From assembly GCF_005434945.1 (NCBI RefSeq), contig NZ_SKCH01000006.1, positions 124,001-188,000 of the forward strand: a stretch of DNA of 64,000 bases, in the 5' to 3' direction. The stretch comes from Prescottella subtropica. Its GTDB lineage: Bacteria > Actinomycetota > Actinomycetes > Mycobacteriales > Mycobacteriaceae. The notes under the pieces were generated by a model. That model made no database searches. It was not told the origin of the DNA and was given only the letters and a program-made list of their open reading frames with translations. Both the position numbers and the translations under genes were made by a program. Below, in pieces: positions 1 to 64,000 of the stretch. How positions within the stretch are numbered: the first letter of the stretch is position 1; each line of letters begins with the position of its first letter.

Positions 1-1
1 G

Positions 2-160
2 GCGGTCGCATGGAAGGCCGCGACCGGGGCGCGGGGCCGGGTGAGGAACCTCCGGATGCCCGGCTCGACGGGCTCCTTCCTGCATGACGGCGGAAACCTG
101 GTGCCGGACAACAGATTCGGCACCATCACGTTCGAGAAGTGGCTGGCCCGGCAGCGCTGA
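2..160 (+). CDS. C-terminal end of an unrecognised protein (5' partial)
   Basis: An open frame enters from the left edge and ends at a TGA at 158-160. It gives about 52 residues that finish FEKWLARQR, with a preceding stretch LVPDNRFGTITF. I do not recognise the family from this tail. It runs toward moaD, whose stop lies only three bases beyond, so the two genes converge with no room for a terminator. It is called coding because the frame stays open to the window edge and fits the tight spacing. Confidence 0.5.
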   Translation, partial: AVAWKAATGARGRVRNLRMPGSTGSFLHDGGNLVPDNRFGTITFEKWLARQR

Positions 161-163
161 GCG

Positions 164-418
164 TCAGCCGCCCGCGAACGGCGGCAGCACGTCCACCTGG
201 CCCCCGACCGGGCGGTCGAGGTCACGGGTCAGTTCGGAGTCCACGAGATATGCGGACACCGCGAGGATCTGCGCCATGCGCGCGCCGTACCGGTCGGCGA
301 GCAGCGTCCGCAGCCCCGCGAGGTCGGTGCCGGCCGCGATCTCGACCGTCTCGTCGGTGCACCCCGCCGCTTCCGCGGCCGCCGCGAAATACCGCACCTG
401 CACCTGCACGTCAGCCAC
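164..418 (-). CDS. moaD: MoaD, molybdopterin synthase sulfur-carrier subunit
   Basis: This small ubiquitin-like protein of 84 residues carries the sulfur that MoaE inserts into precursor Z to make molybdopterin. It ends in PPFAGG; the terminal Gly-Gly is the part that is adenylated and thiocarboxylated. The frame stays open further upstream, but a GTG at 416-418 gives a protein of normal length and overlaps the moaA stop by eight bases, the usual sign of translational coupling. Its partner MoaE lies on the other strand at 3732-4172. MoaD is certain by context and C-terminus; the start is slightly less so. Confidence 0.88.
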
Positions 419-1490
419 CGATCGCCCCCATACTGCGTTGCGGCGGAACGAATCCGGCCGCATTGATACCGTGCCCGGCCCACTTGTCCCACATCGCGGC
501 CCGCCAGCGTTCCGCGATCGTCTCGTCGTCGACGCCGGCCCGCAACGCATCCCGCAGATCGACCTCCCGGTCGCTGAACAGACACGACCGGACGGTGCCC
601 TCCGCAGTGAGCCGGGTGCGGTCGCAGTCCGCGCAGAACGACCGGGTCACCGACGCGATGATCCCGACCGTGGCGGGGCCGCCGTCGACGAGCCATTCCT
701 CGGCCGGGGCGGACGGGTCCTCCCGGCCGGCCTCCCGCAGGTCGAACCGCGCCCCGAGCACCTCCAGCAGCGCCTGCGCGTCGACCATGTTCTCGCGCGC
801 CCACTCGTGATCCGCGTCGAGCGGCATCTGCTCGATGAACCGCAGCGCGCACCCCGCGTCCAGGCACCACTGCAGCAGGTCGGCGGCGCCGTCGAGGGTC
901 TCGGCCATGAGCACCGCGTTGATCTTCAGCGGGGCCAGGCCCGCCGCCTGCGCCGCCCGGATTCCCGCGAGCACCGATGCCAGCCGGTCCCGGCGGGTCA
1001 GTTCCGCGAAGTGTGCGCGGTCGATCGTGTCCAACGAGACGTTGATCCGGGTCAGCCCGGCCCGGGCCAGGACGTCGGCGCGGTGTTCGAGACCGACCGC
1101 GTTGGTCGTCATCGACAGCGGGGTTCCCGGCACGGCGGCCGCACAGCCCGCCACGATCTCCTCGAGATCGCGCCGCATGAGCGGTTCCCCACCGGTGAAC
1201 CGCACCTCGGCGATACCGAGCCGCTCGACACCGATCCGGACCAGTCGGATCACCTCGTCGGCGGTGAGCAACTGCCGCGCCGGGATCGGCGGCAACCCCT
1301 CCGCCGGCATGCAGTACGTGCAGCGCAGCGAACACTTCTCGGTGAGCGACACCCGCAGGTCGCGGGCGACACGCCCGAAGCGGTCCACCAGCCCGGGCAC
1401 GTCCGGCCGGTCGGCGGTCGACGGCAGCGGGTCGTGCACGGCCGGCAGACCCAGGTCCACCCGGCCCCGTGTGCGCTGCGCCGTCGTCAT
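411..1490 (-). CDS. moaA: MoaA, GTP 3',8-cyclase (radical SAM)
   Basis: MoaA catalyses the first step of molybdenum cofactor synthesis, turning GTP into 3',8-cyclo-GTP, which MoaC converts to cyclic pyranopterin monophosphate. The 359-residue protein has the radical-SAM motif CSLRCTYC with cysteines 53, 57 and 60, a second Fe-S site with cysteines 286, 289 and 303, and ends in the Gly-Gly that MoaA needs for activity. An N-terminal extension of about 30 residues precedes the conserved core. It is transcribed divergently from moeA with a 60-base gap and leads into moaD. Confidence 0.96.
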
Positions 1491-1550
1491 GGCACCAGTA
1501 TGCCGCCGGTCACCGCCGCGCGCGGGGCAGGCTGCCTAGGATGGGCAACC

Positions 1551-2755
1551 ATGGCACACACGCAGCGGCACACCGGTCCCGCCCGCTCCGTCGAGGACCA
1601 CGCCGCCGAGGTGTCCGACCTGCTCGCACCGCTGCTGACCCGGCCCGCCGAGACCGTCGCGGTCGCCGACGCGCTCGGCCGGATCCTGGCGTCGGACATC
1701 GTCTCCCCCGTCGACCTGCCGCTGTTCCGGAACTCGCAGATGGACGGCTTCGCGGTCGACGCCGCCTCGGTCGCGGCGGTCCCGGTCACACTGCCGATCG
1801 TGGCGACCGTGGCGGCCGGTCCCGCCGAACCCGCCCCGCACGTCCCCGGTACGGCAGTCCGGATCATGACCGGCGCCGTCCTCCCCGACGGCACGGAAGC
1901 CGTTGTGCCGGTGGAGGACACCACGGCGTCCGGGGACTCGGTGACGGTGCTCCGGCCGCGTGGTGCCGGCGAGTTCGTGCGGGACCGCGGCAGCGACGTC
2001 CGCGCCGGAACACCACTGCTGCCCACCGGGACCCGGCTCGAACCGCGGCACCTGAGCGTCCTCGCCGCGGTCGGACTGGCGGACGTACCGGTCCGGACCC
2101 GGCCGCGGGTCGCGGTCCTGACGACCGGCGCCGAACTCGTCGACGCGGGCACCGTCCCCGGGCCGGGACAGATCTTCGACTCCAACGGCACCGCGCTGGC
2201 CGCGTCGCTGCGGGCGAACGGCGCCGACGTCGTGTCCGTCGCCCGCAGCAGCGACGACCCGGACGCCTTCCGCGGCGCGCTGGACCGCGCGGTGGCCGCC
2301 GCCGAACTGGTGATCACCTCCGGTGGGGTGTCGATGGGCGACTTCGAAGTGGTCAAGGACGTCCTGTCCGGACTGGGCGCCCGGTTCGGGAAGGTCGCGA
2401 TGCAGCCCGGCGGGCCGCAGGGCCTGGCCGTGATCGACGGGGTGCCGGTGCTGACGTTCCCCGGCAACCCGGTGTCGACGCTGGTGTCGTTCGAGGTGTT
2501 CGTGCGCCCGCTGCTGCGCCGCGCCGCCGGTCTGCCCCCGATCCCCACCGGGACCGCCGTCCTCGACCACGCGCTCACCTCGATTCCCGGTCGACGGCAA
2601 CTGCTGCGCGGACGCCGCACCGGCACGGGCGTCGACACCGTGTCGGGGCCCGGGTCACATCTGGTGGCGGCGTTCGCGTGGGCCGACGTGCTGATCGACA
2701 TTCCCGCCGACGTCACCTCCCTGGCGGCGGGCGAACGAGTGAAGGTGTGGAGCCT

Positions 2756-2759
<4 letters not shown>
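1551..2759 (+). CDS. moeA: MoeA, molybdopterin molybdenumtransferase
   Basis: MoeA inserts molybdate into adenylylated molybdopterin. The frame is open far upstream, but the ATG at 1551 begins the conserved region and gives 402 residues, the normal length. Recognisable motifs are the N-terminal MDGFAVD, the central TSGGVSMGD loop and the FPGNPVST motif of the molybdopterin-binding domain. Its TGA overlaps the GTG of the moaC-mogA fusion (GTGA, 2756-2759). This copy keeps the conserved loop intact, unlike the MoeA half of the fusion gene at 58592-60352, so it is the better candidate for the main molybdenumtransferase. Confidence 0.94.
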
Positions 2760-3731
<972 letters not shown>

Positions 3732-3754
<23 letters not shown>

Positions 3755-4172
3755 ACTGCTCGCCGAGATCTCGGCCGACCCGCTCGACCCGGCCGCCGTC
3801 GACGCCGCCGTCGCCGGCCCCGAGCACGGGGCGGTGGTGCTGTTCACCGGTGTCGTCCGCGACCACGACGGCGGCCGCTCGGTATCGGCGCTCGAGTATC
3901 AGGCGCATCCGGACGCGCAACGGTTCCTGCGGCAGTGCTGCGACCAGGTGTCCGCGCGCACCGGACTGCCGGTCGCAGCCGTCCACCGTGTCGGTTCGCT
4001 CACCATCGGGGATCTCGCGTTGGTCGCGGCGGCCGCCGCACCGCACCGGGCGGAAGCGTTCGCGGCGTGCGCGGACCTGGTCGAACGGATCAAGGCAGAG
4101 GTGCCGATCTGGAAGCGGCAGCGGTTCGCCGACGGCACCCCGGACGGCACCTCCGAGTGGGTCGGATTGTGA
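3732..4172 (+). CDS. moaE: MoaE, molybdopterin synthase catalytic subunit
   Basis: MoaE forms the molybdopterin dithiolene with sulfur from MoaD. The sequence shows the family signature VLFTGVVRDHDGGRSV near the N-terminus and EVPIWKRQRFADG near the C-terminus, which carries the catalytic lysines. Three starts are possible: GTG 3732 (146 residues), GTG 3738 and ATG 3747. All overlap the end of the moaC-mogA gene, and the ATG at 3747 is as likely as the one given. This is the last gene of the moeA operon; a 129-base gap with only a weak CGCCC/GGGCG stem follows before the helicase. Confidence 0.93.
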
Positions 4173-4301
4173 ACGCCGGTATGGTGGCAGGAACGAGGCG
4201 CCCCCGAAGTGGGCGTCCGACGTCGTAGAGCGCTTCCTTTCTCGAGCATGTCTTGCGGCGATCCCCTCTGCCCGGACCATGCCCGAAAGGCTCTCAGTCA
4301 C

Positions 4302-5675
4302 TTGTCTTCCACCGTCTCCGACGTGCCCGTTTCCTTCGCCGCCCTGGGGGTTCCGACCCCGATCGTCGCGGCCCTCACCGACGGCGGGATCACCGCGCCG
4401 TTCCCCATCCAGGTCGACACGCTGCCCGACACGCTCGCCGGACGGGACGTCCTCGGCCGCGGCAAGACCGGCAGCGGCAAGACCCTCGCCTTCTCCATTC
4501 CGCTCGCGGCCCGGCTCGCGGGCGGCAAGCGCCGCCCCCGCCGTCCGCGCGGCCTGGTGCTGTCCCCGACCCGGGAACTCGCCACGCAGATCACCGCGAC
4601 CCTCGAGCCGTTGGCGAAGGCGTCCGGCCTGCGGGTGACCACGATCTTCGGCGGCATCTCGCAGCACCGTCAGGTGAACGCCCTCGAGGGGGGCGTCGAC
4701 ATCGTCGTCGCGTGCCCGGGCCGACTCGAAGACCTGATGAAGCAGGGTTTCGTGAACCTCGCGGACATCGAGATGACCGTCCTCGACGAAGCCGACCACA
4801 TGGCCGATCTCGGGTTCCTGCCCGGCGTCACCCGCATCCTGAACGCCACCCCGAAGGGCGGCCAGCGGCTGCTGTTCTCCGCGACGCTCGACAACGGTGT
4901 CGACAAGCTGGTCAAGCGGTTCCTGCAGAACGAGGTGCTGCACTCGGTCGACGAGGCCACCTCCCCCGTCGCGGCGATGACCCACCACGTGTTCGACGTG
5001 GCCGGCGTGGACGCGAAGAAGGCCCTCGTCCGCCGGCTCGCGTCGGGGCAGGGTCGACGGATCCTGTTCATGCGCACCAAGCATCAGGCCCGCAAGCTCG
5101 CCCGGCAGCTCACCGAATCCGGTATCCCGTCGGTGGACCTGCACGGCAACCTGTCGCAGAACGCCCGGGACCGGAACCTGGCCGCGTTCTCCGAGGGCAG
5201 TGCCCGCGTGCTGGTCGCCACCGATGTCGCGGCGCGCGGTGTCCACGTCGACGACGTCGAACTCGTCGTGCACGTCGACCCGCCGGCCGAGCACAAGGCG
5301 TACCTGCACCGGTCGGGCCGCACCGCACGCGCCGGCAGCACCGGTGACGTCGTCACGATCGTGCTGCCGGACCAGCGCAAGGACATGTCGGCGCTGATGC
5401 GCAAGGCCGCGATCACGGTGACGCCGGTGCAGGTGACCGCGGACTCCGAGTCGGTGACCCGGCTGGTCGGCGAGCCCGCGGCGCACGTGCCGCCGGCCCC
5501 GAAGGTCGAGAAGCCGGCTGCGGGCGGCGGCAACGGCGGCAACGGCGGCAACGGCAACGGCGGCAACGGCAACGGCGGCAACGGCAACGGCGGGCCGGGG
5601 CGTCGCCCCGGCGCGCGGGGTGGCCGGGGCCGTGGTGGCCGCGGCCGTCGCCCCCGCGCGACCGTCAACGACTGA
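4302..5675 (+). CDS. DEAD-box ATP-dependent RNA helicase with Gly/Asn- and Arg/Gly-rich tail
   Basis: An ATP-dependent RNA helicase of the RhlE/CshA group, which remodels structured RNA. In order it shows a Q-motif region, Walker A GKTGSGKT, PTRELATQ, the DEAD box in VLDEADHMADLGF, SAT in LLFSATLDNG, and motif VI HRSGRTARAG. The last 50 or so residues are low complexity: a GNGGN repeat followed by an RGG-type basic tail, likely an RNA-binding extension. I chose the TTG at 4302 because GAAAGG lies 11 bases upstream and homologues begin near this point; an in-frame start at 4209 would add 31 residues. Its TGA abuts the bluB stop, so the two genes converge without a gap. Confidence 0.92.
   Translation: MSSTVSDVPVSFAALGVPTPIVAALTDGGITAPFPIQVDTLPDTLAGRDVLGRGKTGSGKTLAFSIPLAARLAGGKRRPRRPRGLVLSPTRELATQITATLEPLAKASGLRVTTIFGGISQHRQVNALEGGVDIVVACPGRLEDLMKQGFVNLADIEMTVLDEADHMADLGFLPGVTRILNATPKGGQRLLFSATLDNGVDKLVKRFLQNEVLHSVDEATSPVAAMTHHVFDVAGVDAKKALVRRLASGQGRRILFMRTKHQARKLARQLTESGIPSVDLHGNLSQNARDRNLAAFSEGSARVLVATDVAARGVHVDDVELVVHVDPPAEHKAYLHRSGRTARAGSTGDVVTIVLPDQRKDMSALMRKAAITVTPVQVTADSESVTRLVGEPAAHVPPAPKVEKPAAGGGNGGNGGNGNGGNGNGGNGNGGPGRRPGARGGRGRGGRGRRPRATVND
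5526..5592 (+). repeat. In-frame tandem repeat coding for GGN/GNGGN in the helicase tail
   Basis: The DNA repeats a short GGCGGCAACGGCAAC-like unit of 15 bases about three times, after shorter GGCGGCAAC units. All copies are in frame, so gain or loss of a unit would only change tail length. It is the most repetitive coding stretch in the window besides the RCC1 gene. Confidence 0.85.
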
Positions 5676-6305
5676 TCAGAACTTCTCCCAATGGATCGCG
5701 TCGGCGAGGTCGCGACGGTTGCGCCACCCGAATCGCTCGAGGTCCGGCACTTCCTGGAACTTGTCGACCTTGCCGACGCACAGCCAGGCGATGGGACGCA
5801 CCGGTGACGGGATACCGACCAGGTCGGTGAGGTAGTCCTCGTCGTAGAACGACACCCAGCCGACACCGACGTTCTCGGCGGCCGCGGCCAGCCACAGGTT
5901 CTGGATCGCGAGGACCGCCGAGAACAGTCCGGTGTCGTCGATCGTGTGCCGGCCGAGGATGTTCTGCCCGCCCCGGGTCGGGTCGTAGGTGACGACGATG
6001 CCGGTGCCGGACTCCCGGATGCCCTCGATCTTGATGGGGTCGAACGTCTTCTTCCGGTCCTCGGGCAGCGACTCCGCGAAGGCCTTGCGCCGGTCGGCGA
6101 CATGGTCGGCGAACGTGTCGAGGGTGCCGGGGTCGCGGACGACGACGAAGTCCCACGGCTGGGTGTTGCCGACACTCGGGGCCGCGTGCGCCGCACCGAG
6201 CACCCGCTGCAGGACATCGTCGGGGATCAGTTCACCGCTGAACTCGGCGCGGACGTCACGGCGGCGGCGGATGGCTTCGTACACGGAAACGAGGGATTCG
6301 GTCAC
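5676..6305 (-). CDS. bluB: BluB, 5,6-dimethylbenzimidazole synthase
   Basis: BluB uses reduced flavin and oxygen to break down FMN into 5,6-dimethylbenzimidazole, the lower ligand of vitamin B12. The 209-residue protein has the nitroreductase-like fold: RRDVRAEF near the N-terminus, APSVGNTQPWDFV, a central IVVTYDPTRGG segment, and ENVGVGWVSF followed by IPSPVRPIAWLCVGK, which are typical of BluB rather than of drug nitroreductases. It lies 45 bases downstream of the CobW-type GTPase on the same strand, consistent with shared transcription. A general nitroreductase is the alternative. Confidence 0.82.
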   Translation of the reverse strand: MTESLVSVYEAIRRRRDVRAEFSGELIPDDVLQRVLGAAHAAPSVGNTQPWDFVVVRDPGTLDTFADHVADRRKAFAESLPEDRKKTFDPIKIEGIRESGTGIVVTYDPTRGGQNILGRHTIDDTGLFSAVLAIQNLWLAAAAENVGVGWVSFYDEDYLTDLVGIPSPVRPIAWLCVGKVDKFQEVPDLERFGWRNRRDLADAIHWEKF

Positions 6306-6350
6306 CCCACCACCGTAGTCGTCGGACGAACGCCGCCGAACCGGGTCCGC

Positions 6351-7454
6351 TCACGCCGGGACGGTGTACCGGTGGACGCCCATCATCGTGTCCGGCTCGA
6401 GCGCGTCGGCGTCCGGTTCGACGCACGCCTCGAGCATCGCGTCGATCGACTCGACGTCCAGATCCGTCCCGATCACGACCAGATCGGTGCGACGCGCCTC
6501 CCGACCGTTCCAGCGCTGCGGATGGAACACGATGTGGTCGCCGACCACCTGCAGCAGATACTTCTGCTGGTGGCCGGGAACCCCGAAGTACACGAACCCC
6601 TTGATCCGGTAGACCCCGGCCGGCTGCTTCTCGAGGAACCGGACGAGCCGCCGCGGATGCATCGGCCACTGCGAGGTGAACGTCACACTCCGATACCGCG
6701 TATGGATGTGGCCGGCATGGTCGTCGTACCCGTCACGATCGTCGTGCAGGGATCCGGTGAGGAGTTCGTCGAACGACAACTGTTCGCCGGGCTGCGGCTG
6801 CCGGCGTGGCATCCGGTCGAACAACAGATCCGGGTCGACGCGGCTACGGACGGTGGAGACCACCGCGGCACGCGGGTTGATCGCACCCACCTCCGCGAGG
6901 AGCGTGTCGTGAGCGGCGTCGTCGATGCGGTCGGTCTTGTTGAGCACCACCAGGTCCGCGATCGCGACGTGCTGGTCGAGTTCGGGATGGCGGCGGCGGT
7001 TGTCCCGGTATTCGGCGCCGTCGACGAGCATGACGAGCCCCCCGTACGTGATGTACGGGTTCTCGCTGCCCAGGACGAGCCGGATCATGTTGCGGGGCTC
7101 CGCGAGTCCACTCGCCTCCACGACGATGACGTCGATCTCGGAGGTGCGGTGCGCGAGCCGGTCCAGCATGGCGTCCATGTCGCTGACGTCGACGGCGCAG
7201 CACATGCAGCCGTTGCTGAGCGCCATCATCGAGTCGACCTGGCCGGCCACCAGCATCGCGTCGACGTTCACGGAACCGAAGTCGTTGACGATCACCCCGA
7301 TCCGGGTGCCGCCGTTGTCGTGCAGCAGATGGTTGAGCAGGGTCGTCTTCCCGGACCCGAGGAATCCCGCCACCACGACGACGGGAATCGACCGGGGAGC
7401 CCGCTTCCTCACCACCGACGACCTCCGCGAACCGACAAAATACCGACGGACCAT
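6351..7454 (-). CDS. CobW/COG0523-family GTPase (metallochaperone type)
   Basis: The protein belongs to the G3E GTPases that load metals (Zn, Co) into target proteins. It has Walker A GFLGSGKTTLL, the family metal-binding motif CMCC within NGCMCCAV, a DVIVVEASGLAEP switch and NKTD for guanine recognition. A C-terminal CobW_C domain contains YRIKGFVYF. I chose the ATG at 7454 (367 residues); GTG codons at 7415 and 7412 are alternatives closer to the core. Placement next to bluB hints at cobalamin metabolism, but COG0523 proteins are just as often zinc-linked. I found no clear Zur box or B12 riboswitch upstream. Confidence 0.85.
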   Translation of the reverse strand: MVRRYFVGSRRSSVVRKRAPRSIPVVVVAGFLGSGKTTLLNHLLHDNGGTRIGVIVNDFGSVNVDAMLVAGQVDSMMALSNGCMCCAVDVSDMDAMLDRLAHRTSEIDVIVVEASGLAEPRNMIRLVLGSENPYITYGGLVMLVDGAEYRDNRRRHPELDQHVAIADLVVLNKTDRIDDAAHDTLLAEVGAINPRAAVVSTVRSRVDPDLLFDRMPRRQPQPGEQLSFDELLTGSLHDDRDGYDDHAGHIHTRYRSVTFTSQWPMHPRRLVRFLEKQPAGVYRIKGFVYFGVPGHQQKYLLQVVGDHIVFHPQRWNGREARRTDLVVIGTDLDVESIDAMLEACVEPDADALEPDTMMGVHRYTVPA

Positions 7455-7574
7455 CGTACTCGGTGCGGTGCACCCGGATTCCCACCGAAACGAACGCCCG
7501 CGACGCGCCGACGACACGGGGTGTGTGAACGCTGCCGGGACAGCATTTCGGGCGTTCCCGGCCGTTGACCTGGA

Positions 7575-7588
7575 TGGTCACTTGACCA
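7575..7588. promoter_or_regulatory. Perfect inverted repeat TGGTCA-CT-TGACCA upstream of the CobW-type gene
   Basis: A 6-bp perfect inverted repeat with a 2-bp spacer lies 120 bases upstream of the GTPase start. A further TTGACC occurs at 7565-7570. The shape (TGGTC...GACCA) resembles GntR-family operators. It is offered as an operator candidate only. Confidence 0.35.
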
Positions 7589-7845
7589 ATCGACGTGCTT
7601 CGAACCACAAATTGCACTACAGTACAAAAAGTTGCCCTTCCCCCCCTGGGCAGCAACGGGTTCGTCCGGCGTTCCCCCCTGCCCGGACGAACCGTCGAGC
7701 GGGGCGCGTGAGATCACTCCGCGCCCCGCTCGACACCGCTCGGGGGAGATTGCCGGGGAATGCCCACAGGCCGCCCCTCACCCATCTCGGTTCGCCGCCG
7801 CGCGGCCCCCCACACCCCCGATGAATGCCAGGCACACACGACAAA
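7589..7845. other. Intergenic stretch without a gene
   Basis: Between the CobW-type gene and tRNA-Ala I see no convincing coding frame. The stretch holds an imperfect palindrome TTGCACTACAGTACAA at 7612-7627 (6 of 8 positions paired), which could be an operator or part of the GTPase promoter, followed by C-rich DNA with no clear motif. Confidence 0.4.
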
Positions 7846-7886
7846 GAACTCCGGTCCGGGATCGTGATGATCCCGGACCGGAGTTC
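7846..7886 (-). terminator. Intrinsic terminator downstream of tRNA-Ala
   Basis: Arms at 7846-7863 and 7869-7886 form an 18-bp perfect stem with a 5-base loop. Read on the minus strand it lies just after the tRNA 3' end and is followed by TTTGT, as expected of a Rho-independent terminator. Confidence 0.88.
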
Positions 7887-7892
7887 TCGAAG

Positions 7893-7965
7893 TGGAGCTA
7901 AGGGGACTCGAACCCCTGACCCCCACACTGCCAGTGTGGTGCGCTACCAGCTGCGCCATAGCCCC
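7893..7965 (-). tRNA. tRNA-Ala (GGC)
   Basis: The reverse complement begins GGGGCTATGGCGCAG and ends TAGCTCCA, forming the acceptor stem with an A discriminator. The anticodon loop reads CTGGCAG, giving anticodon GGC for alanine. The T-loop is GGTTCGAGTCC. The 3' CCA is not encoded. A promoter lies upstream and a strong hairpin terminator downstream, so it is a single-gene unit. Confidence 0.97.
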
Positions 7966-8015
7966 GTGTGAAATTGTGTTCTGCGCTTCGGGAGAGACTC
8001 CCTTGCGCTGAAGAA

Positions 8016-8045
8016 AAAGTACACCACTGGCGACGCGGACAACAA
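8016..8045 (-). promoter_or_regulatory. Promoter for tRNA-Ala
   Basis: On the minus strand TTGTTG (8045-8040) is separated by 18 bases from TACTTT (8021-8016), a good housekeeping-sigma match. Transcription would start near 8009, about 44 bases before the tRNA, and the leader can form a GGGAG/CTCCC hairpin. Confidence 0.6.
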
Positions 8046-8083
8046 ATCGGCTGGTCAAGGCGATTTATGCGGCCACTGCGGGA

Positions 8084-8113
8084 GGTGGCCGGCCCGTAAT
8101 CTGGCCGGCCACC
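8084..8113 (-). terminator. Hairpin after the DsbA-like gene
   Basis: An 11-bp perfect stem (8084-8094 with 8103-8113) and an 8-base loop lie eight bases past the stop of the DsbA-like gene. There is no T-run, as is common in this high-GC group. Confidence 0.6.
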
Positions 8114-8120
8114 GCACCGA

Positions 8121-8870
8121 TTACGGCTGGGACACCTCCGCGACCCAGCTCGGGTTGCCGAGGGCGTCGATCACCGCACCGTTGTGGACGACGGCGGGGG
8201 TGCCGGTCGCACCGGACGCGGACAGGGCCTGACGGCCGGTCTCGGCGTCCGCGGCGGCCTGCTCCATCCGCTCACCGCTCGTGATGCACGAGGTGGCGGA
8301 CTCGGCGCCCGCGTCCTTCGCGAGACGCGCGAGGTCGTCGTTCGACAGATCCGACTTGCCCTTCTCAGCGGGCTGGTTGTCCGGGGAGAACAGCTCGCCG
8401 TGGAACGCCGAGTACGCGATCGCGTCACCGGTCTGCGCGACGCACTGCGACGCGGCGACGGCGCGGGTCGAGTAGTCGCCGCTCGCGGAGAGCCGGTCGA
8501 GGAAGTTGAGGACGTGGTAGCGGACGGCGATCTTGCCCTCGTCGACGGCCTGCGCGACCTCCTGGCCGTGCTTCTCCTCGAGCTGCGCGCAGAACGGGCA
8601 CATCGGGTCCTCGAACACGTCGATCGCATTGGTGACGTCGGGCAGCCCGAGCCGGACCACACCGGCGTCCTCCGTCGTCACCTGCACGGCCGGATTCCGG
8701 ACGGCCCCGTAGCCGGCGTTGCGGGCCTCGTCGTTGTTCTTCGTCAGCAGGATGCCGCCGATCACCAGCGCCGCGATCACGACGATCGCGAGGCCACCGA
8801 TGATGTAGGTGGTCTTGCTCGACGTGGGCTGGGGGTTGTACTTGACCGACTTCGGTTTCTTCGAACTCAC
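8121..8870 (-). CDS. Membrane-anchored DsbA-like thiol-disulfide oxidoreductase
   Basis: The 249-residue protein has a basic cytoplasmic N-terminus, one membrane helix at about residues 22-43, and an exported thioredoxin-fold domain. The redox motif is Cys91-Pro-Phe-Cys94, and TGTPAVV near the C-terminus provides the cis-proline loop. DsbA-type CPFC proteins help form or isomerise disulfides outside the cell. The downstream MauE-like membrane protein, 51 bases before its start on the same strand, is a likely electron-transfer partner. Mycobacteria have similar membrane-tethered DsbA-like proteins. Confidence 0.88.
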   Translation of the reverse strand: MSSKKPKSVKYNPQPTSSKTTYIIGGLAIVVIAALVIGGILLTKNNDEARNAGYGAVRNPAVQVTTEDAGVVRLGLPDVTNAIDVFEDPMCPFCAQLEEKHGQEVAQAVDEGKIAVRYHVLNFLDRLSASGDYSTRAVAASQCVAQTGDAIAYSAFHGELFSPDNQPAEKGKSDLSNDDLARLAKDAGAESATSCITSGERMEQAAADAETGRQALSASGATGTPAVVHNGAVIDALGNPSWVAEVSQP

Positions 8871-8921
8871 TTCGCGTCCTTCGTCATGGGAGTGACATCC
8901 GTACGGGCACTTACTCGTTCT

Positions 8922-9404
8922 TTACTCTGCCACTGCCGCCTGAGCGGGCACTGAGAGCCGCGGACGGGACCGGGGGCCGAGCGAGAAGGGGCTGCGCGGC
9001 CGGATCACCAGCCACACCGCGAGCGCGAGGAAGCCGATGTCGCGGGCGATCTCGAGGGCGTAGTCCCCACCGTCGACGTCCGCGGCGCCGCCCCCGCCGA
9101 AGCAGCCGCAGTCGATGGACAGACCGCGGGCCCACACCGACACGATCACCGCGATCAACACCAGCAGCGTCGCCGCCGACACCGCCGCCACCACCCGCAC
9201 CCCGAGACCGATCACCAGGAACAGGCCGAGCGCGATCTCGAACATCGGCATCGTGTACGCCACCGGCCGCACCAGGTCCTCCGGCAGCAACCGGTACGCC
9301 CGGACCGCGACGACCGTCTGCGTCGGGTCCGCGAACTTGATCCACCCGGAGATCAGCCACACCGCGGCCAGACCGAAGCGGGCGAGGAGGCTGACGGCGA
9401 GCAT
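8922..9404 (-). CDS. MauE/DoxX-like membrane redox protein
   Basis: A membrane protein of about 160 residues with four predicted helices. It carries the MauE-type motif DCGCFGG with Cys99 and Cys101 after the third helix. MauE proteins recycle DsbA/MauD-like thioredoxins, which fits the adjacent CPFC protein: MauE would pass electrons across the membrane. The start could be ATG 9404 or GTG 9422, six residues earlier. It is transcribed ahead of the DsbA-like gene, probably in one operon, and faces away from the VIT1-type gene. Confidence 0.83.
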   Translation of the reverse strand: MLAVSLLARFGLAAVWLISGWIKFADPTQTVVAVRAYRLLPEDLVRPVAYTMPMFEIALGLFLVIGLGVRVVAAVSAATLLVLIAVIVSVWARGLSIDCGCFGGGGAADVDGGDYALEIARDIGFLALAVWLVIRPRSPFSLGPRSRPRLSVPAQAAVAE

Positions 9405-9506
9405 CCACTGATGTCTGTGCACGACCGTCACGCTACCGACACGCGCGACCGTCCGGTACGCCTTCGCTTTCCGGGCCGACGACGGTTCCCGGGCTACGTT
9501 CGAGAC

Positions 9507-10232
9507 GTGAACGCCGCACCGCCCGAGGGCACCCTGCCGCACGACTTCGACCACACACACGCCGACGTCTCCGGCGGCTGGCTGCGCGCGGCCGTGTTCG
9601 GGGCGATGGACGGTCTGGTCACCAACACCGCGCTCGTCGCCGGTGTCGGCGGGGCCGGCGTCGACGCGGACACCGTGATCCTCAGCGGTGTCGCCGGCCT
9701 GGTCGCGGGCGCGTTCTCGATGGCGCTCGGCGAATACACGTCGGTGAAGACGTCGAACGAACAGATCGACGCCGAGGTGCGGGTCGAACGCCGGGCGCTG
9801 CACACACATCCGGAGGCCGAACAGGCCGAACTGGTGGAGACGTTCACCGCGATGGGGATGAGCGAGCAGACCGCGCGGGCCGCGGCCGCCGAGATCCACC
9901 TCGACCCGGACCGGGCCGTCGACATCCACATCACCGCCGAGTTGGGCGTGAACCCGAACGAGAAGCCGTCGCCGCTCGTGGCGTCCGGTTCGTCGTTCGT
10001 GCTGTTCTCGATCGGCGCGATCATCCCGCTGATCCCGTACCTGCTCGGATTCGCGTCCCTCGCCGCCGGACTCGCGGTCGGCGGTCTGGGGCTACTGCTC
10101 GCGGGCGCGCTCGCCGCGCACTTCACCGACCAGTCCAAGCTCCTCGGCGCCGCCCGACAGTTGCTGTTCGGGGCGATCGCGGTGGGCGCCACCTACCTCG
10201 TCGGCATGCTCGTCGGGGTCGGCGTGTCCTGA
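9507..10232 (+). CDS. VIT1/CCC1-family membrane transporter (Fe/Mn type)
   Basis: The family exports Fe2+ or Mn2+ from the cytosol. The 241-residue protein starts HDFDHTHADV, then has a first helix in GAMDGLVTNTALVAG, a second with AGAFSMALGEYTSVKT (the conserved metal-path segment), a cytoplasmic helical domain rich in Glu, and three C-terminal helices. The GTG at 9507 begins the homologous region; the frame is open to 9411. Its last 141 bases overlap the 3' end of the MFS gene on the opposite strand, an unusually long tail-to-tail overlap. Confidence 0.9.
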   Translation: MNAAPPEGTLPHDFDHTHADVSGGWLRAAVFGAMDGLVTNTALVAGVGGAGVDADTVILSGVAGLVAGAFSMALGEYTSVKTSNEQIDAEVRVERRALHTHPEAEQAELVETFTAMGMSEQTARAAAAEIHLDPDRAVDIHITAELGVNPNEKPSPLVASGSSFVLFSIGAIIPLIPYLLGFASLAAGLAVGGLGLLLAGALAAHFTDQSKLLGAARQLLFGAIAVGATYLVGMLVGVGVS

Positions 10233-11465
10233 CCCGGCATGCTCGTCGGCGTCGTACCGGCCGGTGGGCGCGAACATCCACAGCAGCAGCGGGGTCAGCA
10301 TCACCGCACCGGTCACCGCCCACGCCGCCCCGTACGACCACGTCTGCGCGACGACACCCGCGACGAGCGGTCCGGCGAAACTGCCGACGTCGTTGGACAT
10401 CTGGTAGAGCGCGAGGACGGGGCCGCCGCGGCGCTTCGAGCCGATGACGTCGGCGACCGCGGCCTGCTGCGCCGGGCCCATGATCCCCGATCCGAGTCCG
10501 CACACCGCGGTGGCGAGGAAGAACAGCACCAGGTTGCCGGTCTGCCCCATCACGATCGTCGACACGCCGCACACGAGCAGACCCAGCAGCACGAACGGTT
10601 TGCGTCCGATCCGGTCGGACAGCCGCCCGGACTGCATCAGCACCGCCGCGTTGCCGACCGCGAACACCGTCAGCGCGATCGCCGCCATCGCCCCGTCACC
10701 GCCGAGGACCTCGACGACGAACAGCGGCACCAGCGAGATCCGCACCCCGAAGATCACCCAGCCGGTCACGAAGTTCGAGCCGAGCGACGCCCGGTACAGC
10801 GACGACCGCAGCCCGTCCCGCAGCGTCATCGTCGTCAACTCACCCGCCGTCTCCGGCTCGGCGAGCTGCGACTTCCGCAGCGCCAGGTAGACGACGGTGG
10901 CCGCGACCAGCAGGGCCACCGCGTAGATCACGAACGGCACCCGCAGCCCGAATCCGGCGAGCGCACCACCGAACAGCGGCCCGGTGATGGTGCCGATGAG
11001 GAACGCCGCCGAATACACCCCGGACACCCGGCCGCGCCCGTCCGGCGGGGAGATCCGGATGAGCAGACCCAGCGCGGACACCGTGAACATCGTCGACCCG
11101 ATACCGCCGAGCGACCGGAAGATCAGCAGCTGCCAGTAGTCGGCCGCGAACGCGCACGCACCGGTCGACACCGCGGTGATGACCAGACCGGTCAGGTAGA
11201 CGGGCCGCTCCCCCAGCTTCTGCACCAGGGTGCCGCTCATCGGCGCGAACAGCAGCCGCATCAGCGCGAACGCACTGATCACCGCGCTGGCCGCGGTGAC
11301 ACCGACGTCGAAGCTGCGGGCGAACTGCGGCAGCACCGGCGCTACGATGCCGAACCCGACCGCGACGATGAACGCCGCCACGACCAGGACCCAGATTTCC
11401 TTGGGGAGCTTCGCAGCGGCGTTCGTCAGGGCGGGATGCGTAGGAGCATCAGGCGTGCGCTTCAT
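10092..11465 (-). CDS. MFS transporter (multidrug efflux type) with antisense-encoded tail
   Basis: A 12-helix major facilitator protein of 457 residues. The loop motif GRLSDRIGRKP after helix 8 and GERPVYLTG after helix 2 are typical of drug/H+ antiporters. The ATG at 11465 starts MKRTPDAPTHP just before the first helix. The final 50 or so residues are hydrophilic and rich in Asp, His and Glu, unlike typical MFS ends, and are encoded opposite the last helices of the VIT1-type gene. The tail may be a read-through extension after loss of the ancestral stop. Substrate unknown. Confidence 0.88.
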   Translation of the reverse strand: MKRTPDAPTHPALTNAAAKLPKEIWVLVVAAFIVAVGFGIVAPVLPQFARSFDVGVTAASAVISAFALMRLLFAPMSGTLVQKLGERPVYLTGLVITAVSTGACAFAADYWQLLIFRSLGGIGSTMFTVSALGLLIRISPPDGRGRVSGVYSAAFLIGTITGPLFGGALAGFGLRVPFVIYAVALLVAATVVYLALRKSQLAEPETAGELTTMTLRDGLRSSLYRASLGSNFVTGWVIFGVRISLVPLFVVEVLGGDGAMAAIALTVFAVGNAAVLMQSGRLSDRIGRKPFVLLGLLVCGVSTIVMGQTGNLVLFFLATAVCGLGSGIMGPAQQAAVADVIGSKRRGGPVLALYQMSNDVGSFAGPLVAGVVAQTWSYGAAWAVTGAVMLTPLLLWMFAPTGRYDADEHAGSGHADPDEHADEVGGAHRDRPEQQLSGGAEELGLVGEVRGERAREQ

Positions 11466-11500
11466 CGCCGATGAATCTATCGGCGAAAGAATCTCCCAGG

Positions 11501-13138
<1,638 letters not shown>

Positions 13139-13218
13139 CGACATCCTCCGCTTCGTCGTACCTTCACAGCACCGGCAAATCCGCTCCATCGTGCCAGTGC
13201 CGACGGCTACCGGCCGGT

Positions 13219-13563
13219 TCAACGCGTGAGGTGGAATCCCAGCCACGCGGCACCGATCCCGGCGGCAAGACTGACCGTGACGTACAGCGCCGCGGTGGTC
13301 GCCGCCCGCACCCGAGCCAGACCGACGGCCTCGGTCGCGAACGTCGAATACGTGGTGAGCCCGCCGCAGAACCCGGTGCCGAGCAGCGCGAACACCGCCG
13401 CCGGCACCGTCGCCCCGGCGAGCAGGCCGAGGATCAGGCACCCGGCGACGTTGACGACGAACGTCGGCACCGGGAAACTGCCGAACGAGTGCAGGTGCCG
13501 CCCCGCCAGATACCGGACACCGGCCCCCACCCCGCCGCCGAGCGCAACCCACAGCACCGTCAC
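13219..13563 (-). CDS. crcB: CrcB/Fluc fluoride exporter subunit (second of pair)
   Basis: Fluc proteins are small four-helix subunits that assemble as antiparallel dimers to export fluoride. This 114-residue copy has [12 protein letters not shown] and [11 protein letters not shown], the pore motifs. It starts at GTG 13563, with GGAGGTGG six bases upstream, overlapping the upstream crcB stop by four bases (GTGA). Paired crcB genes usually encode heterodimers whose subunits insert in opposite orientations. Confidence 0.92.
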
Positions 13564-13925
13564 GCCGCCACCTCCTGCCGGCGTCCGTGCAGGTACTCGC
13601 CGAGCGCCATCCCGGCCCGCGCCGCCAGCAGCGCCGGCAGCAGGGTTGCGGCGACGTACAGCGCGGCGGTCGCCGGATTCTGCACGGCGTCGACCGCGAA
13701 CGTGGAGAAGGTGGTGAACCCGCCCAGGACACCGGTGCCGAGGAACAGTCGCCACAACCGGTCCGGGCCGAGCATCGCGGCCACCGTTCCCAGCAGCAGC
13801 GACCCCACGATGTTGATCACCGCGATCGTCCAGATACCGGGAAACTGCTGGGACAGCAGCCACCGGGTGCAGGCACCGACCGCACCACCGGCAGCGACGA
13901 CCGTCAGCGCCCGCACCTCCACCAT
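13560..13925 (-). CDS. crcB: CrcB/Fluc fluoride exporter subunit (first of pair)
   Basis: A 121-residue homologue of the neighbouring gene, with [11 protein letters not shown] and [11 protein letters not shown]. The two subunits are clearly divergent in sequence, as expected of an obligate heterodimer. The start lies only 22 bases beyond the tmRNA terminator hairpin, so its transcription must come either from read-through or from a promoter buried near the end of tmRNA. No fluoride riboswitch fits in that gap. Confidence 0.92.
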
Positions 13926-13947
13926 CGTTCCTCCCGATCGGACGAGA

Positions 13948-13982
13948 AAGGCCCCTCACCCGAACTTCGGGTGAGGGGCCTT
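13948..13982 (-). terminator. Terminator of tmRNA
   Basis: A 17-bp near-perfect palindrome with a GGCCCCTCACCCGAA core lies three bases downstream of the tmRNA 3' end. The minus-strand transcript continues TTTCTCG. Strong stem and position support an intrinsic terminator. Confidence 0.85.
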
Positions 13983-13985
13983 CGG

Positions 13986-14353
13986 TGGAGCTGCCGGGAA
14001 TCGAACCCGGGTCCTCCGCCGCTTCGTCAGGGCTTCTCCGTGTGCAGTTCGCTAAGCCTCTACTTGGATCTCCCGGTCTCGCGAACAAGCCGGGATGACG
14101 ATCCCAGTCGCTGTTGGATGTCCCGTTCCACTCCGCGACCGAGTGGAACGGTAGAGCCCTCTAGCTGATGCCAGTACCCGACCCGAGGGCGAGATCGGAC
14201 TGACAGACACGCTTCGTTGCTTAGGCAGCGAGAGCGTAGTCGCGCTGATTGGAATCGGCGCTTAATTGGTTGCATCGACGCTTACGGTGGTCTCTTGCCT
14301 GCACCGACACGCTTCCCCTGACTCGACGTACGCAGTCGAAACCGTTCAGCCCC
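13986..14353 (-). ncRNA. ssrA: tmRNA
   Basis: Transfer-messenger RNA rescues stalled ribosomes together with SmpB. The reverse complement begins GGGGCTGAACGGTTTCGACT and ends GGTTCGATTCCCGGCAGCTCCA; the two ends pair as a tRNA-Ala-like acceptor stem. The tag frame at 14259-14221 reads ADSNQRDYALAA followed by TAA. Length is 368 bases. The 3' CCA is only partly encoded (CC, then G). Its protein partner SmpB is encoded at 17889-18362. Confidence 0.97.
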
Positions 14354-14455
14354 GTACGTGCCCCGCGATTTTCGTGGGGCCACCTACTGTAACCCGATCC
14401 GGCACTGGATTCATCCCGATTTCCGCTAATGTCTTTCGTTGGGTCGGGGAAGCCC

Positions 14456-14489
14456 GGTGACGCTCGTCACCTTCTTATTCGTCACCTTC
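14456..14489. promoter_or_regulatory. Operator-like repeats upstream of the secretory lipase
   Basis: GGTGACG-CT-CGTCACC (14456-14471) is a perfect inverted repeat. CGTCACCTTC occurs twice as a direct repeat at 14465-14474 and 14480-14489. The cluster ends 15 bases before the ATG, so a bound protein would block transcription or initiation. Confidence 0.45.
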
Positions 14490-14504
14490 ACTGGGGAGTG
14501 ATTC

Positions 14505-15710
14505 ATGACGTTCTTGGCACGTCGAACGACGGCCGCTGCGGCACTCGCACTGACAGCACTCGTCGGCGCCGCGGTCGCGACACCGGCGGCCTCCGCGGCC
14601 CCGGCGTATCCGACGCCGTTGCCGGATCCGTTCTATGCCGCGCCCGCGGACATCGCGTCGAAGGCGCCCGGCGACGTCCTCGAGACTCGCCGCACCGACA
14701 CGTGGCTGGCACCGGGCAACGAGGTGTGGCAGATCAAGTACCGGTCCACCGATTCCGCGGGCGAGCCGATTCCGGCGGTCACGACGGTCATCAAGCCCGT
14801 GAACGCGCCGGCCGACGTGCCGGTGCTGTCGTATCAGGCGATCGTCAACTCGCTCGGGCTGCAGTGCGCGCCGTCGGCCGCCCTGTTCACCGGCGAGATC
14901 AAGGACGTCTTCGGGCTGCCGCTCGTGCTGTCCCGCGGGTGGGCGGTCGCCCTCCCCGACCACCTCGGCCCGAACAGTGCATACGGTGCCGCGAAGCTCG
15001 GCGGCATGATCACCCTCGACGGGGTCCGTGCGATCAAGAAAGTGCCGGAACTGCAGTTCACGAACAGCCCGGTCGCCCTCGCCGGCTACTCGGGCGGCGG
15101 CATGTCCACCGCGTGGGCCGCGGCCCTGAATCCGACGTATGCGCCGGACGTGAAGCTCGCCGGTGTCGCCCAGGGCGGTGTGCCCGCGGACATCGAGGAG
15201 ATGGCCGTCGGGCTCGGACTGGCGGATCGGCATCCCGGGTTCGGTCTCGGTTTCGCGGCCGCGATCGGTCTCGAGCGCGAGTACCCCGAGCAGTTGCCGC
15301 TCGGTGACCAGCTCACCCCGGCCGGACTGGCGGTCCGGGAGGACTTCAAGGACGACTGCCGCACGATGTTGCTCGCGAAGGGTCTGCTGCACAGCGTCAG
15401 CGAGGTCGCCCATTCGACGAACCTGCTGCAGGACGAGAAGGTCAAGGCCGTGATGCGGGAGAACAGCCTCGTGCACTACGAGGGCATCCCCACCACCCCG
15501 GTGTTCATGTGGCACGGCACCTCCGATCCGCTGACGCCGTACGGTTCGGTCGCAGCGGTCGCGGACCGCTACTGCAAGGCCGGTGCGACGCTCGAGTTCC
15601 GCAGCTTCCCCATCGCCGAGCACATGACGAACGCGGCGATCGGACTGCCCGAGGCCATCCGGTACATCGCGGACCGGTTCGCGGGCGTGCCCGCACCCAG
15701 CAACTGCTGA
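14505..15710 (+). CDS. Secreted lipase/esterase of the LIP (secretory lipase) family
   Basis: The 401-residue protein begins with a clear signal peptide: ARRTTA, a hydrophobic run, then a likely cut after ASA at residue 31. The mature enzyme has the nucleophile motif GYSGGG with Ser196, and later a WHGTSDPLTPY segment and AEHMTNA that would supply the Asp and His of the triad. This matches the LIP family of secreted triacylglycerol lipases, common in Nocardiaceae. GGGGAG sits eight bases upstream of the ATG. It is monocistronic. Natural substrate unknown. Confidence 0.9.
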   Translation: MTFLARRTTAAAALALTALVGAAVATPAASAAPAYPTPLPDPFYAAPADIASKAPGDVLETRRTDTWLAPGNEVWQIKYRSTDSAGEPIPAVTTVIKPVNAPADVPVLSYQAIVNSLGLQCAPSAALFTGEIKDVFGLPLVLSRGWAVALPDHLGPNSAYGAAKLGGMITLDGVRAIKKVPELQFTNSPVALAGYSGGGMSTAWAAALNPTYAPDVKLAGVAQGGVPADIEEMAVGLGLADRHPGFGLGFAAAIGLEREYPEQLPLGDQLTPAGLAVREDFKDDCRTMLLAKGLLHSVSEVAHSTNLLQDEKVKAVMRENSLVHYEGIPTTPVFMWHGTSDPLTPYGSVAAVADRYCKAGATLEFRSFPIAEHMTNAAIGLPEAIRYIADRFAGVPAPSNC

Positions 15711-15774
15711 CCGTGTCCACACTGCGGGATTCCTCACCGAATCCACCTGGACGGACGTTCAGTTTCACCTAGCG

Positions 15775-15803
15775 TCCTGACGAAACAGACCGTTTCGTCA
15801 GGA
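15775..15803. promoter_or_regulatory. 12-bp perfect palindrome over the ribosome binding site of the peptidase gene
   Basis: TCCTGACGAAAC (15775-15786) and its exact complement (15792-15803) are separated by five bases. The right arm contains most of the AGGAG that serves the ATG at 15814. A TAGCGT -10-like hexamer ends at 15775. The element could be a TetR-type operator, an RNA hairpin that hides the ribosome binding site, or both. Confidence 0.5.
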
Positions 15804-15813
15804 GACCTCCACG

Positions 15814-17892
15814 ATGACCGCTCGATCCGGGTTCGTTCGACGCCGGGCGGTCGCACTGCTCGGTGCCGTCGTCGCCGTCGCCCTGACGGGGGCGTCGGCG
15901 ACGGCAGTCCCGCTGTCTCCGCTGCCCGCCGATCCCGGACCGGTCACCGACCCGGTGTACGGGCTCGCCGGCGGCTGCTACACGCTCGCCGCCGCCGCCG
16001 GCGGCGGCGGCGGTCAGGGTTTCGTCGCCCGTGACGGTGCCGGATTCCGGTCCGGCGCGGATGCCGCGTCGGCCACCCCGTTCCGGATGCAGGCCGCGCA
16101 ACTCGGCCGGTTCCTGTTCGTCGCCGACGACGCCACCATGGTCGCGGGCGGCCCGGCCGGGGTGACGGCGTCCGCGCAGGCGGTCCCGGACGCGGACTGG
16201 ACGGTGACGTCCACCGACGGGGTGTACACCGCGACCGGCACGGTGACCGGCAGACAGTTGATCGTGGGCGGCGACGGCCGTCTCACCGTCGCCGATCCGG
16301 GTACCGCGCCGGGGGCCGGGGATTTCCGTCTCGCCGCCGCCACCGGCTGCGCCGACGTCCCGGAGGCCGACGTGAACGCGACCGGTGTCCCGTCCGGCAC
16401 GGACGGGTCCGGTCAGGTACGCGGATTCGTCGACACCCACGTCCACATGAACGCGAACGAGTTCATCGGCGGCGAGATCCGCTGCGGCGAGCCGTACTCG
16501 CCGCTCGGCGTCACCGTCGCATTGCGCGACTGCGACGACCACGGACCGGACGGGGCGACGGCGCTGCTCGAGAACGTCCTCTCGCACGGCACCCCGTTCG
16601 ACAACCACGACACCACGATGTGGCCGAGCTTCGCCGACGTGCCCGCCTACGACTCGATGACGCACGAGCAAACGTACTACCGGTGGGTCGAGCGGGCGTG
16701 GCGCGGCGGGCTGCGCATCTTCTCGAATCTGCTGGTGTCCAATCGGGTGCTGTGCGAGCTGTATCCGCTGCGCAGCAATCCGTGCGACGAGATGGAGACC
16801 GTCCGAATCCAGGCGCGGCAGGCGTACGGGATCCAGGACTACGTCGACGCCCGGTACGGCGGTCCCGGTCGCGGCTGGTTCCGCATCGTGTCCTCCCCCG
16901 CCGAGGCCCGCGCGGTCGCCGCGTCCGGCAAGCTCGCCGTCACGCTCGGCGTGGAGATCTCCGAACCGTTCGGCTGCGGGATCCGCGACGGGGTCGCCCA
17001 GTGCACCGAGGCCGACATCGACGCCGGTCTCGACGAGTTGCACGGGCTGGGGGTGCGGCAGGTGATCCTCGCTCACAAGTTCGACAACGCGCTCGGCGGT
17101 GTCCGCTTCGACGAGGGCATCACCGGGATCGCGGTCAACGCCGGCAACTTCCTGGGCACCGGACGGTTCTGGGAGACGCAGCCGTGCGTCGGTGTGGCGA
17201 AGGACAATCCGATCGGCAACGTCGACACCGACACCGCCCGGCAGGTGGCCGCCGTACTACCTCCGGGCGTCACGCTGCCGGTGTACCCGGAGGGGCCGTC
17301 GTGCAATGCCCGCGGGCTGACCGACCTCGGCGCGTACGCGGTCCGCGCTCTGATGTCCCGCGGCATGATCGTCGACGTCGACCACATGAGCGCGAAGACG
17401 GCCGACGCGGCCCTGACGATCCTCGAGGACGCCCGCTACTCGGGTGTCGTGTCGAGCCACAGCTGGACCGACCCGTCGAACTATCCGCGGATCTACCGGC
17501 TCGGCGGGTTCGTGGCGTCGTATGCGAGTCCGGTCGAGGAGTTCGTCGAGGACTGGCGCACGACCCGCACCGCCCGGGACGACGACTACTTCTTCGGCTT
17601 CGGGTACGGCGCCGACACCAACGGGTTCGGGGCGCAGCCGGCGCCGCCGAAGGACGGCCGCAGTCTCGTCACCTACCCGTTCACCACGTTCGACGGCACC
17701 GTGATGGACCGGCAGCAGGCCGGCACCCGGGTGTTCGACTTCGACACCGACGGCCTGGCCCAGTACGGGCTGACCCCCGACTGGATCGAGGCGATGCGCA
17801 CGTACGCGGGCGCCGACGGCGACCAGTTCATGGCCGACATGACCCGGGGCGCCGAGGCGTACCTGCAGATGTGGGAGCGGGCCGCGCGTTAA
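15814..17892 (+). CDS. Secreted membrane-dipeptidase-like (M19/amidohydrolase superfamily) protein
   Basis: A 692-residue exported protein. Residues 1-32 form a signal peptide. About 170 residues of a non-catalytic, beta-rich N-terminal region follow. The catalytic part starts with the metal site VDTHVHMN, and continues with [29 protein letters not shown] and VVSSHSW, which match the His/Asp ligands of the renal-dipeptidase-like TIM barrel. It is much longer than a typical M19 enzyme (about 350-400 residues). Its stop overlaps the smpB stop by two bases on the opposite strand. Substrate is not predictable. Confidence 0.78.
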
Positions 17893-18362
17893 CGCATGCC
17901 CTTGATGCGCCGTCCGAGCTCGCGGGTGACCTCGCGCTCGGCGGTGCGCTTGGCGATGTCCTGACGCTTGTCGTAGTCCTGCTTGCCCTTCGCGAGGGCG
18001 AGTTCGACCTTGACCTTGCCGTCGGAGAAGTACATGGACAGCGGCACCAGCGTCTGGTTGCCCTCGCGGGACTTGCCGACCAGGTGCTCGATCTCGCGCC
18101 GGTGCAGCAGCAGCTTGCGGGTGCGTCGCGGCGCATGGTTGGTCCACGTGCCCTGCGTGTACTCGGGGATGTGCAGGCCCCGCAGCCACACCTCGCCGTG
18201 GTCGACGGTGGCGAACGCGTCGACGAGCGACGCCTTGCCCTCGCGCAGGCTCTTCACCTCGGTGCCCACCAGTGCGACACCCGCCTCGTACGTGTCGAGG
18301 ATGGTGTAGTTGTGTCGCGCCTTGCGGTTGGTCGCGATGACTTTGCGGCCCTTTTCTTTCAC
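17889..18362 (-). CDS. smpB: SmpB, SsrA-binding protein
   Basis: SmpB binds tmRNA and guides it to stalled ribosomes. The sequence has the characteristic [34 protein letters not shown] and a basic C-terminal tail [17 protein letters not shown] ending RRIKGMR, which enters the mRNA channel. The GTG at 18362 gives 157 residues; an ATG at 18374 would add four. It is last in the prfB-mscS-ftsE-ftsX-smpB order conserved with mycobacteria. Confidence 0.95.
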
Positions 18363-18426
18363 GCCTCCCAGCATAGGTGCCGCGACAACCGGATTACGCG
18401 CAGCGCCGCCCGGCCGGCCCCGCCGG

Positions 18427-19332
18427 TCAGTCCCGCACGTACAGGCGCAACGCGACGTACGCGGTGATCGCGGCCATGCCCGCGCCGGCGATCGCGATGA
18501 ACGGCGACACCAGCAGCACATCGCTGTTGGAGATGCGGGCGACGATGTTGGCGTCGTAGATGTCGCCGAGGACGTCGTCGACGAACAGGTTCTTCGCCGT
18601 GAACAGGCCGACGATCGCCAGCGCCGAACCGATGAGCGCCGCGACGACGGCCTCGAGCAGGAACGGCAACTGCGTGTACCAGCGGGTGGCGCCGACCAGG
18701 CGCATGATGCCGACCTCGGTGCGGCGGGTCAGCGCCGCGACCTGCACCATGTTGGCGATCAGGAAGATCGCGGCGATCGCCTGCACGATCGCGATCGCGA
18801 ACGCGGCGTTGCGGATGCCGCCGAGCACACTGAACAGCCGGTCGACGAGTTCCCGCTGGTTGAGGATGCTGTCGATGCCGGGCCGCAACGCGAAATCCGT
18901 GTTGAGAACGTCGAACTGGTCGGGATCGCTCAGCTTCACCTTGAACGACGCCGGGAACGACTCCGCGTTCACCAGCGACGCCAGCTCCGGGTTGTCCTTG
19001 AACACCCGGTCGGTGGCGTCGGCGACGGCGGCGTCCCGGTCGAGGTACTGCACCGACACGACCGCGTCGGTGTTCTCGAGGTCGCTGCGGATGGTGCGGC
19101 AGATGTCCTGCTCGCAGTTCGGGTCGGCCGCGGAGATGTCGTCGGTGAGGAACAGCTGCACCTCGACGCGGTCCAGGAAGATGTGCTGCGTCTTGTCGGC
19201 CATCTGCACGATCAGCAGGCCGCCGCCGAACAGGCCCAGCGAGATCGCGGTCGTGAGGATCATCGCGACGGTCATCGTGATGTTGCGGCGCAGGCCGGTG
19301 AGGACCTCGCTGAGGATGAAACTGGCACGCAT
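18427..19332 (-). CDS. ftsX: FtsX, cell-division ABC transporter permease
   Basis: FtsX with FtsE forms a membrane complex that activates cell-wall hydrolases (RipC in mycobacteria) at the septum. The 301-residue protein has one N-terminal helix (residues 20-43), an extracellular domain with two cysteines in NCEQDICRT, then three helices near the C-terminus. [18 protein letters not shown] is the conserved cytoplasmic coupling segment. The gene follows ftsE by 51 bases. Confidence 0.95.
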
Positions 19333-19383
19333 CGGGAGGCAGTCCTTGCAGTCGTCTGTTCGGGAGCGGTGAGGAACGCCGGT

Positions 19384-20073
19384 CTAGCGGCCGACGGCGT
19401 ACACGCCCCGCGCTTCGTCGCGCACCACCTTGCCCTGATCGAGCTCGACGACACGGCGGCGCATCGCATCGACGATGAGGTGGTCGTGGGTGGCCATGAG
19501 CACGGTGGTGCCGGTGCGGTTGATCCGTTCGAGCAGCAGCATGATGTCGGTGCTCGTGTCGGGGTCGAGGTTGCCGGTGGGTTCGTCGGCGAGCAGCACC
19601 AGCGGCCGGTTGACGAACGCCCGCGCGATCGCGACCCGCTGCTGTTCACCGCCGGACAACTCGTTCGGCAACCGGTCCGCCTTACCGGCCAACCCCACCA
19701 GATCGAGCACCTCGGGGACGGTCCGGGCGATCACCGACCGGGGTTTGCCTATCACCTCGAGCGCGAACGCGACGTTCTCCGACACCGTCTTGTTCGGCAG
19801 CAGCCGGAAGTCCTGGAACACGTAGCCGACGCTCTGCCGCAGCTTCGGCACCTTGCGTCCGGACAGCTTGTTGACATGGAAGTCGGCGACGTGGATGTCC
19901 CCCGACGTGGGCGTCTCCTCCCGCAGGAGCAGCTGCATGAACGTGCTCTTCCCGGAGCCGGACGGCCCGATGAGGAACACGAACTCGCCCTTGTCGATCT
20001 CGACGTTCACCTTGTCCAGGGCCGGCCGGGTGGAGGCCTTGTAGAACTTGGAGACATCCTTGACGCTGATCAC
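19384..20073 (-). CDS. ftsE: FtsE, cell-division ATP-binding protein
   Basis: The ATPase of the FtsEX complex. In 229 residues it shows Walker [11 protein letters not shown]-loop QDFRLLP, signature LSGGEQQR, Walker [13 protein letters not shown] and the H-loop MATHDH. The start is GTG 20073 ([11 protein letters not shown]). It lies upstream of ftsX and downstream of a Pro/Thr-rich membrane protein, as in mycobacteria. Confidence 0.96.
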
Positions 20074-20136
20074 GGAAGGCAGTCTAGCCGTTATCCAACG
20101 GTGACCTCGGGGTTCGACGCGGCCGCTCGTGCGCGG

Positions 20137-20619
20137 TCAGCCCTCCGGGCTGGGGACGACGGTCTCGCCGGATCCGGTCGTGGTCCCGGCCGACGACTGC
20201 GTCCCCTGCGGGGCCCCGGTCGTGGTGGCCGACTGCTGTCCGGCCGGCGCGGTCGGTGTCGGTGTCGATGTCGGTGACACGCTCGTCGTGGTGCCGGTCC
20301 GGTTCGTCCCCGACTGTCCCTGCGACGGGGACGGCGTCACGGACTGCTCGGACGACGCGGCCGGGGTCGACGTCTCCGGTTCGGTGGACGGCGTCTGTCG
20401 CGACGGCGGGTTCGGCGCCGGTTCCGGCACGTACTGCTGGGTCGTGCCCGGCACCGGCTGCTCGGTGCTCTGGGCCGGTTGCTCGTTCAGTGTCCCGTTG
20501 AGGATCGACAGTCCCAACCACAGCACGCACATGAACACCGTCGTGGTGCGCATCCGGCCGTGGAACAGGGTGCGGGGAATCCGCGTCCACAACCGGGACA
20601 GCTTCTCCTGTCCGGTCAT
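20137..20619 (-). CDS. Single-pass membrane protein with Ser/Thr/Pro-rich extracellular tail
   Basis: The 160-residue protein has a short basic cytoplasmic head, one helix at about residues 25-43 (FMCVLWLGLSIL), and a long tail of Thr, Ser, Pro, Gln and Gly that is probably disordered and outside the cell. It has no recognisable catalytic domain. Its ATG overlaps the stop of the MscS-like gene (ATGA), so the two are coupled. It occupies the place of Rv3103c, a proline-rich membrane protein, in the conserved prfB-ftsEX order. A role near FtsEX or the wall is an inference. Confidence 0.8.
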   Translation of the reverse strand: MTGQEKLSRLWTRIPRTLFHGRMRTTTVFMCVLWLGLSILNGTLNEQPAQSTEQPVPGTTQQYVPEPAPNPPSRQTPSTEPETSTPAASSEQSVTPSPSQGQSGTNRTGTTTSVSPTSTPTPTAPAGQQSATTTGAPQGTQSSAGTTTGSGETVVPSPEG

Positions 20620-21527
20620 TCGTCACCACCGGCCGGTTCGTTCTCGAGGTCCGCAGTGACGGTGATGCCGGCGCGGCGCAGTGCCGTCACGACCCGCACC
20701 CGCAGTGCGCGACCCACCTGGAACTGCTTGCCGGGCAGGGTGCGGGCCACCAGGCGGACGCTCACCTGGTCGACCTCGAGGCTTTCGACGCCCATCACGG
20801 TGGGGGTGTCGAGCAGCAGCGGCCGCAGCGTCTTGTCCTCGTACGCGTCGACACCGACCCGGTGCAGGATGTCGTTGACGTGGTTGATGTCGGCGGTCGC
20901 CGGGATCGGCACGTCGACCACGGCCCGCGCCCAGTCCTTCGACAGGTTGACGGCCTTGACGATCTGCCCGTTGGGGACGGTGATGACCTCGCCGTCCGCG
21001 TTGCGCATCCGGGTCACCCGCAGCGTCACGTCCTCGATGACACCCTCGGCGTCCTTCGACGACCCGGTGACCGCGATCTGCACGGTGTCCCCGAACCCGT
21101 ACTGGCGTTCGGTGATGATGAAGAAGCCCGCGAGGATGTCCTGCACGACACGCTGCGCACCGAAACCGAGGGCGGCGCCGAGCACGGTCGCCGGGGCGAC
21201 GAGACTGCCCAGCGGCATGTCCAGCTGGGCGAGCACCTTCACGATCGCGAGGGTGTAGACGATCGTGATGATCACCCACGTGATGACCTGCGCGACCGAG
21301 TGCCGATGCTTGGTGGCCTCGGACCGGACCAGCGCGTCACCCTGCTGATAGTTCTCGTCGATCCGCTCGGTGACCCGGCCACCCGCCCACGACACGAACC
21401 GGGCGACGATCAGCGCCCCGAGGATCGTCAGCGAGATCGGCAGGACGGTGACCTGCAGCCACGCGAGCAGTCGATCGACCGGCCCCGTGAACGGCCCCAG
21501 GTCCAGCGCGAGGAAGGCGGTCTCCAT
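20616..21527 (-). CDS. MscS-family mechanosensitive channel
   Basis: Small-conductance mechanosensitive channels release solutes on hypo-osmotic shock. The 303-residue protein has an N-terminal helix, a second at about 83-100, and the pore helix with the alternating Gly/Ala pattern LGAALGFGAQRVVQDILAG. The beta domain follows with GDTVQI, GVIEDVTLRVTRMRNADGE and VPNG, all standard MscS. It stands where Rv3104c lies in M. tuberculosis, seven bases after prfB. Confidence 0.9.
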   Translation of the reverse strand: METAFLALDLGPFTGPVDRLLAWLQVTVLPISLTILGALIVARFVSWAGGRVTERIDENYQQGDALVRSEATKHRHSVAQVITWVIITIVYTLAIVKVLAQLDMPLGSLVAPATVLGAALGFGAQRVVQDILAGFFIITERQYGFGDTVQIAVTGSSKDAEGVIEDVTLRVTRMRNADGEVITVPNGQIVKAVNLSKDWARAVVDVPIPATADINHVNDILHRVGVDAYEDKTLRPLLLDTPTVMGVESLEVDQVSVRLVARTLPGKQFQVGRALRVRVVTALRRAGITVTADLENEPAGGDE

Positions 21528-21534
21528 CCGCGGC

Positions 21535-22638
21535 CTAGTCCTGCGTCTGGCTCATCCGCCAGCGGATGCCTGCCTCGATGAAGCCGTCGATCTCGCCGTC
21601 GAGGACCGCGGACGGATTGTTGACCTCGTACTCGGTGCGCAGGTCCTTGACCATCTGGTACGGGTGCAGCACGTACGAGCGCATCTGGTTGCCCCACGAG
21701 CTGCCGCCGTCGCCCTTGAGGGCGTCCATCTCGGCGCGCTCCTCCTGACGCTTGCGCTCGAGCAGCTTGGCCTGCAGGACCCGCATCGCGGACACCTTGT
21801 TCTGCAGCTGCGACTTCTCGTTCTGGCAGGTGACGACGATGCCGGTGGGGACGTGCGTCAGGCGCACCGCGGAGTCGGTGGTGTTGACCGACTGGCCGCC
21901 CGGGCCGGACGAGCGGTAGACGTCGACGCGGACGTCGTTCTCGTCGATGTCGATGTGGTCGGTGGTCTCCACGACGGGCAGCACCTCGACCTCGGCGAAC
22001 GACGTCTGGCGTCGGCCCTGGTTGTCGAACGGGCTGATCCGCACCAGGCGGTGGGTGCCCATCTCGATGGACAGGGTGCCGTAGCTGTAGGGGGCCTTGA
22101 CCGCGAACGTCGCCGACTTGATGCCGGCCTCTTCCGCGTAGGACGTGTCGTAGACCTCGACGCCGTAGCCGCGCTTCTCGGCCCAGCGGATGTACATGCG
22201 CATGAGCATCTCGGCCCAGTCGGCGGCGTCGACGCCACCGGCACCGGCCCGGATGTTGACGAGGGCGTCGCGCTGGTCGTACTCACCCGACAGCATCGTC
22301 TTGACTTCCATCGCCTCGATGTCGGTGCGCAGCTGTGCCCGCTCCGAATGCGCGTCGGCGACCGCGTCCGGGCCGTCCTCCTCGGCGAGCTCGTACAGCA
22401 CCGTCATGTCGTCGAGCCGCGACCGCAACTCGACGACGCGCCGCAGCTCGGCCTGCGCGTGCGACAGCTGGCTCGTCACCTGCTGCGCGTGCTCCTGGTC
22501 GTTCCACAGATCGGGGTCGGACGCCTGATGCTCGAGTTCGTCGATGCGGCGGCGCAGCTCCTCGACATCGAGAACCTTCTCGACCGTGGTCAGAGTGGTG
22601 TCGAGTTCGGCGAGGTCAGCGGAAACGTCAGGATGCAC
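21535..22638 (-). CDS. prfB: Peptide chain release factor 2
   Basis: RF2 terminates translation at UGA and UAA. The 367-residue protein contains the codon-reading tripeptide SPF in [15 protein letters not shown] and the catalytic GGQ in [18 protein letters not shown]. The frame is continuous, so there is no autoregulatory frameshift of the E. coli type, as is normal in actinobacteria. Start is GTG 22638. It heads the block that runs to smpB and is divergent from hisN, 59 bases away. Confidence 0.97.
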
Positions 22639-22697
22639 AGTTCACCAGGCTACCGGGTGAAATCGCGTGGCCGCCACGACCCGGTAGCGTCGGGCGC

Positions 22698-23468
22698 GTG
22701 ACCGATCTCGAACTCGCCCTGCGCCTGGCCGACGCCGCCGACACCATCACCCGCGACCGCTTCGGCGCGTTGGATCTCCGGGTCGACGCCAAGCCCGATC
22801 TGACGCCCGTCTCCGACGCCGATCTGGCCGTCGAGCAGACGCTGCGGGCGATGCTCGCCGCCGAGCGTCCGGCCGACGCGGTCCTCGGCGAGGAGTTCGG
22901 CGGCGACGCCCGCTTCGAGGGCCGGCAGTGGGTGATCGACCCGATCGACGGCACCAAGAACTTCGTCCGCGGCGTCCCGGTGTGGGCGAGCCTGATCGCG
23001 CTGCTCGAGGACGGCGTCCCCGTCGTCGGCGTGGTGAGCGCACCGGCCCTGAACCGGCGCTGGTGGGCGTCGGCCGGCACGGGCGCGTGGGTGTCGCACG
23101 ACGGCGCCGACGCCCGCCGCCTGTCGGTGTCCGCGGTGGGCGAGTTGGCGTCGTCGAGTCTGGCGTTCTCGTCGCTGTCCGGCTGGAAGGACCGCGGCAT
23201 CCGCGAGCAGTTCGTCGATCTGACCGACGCCGTGTGGCGCATCCGCGGCTACGGCGACTTCTTCTCCTACTGCCTGCTCGCCGAGGGCACCCTCGAGATC
23301 GCCGCCGAGCCCGAGGTGTCGCTGTGGGATCTGGCGCCCCTGGATGTCCTGGTGCGGGAGGCCGGTGGACGCTTCACCAGCCTCGAGGGCGTCGCCGGAC
23401 CGCACGGCGGCAGCGCCGTCGCCAGCAACGGCCTGCTGCACGACGAGGTCCTCGCCCGGCTGCGCTGA
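22698..23468 (+). CDS. hisN: Histidinol-phosphatase (HisN type), inositol-monophosphatase family
   Basis: The family uses Mg2+ to remove phosphate from small sugar-like substrates; actinobacterial HisN makes histidinol. The 256-residue protein has GEEFGG, the metal-binding signature [12 protein letters not shown], and [15 protein letters not shown], which all fit. The GTG at 22698 gives the usual length. Assignment as HisN rather than a general inositol phosphatase rests on similarity to Rv3137 and on the same neighbours (fadE24/fadE23 homologues downstream). A long palindrome follows directly. Confidence 0.85.
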
Positions 23469-23472
23469 TTTC

Positions 23473-23539
23473 CCCGCGTTTCGCGCACTTGTCGCGGAAT
23501 CCGGGCAGGATTTTTCGCGACAAGTGCGCGAAACGCGGG
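23473..23539. repeat. Long palindromic repeat, copy 1
   Basis: Arms of 24 bp (23473-23496 and 23516-23539) are perfectly complementary, with a 19-base loop. The arm contains CGTTTCGCGCACTTGTCGCG. It begins five bases after the hisN stop, so it may act as a terminator, but a second copy at 23903-23969 shows it is a dispersed element. Confidence 0.85.
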
Positions 23540-23564
23540 ACAGAGAAGGGGAAAGGCTCACTGA

Positions 23565-23882
23565 ATGGATGCCGACTTCGCCCACACCGATCAGGCGGAC
23601 CGCAAGCGCCGGGAGAAGGCGCTCGGCCTGGCCCGGTTCGCGTGGGACCGCGGGATCACCGGCGCCGAACTGCTCGCACTGCCCGACGACCGACTCCGGA
23701 AGCTGGCGCGGGCGGCCGACGCGAATCCGCCGAGCACCCGCGAAACCTGGACGGTCGCAGCACAGTTGATCGACGACAAGGACCGCTGGGCCGCGGCACA
23801 CCCGGGCGATCCGCGGGCCGTCCGACCGCACGCCGACGAGAAGATCATGTGGGTCAGGCCACCGATCACGCCGTGGACCTGA
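23565..23882 (+). CDS. Small hypothetical protein, charged
   Basis: A 105-residue protein starting at ATG 23565 with GGGGAAAGG upstream. It is rich in Ala, Arg and Asp, with no membrane segment or signal peptide. A run RKRREKALGLARFAWDRG and a tail DEKIMWVRPPITPWT are the notable parts. Composition and codon use look like real coding sequence. I do not recognise the family. It sits between two copies of a palindromic repeat, where M. tuberculosis has pflA (Rv3138), to which it is not related. Confidence 0.7.
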   Translation: MDADFAHTDQADRKRREKALGLARFAWDRGITGAELLALPDDRLRKLARAADANPPSTRETWTVAAQLIDDKDRWAAAHPGDPRAVRPHADEKIMWVRPPITPWT

Positions 23883-23902
23883 ATCCGCTCTCCCCCGATT
23901 TC

Positions 23903-23969
23903 CCCGCGTTTTGCGCACTTGTCGTCGATTCCCGGCGCGTTTTCTCGCGGCAAGTGCGCGAAACGCGGG
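23903..23969. repeat. Long palindromic repeat, copy 2
   Basis: Arms 23903-23924 and 23948-23969 pair over 22 bp with only two G-U type positions. The core GCGCACTTGTCG is shared with copy 1, 430 bases away, while the loops differ. It lies between the small hypothetical gene and the acyl-CoA dehydrogenase promoter region. Confidence 0.85.
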
Positions 23970-23987
23970 CAGGTGCGCGTCCACAAC

Positions 23988-24001
23988 GTGACGCTTGTCA
24001 C
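23988..24001. promoter_or_regulatory. CRP-type site upstream of the acyl-CoA dehydrogenase pair
   Basis: GTGACGCTTGTCAC matches the GTGA-N6-TCAC core bound by Crp/GlxR-type regulators in actinobacteria. It is about 80 bases upstream of the fadE24-like start, next to a second palindrome. Confidence 0.45.
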
Positions 24002-24026
24002 TTTCGTGATTGACTCGACTTCGTTT

Positions 24027-24042
24027 CTTACTCCAGAGTAAG
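24027..24042. promoter_or_regulatory. Operator-like palindrome CTTACTC-CA-GAGTAAG
   Basis: A 7-bp perfect inverted repeat with a 2-bp spacer lies 40 bases upstream of the fadE24-like start, just after a TTGACT hexamer at 24010-24015. Position and symmetry suggest a TetR-family repressor site controlling the dehydrogenase operon. Confidence 0.55.
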
Positions 24043-24082
24043 GTCGTGGGCGTCCACGACCGCACCCGGAGAAATGGTCATC

Positions 24083-25486
24083 ATGAGCAAGCAAGACGTT
24101 GTGAAGACGAACGGCGCCCAGCGTGAACCCCGCGACACCTCGGCGGTCGGCCTGAACCCGGTCAAGCGGGACGCGATGGGCGCCGCCATGCGGATCCTGA
24201 CCCGGATCACCGGGTCCGATCTGGCCGAGAAGTACAACCTGCGGCAGGTCATCGACCGCGTCACGTACGAGGGCACCAAGACCGGCTTCAAGACGCTCGG
24301 TGCCGCGACCCGCACGTTCAACCAGGTGTCCGGCGGCGGCGCGCCCAAGCGTCTGCCCGACGGTGCCGCCAAGAACGCCGGCTACTTCGACCTCACCCCC
24401 ACCGACGAGCAGCAGATGATCGTCGACACGGTGCGCGACTTCTCCGCCGAGATCCTGCGTCCGGCCGCGCACGACGCCGACGAGGCCGCCGCCGCCCCCG
24501 AGGATCTGTCGAAGCGTGCCGCCGAGCTGGGCATCACGTTGATCAACATTCCCGAGGAGTTCGAGGGGGTGGCGTCCGAGCGGGGTGCCGTCACCAATGC
24601 GCTCGTCGCCGAGGCCCTCGCGCACGGCGACATGGGCCTGGCGCTGCCGCTTCTCGCGCCGAGCGGTGTCGCGGTCGCGCTCACCCAGTGGGGCACCGAC
24701 GCGCAGCAGCAGACGTACCTGCCCGCGTTCGCCGGTGACGACGTCCCGGCCGCCGCGGTCGTGGTGAACGAGCCGCGGGCCCTGTTCGATCCGTTCGCGC
24801 TGCAGACGAAGGCTGTGCGCTCCCCCAGCGGCTACAAGCTCAACGGCGTCAAGTCCCTCGTGCCCGCCGCGGACTCGGCGGAACTGTTCGTCGTCGCCGC
24901 CGAACTCGACGGCCGTCCCGCGTTCTTCCTCGTCGAATCCGACACCAAGGGGGTCGTGATCGAGGCGGACCCGAGCATGGGCCTGCGCGCCGCCGGCCTG
25001 GGCCGGCTGCTCCTCACCGACGTCGCGGTGCCCGCGTCGGCGATCCTCGGCGACGGTGACGCCGACCAGCGGGCCCGCGAGTACGCGGACGCGATCCGGC
25101 TGGCCCGCCTCGGCTGGGCGTCGCTCGCGGTCGGCACGAGCCAGGCCGTCCTCGACTACGTCATCCCCTACGTCAACGAGCGGGAGGCGTTCGGCGAACC
25201 GATCAGCCACCGGCAGGCGGTGGCGTTCATGGTCGCGAACATCGGCATCGAACTCGACGGCATGCGCCTGGTGACGCTGCGGGGCGCCTCCCGCGCCGAG
25301 CAGGGCCTGTCGTTCGCCCGCGAGGCTGCGCTGGCGAAGAAACTCGCCTCCGACAAGGGCATGCAGATCGGGCTGGACGGCGTCCAACTGCTCGGCGGCC
25401 ACGGCTTCACCAAGGAGCACCCGGTGGAGCGCTGGTACCGCGACCTGCGAGCCGTCGGCGTTGCCGAAGGCATCGTCCTCATCTGA
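24083..25486 (+). CDS. Acyl-CoA dehydrogenase, FadE24-like
   Basis: Acyl-CoA dehydrogenases introduce the trans-2 double bond in fatty acyl-CoA using FAD. The 467-residue protein has an N-terminal extension of about 100 residues before the helical domain (DLTPTDEQQMIVDTVRDFSAE), then a middle domain and the C-terminal helical domain with QLLGGHGFTKEHPVERWYRDLRA. I chose ATG 24083, 12 bases after GGAG; ATG 24074 is nearer to it. Length and place match M. tuberculosis FadE24 (Rv3139), next to FadE23. Adjacent FadE pairs in mycobacteria can form mixed tetramers, so the two likely work as one enzyme. Confidence 0.88.
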   Translation: MSKQDVVKTNGAQREPRDTSAVGLNPVKRDAMGAAMRILTRITGSDLAEKYNLRQVIDRVTYEGTKTGFKTLGAATRTFNQVSGGGAPKRLPDGAAKNAGYFDLTPTDEQQMIVDTVRDFSAEILRPAAHDADEAAAAPEDLSKRAAELGITLINIPEEFEGVASERGAVTNALVAEALAHGDMGLALPLLAPSGVAVALTQWGTDAQQQTYLPAFAGDDVPAAAVVVNEPRALFDPFALQTKAVRSPSGYKLNGVKSLVPAADSAELFVVAAELDGRPAFFLVESDTKGVVIEADPSMGLRAAGLGRLLLTDVAVPASAILGDGDADQRAREYADAIRLARLGWASLAVGTSQAVLDYVIPYVNEREAFGEPISHRQAVAFMVANIGIELDGMRLVTLRGASRAEQGLSFAREAALAKKLASDKGMQIGLDGVQLLGGHGFTKEHPVERWYRDLRAVGVAEGIVLI

Positions 25487-25519
25487 CGCCGACCCGATCC
25501 GTTCACAGGAGATCCCTCG

Positions 25520-26725
25520 ATGATCAATCTCGAACTTCCCAAGAAGCTGAAGGCCTCGGCGAACCAGGCCCACCAGGTCGCCGCACAGATCCTGCGTCCC
25601 GTGTCCCGCAAGTACGACCTCGCCGAGCACGAGTACCCGGTCGAACTCGACACCATGGCCGCCATGGTGGAGGGCCTGAACGATTCGGGGCAGGGCGCGT
25701 CCGGTGCCGCCCTGGGTCGCGGTGACGCCCCGTCGATCATCGGCAACGCCAACGGCGGCAACATGGCGTCGCTGATGAACGTCATCGAAACCTGTTGGGG
25801 CGACGTCGGTCTGACCCTGTCGATCCCCTACCAGGGTCTCGGAAACTCGGCGATCGCCGCGGTCGCCACCGACGAACAGCTCGAGCGGTTCGGCAAGGTG
25901 TGGGCGTCGATGGCCATCACCGAACCGAGCTTCGGCTCCGACTCGGCGGCCGTCACCACCACCGCCGTCCTCGACGGCGACGAATGGGTCCTCAACGGCG
26001 AGAAGATCTTCGTCACCGCCGGCGAGCGCTCCAGTCACGTCGTGGTGTGGGCGAGTGTGGACAAGTCGAAGGGTCGTGCGGCGATCAAGTCGTTCGTCGT
26101 GCCGCGCGACGCCCCCGGACTGTCCGTGGCCCGCCTCGAACACAAGCTGGGCATCAAGGCGTCCGACACCGCGGTGCTGCTCCTGCAGGACTGCCGCATC
26201 CCGAAGGACAACATCCTCGGCAGCCCGGAAGTGAACGTGGAGAAGGGGTTCGGCGGCGTCATGCAGACGTTCGACAACACCCGACCCATCGTCGCCGGTA
26301 TGGCCATCGGCCTCGGCCGGGCCGTGCTCGAGGAGTTGCGCGGCATCCTCGAAGACGCCGGTGTGGAGATCTCCTACGACATTCCGGCGAACAACCAGCA
26401 CGCGGCGGCCGCCGAGTTCCTGACGATGGAGGCCGACTGGGAGGCCGCGTACCTGCTGGCGTTGCGCGCCACGTGGATGGCCGACAACAAGCAGCCCAAC
26501 TCGCTCGAGGCGTCGATGTCGAAGGCGAAGGCCGGACGCACCGGCACCGCCGTGTCCCTCAAGGCCGTCGAACTGGCCGGCACGTACGGCTACTCGCAGC
26601 GCCCGCTGCTCGAGAAGTGGGCCCGTGACAGCAAGATCCTCGACATCTTCGAGGGCACCCAGCAGATCCAGCAGCTCATCATCGCCCGTCGCCTGCTCGG
26701 GAAGAGTTCGGCGGAACTGAAGTAG
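25520..26725 (+). CDS. Acyl-CoA dehydrogenase, FadE23-like
   Basis: The second dehydrogenase of the pair, 401 residues, 33 bases after the first. Motifs in order: MAITEPSFGSDSAAVTTTA (FAD and substrate loop), WVLNGEKIFVTAGE, and ILDIFEGTQQIQQLIIARRL, whose Glu in IFEGT is the usual catalytic base position. AGGAG lies eight bases before ATG 25520. It corresponds to Rv3140 (FadE23). The substrate chain length is not known. Confidence 0.9.
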   Translation: MINLELPKKLKASANQAHQVAAQILRPVSRKYDLAEHEYPVELDTMAAMVEGLNDSGQGASGAALGRGDAPSIIGNANGGNMASLMNVIETCWGDVGLTLSIPYQGLGNSAIAAVATDEQLERFGKVWASMAITEPSFGSDSAAVTTTAVLDGDEWVLNGEKIFVTAGERSSHVVVWASVDKSKGRAAIKSFVVPRDAPGLSVARLEHKLGIKASDTAVLLLQDCRIPKDNILGSPEVNVEKGFGGVMQTFDNTRPIVAGMAIGLGRAVLEELRGILEDAGVEISYDIPANNQHAAAAEFLTMEADWEAAYLLALRATWMADNKQPNSLEASMSKAKAGRTGTAVSLKAVELAGTYGYSQRPLLEKWARDSKILDIFEGTQQIQQLIIARRLLGKSSAELK

Positions 26726-26743
26726 CCGGATCGGCACCGGCGT

Positions 26744-26776
26744 CGTCCCCGTCACTCGGTTCTAGTGGCGGGGACG
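26744..26776 (+). terminator. Terminator after the fadE23-like gene
   Basis: A 13-bp stem (26744-26756 with 26764-26776, one G-U) and a 7-base loop follow the stop by 18 bases and are trailed by TTCTCGTT. A second, outer 9-bp complementary pair (26726-26734 and 26796-26804) encloses it. Confidence 0.75.
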
Positions 26777-26857
26777 TTCTCGTTGCACCGACCGGCCGAT
26801 CCGGACTTGACAGCCCCCGCGGCAATCCTGGATATTTTGGACTCAGGTTGCCCTCAG

Positions 26858-26876
26858 TTTGGGTAGTCTGACCTAA
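26858..26876 (+). promoter_or_regulatory. IdeR/DtxR-type iron box
   Basis: TTTGGGTAGTCTGACCTAA matches 15 of 19 positions of the consensus TTAGGTTAGGCTAACCTAA. It ends 43 bases before the start of the heme-uptake lipoprotein gene. A partial second match begins near 26842 (TCAGGTTGCCC). Iron-bound IdeR would repress the operon. Confidence 0.8.
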
Positions 26877-26919
26877 TTCAGCCTGCTGGATGTCGTCTCT
26901 CCCCGAGGAGTGCCCTGCC

Positions 26920-27876
26920 GTGCGATACCGTTCTGCGTCGATAGCGCTGCTCGCCAGCCTGGCCCTTGTCGGCGGCGTGACCGCGTGCGGCAGCGACACG
27001 TCCGTCACCGCCGAGACCACGTCGGCGTCGGCCACTCCGGCCGAGACCACGGCGAAGCTCGAGGCTGCCCTCGCCCAGTTCCCCGACACCCCGTCGCGGA
27101 CGGTGGTGACGGCGTCGGTGCCGCTCGCGGAGGTTCTCACGCTCCTGGACGTTCCGGTCGCGGGCGTTCCGTCCACGACGACGCAGCAGCTGCCCGCCGC
27201 ACTCGACGGTGCAGCACGCATCGGCACGGTCAAGGCACTCGATGTCGAGAAGATCGTCGGTCTCACCCCGGATCTGGTGATCGGGTCGGAGAGTTCGCGT
27301 AGCTCGGTGGAGGCCAGCCTGGCGTCGACCACGACCCCGGCGGCGTTCCTCGCCACCGAGAGCTTCGGCGATCTGCGGTTCGCGGTCCAGGTTCTGGGTT
27401 CCGCGTTCGACCGCGCGGACCGTGCGGACGAGGTCGTCGCGAACATGGATCGGCATGCCGCAACCCTGTCCGACGCCGGTGCGGCGGTCGACGCCCCGAA
27501 GGTCCTGGTCCTGATCGGCGCCGCCGACTCCTTCATGGTGATGAACGACAAGTCGTTCCTCGGCAGCCTCATCGATCTGTCCGGCGCGGACAACGTCGCA
27601 GTCTCGGCGCTCGGTGCGAAGGAAGTCTTCAGCGCGGTGAACCTGGAGAACATCATCGCGGCGGCCCCGGATGTGGTGCTGGTGCTGCGCTCCGGTGACG
27701 TCGCCGCCGGCCAGGCCGCGTTCGATGCCGAGGTCGAGAAGAACCCGGCATGGAAGGGACTGCCCGCGTACACCAACGACCGCATCCACGTCCTCGACTA
27801 CTCGACGTTCGGTTACACGTCGGTCACCGGCCTCGACCAGGCCGTGCCCACGCTCTCGGGTGTGCTCTTCCCGTGA
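26920..27876 (+). CDS. Iron/heme ABC transporter substrate-binding lipoprotein
   Basis: A periplasmic-binding-protein homologue anchored by lipid. From GTG 26920 (GAGGAG nine bases upstream) the protein starts with a signal sequence ending in the lipobox GVTAC, so Cys23 would be lipidated. Two lobes follow, linked by a long helix, as in class III binding proteins for heme, B12 and siderophores; DLVIGSESSRSS and VVLVLRSGDVAAG are typical. Its stop overlaps the permease start (GTGA). The operon context with a HugZ-like gene favours heme. Confidence 0.88.
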   Translation: MRYRSASIALLASLALVGGVTACGSDTSVTAETTSASATPAETTAKLEAALAQFPDTPSRTVVTASVPLAEVLTLLDVPVAGVPSTTTQQLPAALDGAARIGTVKALDVEKIVGLTPDLVIGSESSRSSVEASLASTTTPAAFLATESFGDLRFAVQVLGSAFDRADRADEVVANMDRHAATLSDAGAAVDAPKVLVLIGAADSFMVMNDKSFLGSLIDLSGADNVAVSALGAKEVFSAVNLENIIAAAPDVVLVLRSGDVAAGQAAFDAEVEKNPAWKGLPAYTNDRIHVLDYSTFGYTSVTGLDQAVPTLSGVLFP

Positions 27877-28937
27877 GTTCCCCGGCACCCGTACGCACGT
27901 CGTCACCGGCATCCGCCTCGTCCACCGCGCCGGCCTCCGCCGCGTCTGCCCCCTCCCGGTCGCGGGCGAGGTGGGCGCTGCCCGCCGCGTGGGTCCTGCT
28001 CGCCGTCGCGACGATCGTCAGCCTCGGTCTCGGCAGCGTGCACATCTCGCCGGGCGAGATCATCGGGATCCTCTCGGGGAGTTCCGACGGCGGCTCGCTG
28101 AGCACGATCCTGTGGGACGTGCGCATGCCGCGGGTGCTGCTCGCACTGTTGGTCGGGTCGGCGATCGCGGTCTCGGGTGCGCTGCTGCAGACGGTGATGG
28201 GCAACCCGCTCGCCGATCCGGGCCTGACCGGTGTCACGAGCGGCGCGGCGTCCCTCGTCCTGGTGATCCTGCTGGCCGCCCCGGCCTACCATTCGATGAT
28301 CCCGATCGCGGCATTCGTCGGCGGTGTGATCGCCGCGGCCGTCGTCTACGCACTGGCGTGGCGCCGCGAGGGCATCAAACCGCTCAACATCATCCTGGCC
28401 GGTGTCGCGGTCAACGCCCTCGCCGGCGCGTTCATCGGCTACCTGTCGCTGCGCTACAGCGACCGTCTACCGGCCGCGATCCAGTGGATGAACGGCAGCC
28501 TCGCGGCCAAGGGCATGAACTCGGTGTGGATGATCCTGCCCTACACCATCATCGGGCTGCTGGTCTCGCTGCTGTGCATCCGGTCGGCGAACGTGATGCG
28601 TCTCGGCGACGACGTCGCCCGTAACCTCGGCGAGGGCGTCAACCTCACCCGCATCCTGCTGTCGCTGGTGGCCGTGTTCCTGGCCGCGATCGCGGTGGCG
28701 GCCGTCGGGATCATCGGTTTCGTGGGCCTGGTCGTGCCGCACATCGCGCGGATGATCGTCGGATCGAACCATGCGGTGCTCATCCCGATGAGCATCGCCG
28801 TCGGCGCGCTGCTGGTGCTGGTGTCGGACACCGTGGGCCGGACCGTGTTCAGCCCCACCGAGATTCCCGCCGGCATCATCATGGCCGCGATCGGCGCCCC
28901 CTACTTCCTGTACCTCATGCGTCGGCAAGGGGTGTAG
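27873..28937 (+). CDS. Iron/heme ABC transporter permease (FecCD family)
   Basis: A membrane protein of 354 residues with about nine or ten helices. A Ser/Ala/Pro-rich N-terminal extension of about 30 residues precedes the first helix. Family motifs are DVRMPRVLLALLVGSAIAVSG, MGNPLADPGLTG and VGIIGFVGLVVPHIARM, the last being the loop that touches the ATPase. The GTG at 27873 overlaps the previous stop. One permease gene is present, so it would act as a homodimer, as in HmuU. Confidence 0.92.
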   Translation: MSSPAPVRTSSPASASSTAPASAASAPSRSRARWALPAAWVLLAVATIVSLGLGSVHISPGEIIGILSGSSDGGSLSTILWDVRMPRVLLALLVGSAIAVSGALLQTVMGNPLADPGLTGVTSGAASLVLVILLAAPAYHSMIPIAAFVGGVIAAAVVYALAWRREGIKPLNIILAGVAVNALAGAFIGYLSLRYSDRLPAAIQWMNGSLAAKGMNSVWMILPYTIIGLLVSLLCIRSANVMRLGDDVARNLGEGVNLTRILLSLVAVFLAAIAVAAVGIIGFVGLVVPHIARMIVGSNHAVLIPMSIAVGALLVLVSDTVGRTVFSPTEIPAGIIMAAIGAPYFLYLMRRQGV

Positions 28938-28941
28938 CGCG

Positions 28942-29760
28942 ATGTTGCTCGAAGCCCACGACCTCGGCATCTGGTACGGCGACAAGCAGATCGTCCACGA
29001 CGTCTCCATCGCGGTCGGTTCGCAGGAAGTGGTCACGCTGATCGGACCCAACGGGTCCGGGAAGTCCACCATCTTCAAAGCCCTGGGCGGCCGGCTCACA
29101 CCCCGCACCGGGACTGTCCTGCTCGAGGGCTCCGACATGGCGTCGTGGTCGTCGCGGCGGCGCGCGCAGGCGATCGGCATGCTCAACCAGAAGAACACGG
29201 CACCGACCGACATGACGGTGCGGGAGCTCGTCGGCTACGGCCGGCACCCGCACCGCCGCTGGTACGAGCGCACCACCGCCGAGGACGGCGAGGCCGTCGA
29301 CTGGGCCATCGCGCACACCGAACTCAAGGGTCTCGCGGACCGTCCCGTCGCGGAACTGTCCGGTGGTGAGGCGCAGCGGGCGTGGCTCGCGATGGTGCTC
29401 GCGCAGCGTCCCCGCGTCCTGCTGCTCGACGAGCCGACGACGTACCTCGACATCGCGCACCAGCACGAGGTCCTCGAGGTGGTCACCTCCCTGAACCGCA
29501 CGCTCGGCATCTCCGTGCTGATGGTGCTGCACGACCTGAACCAGGCCGCGACGTTCAGCGACCGGATCGTCGCCCTGTCCGGGGGACGCGTCGTCGCCGA
29601 CGGCACCCCCGGCGAGGTCCTCACCCCGGACCTGATCCGGGACGTGTACGGCATGGAAGCCGAGGTCGAGGAGCACCCGACCACCGCACACCCCAGAATT
29701 CACCTGGTTCGACGGCAGTGGAACGTTGCCGTCACCGTCCCTACCCTCGAGGAGAGCTGA
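28942..29760 (+). CDS. Iron/heme ABC transporter ATPase (HmuV type)
   Basis: The energising subunit. In 272 residues it has Walker A IGPNGSGKST, the Q-loop LNQKN, signature ELSGGEAQR, Walker B VLLLDEPTTYLD and the H-loop VLHDLNQA. It starts four bases after the permease stop and shares one base with the next gene (TGATG), so all four genes of the operon are translationally linked. Confidence 0.93.
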   Translation: MLLEAHDLGIWYGDKQIVHDVSIAVGSQEVVTLIGPNGSGKSTIFKALGGRLTPRTGTVLLEGSDMASWSSRRRAQAIGMLNQKNTAPTDMTVRELVGYGRHPHRRWYERTTAEDGEAVDWAIAHTELKGLADRPVAELSGGEAQRAWLAMVLAQRPRVLLLDEPTTYLDIAHQHEVLEVVTSLNRTLGISVLMVLHDLNQAATFSDRIVALSGGRVVADGTPGEVLTPDLIRDVYGMEAEVEEHPTTAHPRIHLVRRQWNVAVTVPTLEES

Positions 29761-30272
29761 TGCTGACCGACGCACAACACGACAAGGCACTGGACGACTA
29801 CCGGGCGTTCCTCGCCACGCGCAAGACCGTCGTGATCGCGACCCAGGACGAGAACGGTGACCCGTTCCTGTCGATCGCTCCGTTCGTCGTCCACGACGGT
29901 GGCCTCTACGTGTACGCGAGCGAGGTCGCGGACCACTACCGGTACCTGCGTGACGCGAACACCGTGCGGGTCCTGATCCACGCCGACGAGTCCGCGTCCG
30001 GCAACGTCTTCGGTGTGGAGCGGGCCAGCTTCGTGTGCACCGTCGAGCAGAAGCCGGAAGAGGGCCACGACGCCGTCTTCGAGAAGTTCGCCGACCACAC
30101 CAACGCCAAGCTGGTCGAGACGCTCCGCGGCCTCGACTTCCACCTGTTCCGCCTGACCCCGCAGGACGGCCGCTACGTGGTCGGCTTCGGCAAGGCATTC
30201 GAGGTCAGCTTCGACGGCACCCGCTTCGATCACGTCGTCATCGACAAGAAGCCGGCTGCCGCAACCAACTGA
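29760..30272 (+). CDS. HugZ-like heme-utilisation protein (FMN-binding split barrel)
   Basis: A 170-residue protein of the pyridoxamine 5'-phosphate oxidase-like fold. N-terminal TRKTVVIATQDENGDPFLSIAPFVVHDGG is the split-barrel core. The segment FHLFRLTPQDGRYVVGFGKAFEV is the part that marks HugZ/HutZ proteins, which bind and degrade heme to release iron. Position as the last gene of an iron-box-controlled heme ABC operon supports this over a vitamin B6 role. GGAGAG lies four bases upstream of ATG 29760. Confidence 0.8.
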   Translation: MLTDAQHDKALDDYRAFLATRKTVVIATQDENGDPFLSIAPFVVHDGGLYVYASEVADHYRYLRDANTVRVLIHADESASGNVFGVERASFVCTVEQKPEEGHDAVFEKFADHTNAKLVETLRGLDFHLFRLTPQDGRYVVGFGKAFEVSFDGTRFDHVVIDKKPAAATN

Positions 30273-30284
30273 CGCACCGGTGTC

Positions 30285-30322
30285 CACTGTGGCCAGGCTC
30301 GCTCCCGAGCCTGGCCACAGTG
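30285..30322. terminator. Bidirectional terminator between the heme operon and the next gene
   Basis: Perfect 17-bp arms (30285-30301 and 30306-30322) with a 4-base loop lie between two convergent stops. No T-run follows on either side. Confidence 0.75.
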
Positions 30323-30326
30323 CTGT

Positions 30327-30809
30327 TCAGGATCGGGTCGGCATGAGGTTCGACCGTCCGGCGACGACGGGGATCCACGACGCCGCCAGCAGCGCCGTGC
30401 CCGCCCATTCGACGAGCAGCCCGTACCCGATGCTGCCGGTGCCGGTGACCCGGGCGGCGTGCTGCGACCAGTAGGTGAGCAGGCCGAGGACGGTGCCGAC
30501 GGTGACGCCGGCCATCGCGATCCACGCGAGCATCCAGCGCCGGGTCCACACCGCGAGCGCGGAGAACCCGATCCCGAAGACGACCACGAACCACGTGAAC
30601 AGCCGTGCGAGGGAGGCGACCTCGTGGTGGCCGCCGGCGAGGACGTGCCATGCCCGCAGTCCGTCGACCTGCGGAGCGGCCAGCGCGATCAGCAGGACCG
30701 CGACGGTCGCGGTGATCACCGGGCCGCGGCCCCGCGGGTCGACCTCGCGGGCCACCTTCGCCTCGATCGCGGCGAGTTCACGCCGCAGCAGCGAGAGGTC
30801 GTCGCTCAT
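30327..30809 (-). CDS. Four-helix membrane protein of unknown function
   Basis: A 160-residue protein with a charged, probably helical N-terminus (LLRRELAAIEAKVAREVDP) followed by four membrane helices at about residues 32-46, 66-86, 90-112 and 125-148. No catalytic motif is visible. It is alone on its strand and divergent from the acyl-CoA synthetase. Likely an actinobacterial conserved membrane protein; I cannot assign a function. Confidence 0.78.
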   Translation of the reverse strand: MSDDLSLLRRELAAIEAKVAREVDPRGRGPVITATVAVLLIALAAPQVDGLRAWHVLAGGHHEVASLARLFTWFVVVFGIGFSALAVWTRRWMLAWIAMAGVTVGTVLGLLTYWSQHAARVTGTGSIGYGLLVEWAGTALLAASWIPVVAGRSNLMPTRS

Positions 30810-30946
30810 CTGCTCACACCGGTCGAGTTACGGCTGCATTCACACACGCCCTCGACCCTAGCCACCACGACGTTCCGGGCGATATCCGCCCACATGTGAC
30901 TGATTTCACCACTAGTCTGGGGCTGTCGCCGTCGAGGGGAGCCGCC

Positions 30947-32590
30947 GTGCAGGACGTTCTGACGAAGATCACCGACATGTTGCGTGCGGTGTGCGTGATG
31001 GGCCGGTCCGGACTGATCCCGTTTCCCCGTGTCGACGAGGGCATCGTGCTGCTGCGCGCCGTCGACCGGTACGGGCCGTTCGCCGGCGCCGTCCACGCGC
31101 ACGCCTCGACCGGGCGGGACCGGGTCGCCCTGATCGACGAGCGGGGGCCGCTCACCTACCGTGAGCTCGAGGAACTGTCGAACGCGCTGGTGCGGGGGTG
31201 GCGGGCCGCGGGCATCGGCGCCGGGACGTGCGTCGGCGCGATGTGCCGCAACCACCGCTATCTGGTGGTGACGATGCTCGCCGCCGCGAAGGCCGGGATC
31301 CGGCTGGTGCTGATGAACACCGGATTCGCCCGCCGCCAGCTCGCCGACGTCGCGCAGCGGGAAGGTGTGCGGCACTTCGTGTTCGACACCGAATTCGCGG
31401 ACGTCGCGGACGCGTTGCCGTCGGACGTCACCCCGCTGCTGGCGTGGGTCGACGGCCCCGTCCGCACACCGCCGGCCGAGGAGCCGGTCCGCACCCTCGA
31501 CGATGTGATCGACGGCCGGTCCACCGCCTCGGTGCCGGCCCCGGACGAGCCGGGCACGTTCATCCTGCTCACCAGCGGCACCACCGGCACCCCGAAGGGG
31601 GCGCCGCGCGGGCACACGTCCCCGTTCGTGACGGCCCAGTTCCTCGACCGGATCCCGTTGCGGCCCAATCAGATCCTTGTCATGCCGGCGCCGGCGTTCC
31701 ACGGCACCGGACTCTCGCAACTGGCACTGGGGTTGGCGCTCGAGAACACGATCGTGCTGTCGCGCCGCTTCGACCCGGAGGCGACGGTCCGACTGCTCGC
31801 CGAACATCGGGCCGACACGCTCGTCCTGGTGCCGACGATGCTGCAGCGGATCGTCGACCTAGGACCGGAGGTGCTGTCCCGCTACGACACGTCGAACCTG
31901 AAGGTGATCTTCGCGGCCGGGTCGTCGCTGTCCCCCGACCTGTGCATCCGCACCCAGCAGGCGTTCGGGAAGGTGCTGCACAACTTCTACGGGTCCACCG
32001 AGGTCGCCGCCGTCACCGTCGCCACCCCCGACGATCTCGAGCGTGCCCCCGGCACCGCGGGACGGGCACCGGCGACGTGCCACATCGCCCTGATCGACGA
32101 CGCCGGACGGAAGATCACCGCACCGAACGTGGTGGGACGCATCTTCGCGCGCAGCGGCCTGAGCTTCGCCGGTTACACCGACGGCCGCGACAAGGAGCGC
32201 ATCGACGGCATGCTCTCCACCGGCGACGTCGGCCACTTCGACACGGACGGACTACTGTTCGTCGACGGCCGCGACGACGACATGATCGTCTCCGGCGGCG
32301 AGAACGTGTACCCCCTCGAGGTGGAGAACGTCCTCGCCGAACGCGCCGACGTCCTCGAGGTCGCCGTCGTCGGGGTCGCCGACGACGAGTTCGGGCACCG
32401 ACTGCGCGCGTTCGTGGTTCCGGCACCGGGGTCGGCACGCGACGCCGACGACATCCGCTCCCACGTCAAGGCGAATCTGGCCCGCTACAAGGTGCCACGG
32501 GACGTCGTGTTCGTCGACGAGCTTCCCCGCAATGCGACCGGGAAACTGCTGCGCCGGGTGCTGGTGGAGACCGACGGCGAGACGCACTGA
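30947..32590 (+). CDS. Long-chain acyl-CoA synthetase (FadD/AMP-binding)
   Basis: The enzyme activates a carboxylic acid with ATP and joins it to CoA through an acyl-AMP. The 547-residue protein has the P-loop-like LLTSGTTGTPKGA, YGSTE, the ATP-binding MLSTGDVG and the hinge DGRDDDMIVSGGENVYP, and ends with the catalytic lysine motif NATGKLLRR. AGGGGAG lies six bases before GTG 30947. Length and sequence style resemble mycobacterial FadD2/FadD12. The substrate is not predictable. Confidence 0.9.
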   Translation: MQDVLTKITDMLRAVCVMGRSGLIPFPRVDEGIVLLRAVDRYGPFAGAVHAHASTGRDRVALIDERGPLTYRELEELSNALVRGWRAAGIGAGTCVGAMCRNHRYLVVTMLAAAKAGIRLVLMNTGFARRQLADVAQREGVRHFVFDTEFADVADALPSDVTPLLAWVDGPVRTPPAEEPVRTLDDVIDGRSTASVPAPDEPGTFILLTSGTTGTPKGAPRGHTSPFVTAQFLDRIPLRPNQILVMPAPAFHGTGLSQLALGLALENTIVLSRRFDPEATVRLLAEHRADTLVLVPTMLQRIVDLGPEVLSRYDTSNLKVIFAAGSSLSPDLCIRTQQAFGKVLHNFYGSTEVAAVTVATPDDLERAPGTAGRAPATCHIALIDDAGRKITAPNVVGRIFARSGLSFAGYTDGRDKERIDGMLSTGDVGHFDTDGLLFVDGRDDDMIVSGGENVYPLEVENVLAERADVLEVAVVGVADDEFGHRLRAFVVPAPGSARDADDIRSHVKANLARYKVPRDVVFVDELPRNATGKLLRRVLVETDGETH

Positions 32591-32607
32591 GCACCGGCAG
32601 ACATGCG

Positions 32608-32640
32608 AAAACCCCCGCCCTGAATCAGGACGGGGGTTTT
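32608..32640. terminator. Bidirectional terminator between fadD and initiator tRNA
   Basis: A 15-bp stem with one mismatch carries A4 on the left and T4 on the right, with a CCCCCG/CGGGGG core. It therefore works for the acyl-CoA synthetase on the plus strand and for the tRNA on the minus strand. Confidence 0.92.
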
Positions 32641-32644
32641 CGAG

Positions 32645-32721
32645 TGGTAGCGGGGACAGGATTTGAACCTGCGACCTCTGGGTTATGAGCCCAGCGAGCT
32701 ACCGAGCTGCTCCACCCCGCG
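32645..32721 (-). tRNA. Initiator tRNA-fMet (CAT)
   Basis: The reverse complement begins CGCGGGGTGGAGCAGCTCGG and ends CCCCGCTACCA. The unpaired C1-A72 end and three G-C pairs flanking the CAT anticodon (GGGCTCATAACCC) identify the initiator rather than elongator tRNA. The CCA is encoded. Promoter and terminator flank it closely. Confidence 0.97.
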
Positions 32722-32732
32722 ATGCATGAACG

Positions 32733-32762
32733 AAGTTACACGAGCGGTGGAACGGAAGGCAA
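32733..32762 (-). promoter_or_regulatory. Promoter of initiator tRNA
   Basis: TTGCCT (32762-32757), an 18-base spacer and TAACTT (32738-32733) on the minus strand place the start a few bases before the tRNA. Confidence 0.6.
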
Positions 32763-32856
32763 ATCGCCTGTACGCGGACCGGATCGACATCCGTGCCGAC
32801 GCTGAGCGCCCCGCCGAATGTGGTGCAGTTCACGAAATCCCGGTAATCCATCTCAC

Positions 32857-33730
<874 letters not shown>

Positions 33731-33739
33731 TCCCCCGTA

Positions 33740-33794
33740 ACAGCTGAAGGGACCCTTTGTGCGCTGTGAGCGCACAAAGGGTCCCTTCAGCTGT
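33740..33794. terminator. 26-bp perfect palindrome between rpf and UPF0182 genes
   Basis: Arms 33740-33765 and 33769-33794 are perfectly complementary with a 3-base loop (GTG). The arm contains AGCTGAAGGGACCCTTTGTG. It lies between convergent genes, nine bases after the rpf stop, and would form a very stable two-way terminator. It could also be a dispersed palindromic element. Confidence 0.8.
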
Positions 33795-33831
33795 CGGCGC
33801 GGGAGTGCGCCTTCGTCCGTCGCCGGGCGGG

Positions 33832-36759
33832 TTACCCGCCGGCGTTCTTGTATGCCTGGACGGCCTTCTGCAGTTGTTCGAGGGCGTCGCCGTAGGCCTT
33901 GAAGTCGCCGCTCTGCTGCGCCGACTGGAGCGTGGCGAGCGCCGAGTCGAGCTGGGTGATCGCGGCGGCCTTGTCGGCGGGCTGTCCGGACGGGGTCGGC
34001 GTGGGCGGCGGGGTCTGGCCTTCCGCTTCCGGTGCGGGCGGCGGGGTTTCACCGCTGGGTGCGGTGGCAGCGTTGCCTGCGCCGGAGCCGAACACCTGGT
34101 CGAGTGCTTCGGCGAGGGTCGGCGCGTAGCCGACGCGGATGCCGGTGGTGTCGGTGAAGCTGACCATGATGCGGGCGAGCTGCGGGAACGCGTTGGTCGC
34201 ATTCTTCCGCTGCGTGTAGATCGGTTCGACGTAGAGGATGCCGCCGTCGCCGATGGGCAGGGTGAGCAGGTTGCCGTAGATCACCTTGTTCGCCTGACCG
34301 AGCAGTGCCAGCTCACTGGCGACCTTCGTGTTCGACGTCATCGTGGACTGCGCCTGCTGCGGGCCCTGGGTCTGGGTCTCGGTGGGCAGCTGCAGGACCC
34401 GGAACTTGCCGTAGTGCTCGGGATCGGACTGCACCGAAATGTATGCCGCGAGCAGTTCCCGGTTGAAGCCCTCCATCGGGCTGGTGAGCACGAACTGGGG
34501 CTTGGCGGTGTCGGGGTTGCCGGACAGCACGTAGTACGGCGGCTGGTTCTTGTCGGTGTCGACCGTCGGATCACTGGGAACCGACCAGAACGCGTTGTTG
34601 CTGAAGAACACCGCCGGGTCGTCGACGTGGTACTTCCCGAGCATCTGACGCTGCACCTTGAACAGGTCCTCCGGGTACCGGAAGTGTTCCTGCAGGTCGG
34701 CGGAGACGTCCGACTTGGGCTTGACGGTGTCGGGGAAGACACCCATCCACGCCTTGAGGACCGGGTCGTTCTCGTCGACCTGGTAGAGGGTGACGGTGCC
34801 GTCGTACGCGTCGACGGTGGCCTTCACCGAGTTACGGATGTACGAGACTTCCTGCTTGGGCAGCATCCGACCCGGGGTCTGGTTGGTGGCGCTGTCCTGG
34901 ACCAGTCCGTCGAGCGACGACCGCTGCGCGTACGGGTAGTTGTCGAGCGTGGTGTAGGCGTCGACGATCCACTGCATCCGGCCGTCGACGACCGCCGGGT
35001 ACACGGCGCCGTCGGTGGTCAGCCACGGCGCGACCTTGTTGACGCGGTCGGCGGGATCCCGGTTGTAGATGATCTTCGAGTCGGAGCCGATGGCACCCGA
35101 GAACAGGATGTTGCGTTCGGTGTACTTGCTCGCGAACGCCAACCGGTTGAACCAGTTGCCGATACCGACACCGCCGCCACCGGTGTAGGTGTAGTTCTGG
35201 CCGTCGATGTCGTATTCGCGGGGGGCGCTGCCCGGGTCGCCGCCGACGATCGCGTAGTCGGCGTCGGACGCGGCGATGACCGGTCCGTAGTAGATCCGCG
35301 GGTTCTCCACCTCGAGCGCCTTGTCCGTCGGCTTGGTGGTGAGGTCGCTGACGCTGTAGATCGGGTAGCCGCCGGTGTTGTTCTGGGCGTCGCCGCTGAC
35401 GGCGGTCACCTGGTTGGCGTAGGCCGCGACGAAGCCGTTGCCGTGCGTGTACACGGTGTGCTTGTTGATCCAGTCCGCCTGGTTGTCCTGCAGGCTCGAC
35501 GGGGACAGTTCGCGGGCGGCGACGACGAAGTCGCGGACCTGACCGTCGACCTCGTACCGGTCGATGTTGAGCGATTTCGGGAACGCGTAGAAGTTCTTGA
35601 GCTGCTGCTGCGCGGTGAACGTCGGGGAGAGCACGTTCGGGTCGAGCAGGCGGGTGTTCGCAATGGTCGTGACATCCGCCGGCACGTCCTTGGGCTGCTT
35701 CACGGATTTCCCGGAGTAGTCGACGTAGTCGACCATGTCGTCGGTGATCCCGTACGCCTGCCGGGTCGCCGCGATGTTCCGTTCGATGTAGGCGCGTTCC
35801 TTGTCGGCCGCGTTCGGCTTGACGGAGAACTGTTCGACGATCAGCGGCCACACGGCGCCGACGAGGATCGACGAGAACACGAGCAGGGCGACGGCCATCG
35901 CGGGGATCCGCAGGTCGCGCAGGAAGATCGCCGCGAAGAACGCGATCGCACAGATGATCGCGATCGACATGAGGATCAGCTTGGCCGGGAGCACCGCGTT
36001 GATGTCGGTGTAGCCGGCGCCGGTGAACGTGGGTTCCTTGCGGCTGCTGGACAGCAGCGCGTACCGGTCGAACCAGTAGGACACGGCCTTGAGCAGGACG
36101 AACGTGCCCGCGAGGACCGCGAGCTGGACGCGGGCGGCCCGGGTCAGGGCGCTCTGCCGGTTGCCGAGGCGCAGGCCACCGAAGATGTAGTGGGTGACCA
36201 GGCTCGCGAAGAACGCGATGACCACGGCGACGAACAGCCAGTTGAGGACGAACTGGTAGAACGGCAGCGAGAACGCGTAGAAGCCGATGTCCTTACCGAA
36301 CTGAGGGTCGGTGACACCGAACGATTCCCGGTTGAGGAACAACTGCACGATCGACCAGCCGGCCTGCCCGACGAGGCCGGCGAACAGTCCGATGACGACC
36401 GGGATACCGATCCCGAACAACTTCTGCCGCGCCATCACCGACGTGCGGTAGCGCGCGACGGGGTCGTTGGCGCCGGGTGACGGCAGGAACATCGGCCGCG
36501 ACCGGTAGGCCAGCAGCAGTGCCAGCCACACGATCAGTCCGACGACCAGTCCGACGACCAGGAACAACACGATCCGGGTGACCACGACCGTGCTGAACAC
36601 GCTGCGGAAGTCGACTTCACCGAACCACAGCCAGTCGGTGTAGACGTCGACGAACCGGGGGCCGAACAGCAGCAACGCGGCTGCGATCAACGCCAGGATC
36701 AACAGCACGCGTGTGCGTTTCGACAACGAAGGTAGTCCGGCGGGGGGCCTCATGCCCAC
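33832..36759 (-). CDS. UPF0182-family large membrane protein
   Basis: A 975-residue protein equivalent to Rv3193c. The first third has seven membrane helices (first at residues 18-33), followed by a large extracellular region of about 600 residues and an acidic, Pro-rich then Ala/Gln-rich helical tail. There is no known catalytic motif and the function of the family is not established. Start is GTG 36759 with GGGAG eight bases upstream; ATG 36753 is possible. The gene diverges from the PPA1309-family gene. Confidence 0.92.
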   Translation of the reverse strand: MGMRPPAGLPSLSKRTRVLLILALIAAALLLFGPRFVDVYTDWLWFGEVDFRSVFSTVVVTRIVLFLVVGLVVGLIVWLALLLAYRSRPMFLPSPGANDPVARYRTSVMARQKLFGIGIPVVIGLFAGLVGQAGWSIVQLFLNRESFGVTDPQFGKDIGFYAFSLPFYQFVLNWLFVAVVIAFFASLVTHYIFGGLRLGNRQSALTRAARVQLAVLAGTFVLLKAVSYWFDRYALLSSSRKEPTFTGAGYTDINAVLPAKLILMSIAIICAIAFFAAIFLRDLRIPAMAVALLVFSSILVGAVWPLIVEQFSVKPNAADKERAYIERNIAATRQAYGITDDMVDYVDYSGKSVKQPKDVPADVTTIANTRLLDPNVLSPTFTAQQQLKNFYAFPKSLNIDRYEVDGQVRDFVVAARELSPSSLQDNQADWINKHTVYTHGNGFVAAYANQVTAVSGDAQNNTGGYPIYSVSDLTTKPTDKALEVENPRIYYGPVIAASDADYAIVGGDPGSAPREYDIDGQNYTYTGGGGVGIGNWFNRLAFASKYTERNILFSGAIGSDSKIIYNRDPADRVNKVAPWLTTDGAVYPAVVDGRMQWIVDAYTTLDNYPYAQRSSLDGLVQDSATNQTPGRMLPKQEVSYIRNSVKATVDAYDGTVTLYQVDENDPVLKAWMGVFPDTVKPKSDVSADLQEHFRYPEDLFKVQRQMLGKYHVDDPAVFFSNNAFWSVPSDPTVDTDKNQPPYYVLSGNPDTAKPQFVLTSPMEGFNRELLAAYISVQSDPEHYGKFRVLQLPTETQTQGPQQAQSTMTSNTKVASELALLGQANKVIYGNLLTLPIGDGGILYVEPIYTQRKNATNAFPQLARIMVSFTDTTGIRVGYAPTLAEALDQVFGSGAGNAATAPSGETPPPAPEAEGQTPPPTPTPSGQPADKAAAITQLDSALATLQSAQQSGDFKAYGDALEQLQKAVQAYKNAGG

Positions 36760-36927
36760 GTGCCACTCTCCCTACAAATCCGGCGACGCCTTCGCGCCGC
36801 AGCCAATGCACCGTCCAGCGTCACCAGAGAGTGACCGTTTCGTCCCACTCTACGTGCCGAGGGTCCGTCGCGGGCGCCATGACCGACGGGCGTCGACGCG
36901 AACCCCTGGTGCAAGGATAGGGAAGTG

Positions 36928-37581
36928 ATGGATAGCAATGGTGTGTTCTCCGGGGATGGCCCGGTCGGCGGCGGGTCGCACGTGAGCCGATCCGACGAAT
37001 CTCTGCGCCGATGCGTGCACGAGGTGATCGATTTCGTCGACGGCAACGGGTGGGGTCGGCCGCCGGTGATGTTCGCGCTCGTACCGACCGCGCTGATCGC
37101 GGCGGCGGAGCCGTCACTGCTCGATCAGCTCGACGACGGCGCCGAGCTGACGCCGATCGAGCAGGAGTCCCTGCCCGACGACGTCGAGGGCGGCTCCCCC
37201 GCGCTCGACGAGTTCCTCGCCACCACCAGTTGGCCGTCCGAGATCGTCGGCTGTGTCCTGGTGCAGGAGATCGTGGTCCTGCCGCCGGCCGCCGAACTCG
37301 AACTGGACTCCGCTGTCGACGAGGCCGCGGCCCCCGCCCTGTCGGATCGGCACACCGCCGACGAGGCCGCCCGGACGGCCGCCGAGGGGCACCCGGACCG
37401 TCGGGAGGCCCGGCTGATCGCCGCGGTGCTGCGGGACGGTCCGTCGATCGCGTTGCTGCAGCTGCGTCCCACCGACGACGACGATCCGTTCGCGGGACTG
37501 GAACTGCGCACCTACGACAACCTCGCGCCCGGCGTGGTGTCCGCGCTGTACGCGACACTCGAGGCGGACCCGGACCTGTAG
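36928..37581 (+). CDS. PPA1309-family protein
   Basis: A 217-residue soluble acidic protein found across actinobacteria next to the UPF0182 and PDZ-protease genes. Recognisable parts are LRRCVHEVIDFVDGNGWGRPPVMFALVPT, ATTSWPSEIVGCVLVQE and the C-terminal LELRTYDNLAPGVVSALYATL. No active site is evident. Function unknown. The start is ATG 36928, with GTG 36925 just before it. It converges on the protease gene with a 10-base gap. Confidence 0.85.
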   Translation: MDSNGVFSGDGPVGGGSHVSRSDESLRRCVHEVIDFVDGNGWGRPPVMFALVPTALIAAAEPSLLDQLDDGAELTPIEQESLPDDVEGGSPALDEFLATTSWPSEIVGCVLVQEIVVLPPAAELELDSAVDEAAAPALSDRHTADEAARTAAEGHPDRREARLIAAVLRDGPSIALLQLRPTDDDDPFAGLELRTYDNLAPGVVSALYATLEADPDL

Positions 37582-37591
37582 GACCCGGAGG

Positions 37592-38644
37592 TCAGCAACT
37601 GGGGGCGGGGGCTCCGACGTCGATCGCGTCGAGGGCGTCCACCGCGCCGGACAGGGTCTCGACCTTCACCAGGTCGAGACCCTCGGGCCGGGTGGCGACG
37701 GCCTCGTCGCAGTTGTTCGCGGGCACCAGGAAGGTCGTCGCACCGGCTTCCCGTGCGGCGACCATCTTGAACGGGATGCCGCCGATCGGCCCGACGTTGC
37801 CGTCCGGGTCGATGGTGCCGGTGCCGGCGACGAAGCCGCCGCCGTTGAGTTCGCCGGTGCTCAGCTTGTCGACGACCGCGAGGCTGAACATCAGTCCGGC
37901 CGACGGTCCGCCGATGTCGGCGAGGTTGAACGTGACGGTGAACGGCACGTCCGGCACCAGCACTGCATCGATCCCGAGATAGCCCTTGCCCGTGCCGGCG
38001 TCGTCCGGGCGGGAACCGAGGGTGACCGGCGTCGTCGACTCGACACCGTCGCGGCGGTAGGTGATCTGCACCGGGGTGCTCGGGGCGGTCGCGCCGATGA
38101 CGTCCTGCAGCGTGGTGAGGGAGTCGACGACGATGTCGTTCACCCTCAGGATCAGGTCCCCCTGCTTCAGGACGGCCGCGGCCGGTCCGTCGTCTGCGAC
38201 GGTCGTCACCTCGAGCGCCACCGGCTCGCCGAGGAACCGCAGGGCGGCCAGTTCGGCGCTGTTCTCGGATTTCCGGAACTGCCGGGCGTTCTCCTGCTGC
38301 ACCTCGTCCTTCGTCTTCTGCGGCGGATACACCTCCTCGCGCGGGACGAGTCCGTGCCGGCCGCTCGCCCACAGCCCGAGCGCGTCGAACAGCGACAGGT
38401 TGCCCCGCACCGCGACGGTCGTCATGTTGAGGTTTCCGCTGGTGGGGTCGAGATCGATACCCTCGATGTCGACGACGGGCCGGCGCTGGATCGTCCCGTC
38501 CACGTCGACGTCCGCCTCGCCGAGAGTGTTGATCGTCGGGCCGGGACCGAGCGCGACGAACGGCACCTTCACCGTCGTCCCGAGTACCCCGAGAGCCACC
38601 ACCGGGGCCAACGCTGCCAGCAAGGTCACCATCCGTCGGTTCAC
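37592..38644 (-). CDS. Membrane-anchored PDZ and Lon-type (S16) serine protease
   Basis: Equivalent to Rv3194c. From GTG 38644 the 350-residue protein has one N-terminal helix (MVTLLAALAPVVALGVLG), an extracellular region, a PDZ domain (VLKQGDLILRVNDIVVDS) and a Lon-like S16 domain with catalytic Ser in IGGPSAGLMFSL and Lys in GGIPFKMVAAREAG. The family is a secreted-side protease of unknown target. The frame is open further upstream but that would run into the promoter of the divergent zincin gene. Confidence 0.9.
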   Translation of the reverse strand: MNRRMVTLLAALAPVVALGVLGTTVKVPFVALGPGPTINTLGEADVDVDGTIQRRPVVDIEGIDLDPTSGNLNMTTVAVRGNLSLFDALGLWASGRHGLVPREEVYPPQKTKDEVQQENARQFRKSENSAELAALRFLGEPVALEVTTVADDGPAAAVLKQGDLILRVNDIVVDSLTTLQDVIGATAPSTPVQITYRRDGVESTTPVTLGSRPDDAGTGKGYLGIDAVLVPDVPFTVTFNLADIGGPSAGLMFSLAVVDKLSTGELNGGGFVAGTGTIDPDGNVGPIGGIPFKMVAAREAGATTFLVPANNCDEAVATRPEGLDLVKVETLSGAVDALDAIDVGAPAPSC

Positions 38645-38747
38645 CCGGCCAGAATAGAGGCCGCGGGGAATCCTCCGGCGCGGGCGTTCGCCGTCAGCGT
38701 GATCGCTGTGGGAGCCATCGGGCGTGTCGCCTTGTACCGTTGAAACC

Positions 38748-40166
38748 ATGAGCGATCTGCCCTTCGGCTTCTCCAGCCCCGACGACGACCCGGACCGGAA
38801 GAAGGACGCGGGCGGCAACCAGGGCGGCGCGTCCGGTCAGCCGTTCGGGTTCGATCCCAGCGCGTTCGGCCTCGGTGGGGCCGGCGGCCCGGGCGGCGGC
38901 AACTTCAATCCCGCCGATCTCGGCCAGATGCTCACCCAGTTCGGGCAGATGCTCAGCGGCATGGGTAGCGCGATGGGGCAGGGCGGACAGTCCGGTCCCG
39001 TCAACTACGAGGTCGCCAAGAACCTGGCCCGTCAGCAGATCGGCACGGTCGCCCCGATCACCGAGGGCACGACGTCCGCGGTGTCCGACGCCGCCCGTCT
39101 CGCGGAGCTGTGGCTCGACGGTGCGACGACGCTGCCGGCGGGTGCGACCCGCACGCTGGCGTGGACGGCGAACGACTGGCTCGACGGCACCCTCGACACG
39201 TGGAAGCGGCTGTGCGATCCGGTGGCCCAGCAGGTGTCCGGGATGTGGGTGCAGGGTCTGCCCGAGGAGGCCCGGTCGATGATCGGGCCGATGGCCGGGA
39301 TGCTCACCCAGATGGGTGGTCTGACGTTCGGGTCGCAGCTCGGTCAGGCGCTGGGACAGCTGTCGAAGGAGGTGCTCACCTCGTCCGACATCGGTCTGCC
39401 GCTCGGCCCCGCCGGCGCGGCCGCACTGCTGCCGGCCGCCATCGAGGCGTTCAGTGAGGGCCTCGAGCAGCCGCACCGCGAGGTGCTGGTGTTCATCGCG
39501 GCCCGCGAGGCCGCCTACCAGCGGCTCTACAGTCACGTGCCGTGGCTCCGGCAGCGTCTGCTGTCGACCGTCGAGGACTATGCGCGTGGCATCAAGATGG
39601 ACTTCTCGGCCATCGAGGAGGCCGCGCAGGGTCTGGACCCGTCGGCGCTGACCGATCCGTCGCAGATCGAGAAGATCCTGTCCCAGGGCGCGTTCGAACC
39701 GCAGACCACCCCGGAGCAGAAGCAGGCCCTCGAACGGCTCGAGACGATGCTCGCGCTCGTCGAGGGCTGGGTGGAGACGGTGGTGTCGGAGGCGCTCGGC
39801 GACCGACTGCCCGGTGCGGCCGCCCTCACGGAGACGCTGCGCCGCCGCCGCGCCACGGGCGGCCCGGCCGAGCAGACGTTCGCGACGCTCGTCGGTCTCG
39901 AACTGCGGCCCCGCAAGGTCCGGGAGGCCGCGCAGTTGTGGCGGCGCCTCACCACCGACACCGGCATGGACGCCCGTGACGGTGTGTGGGCGCATCCGGA
40001 TCTGCTGCCCGACGCGTCCGACCTCGACAACCCGGCCGCGTTCGTCGACCGGATCCTCGGGGGCGGTACCACCGACACGTTCCACGATCCGATCGCGCAG
40101 CTCGAGCAGACCGAGGCCCGTGAGCGCGAGGAGAAGAAGCGTGAGGGCGGCGACTCCGCGAGCTGA
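38748..40166 (+). CDS. Zinc-dependent metalloprotease-family protein (Zincin_2, Rv3195-like)
   Basis: A 472-residue protein whose first 75 residues are Gly/Pro/Gln-rich and probably disordered. The conserved part starts NYEVAKNLARQQIG and includes VFIAAREAAYQRLYSHVPWL, where the family is said to carry its zincin motif. In this copy I see no HExxH and only one His in that segment, so catalytic activity is uncertain. FVDRILGG and a charged end follow. It corresponds to Rv3195 by position. Start ATG 38748. Confidence 0.83.
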   Translation: MSDLPFGFSSPDDDPDRKKDAGGNQGGASGQPFGFDPSAFGLGGAGGPGGGNFNPADLGQMLTQFGQMLSGMGSAMGQGGQSGPVNYEVAKNLARQQIGTVAPITEGTTSAVSDAARLAELWLDGATTLPAGATRTLAWTANDWLDGTLDTWKRLCDPVAQQVSGMWVQGLPEEARSMIGPMAGMLTQMGGLTFGSQLGQALGQLSKEVLTSSDIGLPLGPAGAAALLPAAIEAFSEGLEQPHREVLVFIAAREAAYQRLYSHVPWLRQRLLSTVEDYARGIKMDFSAIEEAAQGLDPSALTDPSQIEKILSQGAFEPQTTPEQKQALERLETMLALVEGWVETVVSEALGDRLPGAAALTETLRRRRATGGPAEQTFATLVGLELRPRKVREAAQLWRRLTTDTGMDARDGVWAHPDLLPDASDLDNPAAFVDRILGGGTTDTFHDPIAQLEQTEAREREEKKREGGDSAS

Positions 40167-40172
40167 CCTGGG

Positions 40173-40742
40173 TCAGTCTCCCTCGCAGTCGGCCTCGTCC
40201 AGGTCGGCGAGGTCCGGCTGCCGGGTGACCGCCGCGTACGCCTCGAGATAGCCCACGGCTCGTTCGGCCTTCGGGTAGCGGTGCACCTGCGCCCAGAAAC
40301 GGTCGTTGTGGCCGCCGAGAACGTACAGGTGCACGAGTTCGTGGACGAGTACGTAGTCCAGCACGTACGACGGCACCGTCTGCAGCAGTTCGCTGACGCG
40401 GACGGTGCCGTCGTGCGGTGTGCACGACGCCCACCGCGTCCGCATCGGCGGCACCCACCGCACCGACACCGGGCGGGCCGCCCCGCCGAGCCAGCGCTGC
40501 GACAGCAGCTGTGCGCGGTCGGCGAGGTCGGTGTCACTGTGTTCGACACGGCCGGCGCGGGAGGCGGCCCGCCGGTCGGCCCGGTCCAGTTTGCCGATCA
40601 TCTCGGCGACGAGGTCGTCCTCCGCCTGCGGCGACAGTCCGGCGGGCACGAGCACGATCACCTTGTCGCCCTCGCGGCGGGCGCTGACGGTGCGTCGGCG
40701 GCGGGCACTGCGCCGGATCTCCACGTCGGGACTCTCTGTCAC
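40173..40742 (-). CDS. YgjP-type (M48/SprT-like) metallopeptidase
   Basis: A 189-residue soluble protein with a clear zinc site: VHELVHLYVLGGHNDRFW gives HExxH plus a third His. The N-terminal part VEIRRSARRRRTVSARREGD and MRTRWASCTPHDGTVRVS are typical of the DUF45/YgjP family. It has no signal peptide, so acts in the cytoplasm. It converges on the zincin gene (six bases between stops) and diverges from the E1-like gene. Target unknown. Confidence 0.87.
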   Translation of the reverse strand: MTESPDVEIRRSARRRRTVSARREGDKVIVLVPAGLSPQAEDDLVAEMIGKLDRADRRAASRAGRVEHSDTDLADRAQLLSQRWLGGAARPVSVRWVPPMRTRWASCTPHDGTVRVSELLQTVPSYVLDYVLVHELVHLYVLGGHNDRFWAQVHRYPKAERAVGYLEAYAAVTRQPDLADLDEADCEGD

Positions 40743-40867
40743 GAACGATCACGTTATCCCGCCAATCCTTCCTGGATGGCAAACTCCCAGATCAACCTGG
40801 GTTTCACCCTGTGGATAACCCACTCCTCCGCCCCGGCGAGCGGTGTCGCGTCTGCGATCGTCGAGCC

Positions 40868-41752
40868 ATGACGCAGGCACCCGTGAGACGACATTCCCGG
40901 CCCGCACTCGATCCGCGGCTGCCGATCCTGATCCGGCCGAGCGGCCGGGTGCAGATCGGCTGGGATCCGGACACCGCGCTGATCCTCACCCCACCGGACG
41001 GGGTGGACGCCGCCGCACTGGTGTCGGTGCTCGAGTTGCTCGACGGCCGGACGCCGCGGCCGACGATCGTGTGGCGGGCGGTCGAGCGCGGGATCGCGGC
41101 CGCCGACATGTCGACGCTGCTGAGCGAGTTCGCCGAGGCGGGGCTGCTGCGGCCCGAACCGGTCGCACCCGACGACACCCGCACGATCCGGGTCCACGGG
41201 CGCGGCCCGCTCGCCGACGCGATCGCCGCCGGGCTGGTCCGTGCACCGGTGCGGGTGCATCGTTCGACGCACTTCACCACCGACACCGACGTCACTCGGT
41301 GGAACTGTCTGTGCGTCGTCCTCACCGACGATCTCGTCGCCGATCCGCGACTCGTCGACGCCCTGTTCGCGGCGGGTGTCCCGCATCTGCAGGTGCGGCT
41401 GCGGGACGGCCGGGGAATCGTCGGTCCGCTGGTGCTGCCCGGTCGCACGAGTTGCCTGCGGTGCGCGGATCTGACGCGCTGCGCCGTCGACGACGAGTGG
41501 CCGCACGTGGCCGCACAACTGCTGGGCCGGGTCGGCTATGCGGGGCCGGCCGCGGTGCTGGCGACGGCCGCGGTGGCGTTGGGTCAGCTCGAGAAGGTGC
41601 TGTCCGGGGTGGCGCATCCGGCCCCGGCGACCCTGGACGCAACCCTGGAACTCGACCTCGACGAGCACCGTCTCGCGGTCCGTCCGTGGCCCCGCAATCC
41701 ACGGTGTACCTGCTCACGCTTCTTGGACGAACCCGAGATTCTTCGGTCATGA
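40868..41752 (+). CDS. Orphan E1-like/TOMM leader-peptide-binding protein (Rv3196-like)
   Basis: A 294-residue protein resembling the ThiF/E1-like partner of azole-forming (TOMM) enzymes. The N-terminal part is a winged-helix-like peptide-binding region (LIRPSGRVQIGWDPDTALIL). A nucleotide-binding-type strand IRVHGRGPLADAIAAGL follows. The hallmark GPLVLPGRTSCLRCADLTR and C-terminal CTCSRF supply four cysteines for a zinc site. No YcaO or precursor peptide is nearby. ATG 40868 is preferred over an upstream GTG at 40811. Seven bases later the ABC1 kinase begins, as for Rv3196-Rv3197. Confidence 0.72.
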   Translation: MTQAPVRRHSRPALDPRLPILIRPSGRVQIGWDPDTALILTPPDGVDAAALVSVLELLDGRTPRPTIVWRAVERGIAAADMSTLLSEFAEAGLLRPEPVAPDDTRTIRVHGRGPLADAIAAGLVRAPVRVHRSTHFTTDTDVTRWNCLCVVLTDDLVADPRLVDALFAAGVPHLQVRLRDGRGIVGPLVLPGRTSCLRCADLTRCAVDDEWPHVAAQLLGRVGYAGPAAVLATAAVALGQLEKVLSGVAHPAPATLDATLELDLDEHRLAVRPWPRNPRCTCSRFLDEPEILRS

Positions 41753-41759
41753 TGGTCGG

Positions 41760-43106
41760 GTGCCCGATATCCCCCGCAGAAGTACCGCCCGCACCGCCAA
41801 GCTCGCGAGTATTCCGCTGGGTATCGCCGGGCGGGCCGCGATGGGGTTCGGCAGGAAGCTGACCGGCGGTGACCGGGACACGATCGACGCCGAACTGACC
41901 GCGAAGGCCGCCGAACAGTTGTTCACCGTGCTCGGTGAACTCAAGGGCGGTGCGATGAAACTGGGGCAGGCGCTGTCGGTGATGGAGGCCGCGGTCCCCG
42001 CCGAGTTCGCCGAACCGTACCGGGAGGCGCTCACCAAACTGCAGGCCGAGGCGCCGCCGCTGCCCGCGAAGCAGGTGCATCGGGTGCTCGATCAGCAGCT
42101 CGGCACCCGCTGGCGGGAACGGTTCCGCGAGTTCGACGACTCCCCCACCGCGTCGGCCAGTATCGGGCAGGTGCATCGGGCGGTGTGGTCGGACGGCCGT
42201 GAGGTGGCCGTCAAGGTGCAGTATCCGGGTGCCGACGAGGCGCTGCGGGCGGACCTGAAGACGCTGTCCCGGTTCGCCGGCCTGTTCACGTCGATCGTCC
42301 CCGGCACCGACGTCAAACCGGTTCTCGACGAGCTCAGTGCCCGCACCGAGGAGGAACTCGACTACCGGATCGAGGCCGACAACCAGCGGGCGTTCGCGAA
42401 GGTGTTCGACGGCGACCCGAAGTTCGCGGTGCCGCGGGTCGTCGCGAGTTCCCCCAAGGTGGTGGTCACCGAGTGGATGGCGGCGACACCCCTGTCGGCG
42501 ATCGTCACCGGCGGCACCACCGAGCAGCGCAACACGGCGGGCGCCCTGCTCGCCGAGTTCCATTTCGTCTCCCCCGCCACGGTGGGCCTGCTGCACTGCG
42601 ATCCGCATCCGGGCAATTTCATGCTGCTCGGCGACGGCAGGCTCGGCATCATCGATTTCGGCGCCTGTGCACCGATGCCGGACGGGTTTCCGCCGGTGCT
42701 CGGCAGGATGGTCCGGCTCAGCCTCGAGGAACGGTTCGACGAGCTGACCGAGTTGTTGCGCTCAGGCGGTTTCGTGCTGCCCGGTCGCACCGTCACCGAC
42801 GTGGAGATCGCGGACTACCTGCGCCCGTTCACCGACCCCATCCGGACCGAGTCGTTCCACTTCACGCGGGCGTGGCTGCAGAAGGCCGCCGGGACGGCCA
42901 CCGACCTGCAGGGCTCGCATTTCCGGACGGCCCGCGCCCTCAACCTGCCACCCGAATACCTGATGATCTTCCGGGTGCTCCTCGGCTCGGTCGGCATCTG
43001 CGCACAACTCGACGCCGAAGCCCCCTACATGGGGATCCTCAGCACCTGGCTGCCCGGTTTCACCGACGACGGCACCGTGGCCGAATGTCACATCGGTTCG
43101 GTCTGA
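41760..43106 (+). CDS. ABC1/UbiB-family atypical kinase
   Basis: A 448-residue protein of the ADCK/UbiB family. It has the KxGQ motif MKLGQALSVMEA, ASIGQVHRA, the lysine strand VAVKVQYPG, the catalytic LLHCDPHPGNFML and metal-binding IDFGA. Start is GTG 41760. In M. tuberculosis the equivalent is Rv3197, next to whiB7, and has been linked to macrolide tolerance. The end of the gene lies in the left arm of a palindrome, so its last codons are part of a terminator-like structure. Confidence 0.92.
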   Translation: MPDIPRRSTARTAKLASIPLGIAGRAAMGFGRKLTGGDRDTIDAELTAKAAEQLFTVLGELKGGAMKLGQALSVMEAAVPAEFAEPYREALTKLQAEAPPLPAKQVHRVLDQQLGTRWRERFREFDDSPTASASIGQVHRAVWSDGREVAVKVQYPGADEALRADLKTLSRFAGLFTSIVPGTDVKPVLDELSARTEEELDYRIEADNQRAFAKVFDGDPKFAVPRVVASSPKVVVTEWMAATPLSAIVTGGTTEQRNTAGALLAEFHFVSPATVGLLHCDPHPGNFMLLGDGRLGIIDFGACAPMPDGFPPVLGRMVRLSLEERFDELTELLRSGGFVLPGRTVTDVEIADYLRPFTDPIRTESFHFTRAWLQKAAGTATDLQGSHFRTARALNLPPEYLMIFRVLLGSVGICAQLDAEAPYMGILSTWLPGFTDDGTVAECHIGSV

Positions 43107-43131
43107 CTGAACGCGTGTGACATTCGGCCAC
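43077..43131. terminator. Palindrome spanning the end of the ABC1 gene
   Basis: Perfect 16-bp arms GTGGCCGAATGTCACA (43077-43092) and its complement (43116-43131) flank a 23-base loop that contains the ABC1 stop. It sits between the convergent ABC1 and whiB7 genes. Confidence 0.75.
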
Positions 43132-43142
43132 AGTGGTGGGTG

Positions 43143-43487
43143 TCAGGCGCACACCAGTGTCGCGTCCCGGCTCGGGGGCACCGGATGTTTCCGGGGTCTT
43201 CCCCGGGGCCGTTTGCAGGCGATGACGGCCCCCTGGTCGAGGATCTCGCCGCCCCACACACCCCACGGTTCACCGCGGTCGAGGGCGGCTGTGAGGCAGC
43301 GGGTCCGGATCGGGCAGTCGGCGCACAACTGCTTGGCGCGTTCGAGGTCGGCGGGGGTCTCGGCGAACCACAGGTCGGGGTTGTCGCCGGTCCGGCAGGG
43401 CAGTTCCCGGCGTGCCGAGCGGACGGCTCCCAGCCCGTTGGACACGGTGTGGTTCACATTCTGTACTCGGCATGTCGCGGTAGACAC
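43143..43487 (-). CDS. whiB7: WhiB7, antibiotic-responsive Fe-S transcription factor
   Basis: WhiB7 activates intrinsic resistance genes together with the housekeeping sigma factor. The 114-residue protein has Fe-S cysteines 31, 55, 58 and 64, the turn GVWGG (76-80) and the diagnostic AT-hook RGRPRK (95-100). AGAGGAG lies six bases before GTG 43487. It has a leader of about 445 bases with its own promoter, upstream ORF and attenuator hairpin (see those entries). It is flanked by the ABC1 kinase and, further on, uvrD2, as in mycobacteria. Confidence 0.96.
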   Translation of the reverse strand: MSTATCRVQNVNHTVSNGLGAVRSARRELPCRTGDNPDLWFAETPADLERAKQLCADCPIRTRCLTAALDRGEPWGVWGGEILDQGAVIACKRPRGRPRKHPVPPSRDATLVCA

Positions 43488-43582
43488 GTCGTCTCCTCTG
43501 TTTCGTTCTCGGCGGATGCCGGCTGTCGTGGGTTTCACGAACCGCGGGTGATGGCCGGGAGCGATGCACGCTCGAAACACGA

Positions 43583-43615
43583 AGGCCACGGTTCGCTGTG
43601 CGCGATCCGTGGCCT
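43583..43615 (-). promoter_or_regulatory. Attenuator hairpin in the whiB7 leader
   Basis: On the minus strand AGGCCACGG (43615-43607) pairs with CCGTGGCCT (43591-43583), with an inner TCGC/GCGA stem, and is followed by TCGTGTTTCG. It lies 20 bases after the upstream ORF stop and 95 bases before whiB7. It would stop transcription unless ribosome stalling changes leader folding. Confidence 0.75.
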
Positions 43616-43635
43616 GGGGAGGTCGGGCGGAGTGT

Positions 43636-43842
43636 CTACCGAACGACGGTTCGGTGTCGGTTCCGGGCCACGGATGCGCGGGCGGCTGCTGCAACTGCTG
43701 CTGCGCGCGGGCGGGGTGCGTACGGTGCTGCCGCTGCGACACTCGCGGCGGCCCTGTCGGCCGCGGGGAGGGAGGCGCATGCGACTGCGGGCACCGATGC
43801 ACGTGCTGCTGCGTTCACCACAGTTGCGTTCCGATCGTTCAT
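43636..43842 (-). CDS. whiB7 upstream ORF (leader peptide)
   Basis: A 68-codon frame starting at ATG 43842, preceded by a very strong ribosome binding site GGGAGGTGG six bases upstream. The peptide starts MNDRNATVV and is mostly Ala, Arg, Val and Ser, without any domain. Its value is likely regulatory: slow translation in the presence of ribosome-targeting drugs would prevent the downstream hairpin from terminating transcription. Upstream ORFs with this role are known for mycobacterial whiB7. Peptide sequence itself is not conserved in any way I recognise. Confidence 0.72.
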   Translation of the reverse strand: MNDRNATVVNAAARASVPAVACASLPAADRAAASVAAAAPYAPRPRAAAVAAAARASVARNRHRTVVR

Positions 43843-43937
43843 CGTTGCCACCTCCCTTTCATCTCGTCGCCGACAGGACATACCGGCCGGGCCGGCGATC
43901 TAGCACCGCACACGGGTCGCCCCGTGGCATGCGTTCC

Positions 43938-43974
43938 AGGTTATGGGACCCGCCCGGACCGCACAACTTATTTT
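43938..43974 (-). promoter_or_regulatory. whiB7 promoter with WhiB7-type A/T-rich box
   Basis: On the minus strand AAAATAAG (43974-43967) abuts TTGTGC (43966-43961); exactly 17 bases later comes TAACCT (43943-43938). An A/T-rich box just upstream of a weak -35 is where the WhiB7 AT-hook binds, so the gene is probably autoactivated. The predicted start is near 43931. Confidence 0.75.
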
Positions 43975-44058
43975 CTACCTGCGGTTTCGTGCTCCCGACA
44001 CCGGGAAGTCGGTCTCCTGCCACGATCCGTTCAGTCGACGTATTTAGCGTCGCGAATC

Positions 44059-46116
44059 ATGGCAACCTCCCCGAAACGCATATCCGATTTCTCCCGCCGT
44101 CACTTCCTGGGCCTGTCCGCGGGCGCCGCGGGAATAGCCGGTGCCGCAACACTTCTCCCGCCGTCGATGGCTGCCGCCCTGGCCCGGCCGCGGGCGGCCG
44201 GCTCTCTGGACGACGTGGAGCACGTGGTGGTGCTCATGCAGGAGAACCGCTCGTTCGACCACTACTTCGGGACGCTGCGCGGGGTGCGCGGTTTCGCCGA
44301 CAACTCGGCGCTGCCGGGGGTGTTCGAGCAGTCGGGGGTCCGCCCGTTCCGGGTGCGTGACGCCGCGAACCGCGGCGAGCTGTCCGTCGAGTACATCGCG
44401 TCGCTGCCGCACGGCTGGCCGGACGGGCAGCAGGCGCTGAACGGCGGCCGGTGCGACGGCTGGATCGGGGCGAAGGGGCAGGCCACGATGGCGGCCTACG
44501 ACCGTGTCGACATTCCGTTCCAGTTCGCGCTGGCCGAGACGTTCACGCTGTGCGACGGCTACTTCAGCTCGTGCCCCACCTCCACCAGCCCCAACCGCAA
44601 CTACCTGTTCTCCGGTACGACCGGCGACGAGCCCGGCGGCGGGCGCGCCGTGGGCAACGCCGCCTACGACTCGAACCATCCCGGCTACGGCTGGCGGACC
44701 TACGCCGAAGATCTGCAGGACGCGGGCGTCGACTGGCGCGTCTACCAGGAGTGGGACAACTACACCGACAACAATCTCGACTTCTTCCGCAGCTTCCGCG
44801 ACATCGGGCGCAGCGCGGTGGCGACCGCCGGGGAGATCGGTGGAGACGTCAACGGATTCTTCGAGGGGCTGCTCTCGGGTCTGGGCGCCGGGCCCGCCGA
44901 CGCCGAGCGGGTGCGCCGGGCGGACGCGGTCCACGCGGCCGCGGCGGCTCTGCCGGCCGCGCAGGCCGAGCTCTACGACCGGGCGCTGCACCGCGGCGAG
45001 CCCGGTTCGCTGGCGCGGCGGTTCCGCGCGGACGTCGAGGCCGGGTCGCTGCCCGCGGTGTCCTGGATCGTCACGACGGCCGCCGACTCCGAGCATCCGT
45101 CGGCGTCGTCGCCGATCCAGTCGTCCACCATCACCTACCAGCTGCTCGACGCGCTCGCGTCGTCGCCGGAGGTGTGGCGGAAGACGGTGGTGCTCATCAT
45201 GTTCGACGAGTTCGACGGCTACTTCGACCACGTGGTGCCGCCGCTGCCGCCGACCGGGGAGCCCGGCGAGTGGAACGGCGTCCTGCCGATGGGCCTGGGG
45301 TTCCGGGTGCCGCTCACGGTGATCTCCCCGTGGTCGGCGGGTGGGCGGGTGTGCTCCGAGGTGTTCGACCACACGTCCGTCGTCCGGTTCCTCGAGCAGG
45401 TGACCGGCGTGCCGTGCGGCAACATCTCCGATTGGCGGCGACGGGTGTGCGGGGATCTCACGGCCACCCTGGACTTCTCTGCGTCGACGGGCCTGACGCT
45501 GCCCGCACAGCCGGGACCGGTGCCGGTGTTGGAGAAGCGATGGAAGGCCGAGCCGGGCGGCGAGGTCCCGGTCCAGGAGACCGGCACGGCCACCGCCCTG
45601 CCCACGCCGTACCGGCTCGCCGCGGACGTCGTCGACGGCGCGGTGCATCTGGTCAACGAGGGATCGTCCGCGGCGGTGTTCGGGGTCTTCCACGGGGCCG
45701 AGGTGGCGCATCGGACGGTGACCGGACGCGAGATCGTGCCGCTGCCGGCGGGCACCGAACGGGTCGTCGTCACCGGCCCCGACCGGTTCCTCCGCGATCT
45801 GCGGTTCCCGGCGGGCGGGTCGAGCGCCCGTGTGCAGCTCGATCACCGGGCCGGGACGATCACCGTGGACGGGCGTGATCTGACGACGACGTCGGTGCGC
45901 GACGGCTGGTACGAGGTCACCGTCCCCGGGCCGGTCGGCGGCCAGTACTACACGGGCCGGCTCGAGAACGGGAAGCCCACACGCACCAGCCCGTTCCGCA
46001 GCGACGGGCAGACACCGGAACCGGCACCGGGGACCGGCTCGACGGTCACCGGATCGGTCGACACCGGCTCGGTCGGATTCGGTTCACTCGGATCCGGTTC
46101 GCTCGCCGGCGCATAG
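44059..46116 (+). CDS. Tat-exported phospholipase C (phosphocholine-preferring family)
   Basis: A 685-residue exported enzyme. The start shows a twin-arginine signal SRRHFLGLSAGAAG (Arg13-Arg14). The catalytic phosphoesterase domain begins VVLMQENRSFDHYFGTLRG, and contains SSCPTSTSPNRNYLFSGT and IMFDEFDGYFDHVVPP, typical of PlcA/PlcC-type enzymes. Two small C-terminal beta domains follow (around 510-655), as in the Pseudomonas and mycobacterial proteins. The last 25 residues are Gly/Ser/Thr/Val repeats, an unusual tail. The ATG at 44059 is well placed after the divergent whiB7 promoter. Confidence 0.92.
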   Translation: MATSPKRISDFSRRHFLGLSAGAAGIAGAATLLPPSMAAALARPRAAGSLDDVEHVVVLMQENRSFDHYFGTLRGVRGFADNSALPGVFEQSGVRPFRVRDAANRGELSVEYIASLPHGWPDGQQALNGGRCDGWIGAKGQATMAAYDRVDIPFQFALAETFTLCDGYFSSCPTSTSPNRNYLFSGTTGDEPGGGRAVGNAAYDSNHPGYGWRTYAEDLQDAGVDWRVYQEWDNYTDNNLDFFRSFRDIGRSAVATAGEIGGDVNGFFEGLLSGLGAGPADAERVRRADAVHAAAAALPAAQAELYDRALHRGEPGSLARRFRADVEAGSLPAVSWIVTTAADSEHPSASSPIQSSTITYQLLDALASSPEVWRKTVVLIMFDEFDGYFDHVVPPLPPTGEPGEWNGVLPMGLGFRVPLTVISPWSAGGRVCSEVFDHTSVVRFLEQVTGVPCGNISDWRRRVCGDLTATLDFSASTGLTLPAQPGPVPVLEKRWKAEPGGEVPVQETGTATALPTPYRLAADVVDGAVHLVNEGSSAAVFGVFHGAEVAHRTVTGREIVPLPAGTERVVVTGPDRFLRDLRFPAGGSSARVQLDHRAGTITVDGRDLTTTSVRDGWYEVTVPGPVGGQYYTGRLENGKPTRTSPFRSDGQTPEPAPGTGSTVTGSVDTGSVGFGSLGSGSLAGA

Positions 46117-46137
46117 CGGACGCGGGCGGGCGGCGGC

Positions 46138-48267
46138 TCACGTCAGGTCGAGTTCCGCCGTCCGCTCGCCCCGCACCACCGCCAGTACCTCGGCGCCGTA
46201 CTGGTCGAGTTTCTTGGCGCCGATCCCGGAGATCCCGGTCAGGGACCGCACGTCCTGCGGCTGCTGTTCGGCGATGGCCTGCAACGTGTTGTCGGTGAAC
46301 ACCACGTATGCGGGCACCTTCGCCTCCTTCGCCTTCTCGCGGCGCCAGTCCTTGAGTGCCTCGAACAGTCCGGCGTCGAGGTTCGACGGGCAGCCCTGAC
46401 AGCGGCCGAGGGTGCTGGAGGTGGCGTCCATGAGCGGTTTTCCGCACACCCGGCAGCGTGGACGTTTCCGTGAGGACCGTTGCGGCTCCGCGATTTTCGA
46501 TGCCGGGGAGTCGTCGGGGATCAGTCCGTGCAGGAACCTCGAGCGGCGCCGCGACTTGCGTCCGCCCTCGTTGCGGGCGAGCGCCCACGACAGCGCGAGG
46601 TGTTCGCGGGCGCGGGTCACCCCGACGTAGAGGAGGCGTCGTTCCTCCTCGATCCCGGCCTCGTCGCCGGGCGAACCGGCGTCGCCGAGCACGTGGGAGA
46701 TCGGCAGCGTCCCCTCGGTGAGACCGATGAGGAACACCGCATCCCATTCGAGGCCCTTCGCGGCGTGCAGCGACGCGAGGGTCACCCCCTGCACGACCGG
46801 GGGGTGCCGGGCCTCGGAGCGGGCGGCGAGTTCGGCGAGCAGCCCGCCGAGCGTCAGGTGCGGGTCGTGGACCAGCAGGTCCTCGGTGAGGGTGACGAGC
46901 GCGGTGAGTGAACTCCACCGCTCCCGGGCCTGGGTGCCGGCCGGTTCTTCGTCGCTGAGCCCGAGCGGCACCAGCACGGCCCGCACCAGCGTCACCAACT
47001 GCTCGCCGGTGTCGGCGCCGTCCGGCAGATCGTCGCGGGCGGCGGCGCCGCGCAGCGCGGTGATCGCCTGCCGGACCTCCTGCCGGGTGAAGAAGCCCTC
47101 GCCGCCACGCACCTGGTACGGGATACCGGCCTCGGTGAGCGCCTGCTCGTACACCTCGGACTGGGCGTTGATCCGGTACAGCACCGCGATCTCGGCGGGG
47201 TCGACACCACCGTCGATCAGTGTCCTGATCTGCGCGGCGACCGCCGTGGCCTCGGCCGGTTCGTCGTCGTACTCGGCGAACGTCGGCTCCGGTCCGGGGG
47301 GCCGCTGCCCGATCAGTTTCAGCCGGGTGCCGGCGATGCGGCCGTGGGCGGCGCCGATGACCCGGTTGGCCAGTGACACCACCTCGGGCGTCGACCGGTA
47401 GTCGCGTTCGAGGCGGACGACGGTGGCGTCCGGGAAGCGTCGGGAGAAGTCGAGCAGGAATTTCGGGGTGGCACCGGTGAACGAGTAGATCGTCTGGTTG
47501 GCGTCGCCGACGACGGTGAGATCGTCGCGGTCCCCCAGCCACGCGTCGAGCACCCGCTGCTGCAGCGGCGTCACATCCTGGTATTCGTCGACGACGAAAC
47601 AGCGGTAGCGGTCCCGGAACTCCTCGGCGACCGTCGGATGGTTCTCGAGGGCTGCCGCGGTGTGCAGCAGCAGGTCGTCGAAGTCGAGGAGCATCCCGTC
47701 CGGGCTGATCTTGCCCTGCTCGTAGGCGGCGTAGACCGCGGCAACCTTCTCGGCGTCGGCCGGGATGTCCCGGCGGGTACGCGCCGCAGCGGCCGGATAG
47801 TCCTCGGGCGCGATGAGTGACCCCTTGGCCCATTCGATCTCGCTCGACAGGTCCCGGAGGCTGTCGGTGGCGGTCGACAGGCCCACCCGGTGCGCGGCCT
47901 GACCGACGAGCTGGAACTTGCGGTCGAGCAGCCGCCACTCGATGTCCCCGACCACCTGCGGCCAGAAGTACTTGAGCTGACGCATCGCGGCCGCGTGGAA
48001 CGTGCGGGCCTGCACCTGCGGGCCGCCGCCACCGACCCCGAGTTCCCGCAACCGTCCGCGCATCTCCCCCGCCGCCCGCGCGGTGAACGTGACCGCGAGC
48101 ACCTGACCGGCGGACACATGACCGTTCGCGACGAGATGCGCGATACGGCGGGTGATGGTGCGGGTCTTGCCGGTCCCGGCGCCCGCCAGCACACACACCG
48201 GGCCGCGGGGCGCGAGCACCGCCGCCGACTGTTCCGGATCCAAACCCTCGTCGAGCCGCACTGACAT
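46138..48267 (-). CDS. uvrD2: UvrD2, ATP-dependent DNA helicase with HRDC domain
   Basis: A superfamily 1A helicase, essential in mycobacteria. The 709-residue protein has Walker A AGAGTGKT (29-36), [13 protein letters not shown] (motif II), [13 protein letters not shown] (III), [10 protein letters not shown] (IV), [13 protein letters not shown] (V) and [10 protein letters not shown] (VI). A tetracysteine linker (CRVCGKPL ... CQGCPS) and a C-terminal HRDC domain distinguish it from UvrD1. I chose ATG 48267; ATG 48276 is also possible. Corresponds to Rv3198c. Confidence 0.95.
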
Positions 48268-48363
48268 GCCGTCCATACTCTCAGGGCGCACCGACATCCC
48301 GGCCGGCCACCCGCACCCGGCCACGATGGGAACATCCCGGCACGCTCGTGATGTTATAGGCGC

Positions 48364-48615
48364 GTGACTACCGAAGCTCCCGCCCTGACCATGTACTCGA
48401 CCACCTGGTGCGGCTACTGCCGACGCCTCAAGAAGCAGCTCGAAGAGAACGGCATCTCGTACGTCGTGGTCGACATCGAGGACGATCCGGCGGCCGCCGA
48501 CTTCGTCGGCAGCGTCAACGGTGGCAACCACGTGGTTCCGACCGTGAAGTACGCCGACGGCAGCACCGCCACCAACCCGACCCTCTCCCAGGTCAAGCAG
48601 GCCCTCGGACTCTGA
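48364..48615 (+). CDS. Mycoredoxin-1
   Basis: An 83-residue glutaredoxin-like protein that uses mycothiol to reduce mixed disulfides. The active site is YSTTWCGYC followed by [13 protein letters not shown] (cis-Pro) and [11 protein letters not shown]. The CGYC pair is the mycoredoxin hallmark, as in Rv3198A. Start is GTG 48364. Its 3' end overlaps nudC by 23 bases in convergent orientation. Confidence 0.94.
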
Positions 48616-49537
48616 GCGTCCGCTGGTCTGCCGCAGCCCAGGACTCGACCATGATCCGTGAGATCGAGATCGAGCCGGGCAGCAGCAACTCGGCGTCCGA
48701 CGACTCCTGCGTCCCCGACGCCCAGTCGCCGGCGTCGAGCGCCGCCCGCACCTGATCGCGGGTGAACCAGTGGGCCTCGGCGATCTCGCCGTCCGTGAAC
48801 TCCAGCGCGGCGGCGGGATCGCCGACAGCCGCGAAGCCCAGCATCACCGACCGCGGGAACGGCCACGGCTGACTCCCCAGATACCGGATGTCGGAGACGT
48901 CGACGCCGACTTCTTCGCGGATCTCCCGCGCCACACACGTCTCGAGCGACTCCCCGGCCTCGACGAACCCGGCGAGCACCGAGAACATCCGCGGCGGCCA
49001 CGACGGCTGCCGTGCCAGCAGGACCCGGTCGCCGCCGTCGTGGACGAGGCAGATGATCGCCGGGTCGGTGCGCGGGAACTCCTCGTGCCCGGTGCTGGTG
49101 CTGATCCGCGACCACCCGGACAGTGTCGGTGCGGTCGGGGCGCCGTCGAGCGCACTGAACCCGGCGTGGTCGTGCCAGTTGAGCAGCGCCACCGCCGTCG
49201 TCAGCAGACCCGCGGTCGCCTCGTCGAGGCCCTGGCCGATCCGCCGTAGGTCGCCGAGATCCCCGGCCAGTGCCGGTACCCGCACCGCCCACACGTGCCG
49301 CTCGTCCCGCACACCCAGGAACACTGCGTCCCGCGCCGGCTCGTCACCGAGTGCCGTGGCCGGTTCGAACAGCAGGTCGCCGCCGGAGATCCGCACCCGG
49401 CCGCGGCCGTCGACCCGCAGCAGCCGGGCGTCCGGCCAACCGGCGCGCAGCGCGTCCGCGTCGGACCGCAGGTGTTCGGCCCGGTCGAGTGCCGCGCGGG
49501 ACAGCAGGGGTGTGCCGGTCAGGACGAAGTCGGTCAT
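48593..49537 (-). CDS. nudC: NAD+ diphosphatase NudC
   Basis: NudC hydrolyses NAD(H) and in mycobacteria also affects isoniazid-NAD adducts. The 314-residue protein has the Nudix box [22 protein letters not shown], preceded by [19 protein letters not shown] and followed by [14 protein letters not shown], the NADH-pyrophosphatase SQPWPFPxS signature. The zinc-ribbon cysteines of E. coli NudC are absent, as in mycobacterial NudC. ATG 49537 is chosen; GTG/other starts upstream add eight residues. Confidence 0.94.
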
Positions 49538-49547
49538 GGCCGGGCGC

Positions 49548-50615
49548 TCAGTTGCCGACACGCCGGATGTACAGCAGCAGGTCGTCGGCCTCGACGGCGT
49601 CGACCTCCGGGGAGCCGACCCGCAGCAGGCGGCCGTCGCGCACCACGCCGAGCACGATGTCCGACAGGTGCCGCGGCGACCCGCCGACCTCCTCCGGTTC
49701 CACCTCGCGTTCGGCGATCGCGAACCCGGCCTCCGGGGTGAGCAGATCCTCGATCATCTCCACGACGCTCGGGGTGGTGCGGGCGATCCCGAGGAGCCGG
49801 CCCGCGGTGTCGGACGAGACGACGACGGAGTCGGCACCGGACTGCCGCAACAGGTGCGCGTTGTCGGTCTCCCGGATCGCGGCCGCGATCTTGGCGTTCG
49901 GTGCGATCTCCCGCGCCGTGAGCGTCACCAGGACCGCGGTGTCGTCCCGGTTGGCGGCGACGATGATCGACGCCGCGTTCTGCACGCCGGCCAGGCGCAG
50001 CACATCGGACTTGGTGGCCGACCCGTGCACGGTCACCAGTCCCAGGCTCGCCGCCACCTCGAGCACACTGGAGTCGGTGTCGACGACGACGATGTCCGAC
50101 GGGCTGATGCCGTCACCGAGCATGGCGTCGATGGCGGTGCGGCCCTTGGTGCCGAATCCGACGACGACGGTGTGGTTGCGCACGCGGTGCCTCCAGCGCT
50201 GGATCTTGAATGCCTGACGGGAACTCTCGGTGAGCGCCGAGAGTGTCGTACCGACCAGGACGATGAGGAAGAAGATGCGGAGCGGGGTGATGACCAGGAC
50301 GTTGATCAGCCGCGCTTCCGGGGTGATCGGGGTGACGTCGCCGTAGCCGGTGGTCGACAGCGACACGGTGGCGTAGTAGATGCAGTCCAGCAGTGACAGC
50401 TGGTTCTCCTGCGCGTCCTTGTAGCCGTCCCGATCGAGATAGACGACGACCACCGCGAGCGCGAGCGCCGCGAGCGCGTACGAGACGCGCCGCAGGATGG
50501 CCCGTGCCGGGCTCGTCTGCAGTTCGGGAACCTTCAGGACGCCGACGAGCGCGAAGTCCGGGCGATCCGTCAGCGTGTCCGAGTTCCGGAACCGCGCACT
50601 CAACCTACCGGCCAT
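49548..50615 (-). CDS. Potassium channel with RCK (TrkA-N) domain
   Basis: A 355-residue two-helix K+ channel of the MthK type, equivalent to Rv3200c. Helix 1 at about residues 44-60, then the selectivity filter TTGYGD, then helix 2 (VLVITPLRIFFLIVLVGTTLSAL). The cytoplasmic part is an RCK domain with a VVVGFGTKGRT nucleotide loop and a TrkA-C domain. It probably controls K+ flow in response to a ligand. Ten bases separate its stop from the nudC start. Confidence 0.92.
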   Translation of the reverse strand: MAGRLSARFRNSDTLTDRPDFALVGVLKVPELQTSPARAILRRVSYALAALALAVVVVYLDRDGYKDAQENQLSLLDCIYYATVSLSTTGYGDVTPITPEARLINVLVITPLRIFFLIVLVGTTLSALTESSRQAFKIQRWRHRVRNHTVVVGFGTKGRTAIDAMLGDGISPSDIVVVDTDSSVLEVAASLGLVTVHGSATKSDVLRLAGVQNAASIIVAANRDDTAVLVTLTAREIAPNAKIAAAIRETDNAHLLRQSGADSVVVSSDTAGRLLGIARTTPSVVEMIEDLLTPEAGFAIAEREVEPEEVGGSPRHLSDIVLGVVRDGRLLRVGSPEVDAVEADDLLLYIRRVGN

Positions 50616-50682
50616 TCACCCGTCCCTGTCTTTTCGTCTCGCTACCGAACATCGGCTCGCAGCCTAACCGCGGAACCGGATT

Positions 50683-53600
50683 TCACGGAATGGCGCCGGC
50701 GCCGCGGACGAGCGCGGCGAGCCGATCGCCGTCCGGCAGCTCCGTGGGGGCGATGGTGCGTCCGGTGCGGACGTAGTGGAATGCGGCACGCACCCGGTCG
50801 AGTTGCGGCGGCACCGGCCGCCCGGTGAGCCGCATCTGCCGGGCCGCCATCAGTTCCGCCCACGCCAACCGGTAGGCGGCCAACTGCATCACGACGGCCC
50901 GTTCGTTCTCCGCGGACGGTTCGGCACCGGTCTTCCAGTCGATGACGGTCCAGCCGCCGTCCGCGTCGGCGAACACCGCGTCGATCCGGCCGCGCAGCAC
51001 GGTGCCCGCGACCGACGTCTCGAACGGCACCTCCACCTCCACCGGATTCCGGTCCGCCCACGGCGACCGCAGGAACGCGTCCTGCAGCACCGCCAGTTCC
51101 GGATCGGCCCGCACATCGGTGTCCGCGGCGCCGGGCAGTTCGTCGAAGTCGAGCAGCCGGGTCGCCCCGAACCGCTGCTCCACCCACGCGTGGAACGCGG
51201 TACCGCGGCGGGCCAGCGGATTCGGCGGATACGGCAGCGGCCGCCGCAGCCGTGCCGCCAACGCGTCCGGGTCGGCGGCGAGGTCCACCAGCTGGCTCAC
51301 CGACAGCTGCGCCGGCAATTCGACGTCCGTCGTCGAACGACGCGAATTCCGTTCCGCGAGCAGTGCGTCCACGTCGGCGGCCCAGTTGTCGGGGTCGTCC
51401 TCGTCCGGCGTGTCCTCGGGATCGTCGGTGCGTTCCGGGACCGAACTCAACGCCGCGAGCGCGTCCCGCACCAGTCGCGCGCCGTGCTCGACGTCGTCGC
51501 GCCGTTTCCCCAGCGGATCTCGCGGCCAGTCCGCCGACCGCGGCTCCGCCGTCAGCGGGTTCTCGGTGCCGGACTCGGGAGCGGGCGCCCATTCCTCGAT
51601 CGCGGCGAGCGGATCGCCGTCCCACGTCTCGATCAGCTCGTGCAGTTCCGTGAGGAACGGGGAGGGCCCCTTGGGTTTCGGAGCCGATTCGGTCCAGTGG
51701 TGCCCGGACACGAACAGCGCCCGCTCGGTGCGGGTGAGCGCGACGTAGAACAGGCGCCGGTCCTCGTCGAGGCGGCGGGTGTCGAGCGCCTCCTTGTGGA
51801 CGTCGATCACGTTCTCGAGGTCCTTGCGGTCGTAGACGTTCTCCAGGTCGAGCACCGGCATGCCGTCGGCCTTCTCGCCGGGGTGCGCCCGGTCGCCGCG
51901 CAGTGCGGGCGGCAGTTCGGTCGTCGACCCGAGCCACGTCGCCGACGTCTGGGTGGACGGGAAGATGCCCGCCGTGACGTGCGGCACCGCGACCACGTTC
52001 CACTCGAGGCCCTTGGCCGAATGCACGGTGAGGACCTGCACCCGGTCCTCCGCCACCTCGACCTCGCCGGGGGCGAGTCCGTTCTCGATGCGTTCGGCGG
52101 CCGTCAGGAACGCCAGCAGCCCCGTCAGGGTCGCCGACGACCGACTCCCGTACCCGGAGACGACGTCCGCGAACGCGTCGAGGTGTTCACGTCCGGCCAC
52201 CCCGATCTCCGACGCCCGGGTGCGGGCCTGCGCCTCGATGCCGATCCCGATGACCCGCTCGACCTCGGCGACGAGTTCGGTCAGCGGCTGTCCGAGACGT
52301 TCACGCAGCGAGGCGAGTTCCGCGGCCAGCGCGCAGATCCGCACGTACCCGGATTCCGAATAGCGGTGTGCCGGACCGGGGTCGGCGATCGCGTCCGCGA
52401 GACCGGCCTGCTCGGCGTGCTCGCCGGGCAGGGCGCTGCCGACGGCCTCGTCGAGGGCGGCCGGATCGGTGACGGCGCCGGCCGTCCCGTACCCGGAACG
52501 GATGCCGAGGTCCCCGGCCCGCTGCCACAACGCCCGCAGATCGGCGGCGCCGAGTTGCCAGCGGGCGCCGGTGAGGACCCGGACCGCGGCGCTGCCGGCC
52601 ATCGGATCGGCCACCAGACGCAGCATCGCGACGACGTCGGCGACCTCCGGGGTGTGCAGCAGCCCGCCCAACCCGACGACCTCGACGGGCAGCCCGCGGG
52701 CCCGCAGCGCCTCGGCGACGGGGGCGGCGTCGGCGTTGCGGCGCACCAGCACCGCGGCGGTGGGCGGCTTCCCGGTCTCGGACAGGTTTCCGTCCTTGTC
52801 CCGTTTCACCGCGTACTGTTCGGCGATCCGGTCGGCCACCCACTCACGTTCCGCGGCGACGGTGTCGAGCAGGGCGAGACGCACGTCGCCGGGGACCGCT
52901 TCGGGTCGCGGCTTCAACGTGTCGACCTGCACGCCCCGGTCCCGGAGCGGGTCGGCGACCATGTTCGCGAGTGTGAGCGCCTCGGACGGGTTGCGCCAGC
53001 TGGTGAGCAGCTCGAGGGTCGGGGCCGGAGTGCCGTCGGCGAGCGGGAAATCGGTGGCGAACCGCGGCAGGTTCGCGGCCGACGCCCCGCGCCAGCCGTA
53101 GATCGACTGCATCGGATCACCGACCGCGGTCAGGGCGAGCCCGGCATCGGTGCCGCCACCGAACAGCGACGACAGCAACACCCGCTGTGCGTGACCGGTG
53201 TCCTGGTATTCGTCGAGCAACACCACTCGGAACCGTTGCCGCTCACTGCGTCCCACCTCGGTATGCGCGGACGCGACCCGTGCCGCGAGCGACATCTGGC
53301 TGCCGAAGTCGAGGGCACCCTCGCGGCGCAGGGTGTCGGCCAGTCGCTGCACCAGCGGCAGCAGCTCGAGGCGGCGGCGCTGCACGTCGACGATGTCGAG
53401 GAGTCTCTTGGCCGGGTCGGCCTTCTGCCGGGGTCCGGGCGGCAGCGTGTGGACGAGTTTCTCGAACCCGAGGTGCGCCGCCGTCAGGTCGTCGGGCGCG
53501 ACGAGGTGTTCGGCGAGCTGACCGGCCAGGTCGAGTACCGATTCGGTGAGCGATGCGGGGCTGCGGTCGGTGTCGAGGTCACCGTCCCACGCGCTGACCA

Positions 53601-54081
53601 CCCGGAACGCGAGCTGCCACAGTTCGGTCTCCGACAGCAGCGTCGCGGACGGCTCGATGGGCAGCAGCAGCCCGTGCTCGGCGAGGAGACGTCCGGCGTA
53701 CGCGTGGTAGGTGCTCACCTCGGGTTCGCCGGCGACGATCCGTGAGCGCCAGTCGTCGCCGCGGCCGAGTCTCGTGGCCACCTCCGGGCTCGCCAACGTC
53801 TTGAGCCGCTGCCGGATCCGCTTGGTCAACTGCTGGGCGGCCTTGCGGGTGAACGTCAGCCCGAGGACCTGTTCGGGTTCGACGAGTCCGTTCGCGACGA
53901 GCCACACCACCCGGGCCGCCATCGTCTCGGTCTTGCCCGCCCCGGCACCGGCCACGACCAGCGTCGGCCCCATCGGCGCCTCGATGACGGCGGTCTGCTC
54001 GGGGGTCGGTGCGAACTTCTGTCCCAGCGCCGCGGCCAGTTCGGCGGCCCCGACGAGGGAGCGCGGGCGTGCGACGCTCAT
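50683..54081 (-). CDS. adnB: AdnB, helicase-nuclease subunit
   Basis: One half of the AdnAB motor-nuclease that resects double-strand breaks for recombination in mycobacteria. The 1132-residue protein has Walker A AGAGAGKT (44-51), DEYQDTGHAQR, GDPMQSIYGWRGA, a UvrD-type C-terminal helicase part with VHSAKGLEWN and ALTRTERALFV, then a RecB-like nuclease with WTVIDWKTG and QLAAYRLAWAE. ATG 54081 overlaps the adnA stop (ATGA). Equivalent to Rv3201c. Confidence 0.94.
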   Translation of the reverse strand: MSVARPRSLVGAAELAAALGQKFAPTPEQTAVIEAPMGPTLVVAGAGAGKTETMAARVVWLVANGLVEPEQVLGLTFTRKAAQQLTKRIRQRLKTLASPEVATRLGRGDDWRSRIVAGEPEVSTYHAYAGRLLAEHGLLLPIEPSATLLSETELWQLAFRVVSAWDGDLDTDRSPASLTESVLDLAGQLAEHLVAPDDLTAAHLGFEKLVHTLPPGPRQKADPAKRLLDIVDVQRRRLELLPLVQRLADTLRREGALDFGSQMSLAARVASAHTEVGRSERQRFRVVLLDEYQDTGHAQRVLLSSLFGGGTDAGLALTAVGDPMQSIYGWRGASAANLPRFATDFPLADGTPAPTLELLTSWRNPSEALTLANMVADPLRDRGVQVDTLKPRPEAVPGDVRLALLDTVAAEREWVADRIAEQYAVKRDKDGNLSETGKPPTAAVLVRRNADAAPVAEALRARGLPVEVVGLGGLLHTPEVADVVAMLRLVADPMAGSAAVRVLTGARWQLGAADLRALWQRAGDLGIRSGYGTAGAVTDPAALDEAVGSALPGEHAEQAGLADAIADPGPAHRYSESGYVRICALAAELASLRERLGQPLTELVAEVERVIGIGIEAQARTRASEIGVAGREHLDAFADVVSGYGSRSSATLTGLLAFLTAAERIENGLAPGEVEVAEDRVQVLTVHSAKGLEWNVVAVPHVTAGIFPSTQTSATWLGSTTELPPALRGDRAHPGEKADGMPVLDLENVYDRKDLENVIDVHKEALDTRRLDEDRRLFYVALTRTERALFVSGHHWTESAPKPKGPSPFLTELHELIETWDGDPLAAIEEWAPAPESGTENPLTAEPRSADWPRDPLGKRRDDVEHGARLVRDALAALSSVPERTDDPEDTPDEDDPDNWAADVDALLAERNSRRSTTDVELPAQLSVSQLVDLAADPDALAARLRRPLPYPPNPLARRGTAFHAWVEQRFGATRLLDFDELPGAADTDVRADPELAVLQDAFLRSPWADRNPVEVEVPFETSVAGTVLRGRIDAVFADADGGWTVIDWKTGAEPSAENERAVVMQLAAYRLAWAELMAARQMRLTGRPVPPQLDRVRAAFHYVRTGRTIAPTELPDGDRLAALVRGAGAIP

Positions 54082-57000
54082 CGGGACGTCACCTGCCGGC
54101 CCTCGTCGTGGGCCGGGCAACTCGACAGCACCGGGCAGTGCCGGCAGCTGTCGTTGATCCGGGCGGTGAACGTCGGCCCCTGTGTCGCGGCTGCCGCGTC
54201 GTGGATCGTGTTCTCCCACAGTTCGAGTCCCTCATCGTCGAGGGCGGGCTGCTCACGCTGCGTCGCCCCGTCCTTGTTGTGCGGTTTCGCCACGAACACG
54301 AGTCGCGCCCCACCGGGGTCGGTCGCGGGTTCGCCGTCGACGAGTCCGTGCGCGGCCGCCACCTGGTAGGCCGCGAGCTGCGCGTGCTGCTGTGCTTGGT
54401 CCTTCGTCACCGCGTTCCTGGCGGTCTTGACGTCGATGATCACCGGCCGGCCCTCGGTGTCTCGTTCGAGCCGGTCGATGCGGCCCCGGATCCGCACCGG
54501 AGGTTTCTCCGCGTCGCGGGGTTCGAGGATGCCGTCGACGGTGACCTCGACGCCGACCTCGGTGAGTTCGGACCGGGTGCGGCGCAGCCAGTCCGCGAAC
54601 GTGTCGAGCATGCCGCGGGTGCGTTCGAGTTCCCGTCGGGCATACCAGTCGGATCCCAGATCGACGGCATCCCAGGCGGTTTCGAGGGCGTGGTCGACCC
54701 GCTCCTGGGGAATGTTCCCGGCAAGAGCCTGCACCAGCGTGTGCACGAGGGTGCCGGCGATCGCGTGGGTGTTGTCGCCGTCGCTGCCGCCGTGCCGCTC
54801 CAGCATCCAGCGCAGCGGGCAGTTGGTGATCAGTTCGATCGTCGACGGCGACATCGGCACCGGCCCGTCCGCGGTCTGCCACAGCGGCTCGTTCGAGCTC
54901 GGATCCGCGAGTCCGTACCAGCGGTCCGGGTGGGCACCGCGGACACCGGCGGCCGCCAGACGCGCGAGCTGCCGGGCGGCCCGCCGCTGCCGGTCCGGGT
55001 CGGTACCGGCGAGGTCGGGGTCGCACACGACGCTGCGCAGTTCGGCGACCAGCGCCGGCATCGCCAGCACCCTCGGATCCGGCTGCAGTGCCGGGGTTTC
55101 CTCGTCGTCAGTGTCGTTGCCGGTGCCGAGCAGGTCGTCGACGAACCGGGACCGCACCAGTTCCTCGTCACCGCTCGCCGAGTCGACGGCGGTGACCAGC
55201 AGCGACGACCGGGCCCGGCTGCACGCCACGTGGAACAGTCTCCGCTCCTCCGCGAGCAGCGGCGCGGTCCGGGACAGGTACGCGGTAGGCGACGCCGGGT
55301 CCGGCTCGGCCGCGCCGCTGGTGAGGTCGATCAGCGCCTCGGTGCCGAGCAGGGTGCCGCGCGCACCGAGGCTCGGCCACAGCCCCTCCTGCACACCGAC
55401 GACGGCGACGACCTGCCACTGCCGACCGGCGGCCGAGTGTGCGCTGAGGATCGTCACGGTCTCCTGTGCCGCCACCGTCCGCGCACGTGGTGTTCCCGGG
55501 ATCTCCTGTTCGACGAGGTAGTCGACGAACCCGGACAGTTGGGCGCGAGGAAGCCGATCCACGTAGTCGGCGGCCTGGTCGAACAGTGCGACGACGGCGT
55601 CGAGGTCACGGTCGGCCTGCGCACCGATCGGCCCACCGAACGCGGACGCCGCGGCCCAGCGCTTCTCCAGCCCGGTGGCCTGCCACGCCGCCCACAGCAC
55701 CTCCTCGATGCCCCGTCCCCGGTCCAGCGGAATCCTGGCCCGCCGCAGCACCTTCAGGACCCGTCGCAGCGACAGGGATTCGACGTCGGTGAGGCCGGGC
55801 AGCAGGTGTGCGACGCCGTCGGCGTCGGGGCCGTCGACGATGATCGTGCGCAGCAGGTCCGCAGAGTCGCGGTCCCCACCGGAGGCCAGTTCGACGCGGC
55901 GCAGACCGCGGCGCAGCCGGCGCAGGCTCACCGGTTCGGCGCCGCCGATCGGCCCGGACAGCAACGCGAGCGCGTCCTCGCCGGTGAATTCGCCGTCGGA
56001 CAGGGCCCGCAGCACCGCGAGCAGGCCCGCGACACCGTGCCGGCGGGCCAGCGGCAGTTCACTCGCCGCGGTGGTGACGGGCACCCCGGCGGCGAGCAGT
56101 GCGCGGCGCAGCGGCGGCAGCACCCGCGGCACCGACCGGGCGACGATCGCCATCTGAGACCACGGCACCCCGTCGATCAGGTGGGCGCGGCGCAGGGTGT
56201 CGGCGATCAGGGCGGCTTCCTTGGCCGGGGTGGCCAGGACCCGGACCACGACGCGGCCGGGTGCGTCGTCGTCGGCCGCGACCGGCGCGGACATCCCGCG
56301 GTGCGGCGGCCGGCCGGGCAGCAGGGACGCGATCTTCGCGGTGACGGCCGCGACCTCCGGGGCGCACCGGAAGCCGGTGTCGAGGACCACCTGCGCGGGG
56401 GCGCCCTTGTCGGCGAGGCCGGTGAGGAACGTCGGGTCGGCGCCGCGGAACGCGAAGATCGACTGGTCGGGGTCTCCGGCGACGGCCGTGCTGTCGGTGC
56501 CGGTCCCGATCAGCCGCACCAGTTGCGCGGCCTGCGGGTCGAGGTGCTGGGCGTCGTCGACGAGCAGGTGCCGGATGCGGCGGCGTTCCCGTGCCAGCAG
56601 GTCGGGGTCGGTGGCGAACGCGGTGAGTGCCGCGCTGATCAGTTCGGCGGCGTCGAGGGCCGGGGCGGTGGCCTCGGGCGCTTCGACACCGACGGACCCG
56701 CGCAGCAGCATGGACTGCTCGTATGTGGTGGCGAAGCGGCCGGCCGCCACCCATTCGGGACGGTCGTGGGTGTGGCCGAGGTCGATCAGATCCTCCGGGC
56801 CGAGACCGCGTTCGTTGGCGCGGAGCACGAGGTTGCGCAGTTCCACCGCGAACCCGGTCATGCCGAGTGCGGGCCGCAACCGCTCGGGCCAGTGTTCGGC
56901 GCCGTCCTCGATGTCGCCGCGCAGCAGTTCCCGCAGCACCGCGTCCTGGTCGGCGCCGGTGATCAGCCGGGGCGGCGGGTTGCCGTGCGCGGCGGCCTGC

Positions 57001-57404
57001 AGGCGTAGCACCGCGAACCCGTACGAGTGGACGGTCCGCACGAGTGGTTCCCGTGTCGCCCACGGGCGCTCGTCGACCGTCGGATCCGATGCCGCCAGCA
57101 GGCCCGCCGTGATCTGCTCGCGGATCGCGGTCGACGCGCGCCGCGACTGGGTGAGCACGAGCACCGATTCGGGGTCCGCCCCGGCCGCGATGCGGGCGGC
57201 CGCGGCATCCACGAGCAGGGAGGTCTTCCCGGTGCCGGGGCCGCCGAGGATCTGCCACGGATGCCAGCCGTGCCCGGGCGGAGCATCGGTCAGGATCCGC
57301 GCCGGACCCGGCGCCCACGTGCGCGCCGCAGCCGACGCTGCGGCGCGCCCGACGAGCCGCGCCGACGGAACCGTCGTCCTGCCGGATGCCCCCGAATCGC
57401 TCAT
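54078..57404 (-). CDS. adnA: AdnA, helicase-nuclease subunit with Fe-S cluster
   Basis: Partner of AdnB, 1108 residues. Walker A GGPGTGKT at about 54-61, GDPDQSIFAFRGADP, SAHSAAGRQWQVVAV, and a C-terminal RecB-like nuclease with GRIDRLERD, PVIIDVKTAR and AQLAAYQ. Cysteines in TNCPLRWMLE and SCRHCPVLSSC form the expected 4Fe-4S set around the nuclease. I chose ATG 57404; ATG 57434 adds ten residues. It is divergent from lipV. Equivalent to Rv3202c. Confidence 0.94.
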   Translation of the reverse strand: MSDSGASGRTTVPSARLVGRAAASAAARTWAPGPARILTDAPPGHGWHPWQILGGPGTGKTSLLVDAAAARIAAGADPESVLVLTQSRRASTAIREQITAGLLAASDPTVDERPWATREPLVRTVHSYGFAVLRLQAAAHGNPPPRLITGADQDAVLRELLRGDIEDGAEHWPERLRPALGMTGFAVELRNLVLRANERGLGPEDLIDLGHTHDRPEWVAAGRFATTYEQSMLLRGSVGVEAPEATAPALDAAELISAALTAFATDPDLLARERRRIRHLLVDDAQHLDPQAAQLVRLIGTGTDSTAVAGDPDQSIFAFRGADPTFLTGLADKGAPAQVVLDTGFRCAPEVAAVTAKIASLLPGRPPHRGMSAPVAADDDAPGRVVVRVLATPAKEAALIADTLRRAHLIDGVPWSQMAIVARSVPRVLPPLRRALLAAGVPVTTAASELPLARRHGVAGLLAVLRALSDGEFTGEDALALLSGPIGGAEPVSLRRLRRGLRRVELASGGDRDSADLLRTIIVDGPDADGVAHLLPGLTDVESLSLRRVLKVLRRARIPLDRGRGIEEVLWAAWQATGLEKRWAAASAFGGPIGAQADRDLDAVVALFDQAADYVDRLPRAQLSGFVDYLVEQEIPGTPRARTVAAQETVTILSAHSAAGRQWQVVAVVGVQEGLWPSLGARGTLLGTEALIDLTSGAAEPDPASPTAYLSRTAPLLAEERRLFHVACSRARSSLLVTAVDSASGDEELVRSRFVDDLLGTGNDTDDEETPALQPDPRVLAMPALVAELRSVVCDPDLAGTDPDRQRRAARQLARLAAAGVRGAHPDRWYGLADPSSNEPLWQTADGPVPMSPSTIELITNCPLRWMLERHGGSDGDNTHAIAGTLVHTLVQALAGNIPQERVDHALETAWDAVDLGSDWYARRELERTRGMLDTFADWLRRTRSELTEVGVEVTVDGILEPRDAEKPPVRIRGRIDRLERDTEGRPVIIDVKTARNAVTKDQAQQHAQLAAYQVAAAHGLVDGEPATDPGGARLVFVAKPHNKDGATQREQPALDDEGLELWENTIHDAAAATQGPTFTARINDSCRHCPVLSSCPAHDEGRQVTSR

Positions 57405-57451
57405 GCCACGAATCTCACCAGACGGGTCCGACATCCTGGGTATCCGGCATC

Positions 57452-58237
57452 ATGAACGCCATGCGCGGACTCCACACCCACCTGTTCGGCACTCCCGGAG
57501 GACCGGAGGTTCTCGCCCTGCACGGGCTCACCGGACACGGCCGGCGGTGGGAGTCGCTCGGCGCCGATCAGTTGCGTGACACCCGGATCGTCGCCCCCGA
57601 TCTGCGTGGGCACGGCCGCTCGCCGTGGACGCCGCCGTGGGGGTTCGACACGCATGTCGACGACCTGGTCCGGGTCCTCGACAGGCATGCGACCGGCCCC
57701 GTCGTGGTGGTGGCGCATTCGTTCGGCGGCGCGGTCGCGGTGCATCTGGCGCGTGCCGTCCCGGAGCGGATTCGGGGACTGGTGCTGCTCGATCCGGCGA
57801 TCGGTCTCGAGCCGGAACTGTCGGGGCGGATCGCCGGACTGGTGGCGCAGTTCCCCGACTACACCGATGCCGCGGAGGCCCGGTCGGAGAAGGTGCACGG
57901 GTCGTGGGGCGACGTCCCCACCGACGCCCTCGATGCCGACCTGGCCGAGCATCTGATCGCCCTGCCGAACGGTCGGGTGGGCTGGCGCATGTCGATTCCG
58001 GCGGTGGTCGCGTCGTGGGGTGAGATGGCCCGCGGGTTCGTACTGCCACCGCGGGGCCTGCCGACGGTGCTGGTGCAGGCGCAGCGGGTGCAGCCGCCGT
58101 ACGTGACGCCGGCGTTCCGGGCGGCGCTGACCGGGCATCTGGGCCCGGATCTGACGGTCGTCGACCTGGACTGTGACCACATGGTGCCGCACGCCGCCCC
58201 CGACGAGGTCGCCGCCCTGGTCCGGAAACTGCTCTAG
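57452..58237 (+). CDS. Alpha/beta hydrolase, LipV-like
   Basis: A 261-residue cytoplasmic alpha/beta hydrolase. It has HGLTGHGRRW (oxyanion), PDLRGHGRSPW, the nucleophile VAHSFGGAVAVHLA, an Asp in strand 7, and DHMVPHAAP with the catalytic His. It takes the place of Rv3203 (lipV), between adnA and the alkyltransferase-like gene. Starts at ATG 57452 or 57461. Substrate not known; esterase likely. Confidence 0.87.
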   Translation: MNAMRGLHTHLFGTPGGPEVLALHGLTGHGRRWESLGADQLRDTRIVAPDLRGHGRSPWTPPWGFDTHVDDLVRVLDRHATGPVVVVAHSFGGAVAVHLARAVPERIRGLVLLDPAIGLEPELSGRIAGLVAQFPDYTDAAEARSEKVHGSWGDVPTDALDADLAEHLIALPNGRVGWRMSIPAVVASWGEMARGFVLPPRGLPTVLVQAQRVQPPYVTPAFRAALTGHLGPDLTVVDLDCDHMVPHAAPDEVAALVRKLL

Positions 58238-58239
58238 CC

Positions 58240-58536
58240 GTGGCCGCCACCACCGACGAGCAGATCGAACGGGTCCGGGATCTGGTCGCGTCGATCCCGG
58301 CCGGGCACGTCGCCACGTACGGTGACATCGCGGCCGCGGCGGGGCTGTCGTCGCCGCGCACCGTCGGCTGGATCATGCGCACCGATGCCGCCGACCTGCC
58401 GTGGCATCGGGTGATCGGTGCGTCCGGTCGGCCCGCACCGCACCTGGCTCACCGGCAGGTGGCGCGGCTCGAACTCGAGGGTGTCCCGATCCGGGACGGA
58501 CGCGTCGACCTGGTCCGTGCCCGGCACCGGTTCTGA
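58240..58536 (+). CDS. Alkyltransferase-like protein (MGMT-like, no catalytic Cys)
   Basis: A 98-residue DNA-binding protein that flags O6-alkylguanine for nucleotide excision repair. It has the MGMT fold segment VATYGDIAAAAGL and ends near the active-site motif, where PCHRV of true alkyltransferases is PWHRVIGASG, so the acceptor Cys is replaced by Trp. Two bases separate it from the lipV stop. Equivalent to Rv3204. Confidence 0.92.
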   Translation: MAATTDEQIERVRDLVASIPAGHVATYGDIAAAAGLSSPRTVGWIMRTDAADLPWHRVIGASGRPAPHLAHRQVARLELEGVPIRDGRVDLVRARHRF

Positions 58537-58591
58537 CACGCCGCCGGCAACCGTCGGCGACTCCGGGAACCCGGTGCGGCACGATGGGCGA

Positions 58592-60352
58592 ATGCGCACC
58601 TTCGCCGTTCCCGTCGACGCGATCGTCCTCGCGGGCGGCCGCGCCACCCGGATGGGTGGCGTCGACAAACCGGCGATCGTCGTGGGTGGCCGACGGATGC
58701 TGGACACCGCGCTCGCTGCCGTCGCCGGCTGCCGACACGTGACCGTCGTCGGACCGCACCGCCCGGACCTCCCCGCCCGGATCGTGCAGGTCCGGGAGGT
58801 GCCGGCCGGATCGGGTCCGGTGGCCGCGATCGCGGCGGGTGTGCACGGGCTGCCCGACACCCCGGATGCCCTGGTGGTGGTCCTGGCGTCGGACCTGCCC
58901 ACCGTGACTCGTCGCGTCGTCGTGGAACTGGTCGACGTACTCGTCGCGCATCCGGACGCCGACGCCGTGTTCGCGGTGGACGGCGCGGACCGCACGCAGT
59001 ATCTCCTCGGTGTGTGGCGGCGGGCGGCGCTCGCGGCCCGACTCGCCGTGTTGGGAGATCCGGCGGACCTGCCGGTGAAGACCCTCGTCCCCGAGTCGGT
59101 CGTCACGGTCCCGGTCCTCGATGTCGCCGACTGCGACACCCCCGACGACGTCGACCGGGCACGGGCCGCGCACGTCCCGGAGCCGATGGACGCCGACACG
59201 GCTCGGGACACGATCCGCCTGTCCGTGAAACCACTTCCGACGCAAGATCTTGCGTCCGCGGATGCGCTCGGCGCCACCCTGGCCGCACCACTCGTCGCCG
59301 CGGACGCCCTGCCGCGGGTCGACACGTCCGCAATGGACGGTTACGCGGTGTCCGGGCCGGGTCCGTGGCGGCTGCACCCCGAGGTCCGCCGCGCCGGTTC
59401 GTCGTCGAACGTTCGATTGACCGAGGGTGACGCGGTGCGGATCGCGACGGGCGCGCACGTCCCGCCGGGGGCGACGGCGGTGGTGCGGGACGAGTTCGTC
59501 AAGGCGACCACGAGTTCGGAAACGCCGATCCTCTACCGCCGGGCCGACGCCCCGGTCCGGGACGACACCCGGCGGCGTGGCGAGGACTGGCAGCCCGGAC
59601 ATCACCTCGCGGAGTCCGGGACGACGGTGTCGCCGGCGGTCGTCTCGGCGGCGGCGAGCGGGGAGGTCGCCACGATCACGGTGCGTGGTCCGGTGCGCGC
59701 GCACGTCGCGGTGACCGGTGACGAGATCCGCCGCGGCGGCCGGTTGGAGGACGGGCAGACGCGGGACTCGCTCGGCCCGATCCTGCCGGAGGTGCTGCGT
59801 CACTGTGGTGTTCGCACCGTCGCCGACACCCACACGAGTGACACCGCGGACGGTTTCGACGCCCTGCTGCGCAACACCCACGACGCCGATGTGATCGTCG
59901 TGGTGGGGGCGACCGGGGGTGGTGCCGCGGACCAGTTGCGGGCCGCGCTGGCGCGGGCGGGTGCCCGGATCGTCGTCGGGCGGGTCCGCTGTCGGCCGGG
60001 GGGTTCGCAGGTGACGGCGGCGCTGCCGGACGGTCGGGTGGTGCTGGGACTCCCCGGGAATCCGGTGGCGGCGGTGTCGACGCTGCTGATGATGCTGCCC
60101 GTGGTCGTCGACGCTCTCACGGCCCGTGCACCGACCGTTCCCATCGTGGGGGCGGTCGTGAACGCGTCCGAGGCGGCGGCACCGGTGACGCGGATCGTGC
60201 CGGTGGCCCGCCGGGCGGACGGCACCTGGCACGCGGACACCGTCGTGCGCACCGCACATCTGGTGGGGCTGATCGGCCGGGACGCACTGGCGGTCGTGCC
60301 GCCGGGCGCAGTCGACGGTCAGGTCGTCGAACTGCTCCCGCTGCCGCACTGA
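58592..60352 (+). CDS. MobA-MoeA fusion protein
   Basis: A 586-residue fusion. Residues 1 to about 190 resemble MobA, the molybdenum cofactor guanylyltransferase, with VLAGGRATRMGGVDKP and LASDLPTVT. Residues 200-586 are MoeA-like: TSAMDGYAV and LGLPGNPVAAVS are present, but the loop that is SGGVSMGD in the other MoeA reads VGATGGGAADQL here, lacking the acidic pair. The two halves are in one frame without a break. It may make molybdenum guanine dinucleotide cofactor in one protein, or the MoeA half may have a changed role. Confidence 0.88.
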   Translation: MRTFAVPVDAIVLAGGRATRMGGVDKPAIVVGGRRMLDTALAAVAGCRHVTVVGPHRPDLPARIVQVREVPAGSGPVAAIAAGVHGLPDTPDALVVVLASDLPTVTRRVVVELVDVLVAHPDADAVFAVDGADRTQYLLGVWRRAALAARLAVLGDPADLPVKTLVPESVVTVPVLDVADCDTPDDVDRARAAHVPEPMDADTARDTIRLSVKPLPTQDLASADALGATLAAPLVAADALPRVDTSAMDGYAVSGPGPWRLHPEVRRAGSSSNVRLTEGDAVRIATGAHVPPGATAVVRDEFVKATTSSETPILYRRADAPVRDDTRRRGEDWQPGHHLAESGTTVSPAVVSAAASGEVATITVRGPVRAHVAVTGDEIRRGGRLEDGQTRDSLGPILPEVLRHCGVRTVADTHTSDTADGFDALLRNTHDADVIVVVGATGGGAADQLRAALARAGARIVVGRVRCRPGGSQVTAALPDGRVVLGLPGNPVAAVSTLLMMLPVVVDALTARAPTVPIVGAVVNASEAAAPVTRIVPVARRADGTWHADTVVRTAHLVGLIGRDALAVVPPGAVDGQVVELLPLPH

Positions 60353-60364
60353 TCCGCCGGACCG

Positions 60365-60718
60365 TCAGTCTTCCTGCTGGTTCCGTCGCTGTCCGCGTCC
60401 GATACGACGCTGTTCCTCGGCGCGTTCGCGGCAGCGGCGCAGGAATTCCTCGTCGTCCCCCGACTGCTGTGCGACGTGCCGTCCGGGCCGGTCGTATTCG
60501 GGGAACCCGGACGGTGCGGCGGGCCGGCGCGGGCCGGGGAAGCTGCCGTCGGGGCGTCCCGCGACGAGCCACAGCAGCGACCCGAGCAGTGGCAGCAGCA
60601 GGACCACGAACACCCACGCCACCTTGGGGAGATGCCGCACGGCGTGTTCCTCCGCGACGATCACGTCCACGAGACAGACGATCCACACGATCATCACGAT
60701 CAAACCCAGATACGGCAC
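60365..60718 (-). CDS. Small membrane protein with PLDc_N-type domain
   Basis: A 117-residue protein starting at GTG 60718 with GGGGAGGG eight bases upstream. Two helices (LGLIVMIVWIVCLVDVIV and AWVFVVLLLPLLGSLLWLVAG) match the PLDc_N domain found in cardiolipin synthases and in stand-alone small proteins. A basic, Gln- and Arg-rich tail follows. There is no phospholipase D active site. It converges on the MobA-MoeA gene. Confidence 0.82.
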   Translation of the reverse strand: MPYLGLIVMIVWIVCLVDVIVAEEHAVRHLPKVAWVFVVLLLPLLGSLLWLVAGRPDGSFPGPRRPAAPSGFPEYDRPGRHVAQQSGDDEEFLRRCRERAEEQRRIGRGQRRNQQED

Positions 60719-60808
60719 GGTCGCCGACCCTCCCCGTTTCCTCCCGAAACACAGCCGACCGACGTCGGATGCTCGTAGATGGAACCAACCGGAAGGTAGA
60801 TAGCGCAA

Positions 60809-61846
60809 CTAGTCGGTCACCGCAATCCGGTCGGATGACCGACGTCCGAGCGCGAACGCACCCCACACGAGCGCGCCGACGAGGGCGGCGCCACCACCGG
60901 CGACGGCGTACACCCACGCGGGGCGCCCGGAGGTGTCCGGGACCGCCGCGGCCTGGGTGTCGGTGGCCTCACCGGAGGTGGCCGGCTTGCCCGACGGCAG
61001 CGCCTTCGACGCGTCGTTGACACTCGACGACAGCCCCTTGACGACGCCCGGGATGGGTCCGGTGCCGTCGACGAGTTGGCCGGTGCCGGCGGCGAGCGCC
61101 TTCCCGCCGGCGTCGAGGAGGCCGAGCCCCTCGGTGAGCTGGCCTGCACCGGCGGCGATCTGGTTGACGCCGCTGACGAACTGCGCGGACGGATCGTTGA
61201 GCTCGAACGACAGCTGCCGCGCACCGTCCTTGAGGGTGGCGAGCTGGGCGAGGGTGTCGGGGCCGAGGGCCTCGTTGTCGAGGCGGTCGGCGAGGCCGGT
61301 GAGCCGCGACGCCGCGCCCTGCGAGACGGGGTCCGGGGAGATGGTGAGGGTGCCGGCGACCTGACGGAGTGAGGAGGTCACATCGGCCTGCATGCCGCCG
61401 ACGGCGCCCAGCCGGTCGACGACCTGGTCGACGCCGCCGCTGACCTGGCCGGCACCGTCACCGAGGAGTCCGACGCCGCCGCTGAGCGAGTTCAGCCCGT
61501 CGGACAGCTGCTGGGCGCCGTCACGGGCCTGGCCGATACCGGCGGAGAGCTGGTTGGCGCCGTCGTCGAGCTGACGTCCACCGTCGACGAGCTGGTCGAC
61601 GCCGCCGCCGAGGAGCGAGAGCGGCAGGCTGGCCTGCGACAGGTTGCTGCGCGCTTTCGCCAGCGCGGCGGCATCCCCGTTGTCGGCGGGCTGCTCGGTG
61701 GCCTGCTGCTCGGCGACGGGCGCGGCGTCGCCCTTGCCGAGGACGAACCACAGGGCGACGGCCGTCACCGCGACAGTGGCGACGACGAGCAGGGCAGTGA
61801 TCTGCCGGGCGGACAGGCGGCGGCGGGGAATGTCGTGTGCGCTCAT
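60809..61846 (-). CDS. Membrane protein with long coiled Gln/Leu/Gly repeats
   Basis: A 345-residue protein with an N-terminal helix (about 17-39), a long extracellular middle made of GxxQLxxGxxQL-type repeats, and a C-terminal helix followed by a short basic end. This is the architecture of the extracellular part of YhgE/Pip-like proteins, with two membrane anchors. The repeats suggest an elongated helical stalk. There is no enzyme motif. It lies 90 bases before the small PLDc_N gene on the same strand. Confidence 0.8.
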   Translation of the reverse strand: MSAHDIPRRRLSARQITALLVVATVAVTAVALWFVLGKGDAAPVAEQQATEQPADNGDAAALAKARSNLSQASLPLSLLGGGVDQLVDGGRQLDDGANQLSAGIGQARDGAQQLSDGLNSLSGGVGLLGDGAGQVSGGVDQVVDRLGAVGGMQADVTSSLRQVAGTLTISPDPVSQGAASRLTGLADRLDNEALGPDTLAQLATLKDGARQLSFELNDPSAQFVSGVNQIAAGAGQLTEGLGLLDAGGKALAAGTGQLVDGTGPIPGVVKGLSSSVNDASKALPSGKPATSGEATDTQAAAVPDTSGRPAWVYAVAGGGAALVGALVWGAFALGRRSSDRIAVTD

Positions 61847-61913
61847 AGGTCCGCGAAGGGTAGCAACGCGGATTAAGCGCTCTCTGAGACGGCGACCGGG
61901 CGAGAGACGCAGG

Positions 61914-62882
61914 TCACGCCGGTCGGTCGGCGGCGACCTCGGCGAGCGCTGCGGCATCCTCCACCCCGAAGGTGTCCTCGAGGGTTTCCGGCGAGTAGTC
62001 GAGGTCGATCTCCTCGACGGGCCGGCCCCGCGCGGATTCGATGGCGCCGAGGCGGCGCTGGGCGCGGTCGGCGGCGTAGTCGAGGAAGTCCTGCGGTGCG
62101 ATCCCGAACGGGGGTTCCTCGAACTGGTCGTTGACCCACTGGATCATGTTCAGCGCGTGTGGGAGGAGTTCCCCCATCCTCTGGGTGACGACGTCCCACA
62201 GGCTGTCGTCGGCGGCGACGTGCCGGCGGCACGTGAACGTGCCCCACGCCATGTGCCGGCGCTCGTCGTCGCCGATGCGGCGGATGAGTTCCTGCATGCC
62301 GGGCAGGATGCCGCGTTCGGTGCACACCCGCTGCCACGCGTAGTAGCCGGTGAGCGCGAGGCTGCCCTCGATGACGTGGTTGTAGGTGACCGAGGCCCGG
62401 ATCTGGTTGGCGGGGCTGGGATCGGATTCCAGGATCCGCAGCGACCGGGGCAGTTCCTCGTAGAAGAGGGTGCGGTAGTGCGGGTTCTCGGCGACGAACG
62501 GGTGCAGGTCCGAGTCGAGGCCGACGGCGTCCATCCAGCGCCGGAACACCTGGACGTGCTTGGCCTCCTCGAAACAGAACTGCGTCAGATACATCTCGTC
62601 GCCGAACCGGCCCTCGGCGGCCATCGCCCGCATGAACGGCTGGATGTCCTCGGTGACGGCCTCCTCGCCGGCGATGAACTGCGCGCACAGGTAGGTGGAG
62701 CTGCGTTTCTCCTCATCGCTGAGCGCTGCCCAGTCGGCAGCGTCCTGCGTGAAGTCGATGTCTGCCGGATCCCAGAACTTGCCGTTGCCCTTCACGAACA
62801 GCCGCAGCGGGAACGCGTCCCAGTTGAGGCCGCCGGCCCGCAACGAACTGAAACCCTGCCGGTCCACCGAGGTCGTGGTCAT
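61914..62882 (-). CDS. R2-like ligand-binding oxidase (Mn/Fe)
   Basis: A ferritin-like oxidase with a Mn/Fe site that binds a long-chain fatty acid, related to ribonucleotide reductase R2. The 322-residue sequence matches Rv0233. Numbered from ATG 62882, all six metal ligands are present (Glu73, Glu106, His109, Glu172, Glu207, His210), and Val76 and Tyr167 can form the family's ether crosslink. ATG 62903 would add seven residues. A perfect 24-bp palindrome lies 82 bases upstream, so it is probably under a dedicated regulator. No nrdA is nearby. Confidence 0.93.
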
Positions 62883-62963
62883 CGACGACACCTGCTTCCG
62901 CATCGGCACCCCTGGATGTCTTCCACGGTAGTGCGTGGACGGCCCAGCCGGGGGCACTTCCTG

Positions 62964-62987
62964 CACATCGGTGTGCACACCGATGTG
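62964..62987. promoter_or_regulatory. 24-bp perfect palindrome upstream of the R2-like oxidase
   Basis: Half-site CACATCGGTGTG is followed directly by its exact complement. A second inverted repeat TCGGAA-N5-TTCCGA lies at 62998-63014. The element sits between divergent genes (oxidase and RCC1-repeat protein) and has the size and symmetry of a TetR-type operator. Confidence 0.65.
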
Positions 62988-63119
62988 TGCCGACAATTCG
63001 GAAGAAATTTCCGACGCCACAGCAGGATTCGCGGTACGGTTCGTCCGGTTACGCACGTCGGGGTGCGCATCACCACACCCTGCACGGCGGAACCGTCTCC
63101 CCTACCGAGGACGGTTTGC

Positions 63120-64000
63120 ATGCACACACTCTCGCCACCACGACGCCCCCGGCTACGCAGGCTCGCACTGCTCACCACCGCCGCCGCGGTCACCCTGTCC
63201 CTGGCCGCGGCGCCGGCGACGGCCACACCCTCGAACGTCTCACCCGTGCCGGGAACGATCACCACCTGGGGCAACAGCGACTACAGGCAACTCGACGACG
63301 TCCCCACCGGCGCCGGCTACACCGCCATCGCCGCCGGCGACAGGCACTCGGTCGCCCTCACCGCCGACGGACGCATCACCGCCTGGGGTGACAACCGCTT
63401 CGGGCAACGCGACGGCATCCCCACCGACAGCGGCTACACCGCCATCGCCGCCGGCGCCAACCACTCGGTCGCCCTCACCGCCGACGGACGCATCGTCGCC
63501 TGGGGCAGAAACAGTGTCGGGCAACCCGACAACATCCCCGAGGGGAGCGGCTACACCGCCATCGCCGCCGGCCGTTACCACTCGATCGCCCTCACCGCCG
63601 ACGGACACATCACCGCCTGGGGCAACAACAGCTGGGGACAACGCGACAACATCCCAGAGGGGGGCGGCTACACCGCCATCGCCGCCGGCGGCAAGCACTC
63701 GGTCGCCCTCACCGCCGACGGACGCATCGTCGCCTGGGGCGACAACAGCGTCGGGCAACGCCGCGACATCCCCACCGGCGACGGCTACACCGCCGTCGCC
63801 GCCGGCGGCGACCACTCGGTCGCTCTCACCGCCGACGGACGCATCACCGCCTGGGGCAACTACCGCTACGACATCCCCACCGGCACCGGCTACACCGCCA
63901 TCGCCGCCGGCAACTTCCACTCGATCGCCCTCACCGCCGACGGACACATCACCGCCTGGGGCGAGAACGGCTACGGGCAACGCAACGACCTCCCCACCGG
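63120..64000 (+). CDS. Secreted RCC1-repeat protein (3' partial)
   Basis: An open frame starts at ATG 63120 (GAGGAC upstream) and runs off the window. After a signal peptide (LALLTTAAAVTLSLAAAPATA) come tandem 39-residue repeats with GYTAIAAG, HSVALTADG and AWGxNxxGQ, the pattern of RCC1 beta-propeller blades. Repeat starts are at 63315, 63432, 63549, 63666, 63783 and 63888; the one at 63783 lacks four residues. Six or seven blades would close a propeller. Function is probably extracellular binding; ligand unknown. Confidence 0.9.
   Translation, partial: MHTLSPPRRPRLRRLALLTTAAAVTLSLAAAPATATPSNVSPVPGTITTWGNSDYRQLDDVPTGAGYTAIAAGDRHSVALTADGRITAWGDNRFGQRDGIPTDSGYTAIAAGANHSVALTADGRIVAWGRNSVGQPDNIPEGSGYTAIAAGRYHSIALTADGHITAWGNNSWGQRDNIPEGGGYTAIAAGGKHSVALTADGRIVAWGDNSVGQRRDIPTGDGYTAVAAGGDHSVALTADGRITAWGNYRYDIPTGTGYTAIAAGNFHSIALTADGHITAWGENGYGQRNDLPT
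63315..64000 (+). repeat. 117-bp tandem repeats in the RCC1 gene
   Basis: GGCTACACCGCC recurs every 117 bp (once 105 bp) with high identity between units, far higher than in ordinary RCC1 proteins. This indicates recent duplication and a likelihood of copy-number change. Confidence 0.92.

Follow-up and report, generated by a model that had tools for sequence, protein, structure and literature searches.

We analysed a 64,000-nucleotide stretch of the Prescottella subtropica genome (contig NZ_SKCH01000006.1, positions 124,001 to 188,000 of the forward strand; hereafter the window). On its minus strand the sequence reads as a whiB7 leader, with a WhiB7-box promoter, a 68-codon upstream ORF (uORF) and a terminator, followed by whiB7 itself (Table 1). 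The original prediction had listed an A/T-rich box adjoining a -35 element, a TAACCT -10 element at an exact spacing of 17 nt, a 68-codon upstream ORF with a very strong ribosome binding site and a GC-rich hairpin with a T-rich trail ahead of whiB7, and by direct reading we located every one of these parts on that strand. Two parts that it had missed were also read from the sequence: a putative antiterminator strand inside the uORF (segment A), which would pair with the 5' arm of the terminator (segment B; pairing A:B), and a predicted hairpin, H2, nested in the antiterminator loop.

Table 1. Features of the whiB7 leader and gene, with positions in the window.
Feature	Position	Strand	Basis
A/T box GAAAATAA beside the -35 element, likely WhiB7 AT-hook site	43968..43975	-	Sequence reading
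-35 element TTGTGC	43961..43966	-	Sequence reading; genus leaders
-10 element TAACCT, 17-nt spacer after the -35 element	43938..43943	-	Sequence reading; genus leaders
Shine-Dalgarno sequence (SD) of the uORF, AAAGGGAGG	43851..43859	-	Anti-SD duplex energy -11.0
uORF, ATG at 43842 to TAG at 43636, 68 codons, 27 Ala (17 GCA), 10 Arg	43636..43842	-	ORF call, codon count
Segment A, putative antiterminator strand ATCCGTGGCC within the uORF, ending 27 nt before the stop	43666..43675	-	Complement of B
Predicted hairpin H2 (ACCGAAC-CGTC-GTTCGGT), spanning the final uORF codons and base 1 of the stop	43638..43655	-	Covariation
Segment B, terminator 5' arm AGGCCACGGATCGC, common to antiterminator and terminator	43602..43615	-	Folding, alignment
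Segment C, terminator 3' arm GCGAACCGTGGCCT	43583..43596	-	Folding, alignment
Terminator tail TCGTGTTTCGAG, moderately T-rich (5 T in 12)	43571..43582	-	Sequence reading; relatives' tails
whiB7, GTG start at 43487, 114 aa	43143..43487	-	Pfam Whib 3.1e-15; PDB matches

The downstream protein is a WhiB7 orthologue with the Fe-S cysteines, EPW loop and AT-hook expected behind such a leader: its best PDB matches are WhiB7 (7kif, 7kim and 7kuf; E 2.7e-33) and it contains the motifs EPWGVWGGE and RGRPRK, while a search of the product against NCBIfam returned no match. A divergent gene of the phosphoesterase/phospholipase C type (44059-46116, plus strand; PF04185, E 2.1e-96), with a Tat-like N-terminus by eye, has its ATG about 85 bp from the A/T box, and a convergent ABC1 atypical-kinase gene (41538-43106, plus strand, start codon as called; PF03109, E 6.6e-57) flanks whiB7 on the other side; a gene of the latter type presumably also neighbours whiB7 in M. 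tuberculosis. Elsewhere in the window lie a tmRNA (tag ADSNQRDYALAA; 13983-14353, minus strand) and a tRNA-Ala(GGC) gene (7892-7965, minus strand), the only such gene found in the genome.

Judged by its sequence, the promoter is of the SigA type, and the A/T-rich box stands beside the -35 element in all 14 leaders of the window's genus, as expected of a whiB7 leader. Passages of PMC3905903 describe WhiB7 as activating its own promoter through this box. In the 4.4-Mb genome, the pattern AAAATNNNTTG-N18..21-TANNNT matched once, at the whiB7 promoter, as did the A/T box plus -35 pattern alone; a relaxed promoter pattern likewise gave one match, and so did its reversed control. None of the three patterns revealed a further WhiB7 site in the genome, each matching the whiB7 promoter only, and the WhiB7 regulon can therefore not be read from such sites. 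Simple promoter and terminator scans over 42900-44600 returned none of either and missed the WhiB7-box promoter too, which fits the strictness of their rules (9 of 12 promoter bases; a stem adjoining a loop of 3-8 nt; at least 5 T in 8). Searching the leader against Rfam gave no match at the gathering score, nor at E up to 1.

The promoter, the strong-SD uORF and the terminator are kept in 14 of 14 genus genomes examined, with 20 nt between the uORF stop and the hairpin in the window and 18-21 nt across the genus leaders, so that the strong-SD uORF ends just upstream of the terminator as it does in whiB7 leaders. Among 116 Mycobacteriales and outgroup loci examined, 112 have both promoter and uORF (95 distinct uORFs), and a WhiB7 match at E <= 1e-25 was obtained in 100 of 121 genomes of the family. 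We aligned 47 leaders, a subset chosen for a recognisable A out of 88 distinct core regions. The alignment leaves out 25 Mycobacteriaceae and 10 Nocardia leaders, L115, L117, the near-duplicate L064, and L034, L042 and L046, in which A is absent or atypical. A covariance model built from the 47 leaders, 14 genus leaders among them, found one strong site in each genus genome (14/14; E 3e-18 to 7e-16), the remaining matches in the genus having E >= 0.06 and often representing that hairpin read on the opposite strand. Across the class, the model matched in 103 of 197 genomes at E <= 0.1. A WhiB7-like ORF lies downstream in 29 of the best 30 class loci, the window's own included (28 by a quick motif scan, one more when both strands were scanned), and L215 is the one locus without it.

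We also observed a second WhiB7-like gene (57-73% identity) in 8 of the 14 genus genomes (L015-L022, L071), with no WhiB7-box promoter within 900 nt by the pattern used; in none of the genus genomes did the leader model find a second strong site. A second WhiB7-like copy is absent from the window's own genome, where the next best protein is 36% identical.

Of the hairpin with a T-rich trail in the original prediction, the hairpin held up (fold energy z = -4.3 against 200 shuffles, one of which was equally good), and the tail proved only moderately T-rich. Arms B and C carry one A.A mismatch. In the alignment B:C is paired in 95.7% of cells with an invariant core, and two of its pairs show changes on both sides against 1.5 in shuffles (268 of 500 reach it), which is not above chance. 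RNAalifold run alone on the aligned leaders recovered the terminator and no other element. The position of this putative terminator between uORF and whiB7, given by structure and with a moderate tail, is that seen in whiB7 leaders.

Segment A (ATCCGTGGCC) is exactly complementary to GGCCACGGAT in the 5' arm of the terminator. A and C thus require one and the same partner, B, which can pair either with A (antiterminator) or with C (terminator). Over the representatives of 41 clusters (42 less L099, in which B was not recognisable), the A:B match summed to 290 nt, against a mean of 219.8 (sd 7.2) and a maximum of 241 in 1,000 synonymous-codon shuffles. A match of at least 7 nt occurs in 30 of these clusters and is lacking in 11, including R. 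rhodnii (L034/L074) and L042. The 41 clusters are not independent tests because of their common ancestry, and the strength of the result comes from the relatives; taken alone, the window gave a shuffle p of 0.036. In the 47 chosen leaders A:B is paired in 93.3% of cells, the outer pair being GC in 27, AU in 15 and gapped in 5, and the second pair, U-A, being kept in 47/47 though in the terminator the same base of B, an A, stands opposite another A. For A:B and H2 together, cells changed on both sides numbered 65 against 24.2 in shuffles and the covariation score was 0.254 against 0.142 (0 of 500 shuffles reached either value); the count of pairs changed on both sides, 6 against 4.9, was reached by 110 of 500 shuffles and is not above chance. 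An antiterminator overlapping both uORF and terminator, assigned here by sequence and covariation and not by probing, is described, along with the uORF and terminator themselves, as typical of actinobacterial whiB7 in passages of PMC10727445 and likewise in PMC11550727, PMC4128351, PMC13393426 and PMC9618640.

The Nocardia A strand is GCGACCGTG in 9 of 10 aligned leaders (GCGATCGTG in L129) and, by eye, pairs with B around one bulged A. Their whiB7 uORFs run to 103-125 codons (L108, L111, L112, L116, L118, L121, L123, L125, L129-L132), and an H2-like hairpin along with the bulged A:B is visible by eye in Nocardia leaders. In 7 of 25 Mycobacteriaceae loci (L073, L076, L080, L084, L087, L089 and L096, all Mycobacterium) an A:B match of 7 nt close to the stop was not found and the terminator core is kept; six of the seven were inspected in alignment. 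A class-wide antiterminator sought by exact match was not convincing and was rejected: in 58 leaders, mostly from outside Nocardiaceae, the matches summed to 389 against a null mean of 363, within the maximum of 391 in 300 shuffles. This set was drawn from 69 loci, the best 30 covariance-model loci less the window's own plus 40 hand-chosen next matches, of which 11 without a WhiB7 motif, a terminator core or a good-SD uORF were dropped. In L193-L261 (other Actinomycetia), CCTGGAG or CTCGAGG is present at many uORF ends and is complementary to bases immediately upstream of the terminator core. The sequences suggest that the antiterminator register is shifted between orders.

Within H2, 5 of the 7 pairs show changes on both sides in the 47 chosen leaders. 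Over 32 Nocardiaceae clusters the final 24 nt of the uORF form a longest stem of 4.9 bp on average, against 3.3 bp in shuffles (maximum 3.7 of 100), and a control stretch gave 3.9 against 3.6 (maximum 4.0). H2 is nested in A:B and shares no strand with it, an arrangement other than that of the 1:2 pause hairpin of trp-type attenuators, which has a strand in common with the 2:3 antiterminator. H2 may serve to bring A closer to B or to pause the polymerase.

These parts make it highly probable, at roughly 0.87, that the locus is a transcription attenuator controlled by ribosome position and driving an autoactivating whiB7 gene. Polymerase would start about 7 nt after TAACCT, and a ribosome would then load onto the uORF. 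With brisk translation the ribosome would be on or past A as B emerges, A:B would not form, B would pair with C and transcription would stop before whiB7. A ribosome stalled or slowed in the alanine-rich stretch, by a drug or by scarce charged tRNA-Ala, would leave A bare; H2 would fold and draw A near B, A:B would form first, and the polymerase would read through. WhiB7, acting with SigA at the A/T box, would then raise its own promoter. The claim of leader-ORF control in the original prediction gains support from the WhiB7 protein downstream, from the conserved promoter and uORF, and from A:B and H2, which make such control mechanistically readable; for this organism we infer the stalling, the readthrough, the autoactivation and the response to drugs or alanine, and the caution of the original prediction on this point still applies. 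Ribosome-controlled attenuation is stated for whiB7/wblC in passages of PMC11550727, PMC10727445, PMC13393426 and PMC9618640.

Folding with RNAfold under a ribosome mask gave, once B was out, an A:B probability of 1.00 with the ribosome at codons 10-50, 0.75 with it at codon 52 and 0.00 with it at codons 55-68. Once C was out, equilibrium favoured the terminator in each of the ten masked cases, and the full unmasked leader preferred A:B (0.90). These opposite preferences mean that the switch must be read out kinetically, that the model lacks robustness and that the folding energies are only suggestive.

Alanine accounts for 27 of the 68 uORF residues (40%), against 13% in the mechanically called ORFs of the window, and 25 of the 27 Ala codons (codons 6-54) precede A, clustered as control codons are in trp-type attenuators. 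GCA makes up 17 of the 27, against 6.6% in the called ORFs and 2 of 22 in the window's own control. In the window's genus (three related clusters), 41 of 69 in-frame Ala codons are GCA, compared with 11 of 73 at out-of-frame or non-coding positions (p 4e-8). Repeat slippage alone is insufficient to explain this because isolated Ala codons are GCA-rich too (in the genus, the GCA share is 0.73 for isolated codons and 0.53 for those in runs; the other family clusters have 0.33 and 0.41). Family-wide, GCA accounts for 239 of 619 in-frame Ala codons (38.6%) against 7.3% in flanking ORFs, and for 32% of GCN in the non-coding leader DNA of these loci; as this control is nearly as GCA-rich, we rejected a family-wide enrichment and keep the claim for the window's genus only. 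The uORFs of Mycobacteriaceae are not GCA-rich (7/114).

GCA is decoded by tRNA-Ala(UGC), and among the 52 tRNAs typed there is one gene each for tRNA-Ala(UGC), (CGC) and (GGC). The uORF may sense general translation failure only, its alanine richness and GCA codons being incidental, a reading to which we give somewhat less than even odds: the 32% GCA of non-coding leader DNA and the ordinary codon choice of Mycobacteriaceae speak for it, as does the broad range of ribosome drugs that WblC/WhiB7 answers according to passages of PMC10727445, whereas the 40% alanine of the uORF and the in-frame GCA excess of the genus speak against it, as does the reported induction of whiB7 by, and its part in the response to, alanine starvation in mycobacteria (Poulton 2024, as reported in papers citing it). 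Tentatively, and with the odds clearly against it, the whiB7 leader of the Prescottella group could be tuned to a single tRNA, such that a stretch of rare GCA codons, decoded by a single-copy tRNA-Ala(UGC), senses alanine charging as well as ribosome drugs, H2 brings A to B or times the polymerase, and Mycobacteriaceae keep the alanine and not the codon choice. That attenuator leaders use codons that are rare or sensitive to starvation is an established idea (passages of PMC1183508).

An alternative in-frame ATG further upstream would give an ORF of 81 aa, and the strong SD fits the 68-codon start, which we prefer. Selection on the peptide is mild and purifying (dN/dS has a median of 0.49 across the 91 pairs among the 14 genus uORFs), and its N-terminus is MN(D/G)WN in 11 of the 14 (MNDRN in the window). 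An inner block like SRGVLALQGTG recurs in many Nocardia whiB7 uORFs and hints at selection at the peptide level. In erm leaders, drug-induced ribosome arrest takes place upstream of a resistance gene, and these signs of peptide conservation would suit a uORF that is likewise a nascent-peptide arrest sequence, in which drug and specific peptide together stall the ribosome and the Ala codons as such are irrelevant. We consider this improbable: uORF length ranges from 36 to 137 codons over 112 leaders, the genus alignment has many gaps in the middle of a low-complexity, variable peptide, and where the C-terminus is conserved, at -SV- and the final residues, it overlaps A and H2, which lets RNA pairing account for the conservation. 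Reading the uORF sequences by eye showed no family-wide arrest motif. It is very improbable that the uORF, for all its conservation and very strong SD, is a functional small protein ahead of an ordinary terminator and a whiB7 with its own nearer promoter, since its variable, low-complexity product has no Pfam or NCBIfam match, its 3' end covaries as RNA, and the simple scan of 42900-44600 (which missed the WhiB7-box promoter too) found no promoter.

Under the attenuator reading, the whiB7 leader design is intact in the window's genus and, with exceptions, through Nocardiaceae, its competing RNA strands can be named, and a prediction at the codon level follows, namely that the GCA codons slow the ribosome. 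As whiB7 sets intrinsic drug tolerance in actinobacteria, what the leader senses matters for reading the drug response. Among the matches listed for open-licence papers, no title was evidently on the whiB7 leader of Nocardiaceae; the leader would be a known type of switch and its codon detail possibly new.

The closest known system is the whiB7/wblC attenuator of Mycobacterium and Streptomyces (Lee 2022; Burian & Thompson 2018; Dinan 2014), which, in passages of PMC4128351, PMC10727445 and PMC3905903, likewise has an A/T-box promoter, a uORF after an SD, a terminator at the uORF 3' end and an overlapping antiterminator. The uORF of the window differs from these in sequence and length. Its A ends 27 nt before the stop, whereas in the 25 Mycobacteriaceae loci the distance is 14 nt in 12, 15 nt in 1 and 26-27 nt in 5, with no near match in 7, and its Ala codons are GCA-rich whereas theirs are not. 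Leaders of the erm arrest type, mentioned in passages of PMC4128351, also place a translation-sensing uORF ahead of a resistance-related gene; here, control would act at transcription termination, and the uORFs read by eye share no family-wide arrest motif. The trp, his, thr and leu attenuators resemble the window's leader in that one amino acid is abundant in the reading frame, antiterminator and terminator exclude each other, and the codons are biased (passages of PMC1183508, which also give 14 residues for the trp leader peptide, against 68 codons here). They differ from it in that H2 sits within A:B without competing for its strand, and in that the controlled gene, whiB7, is a regulator and not a gene for biosynthesis of the sensed amino acid.
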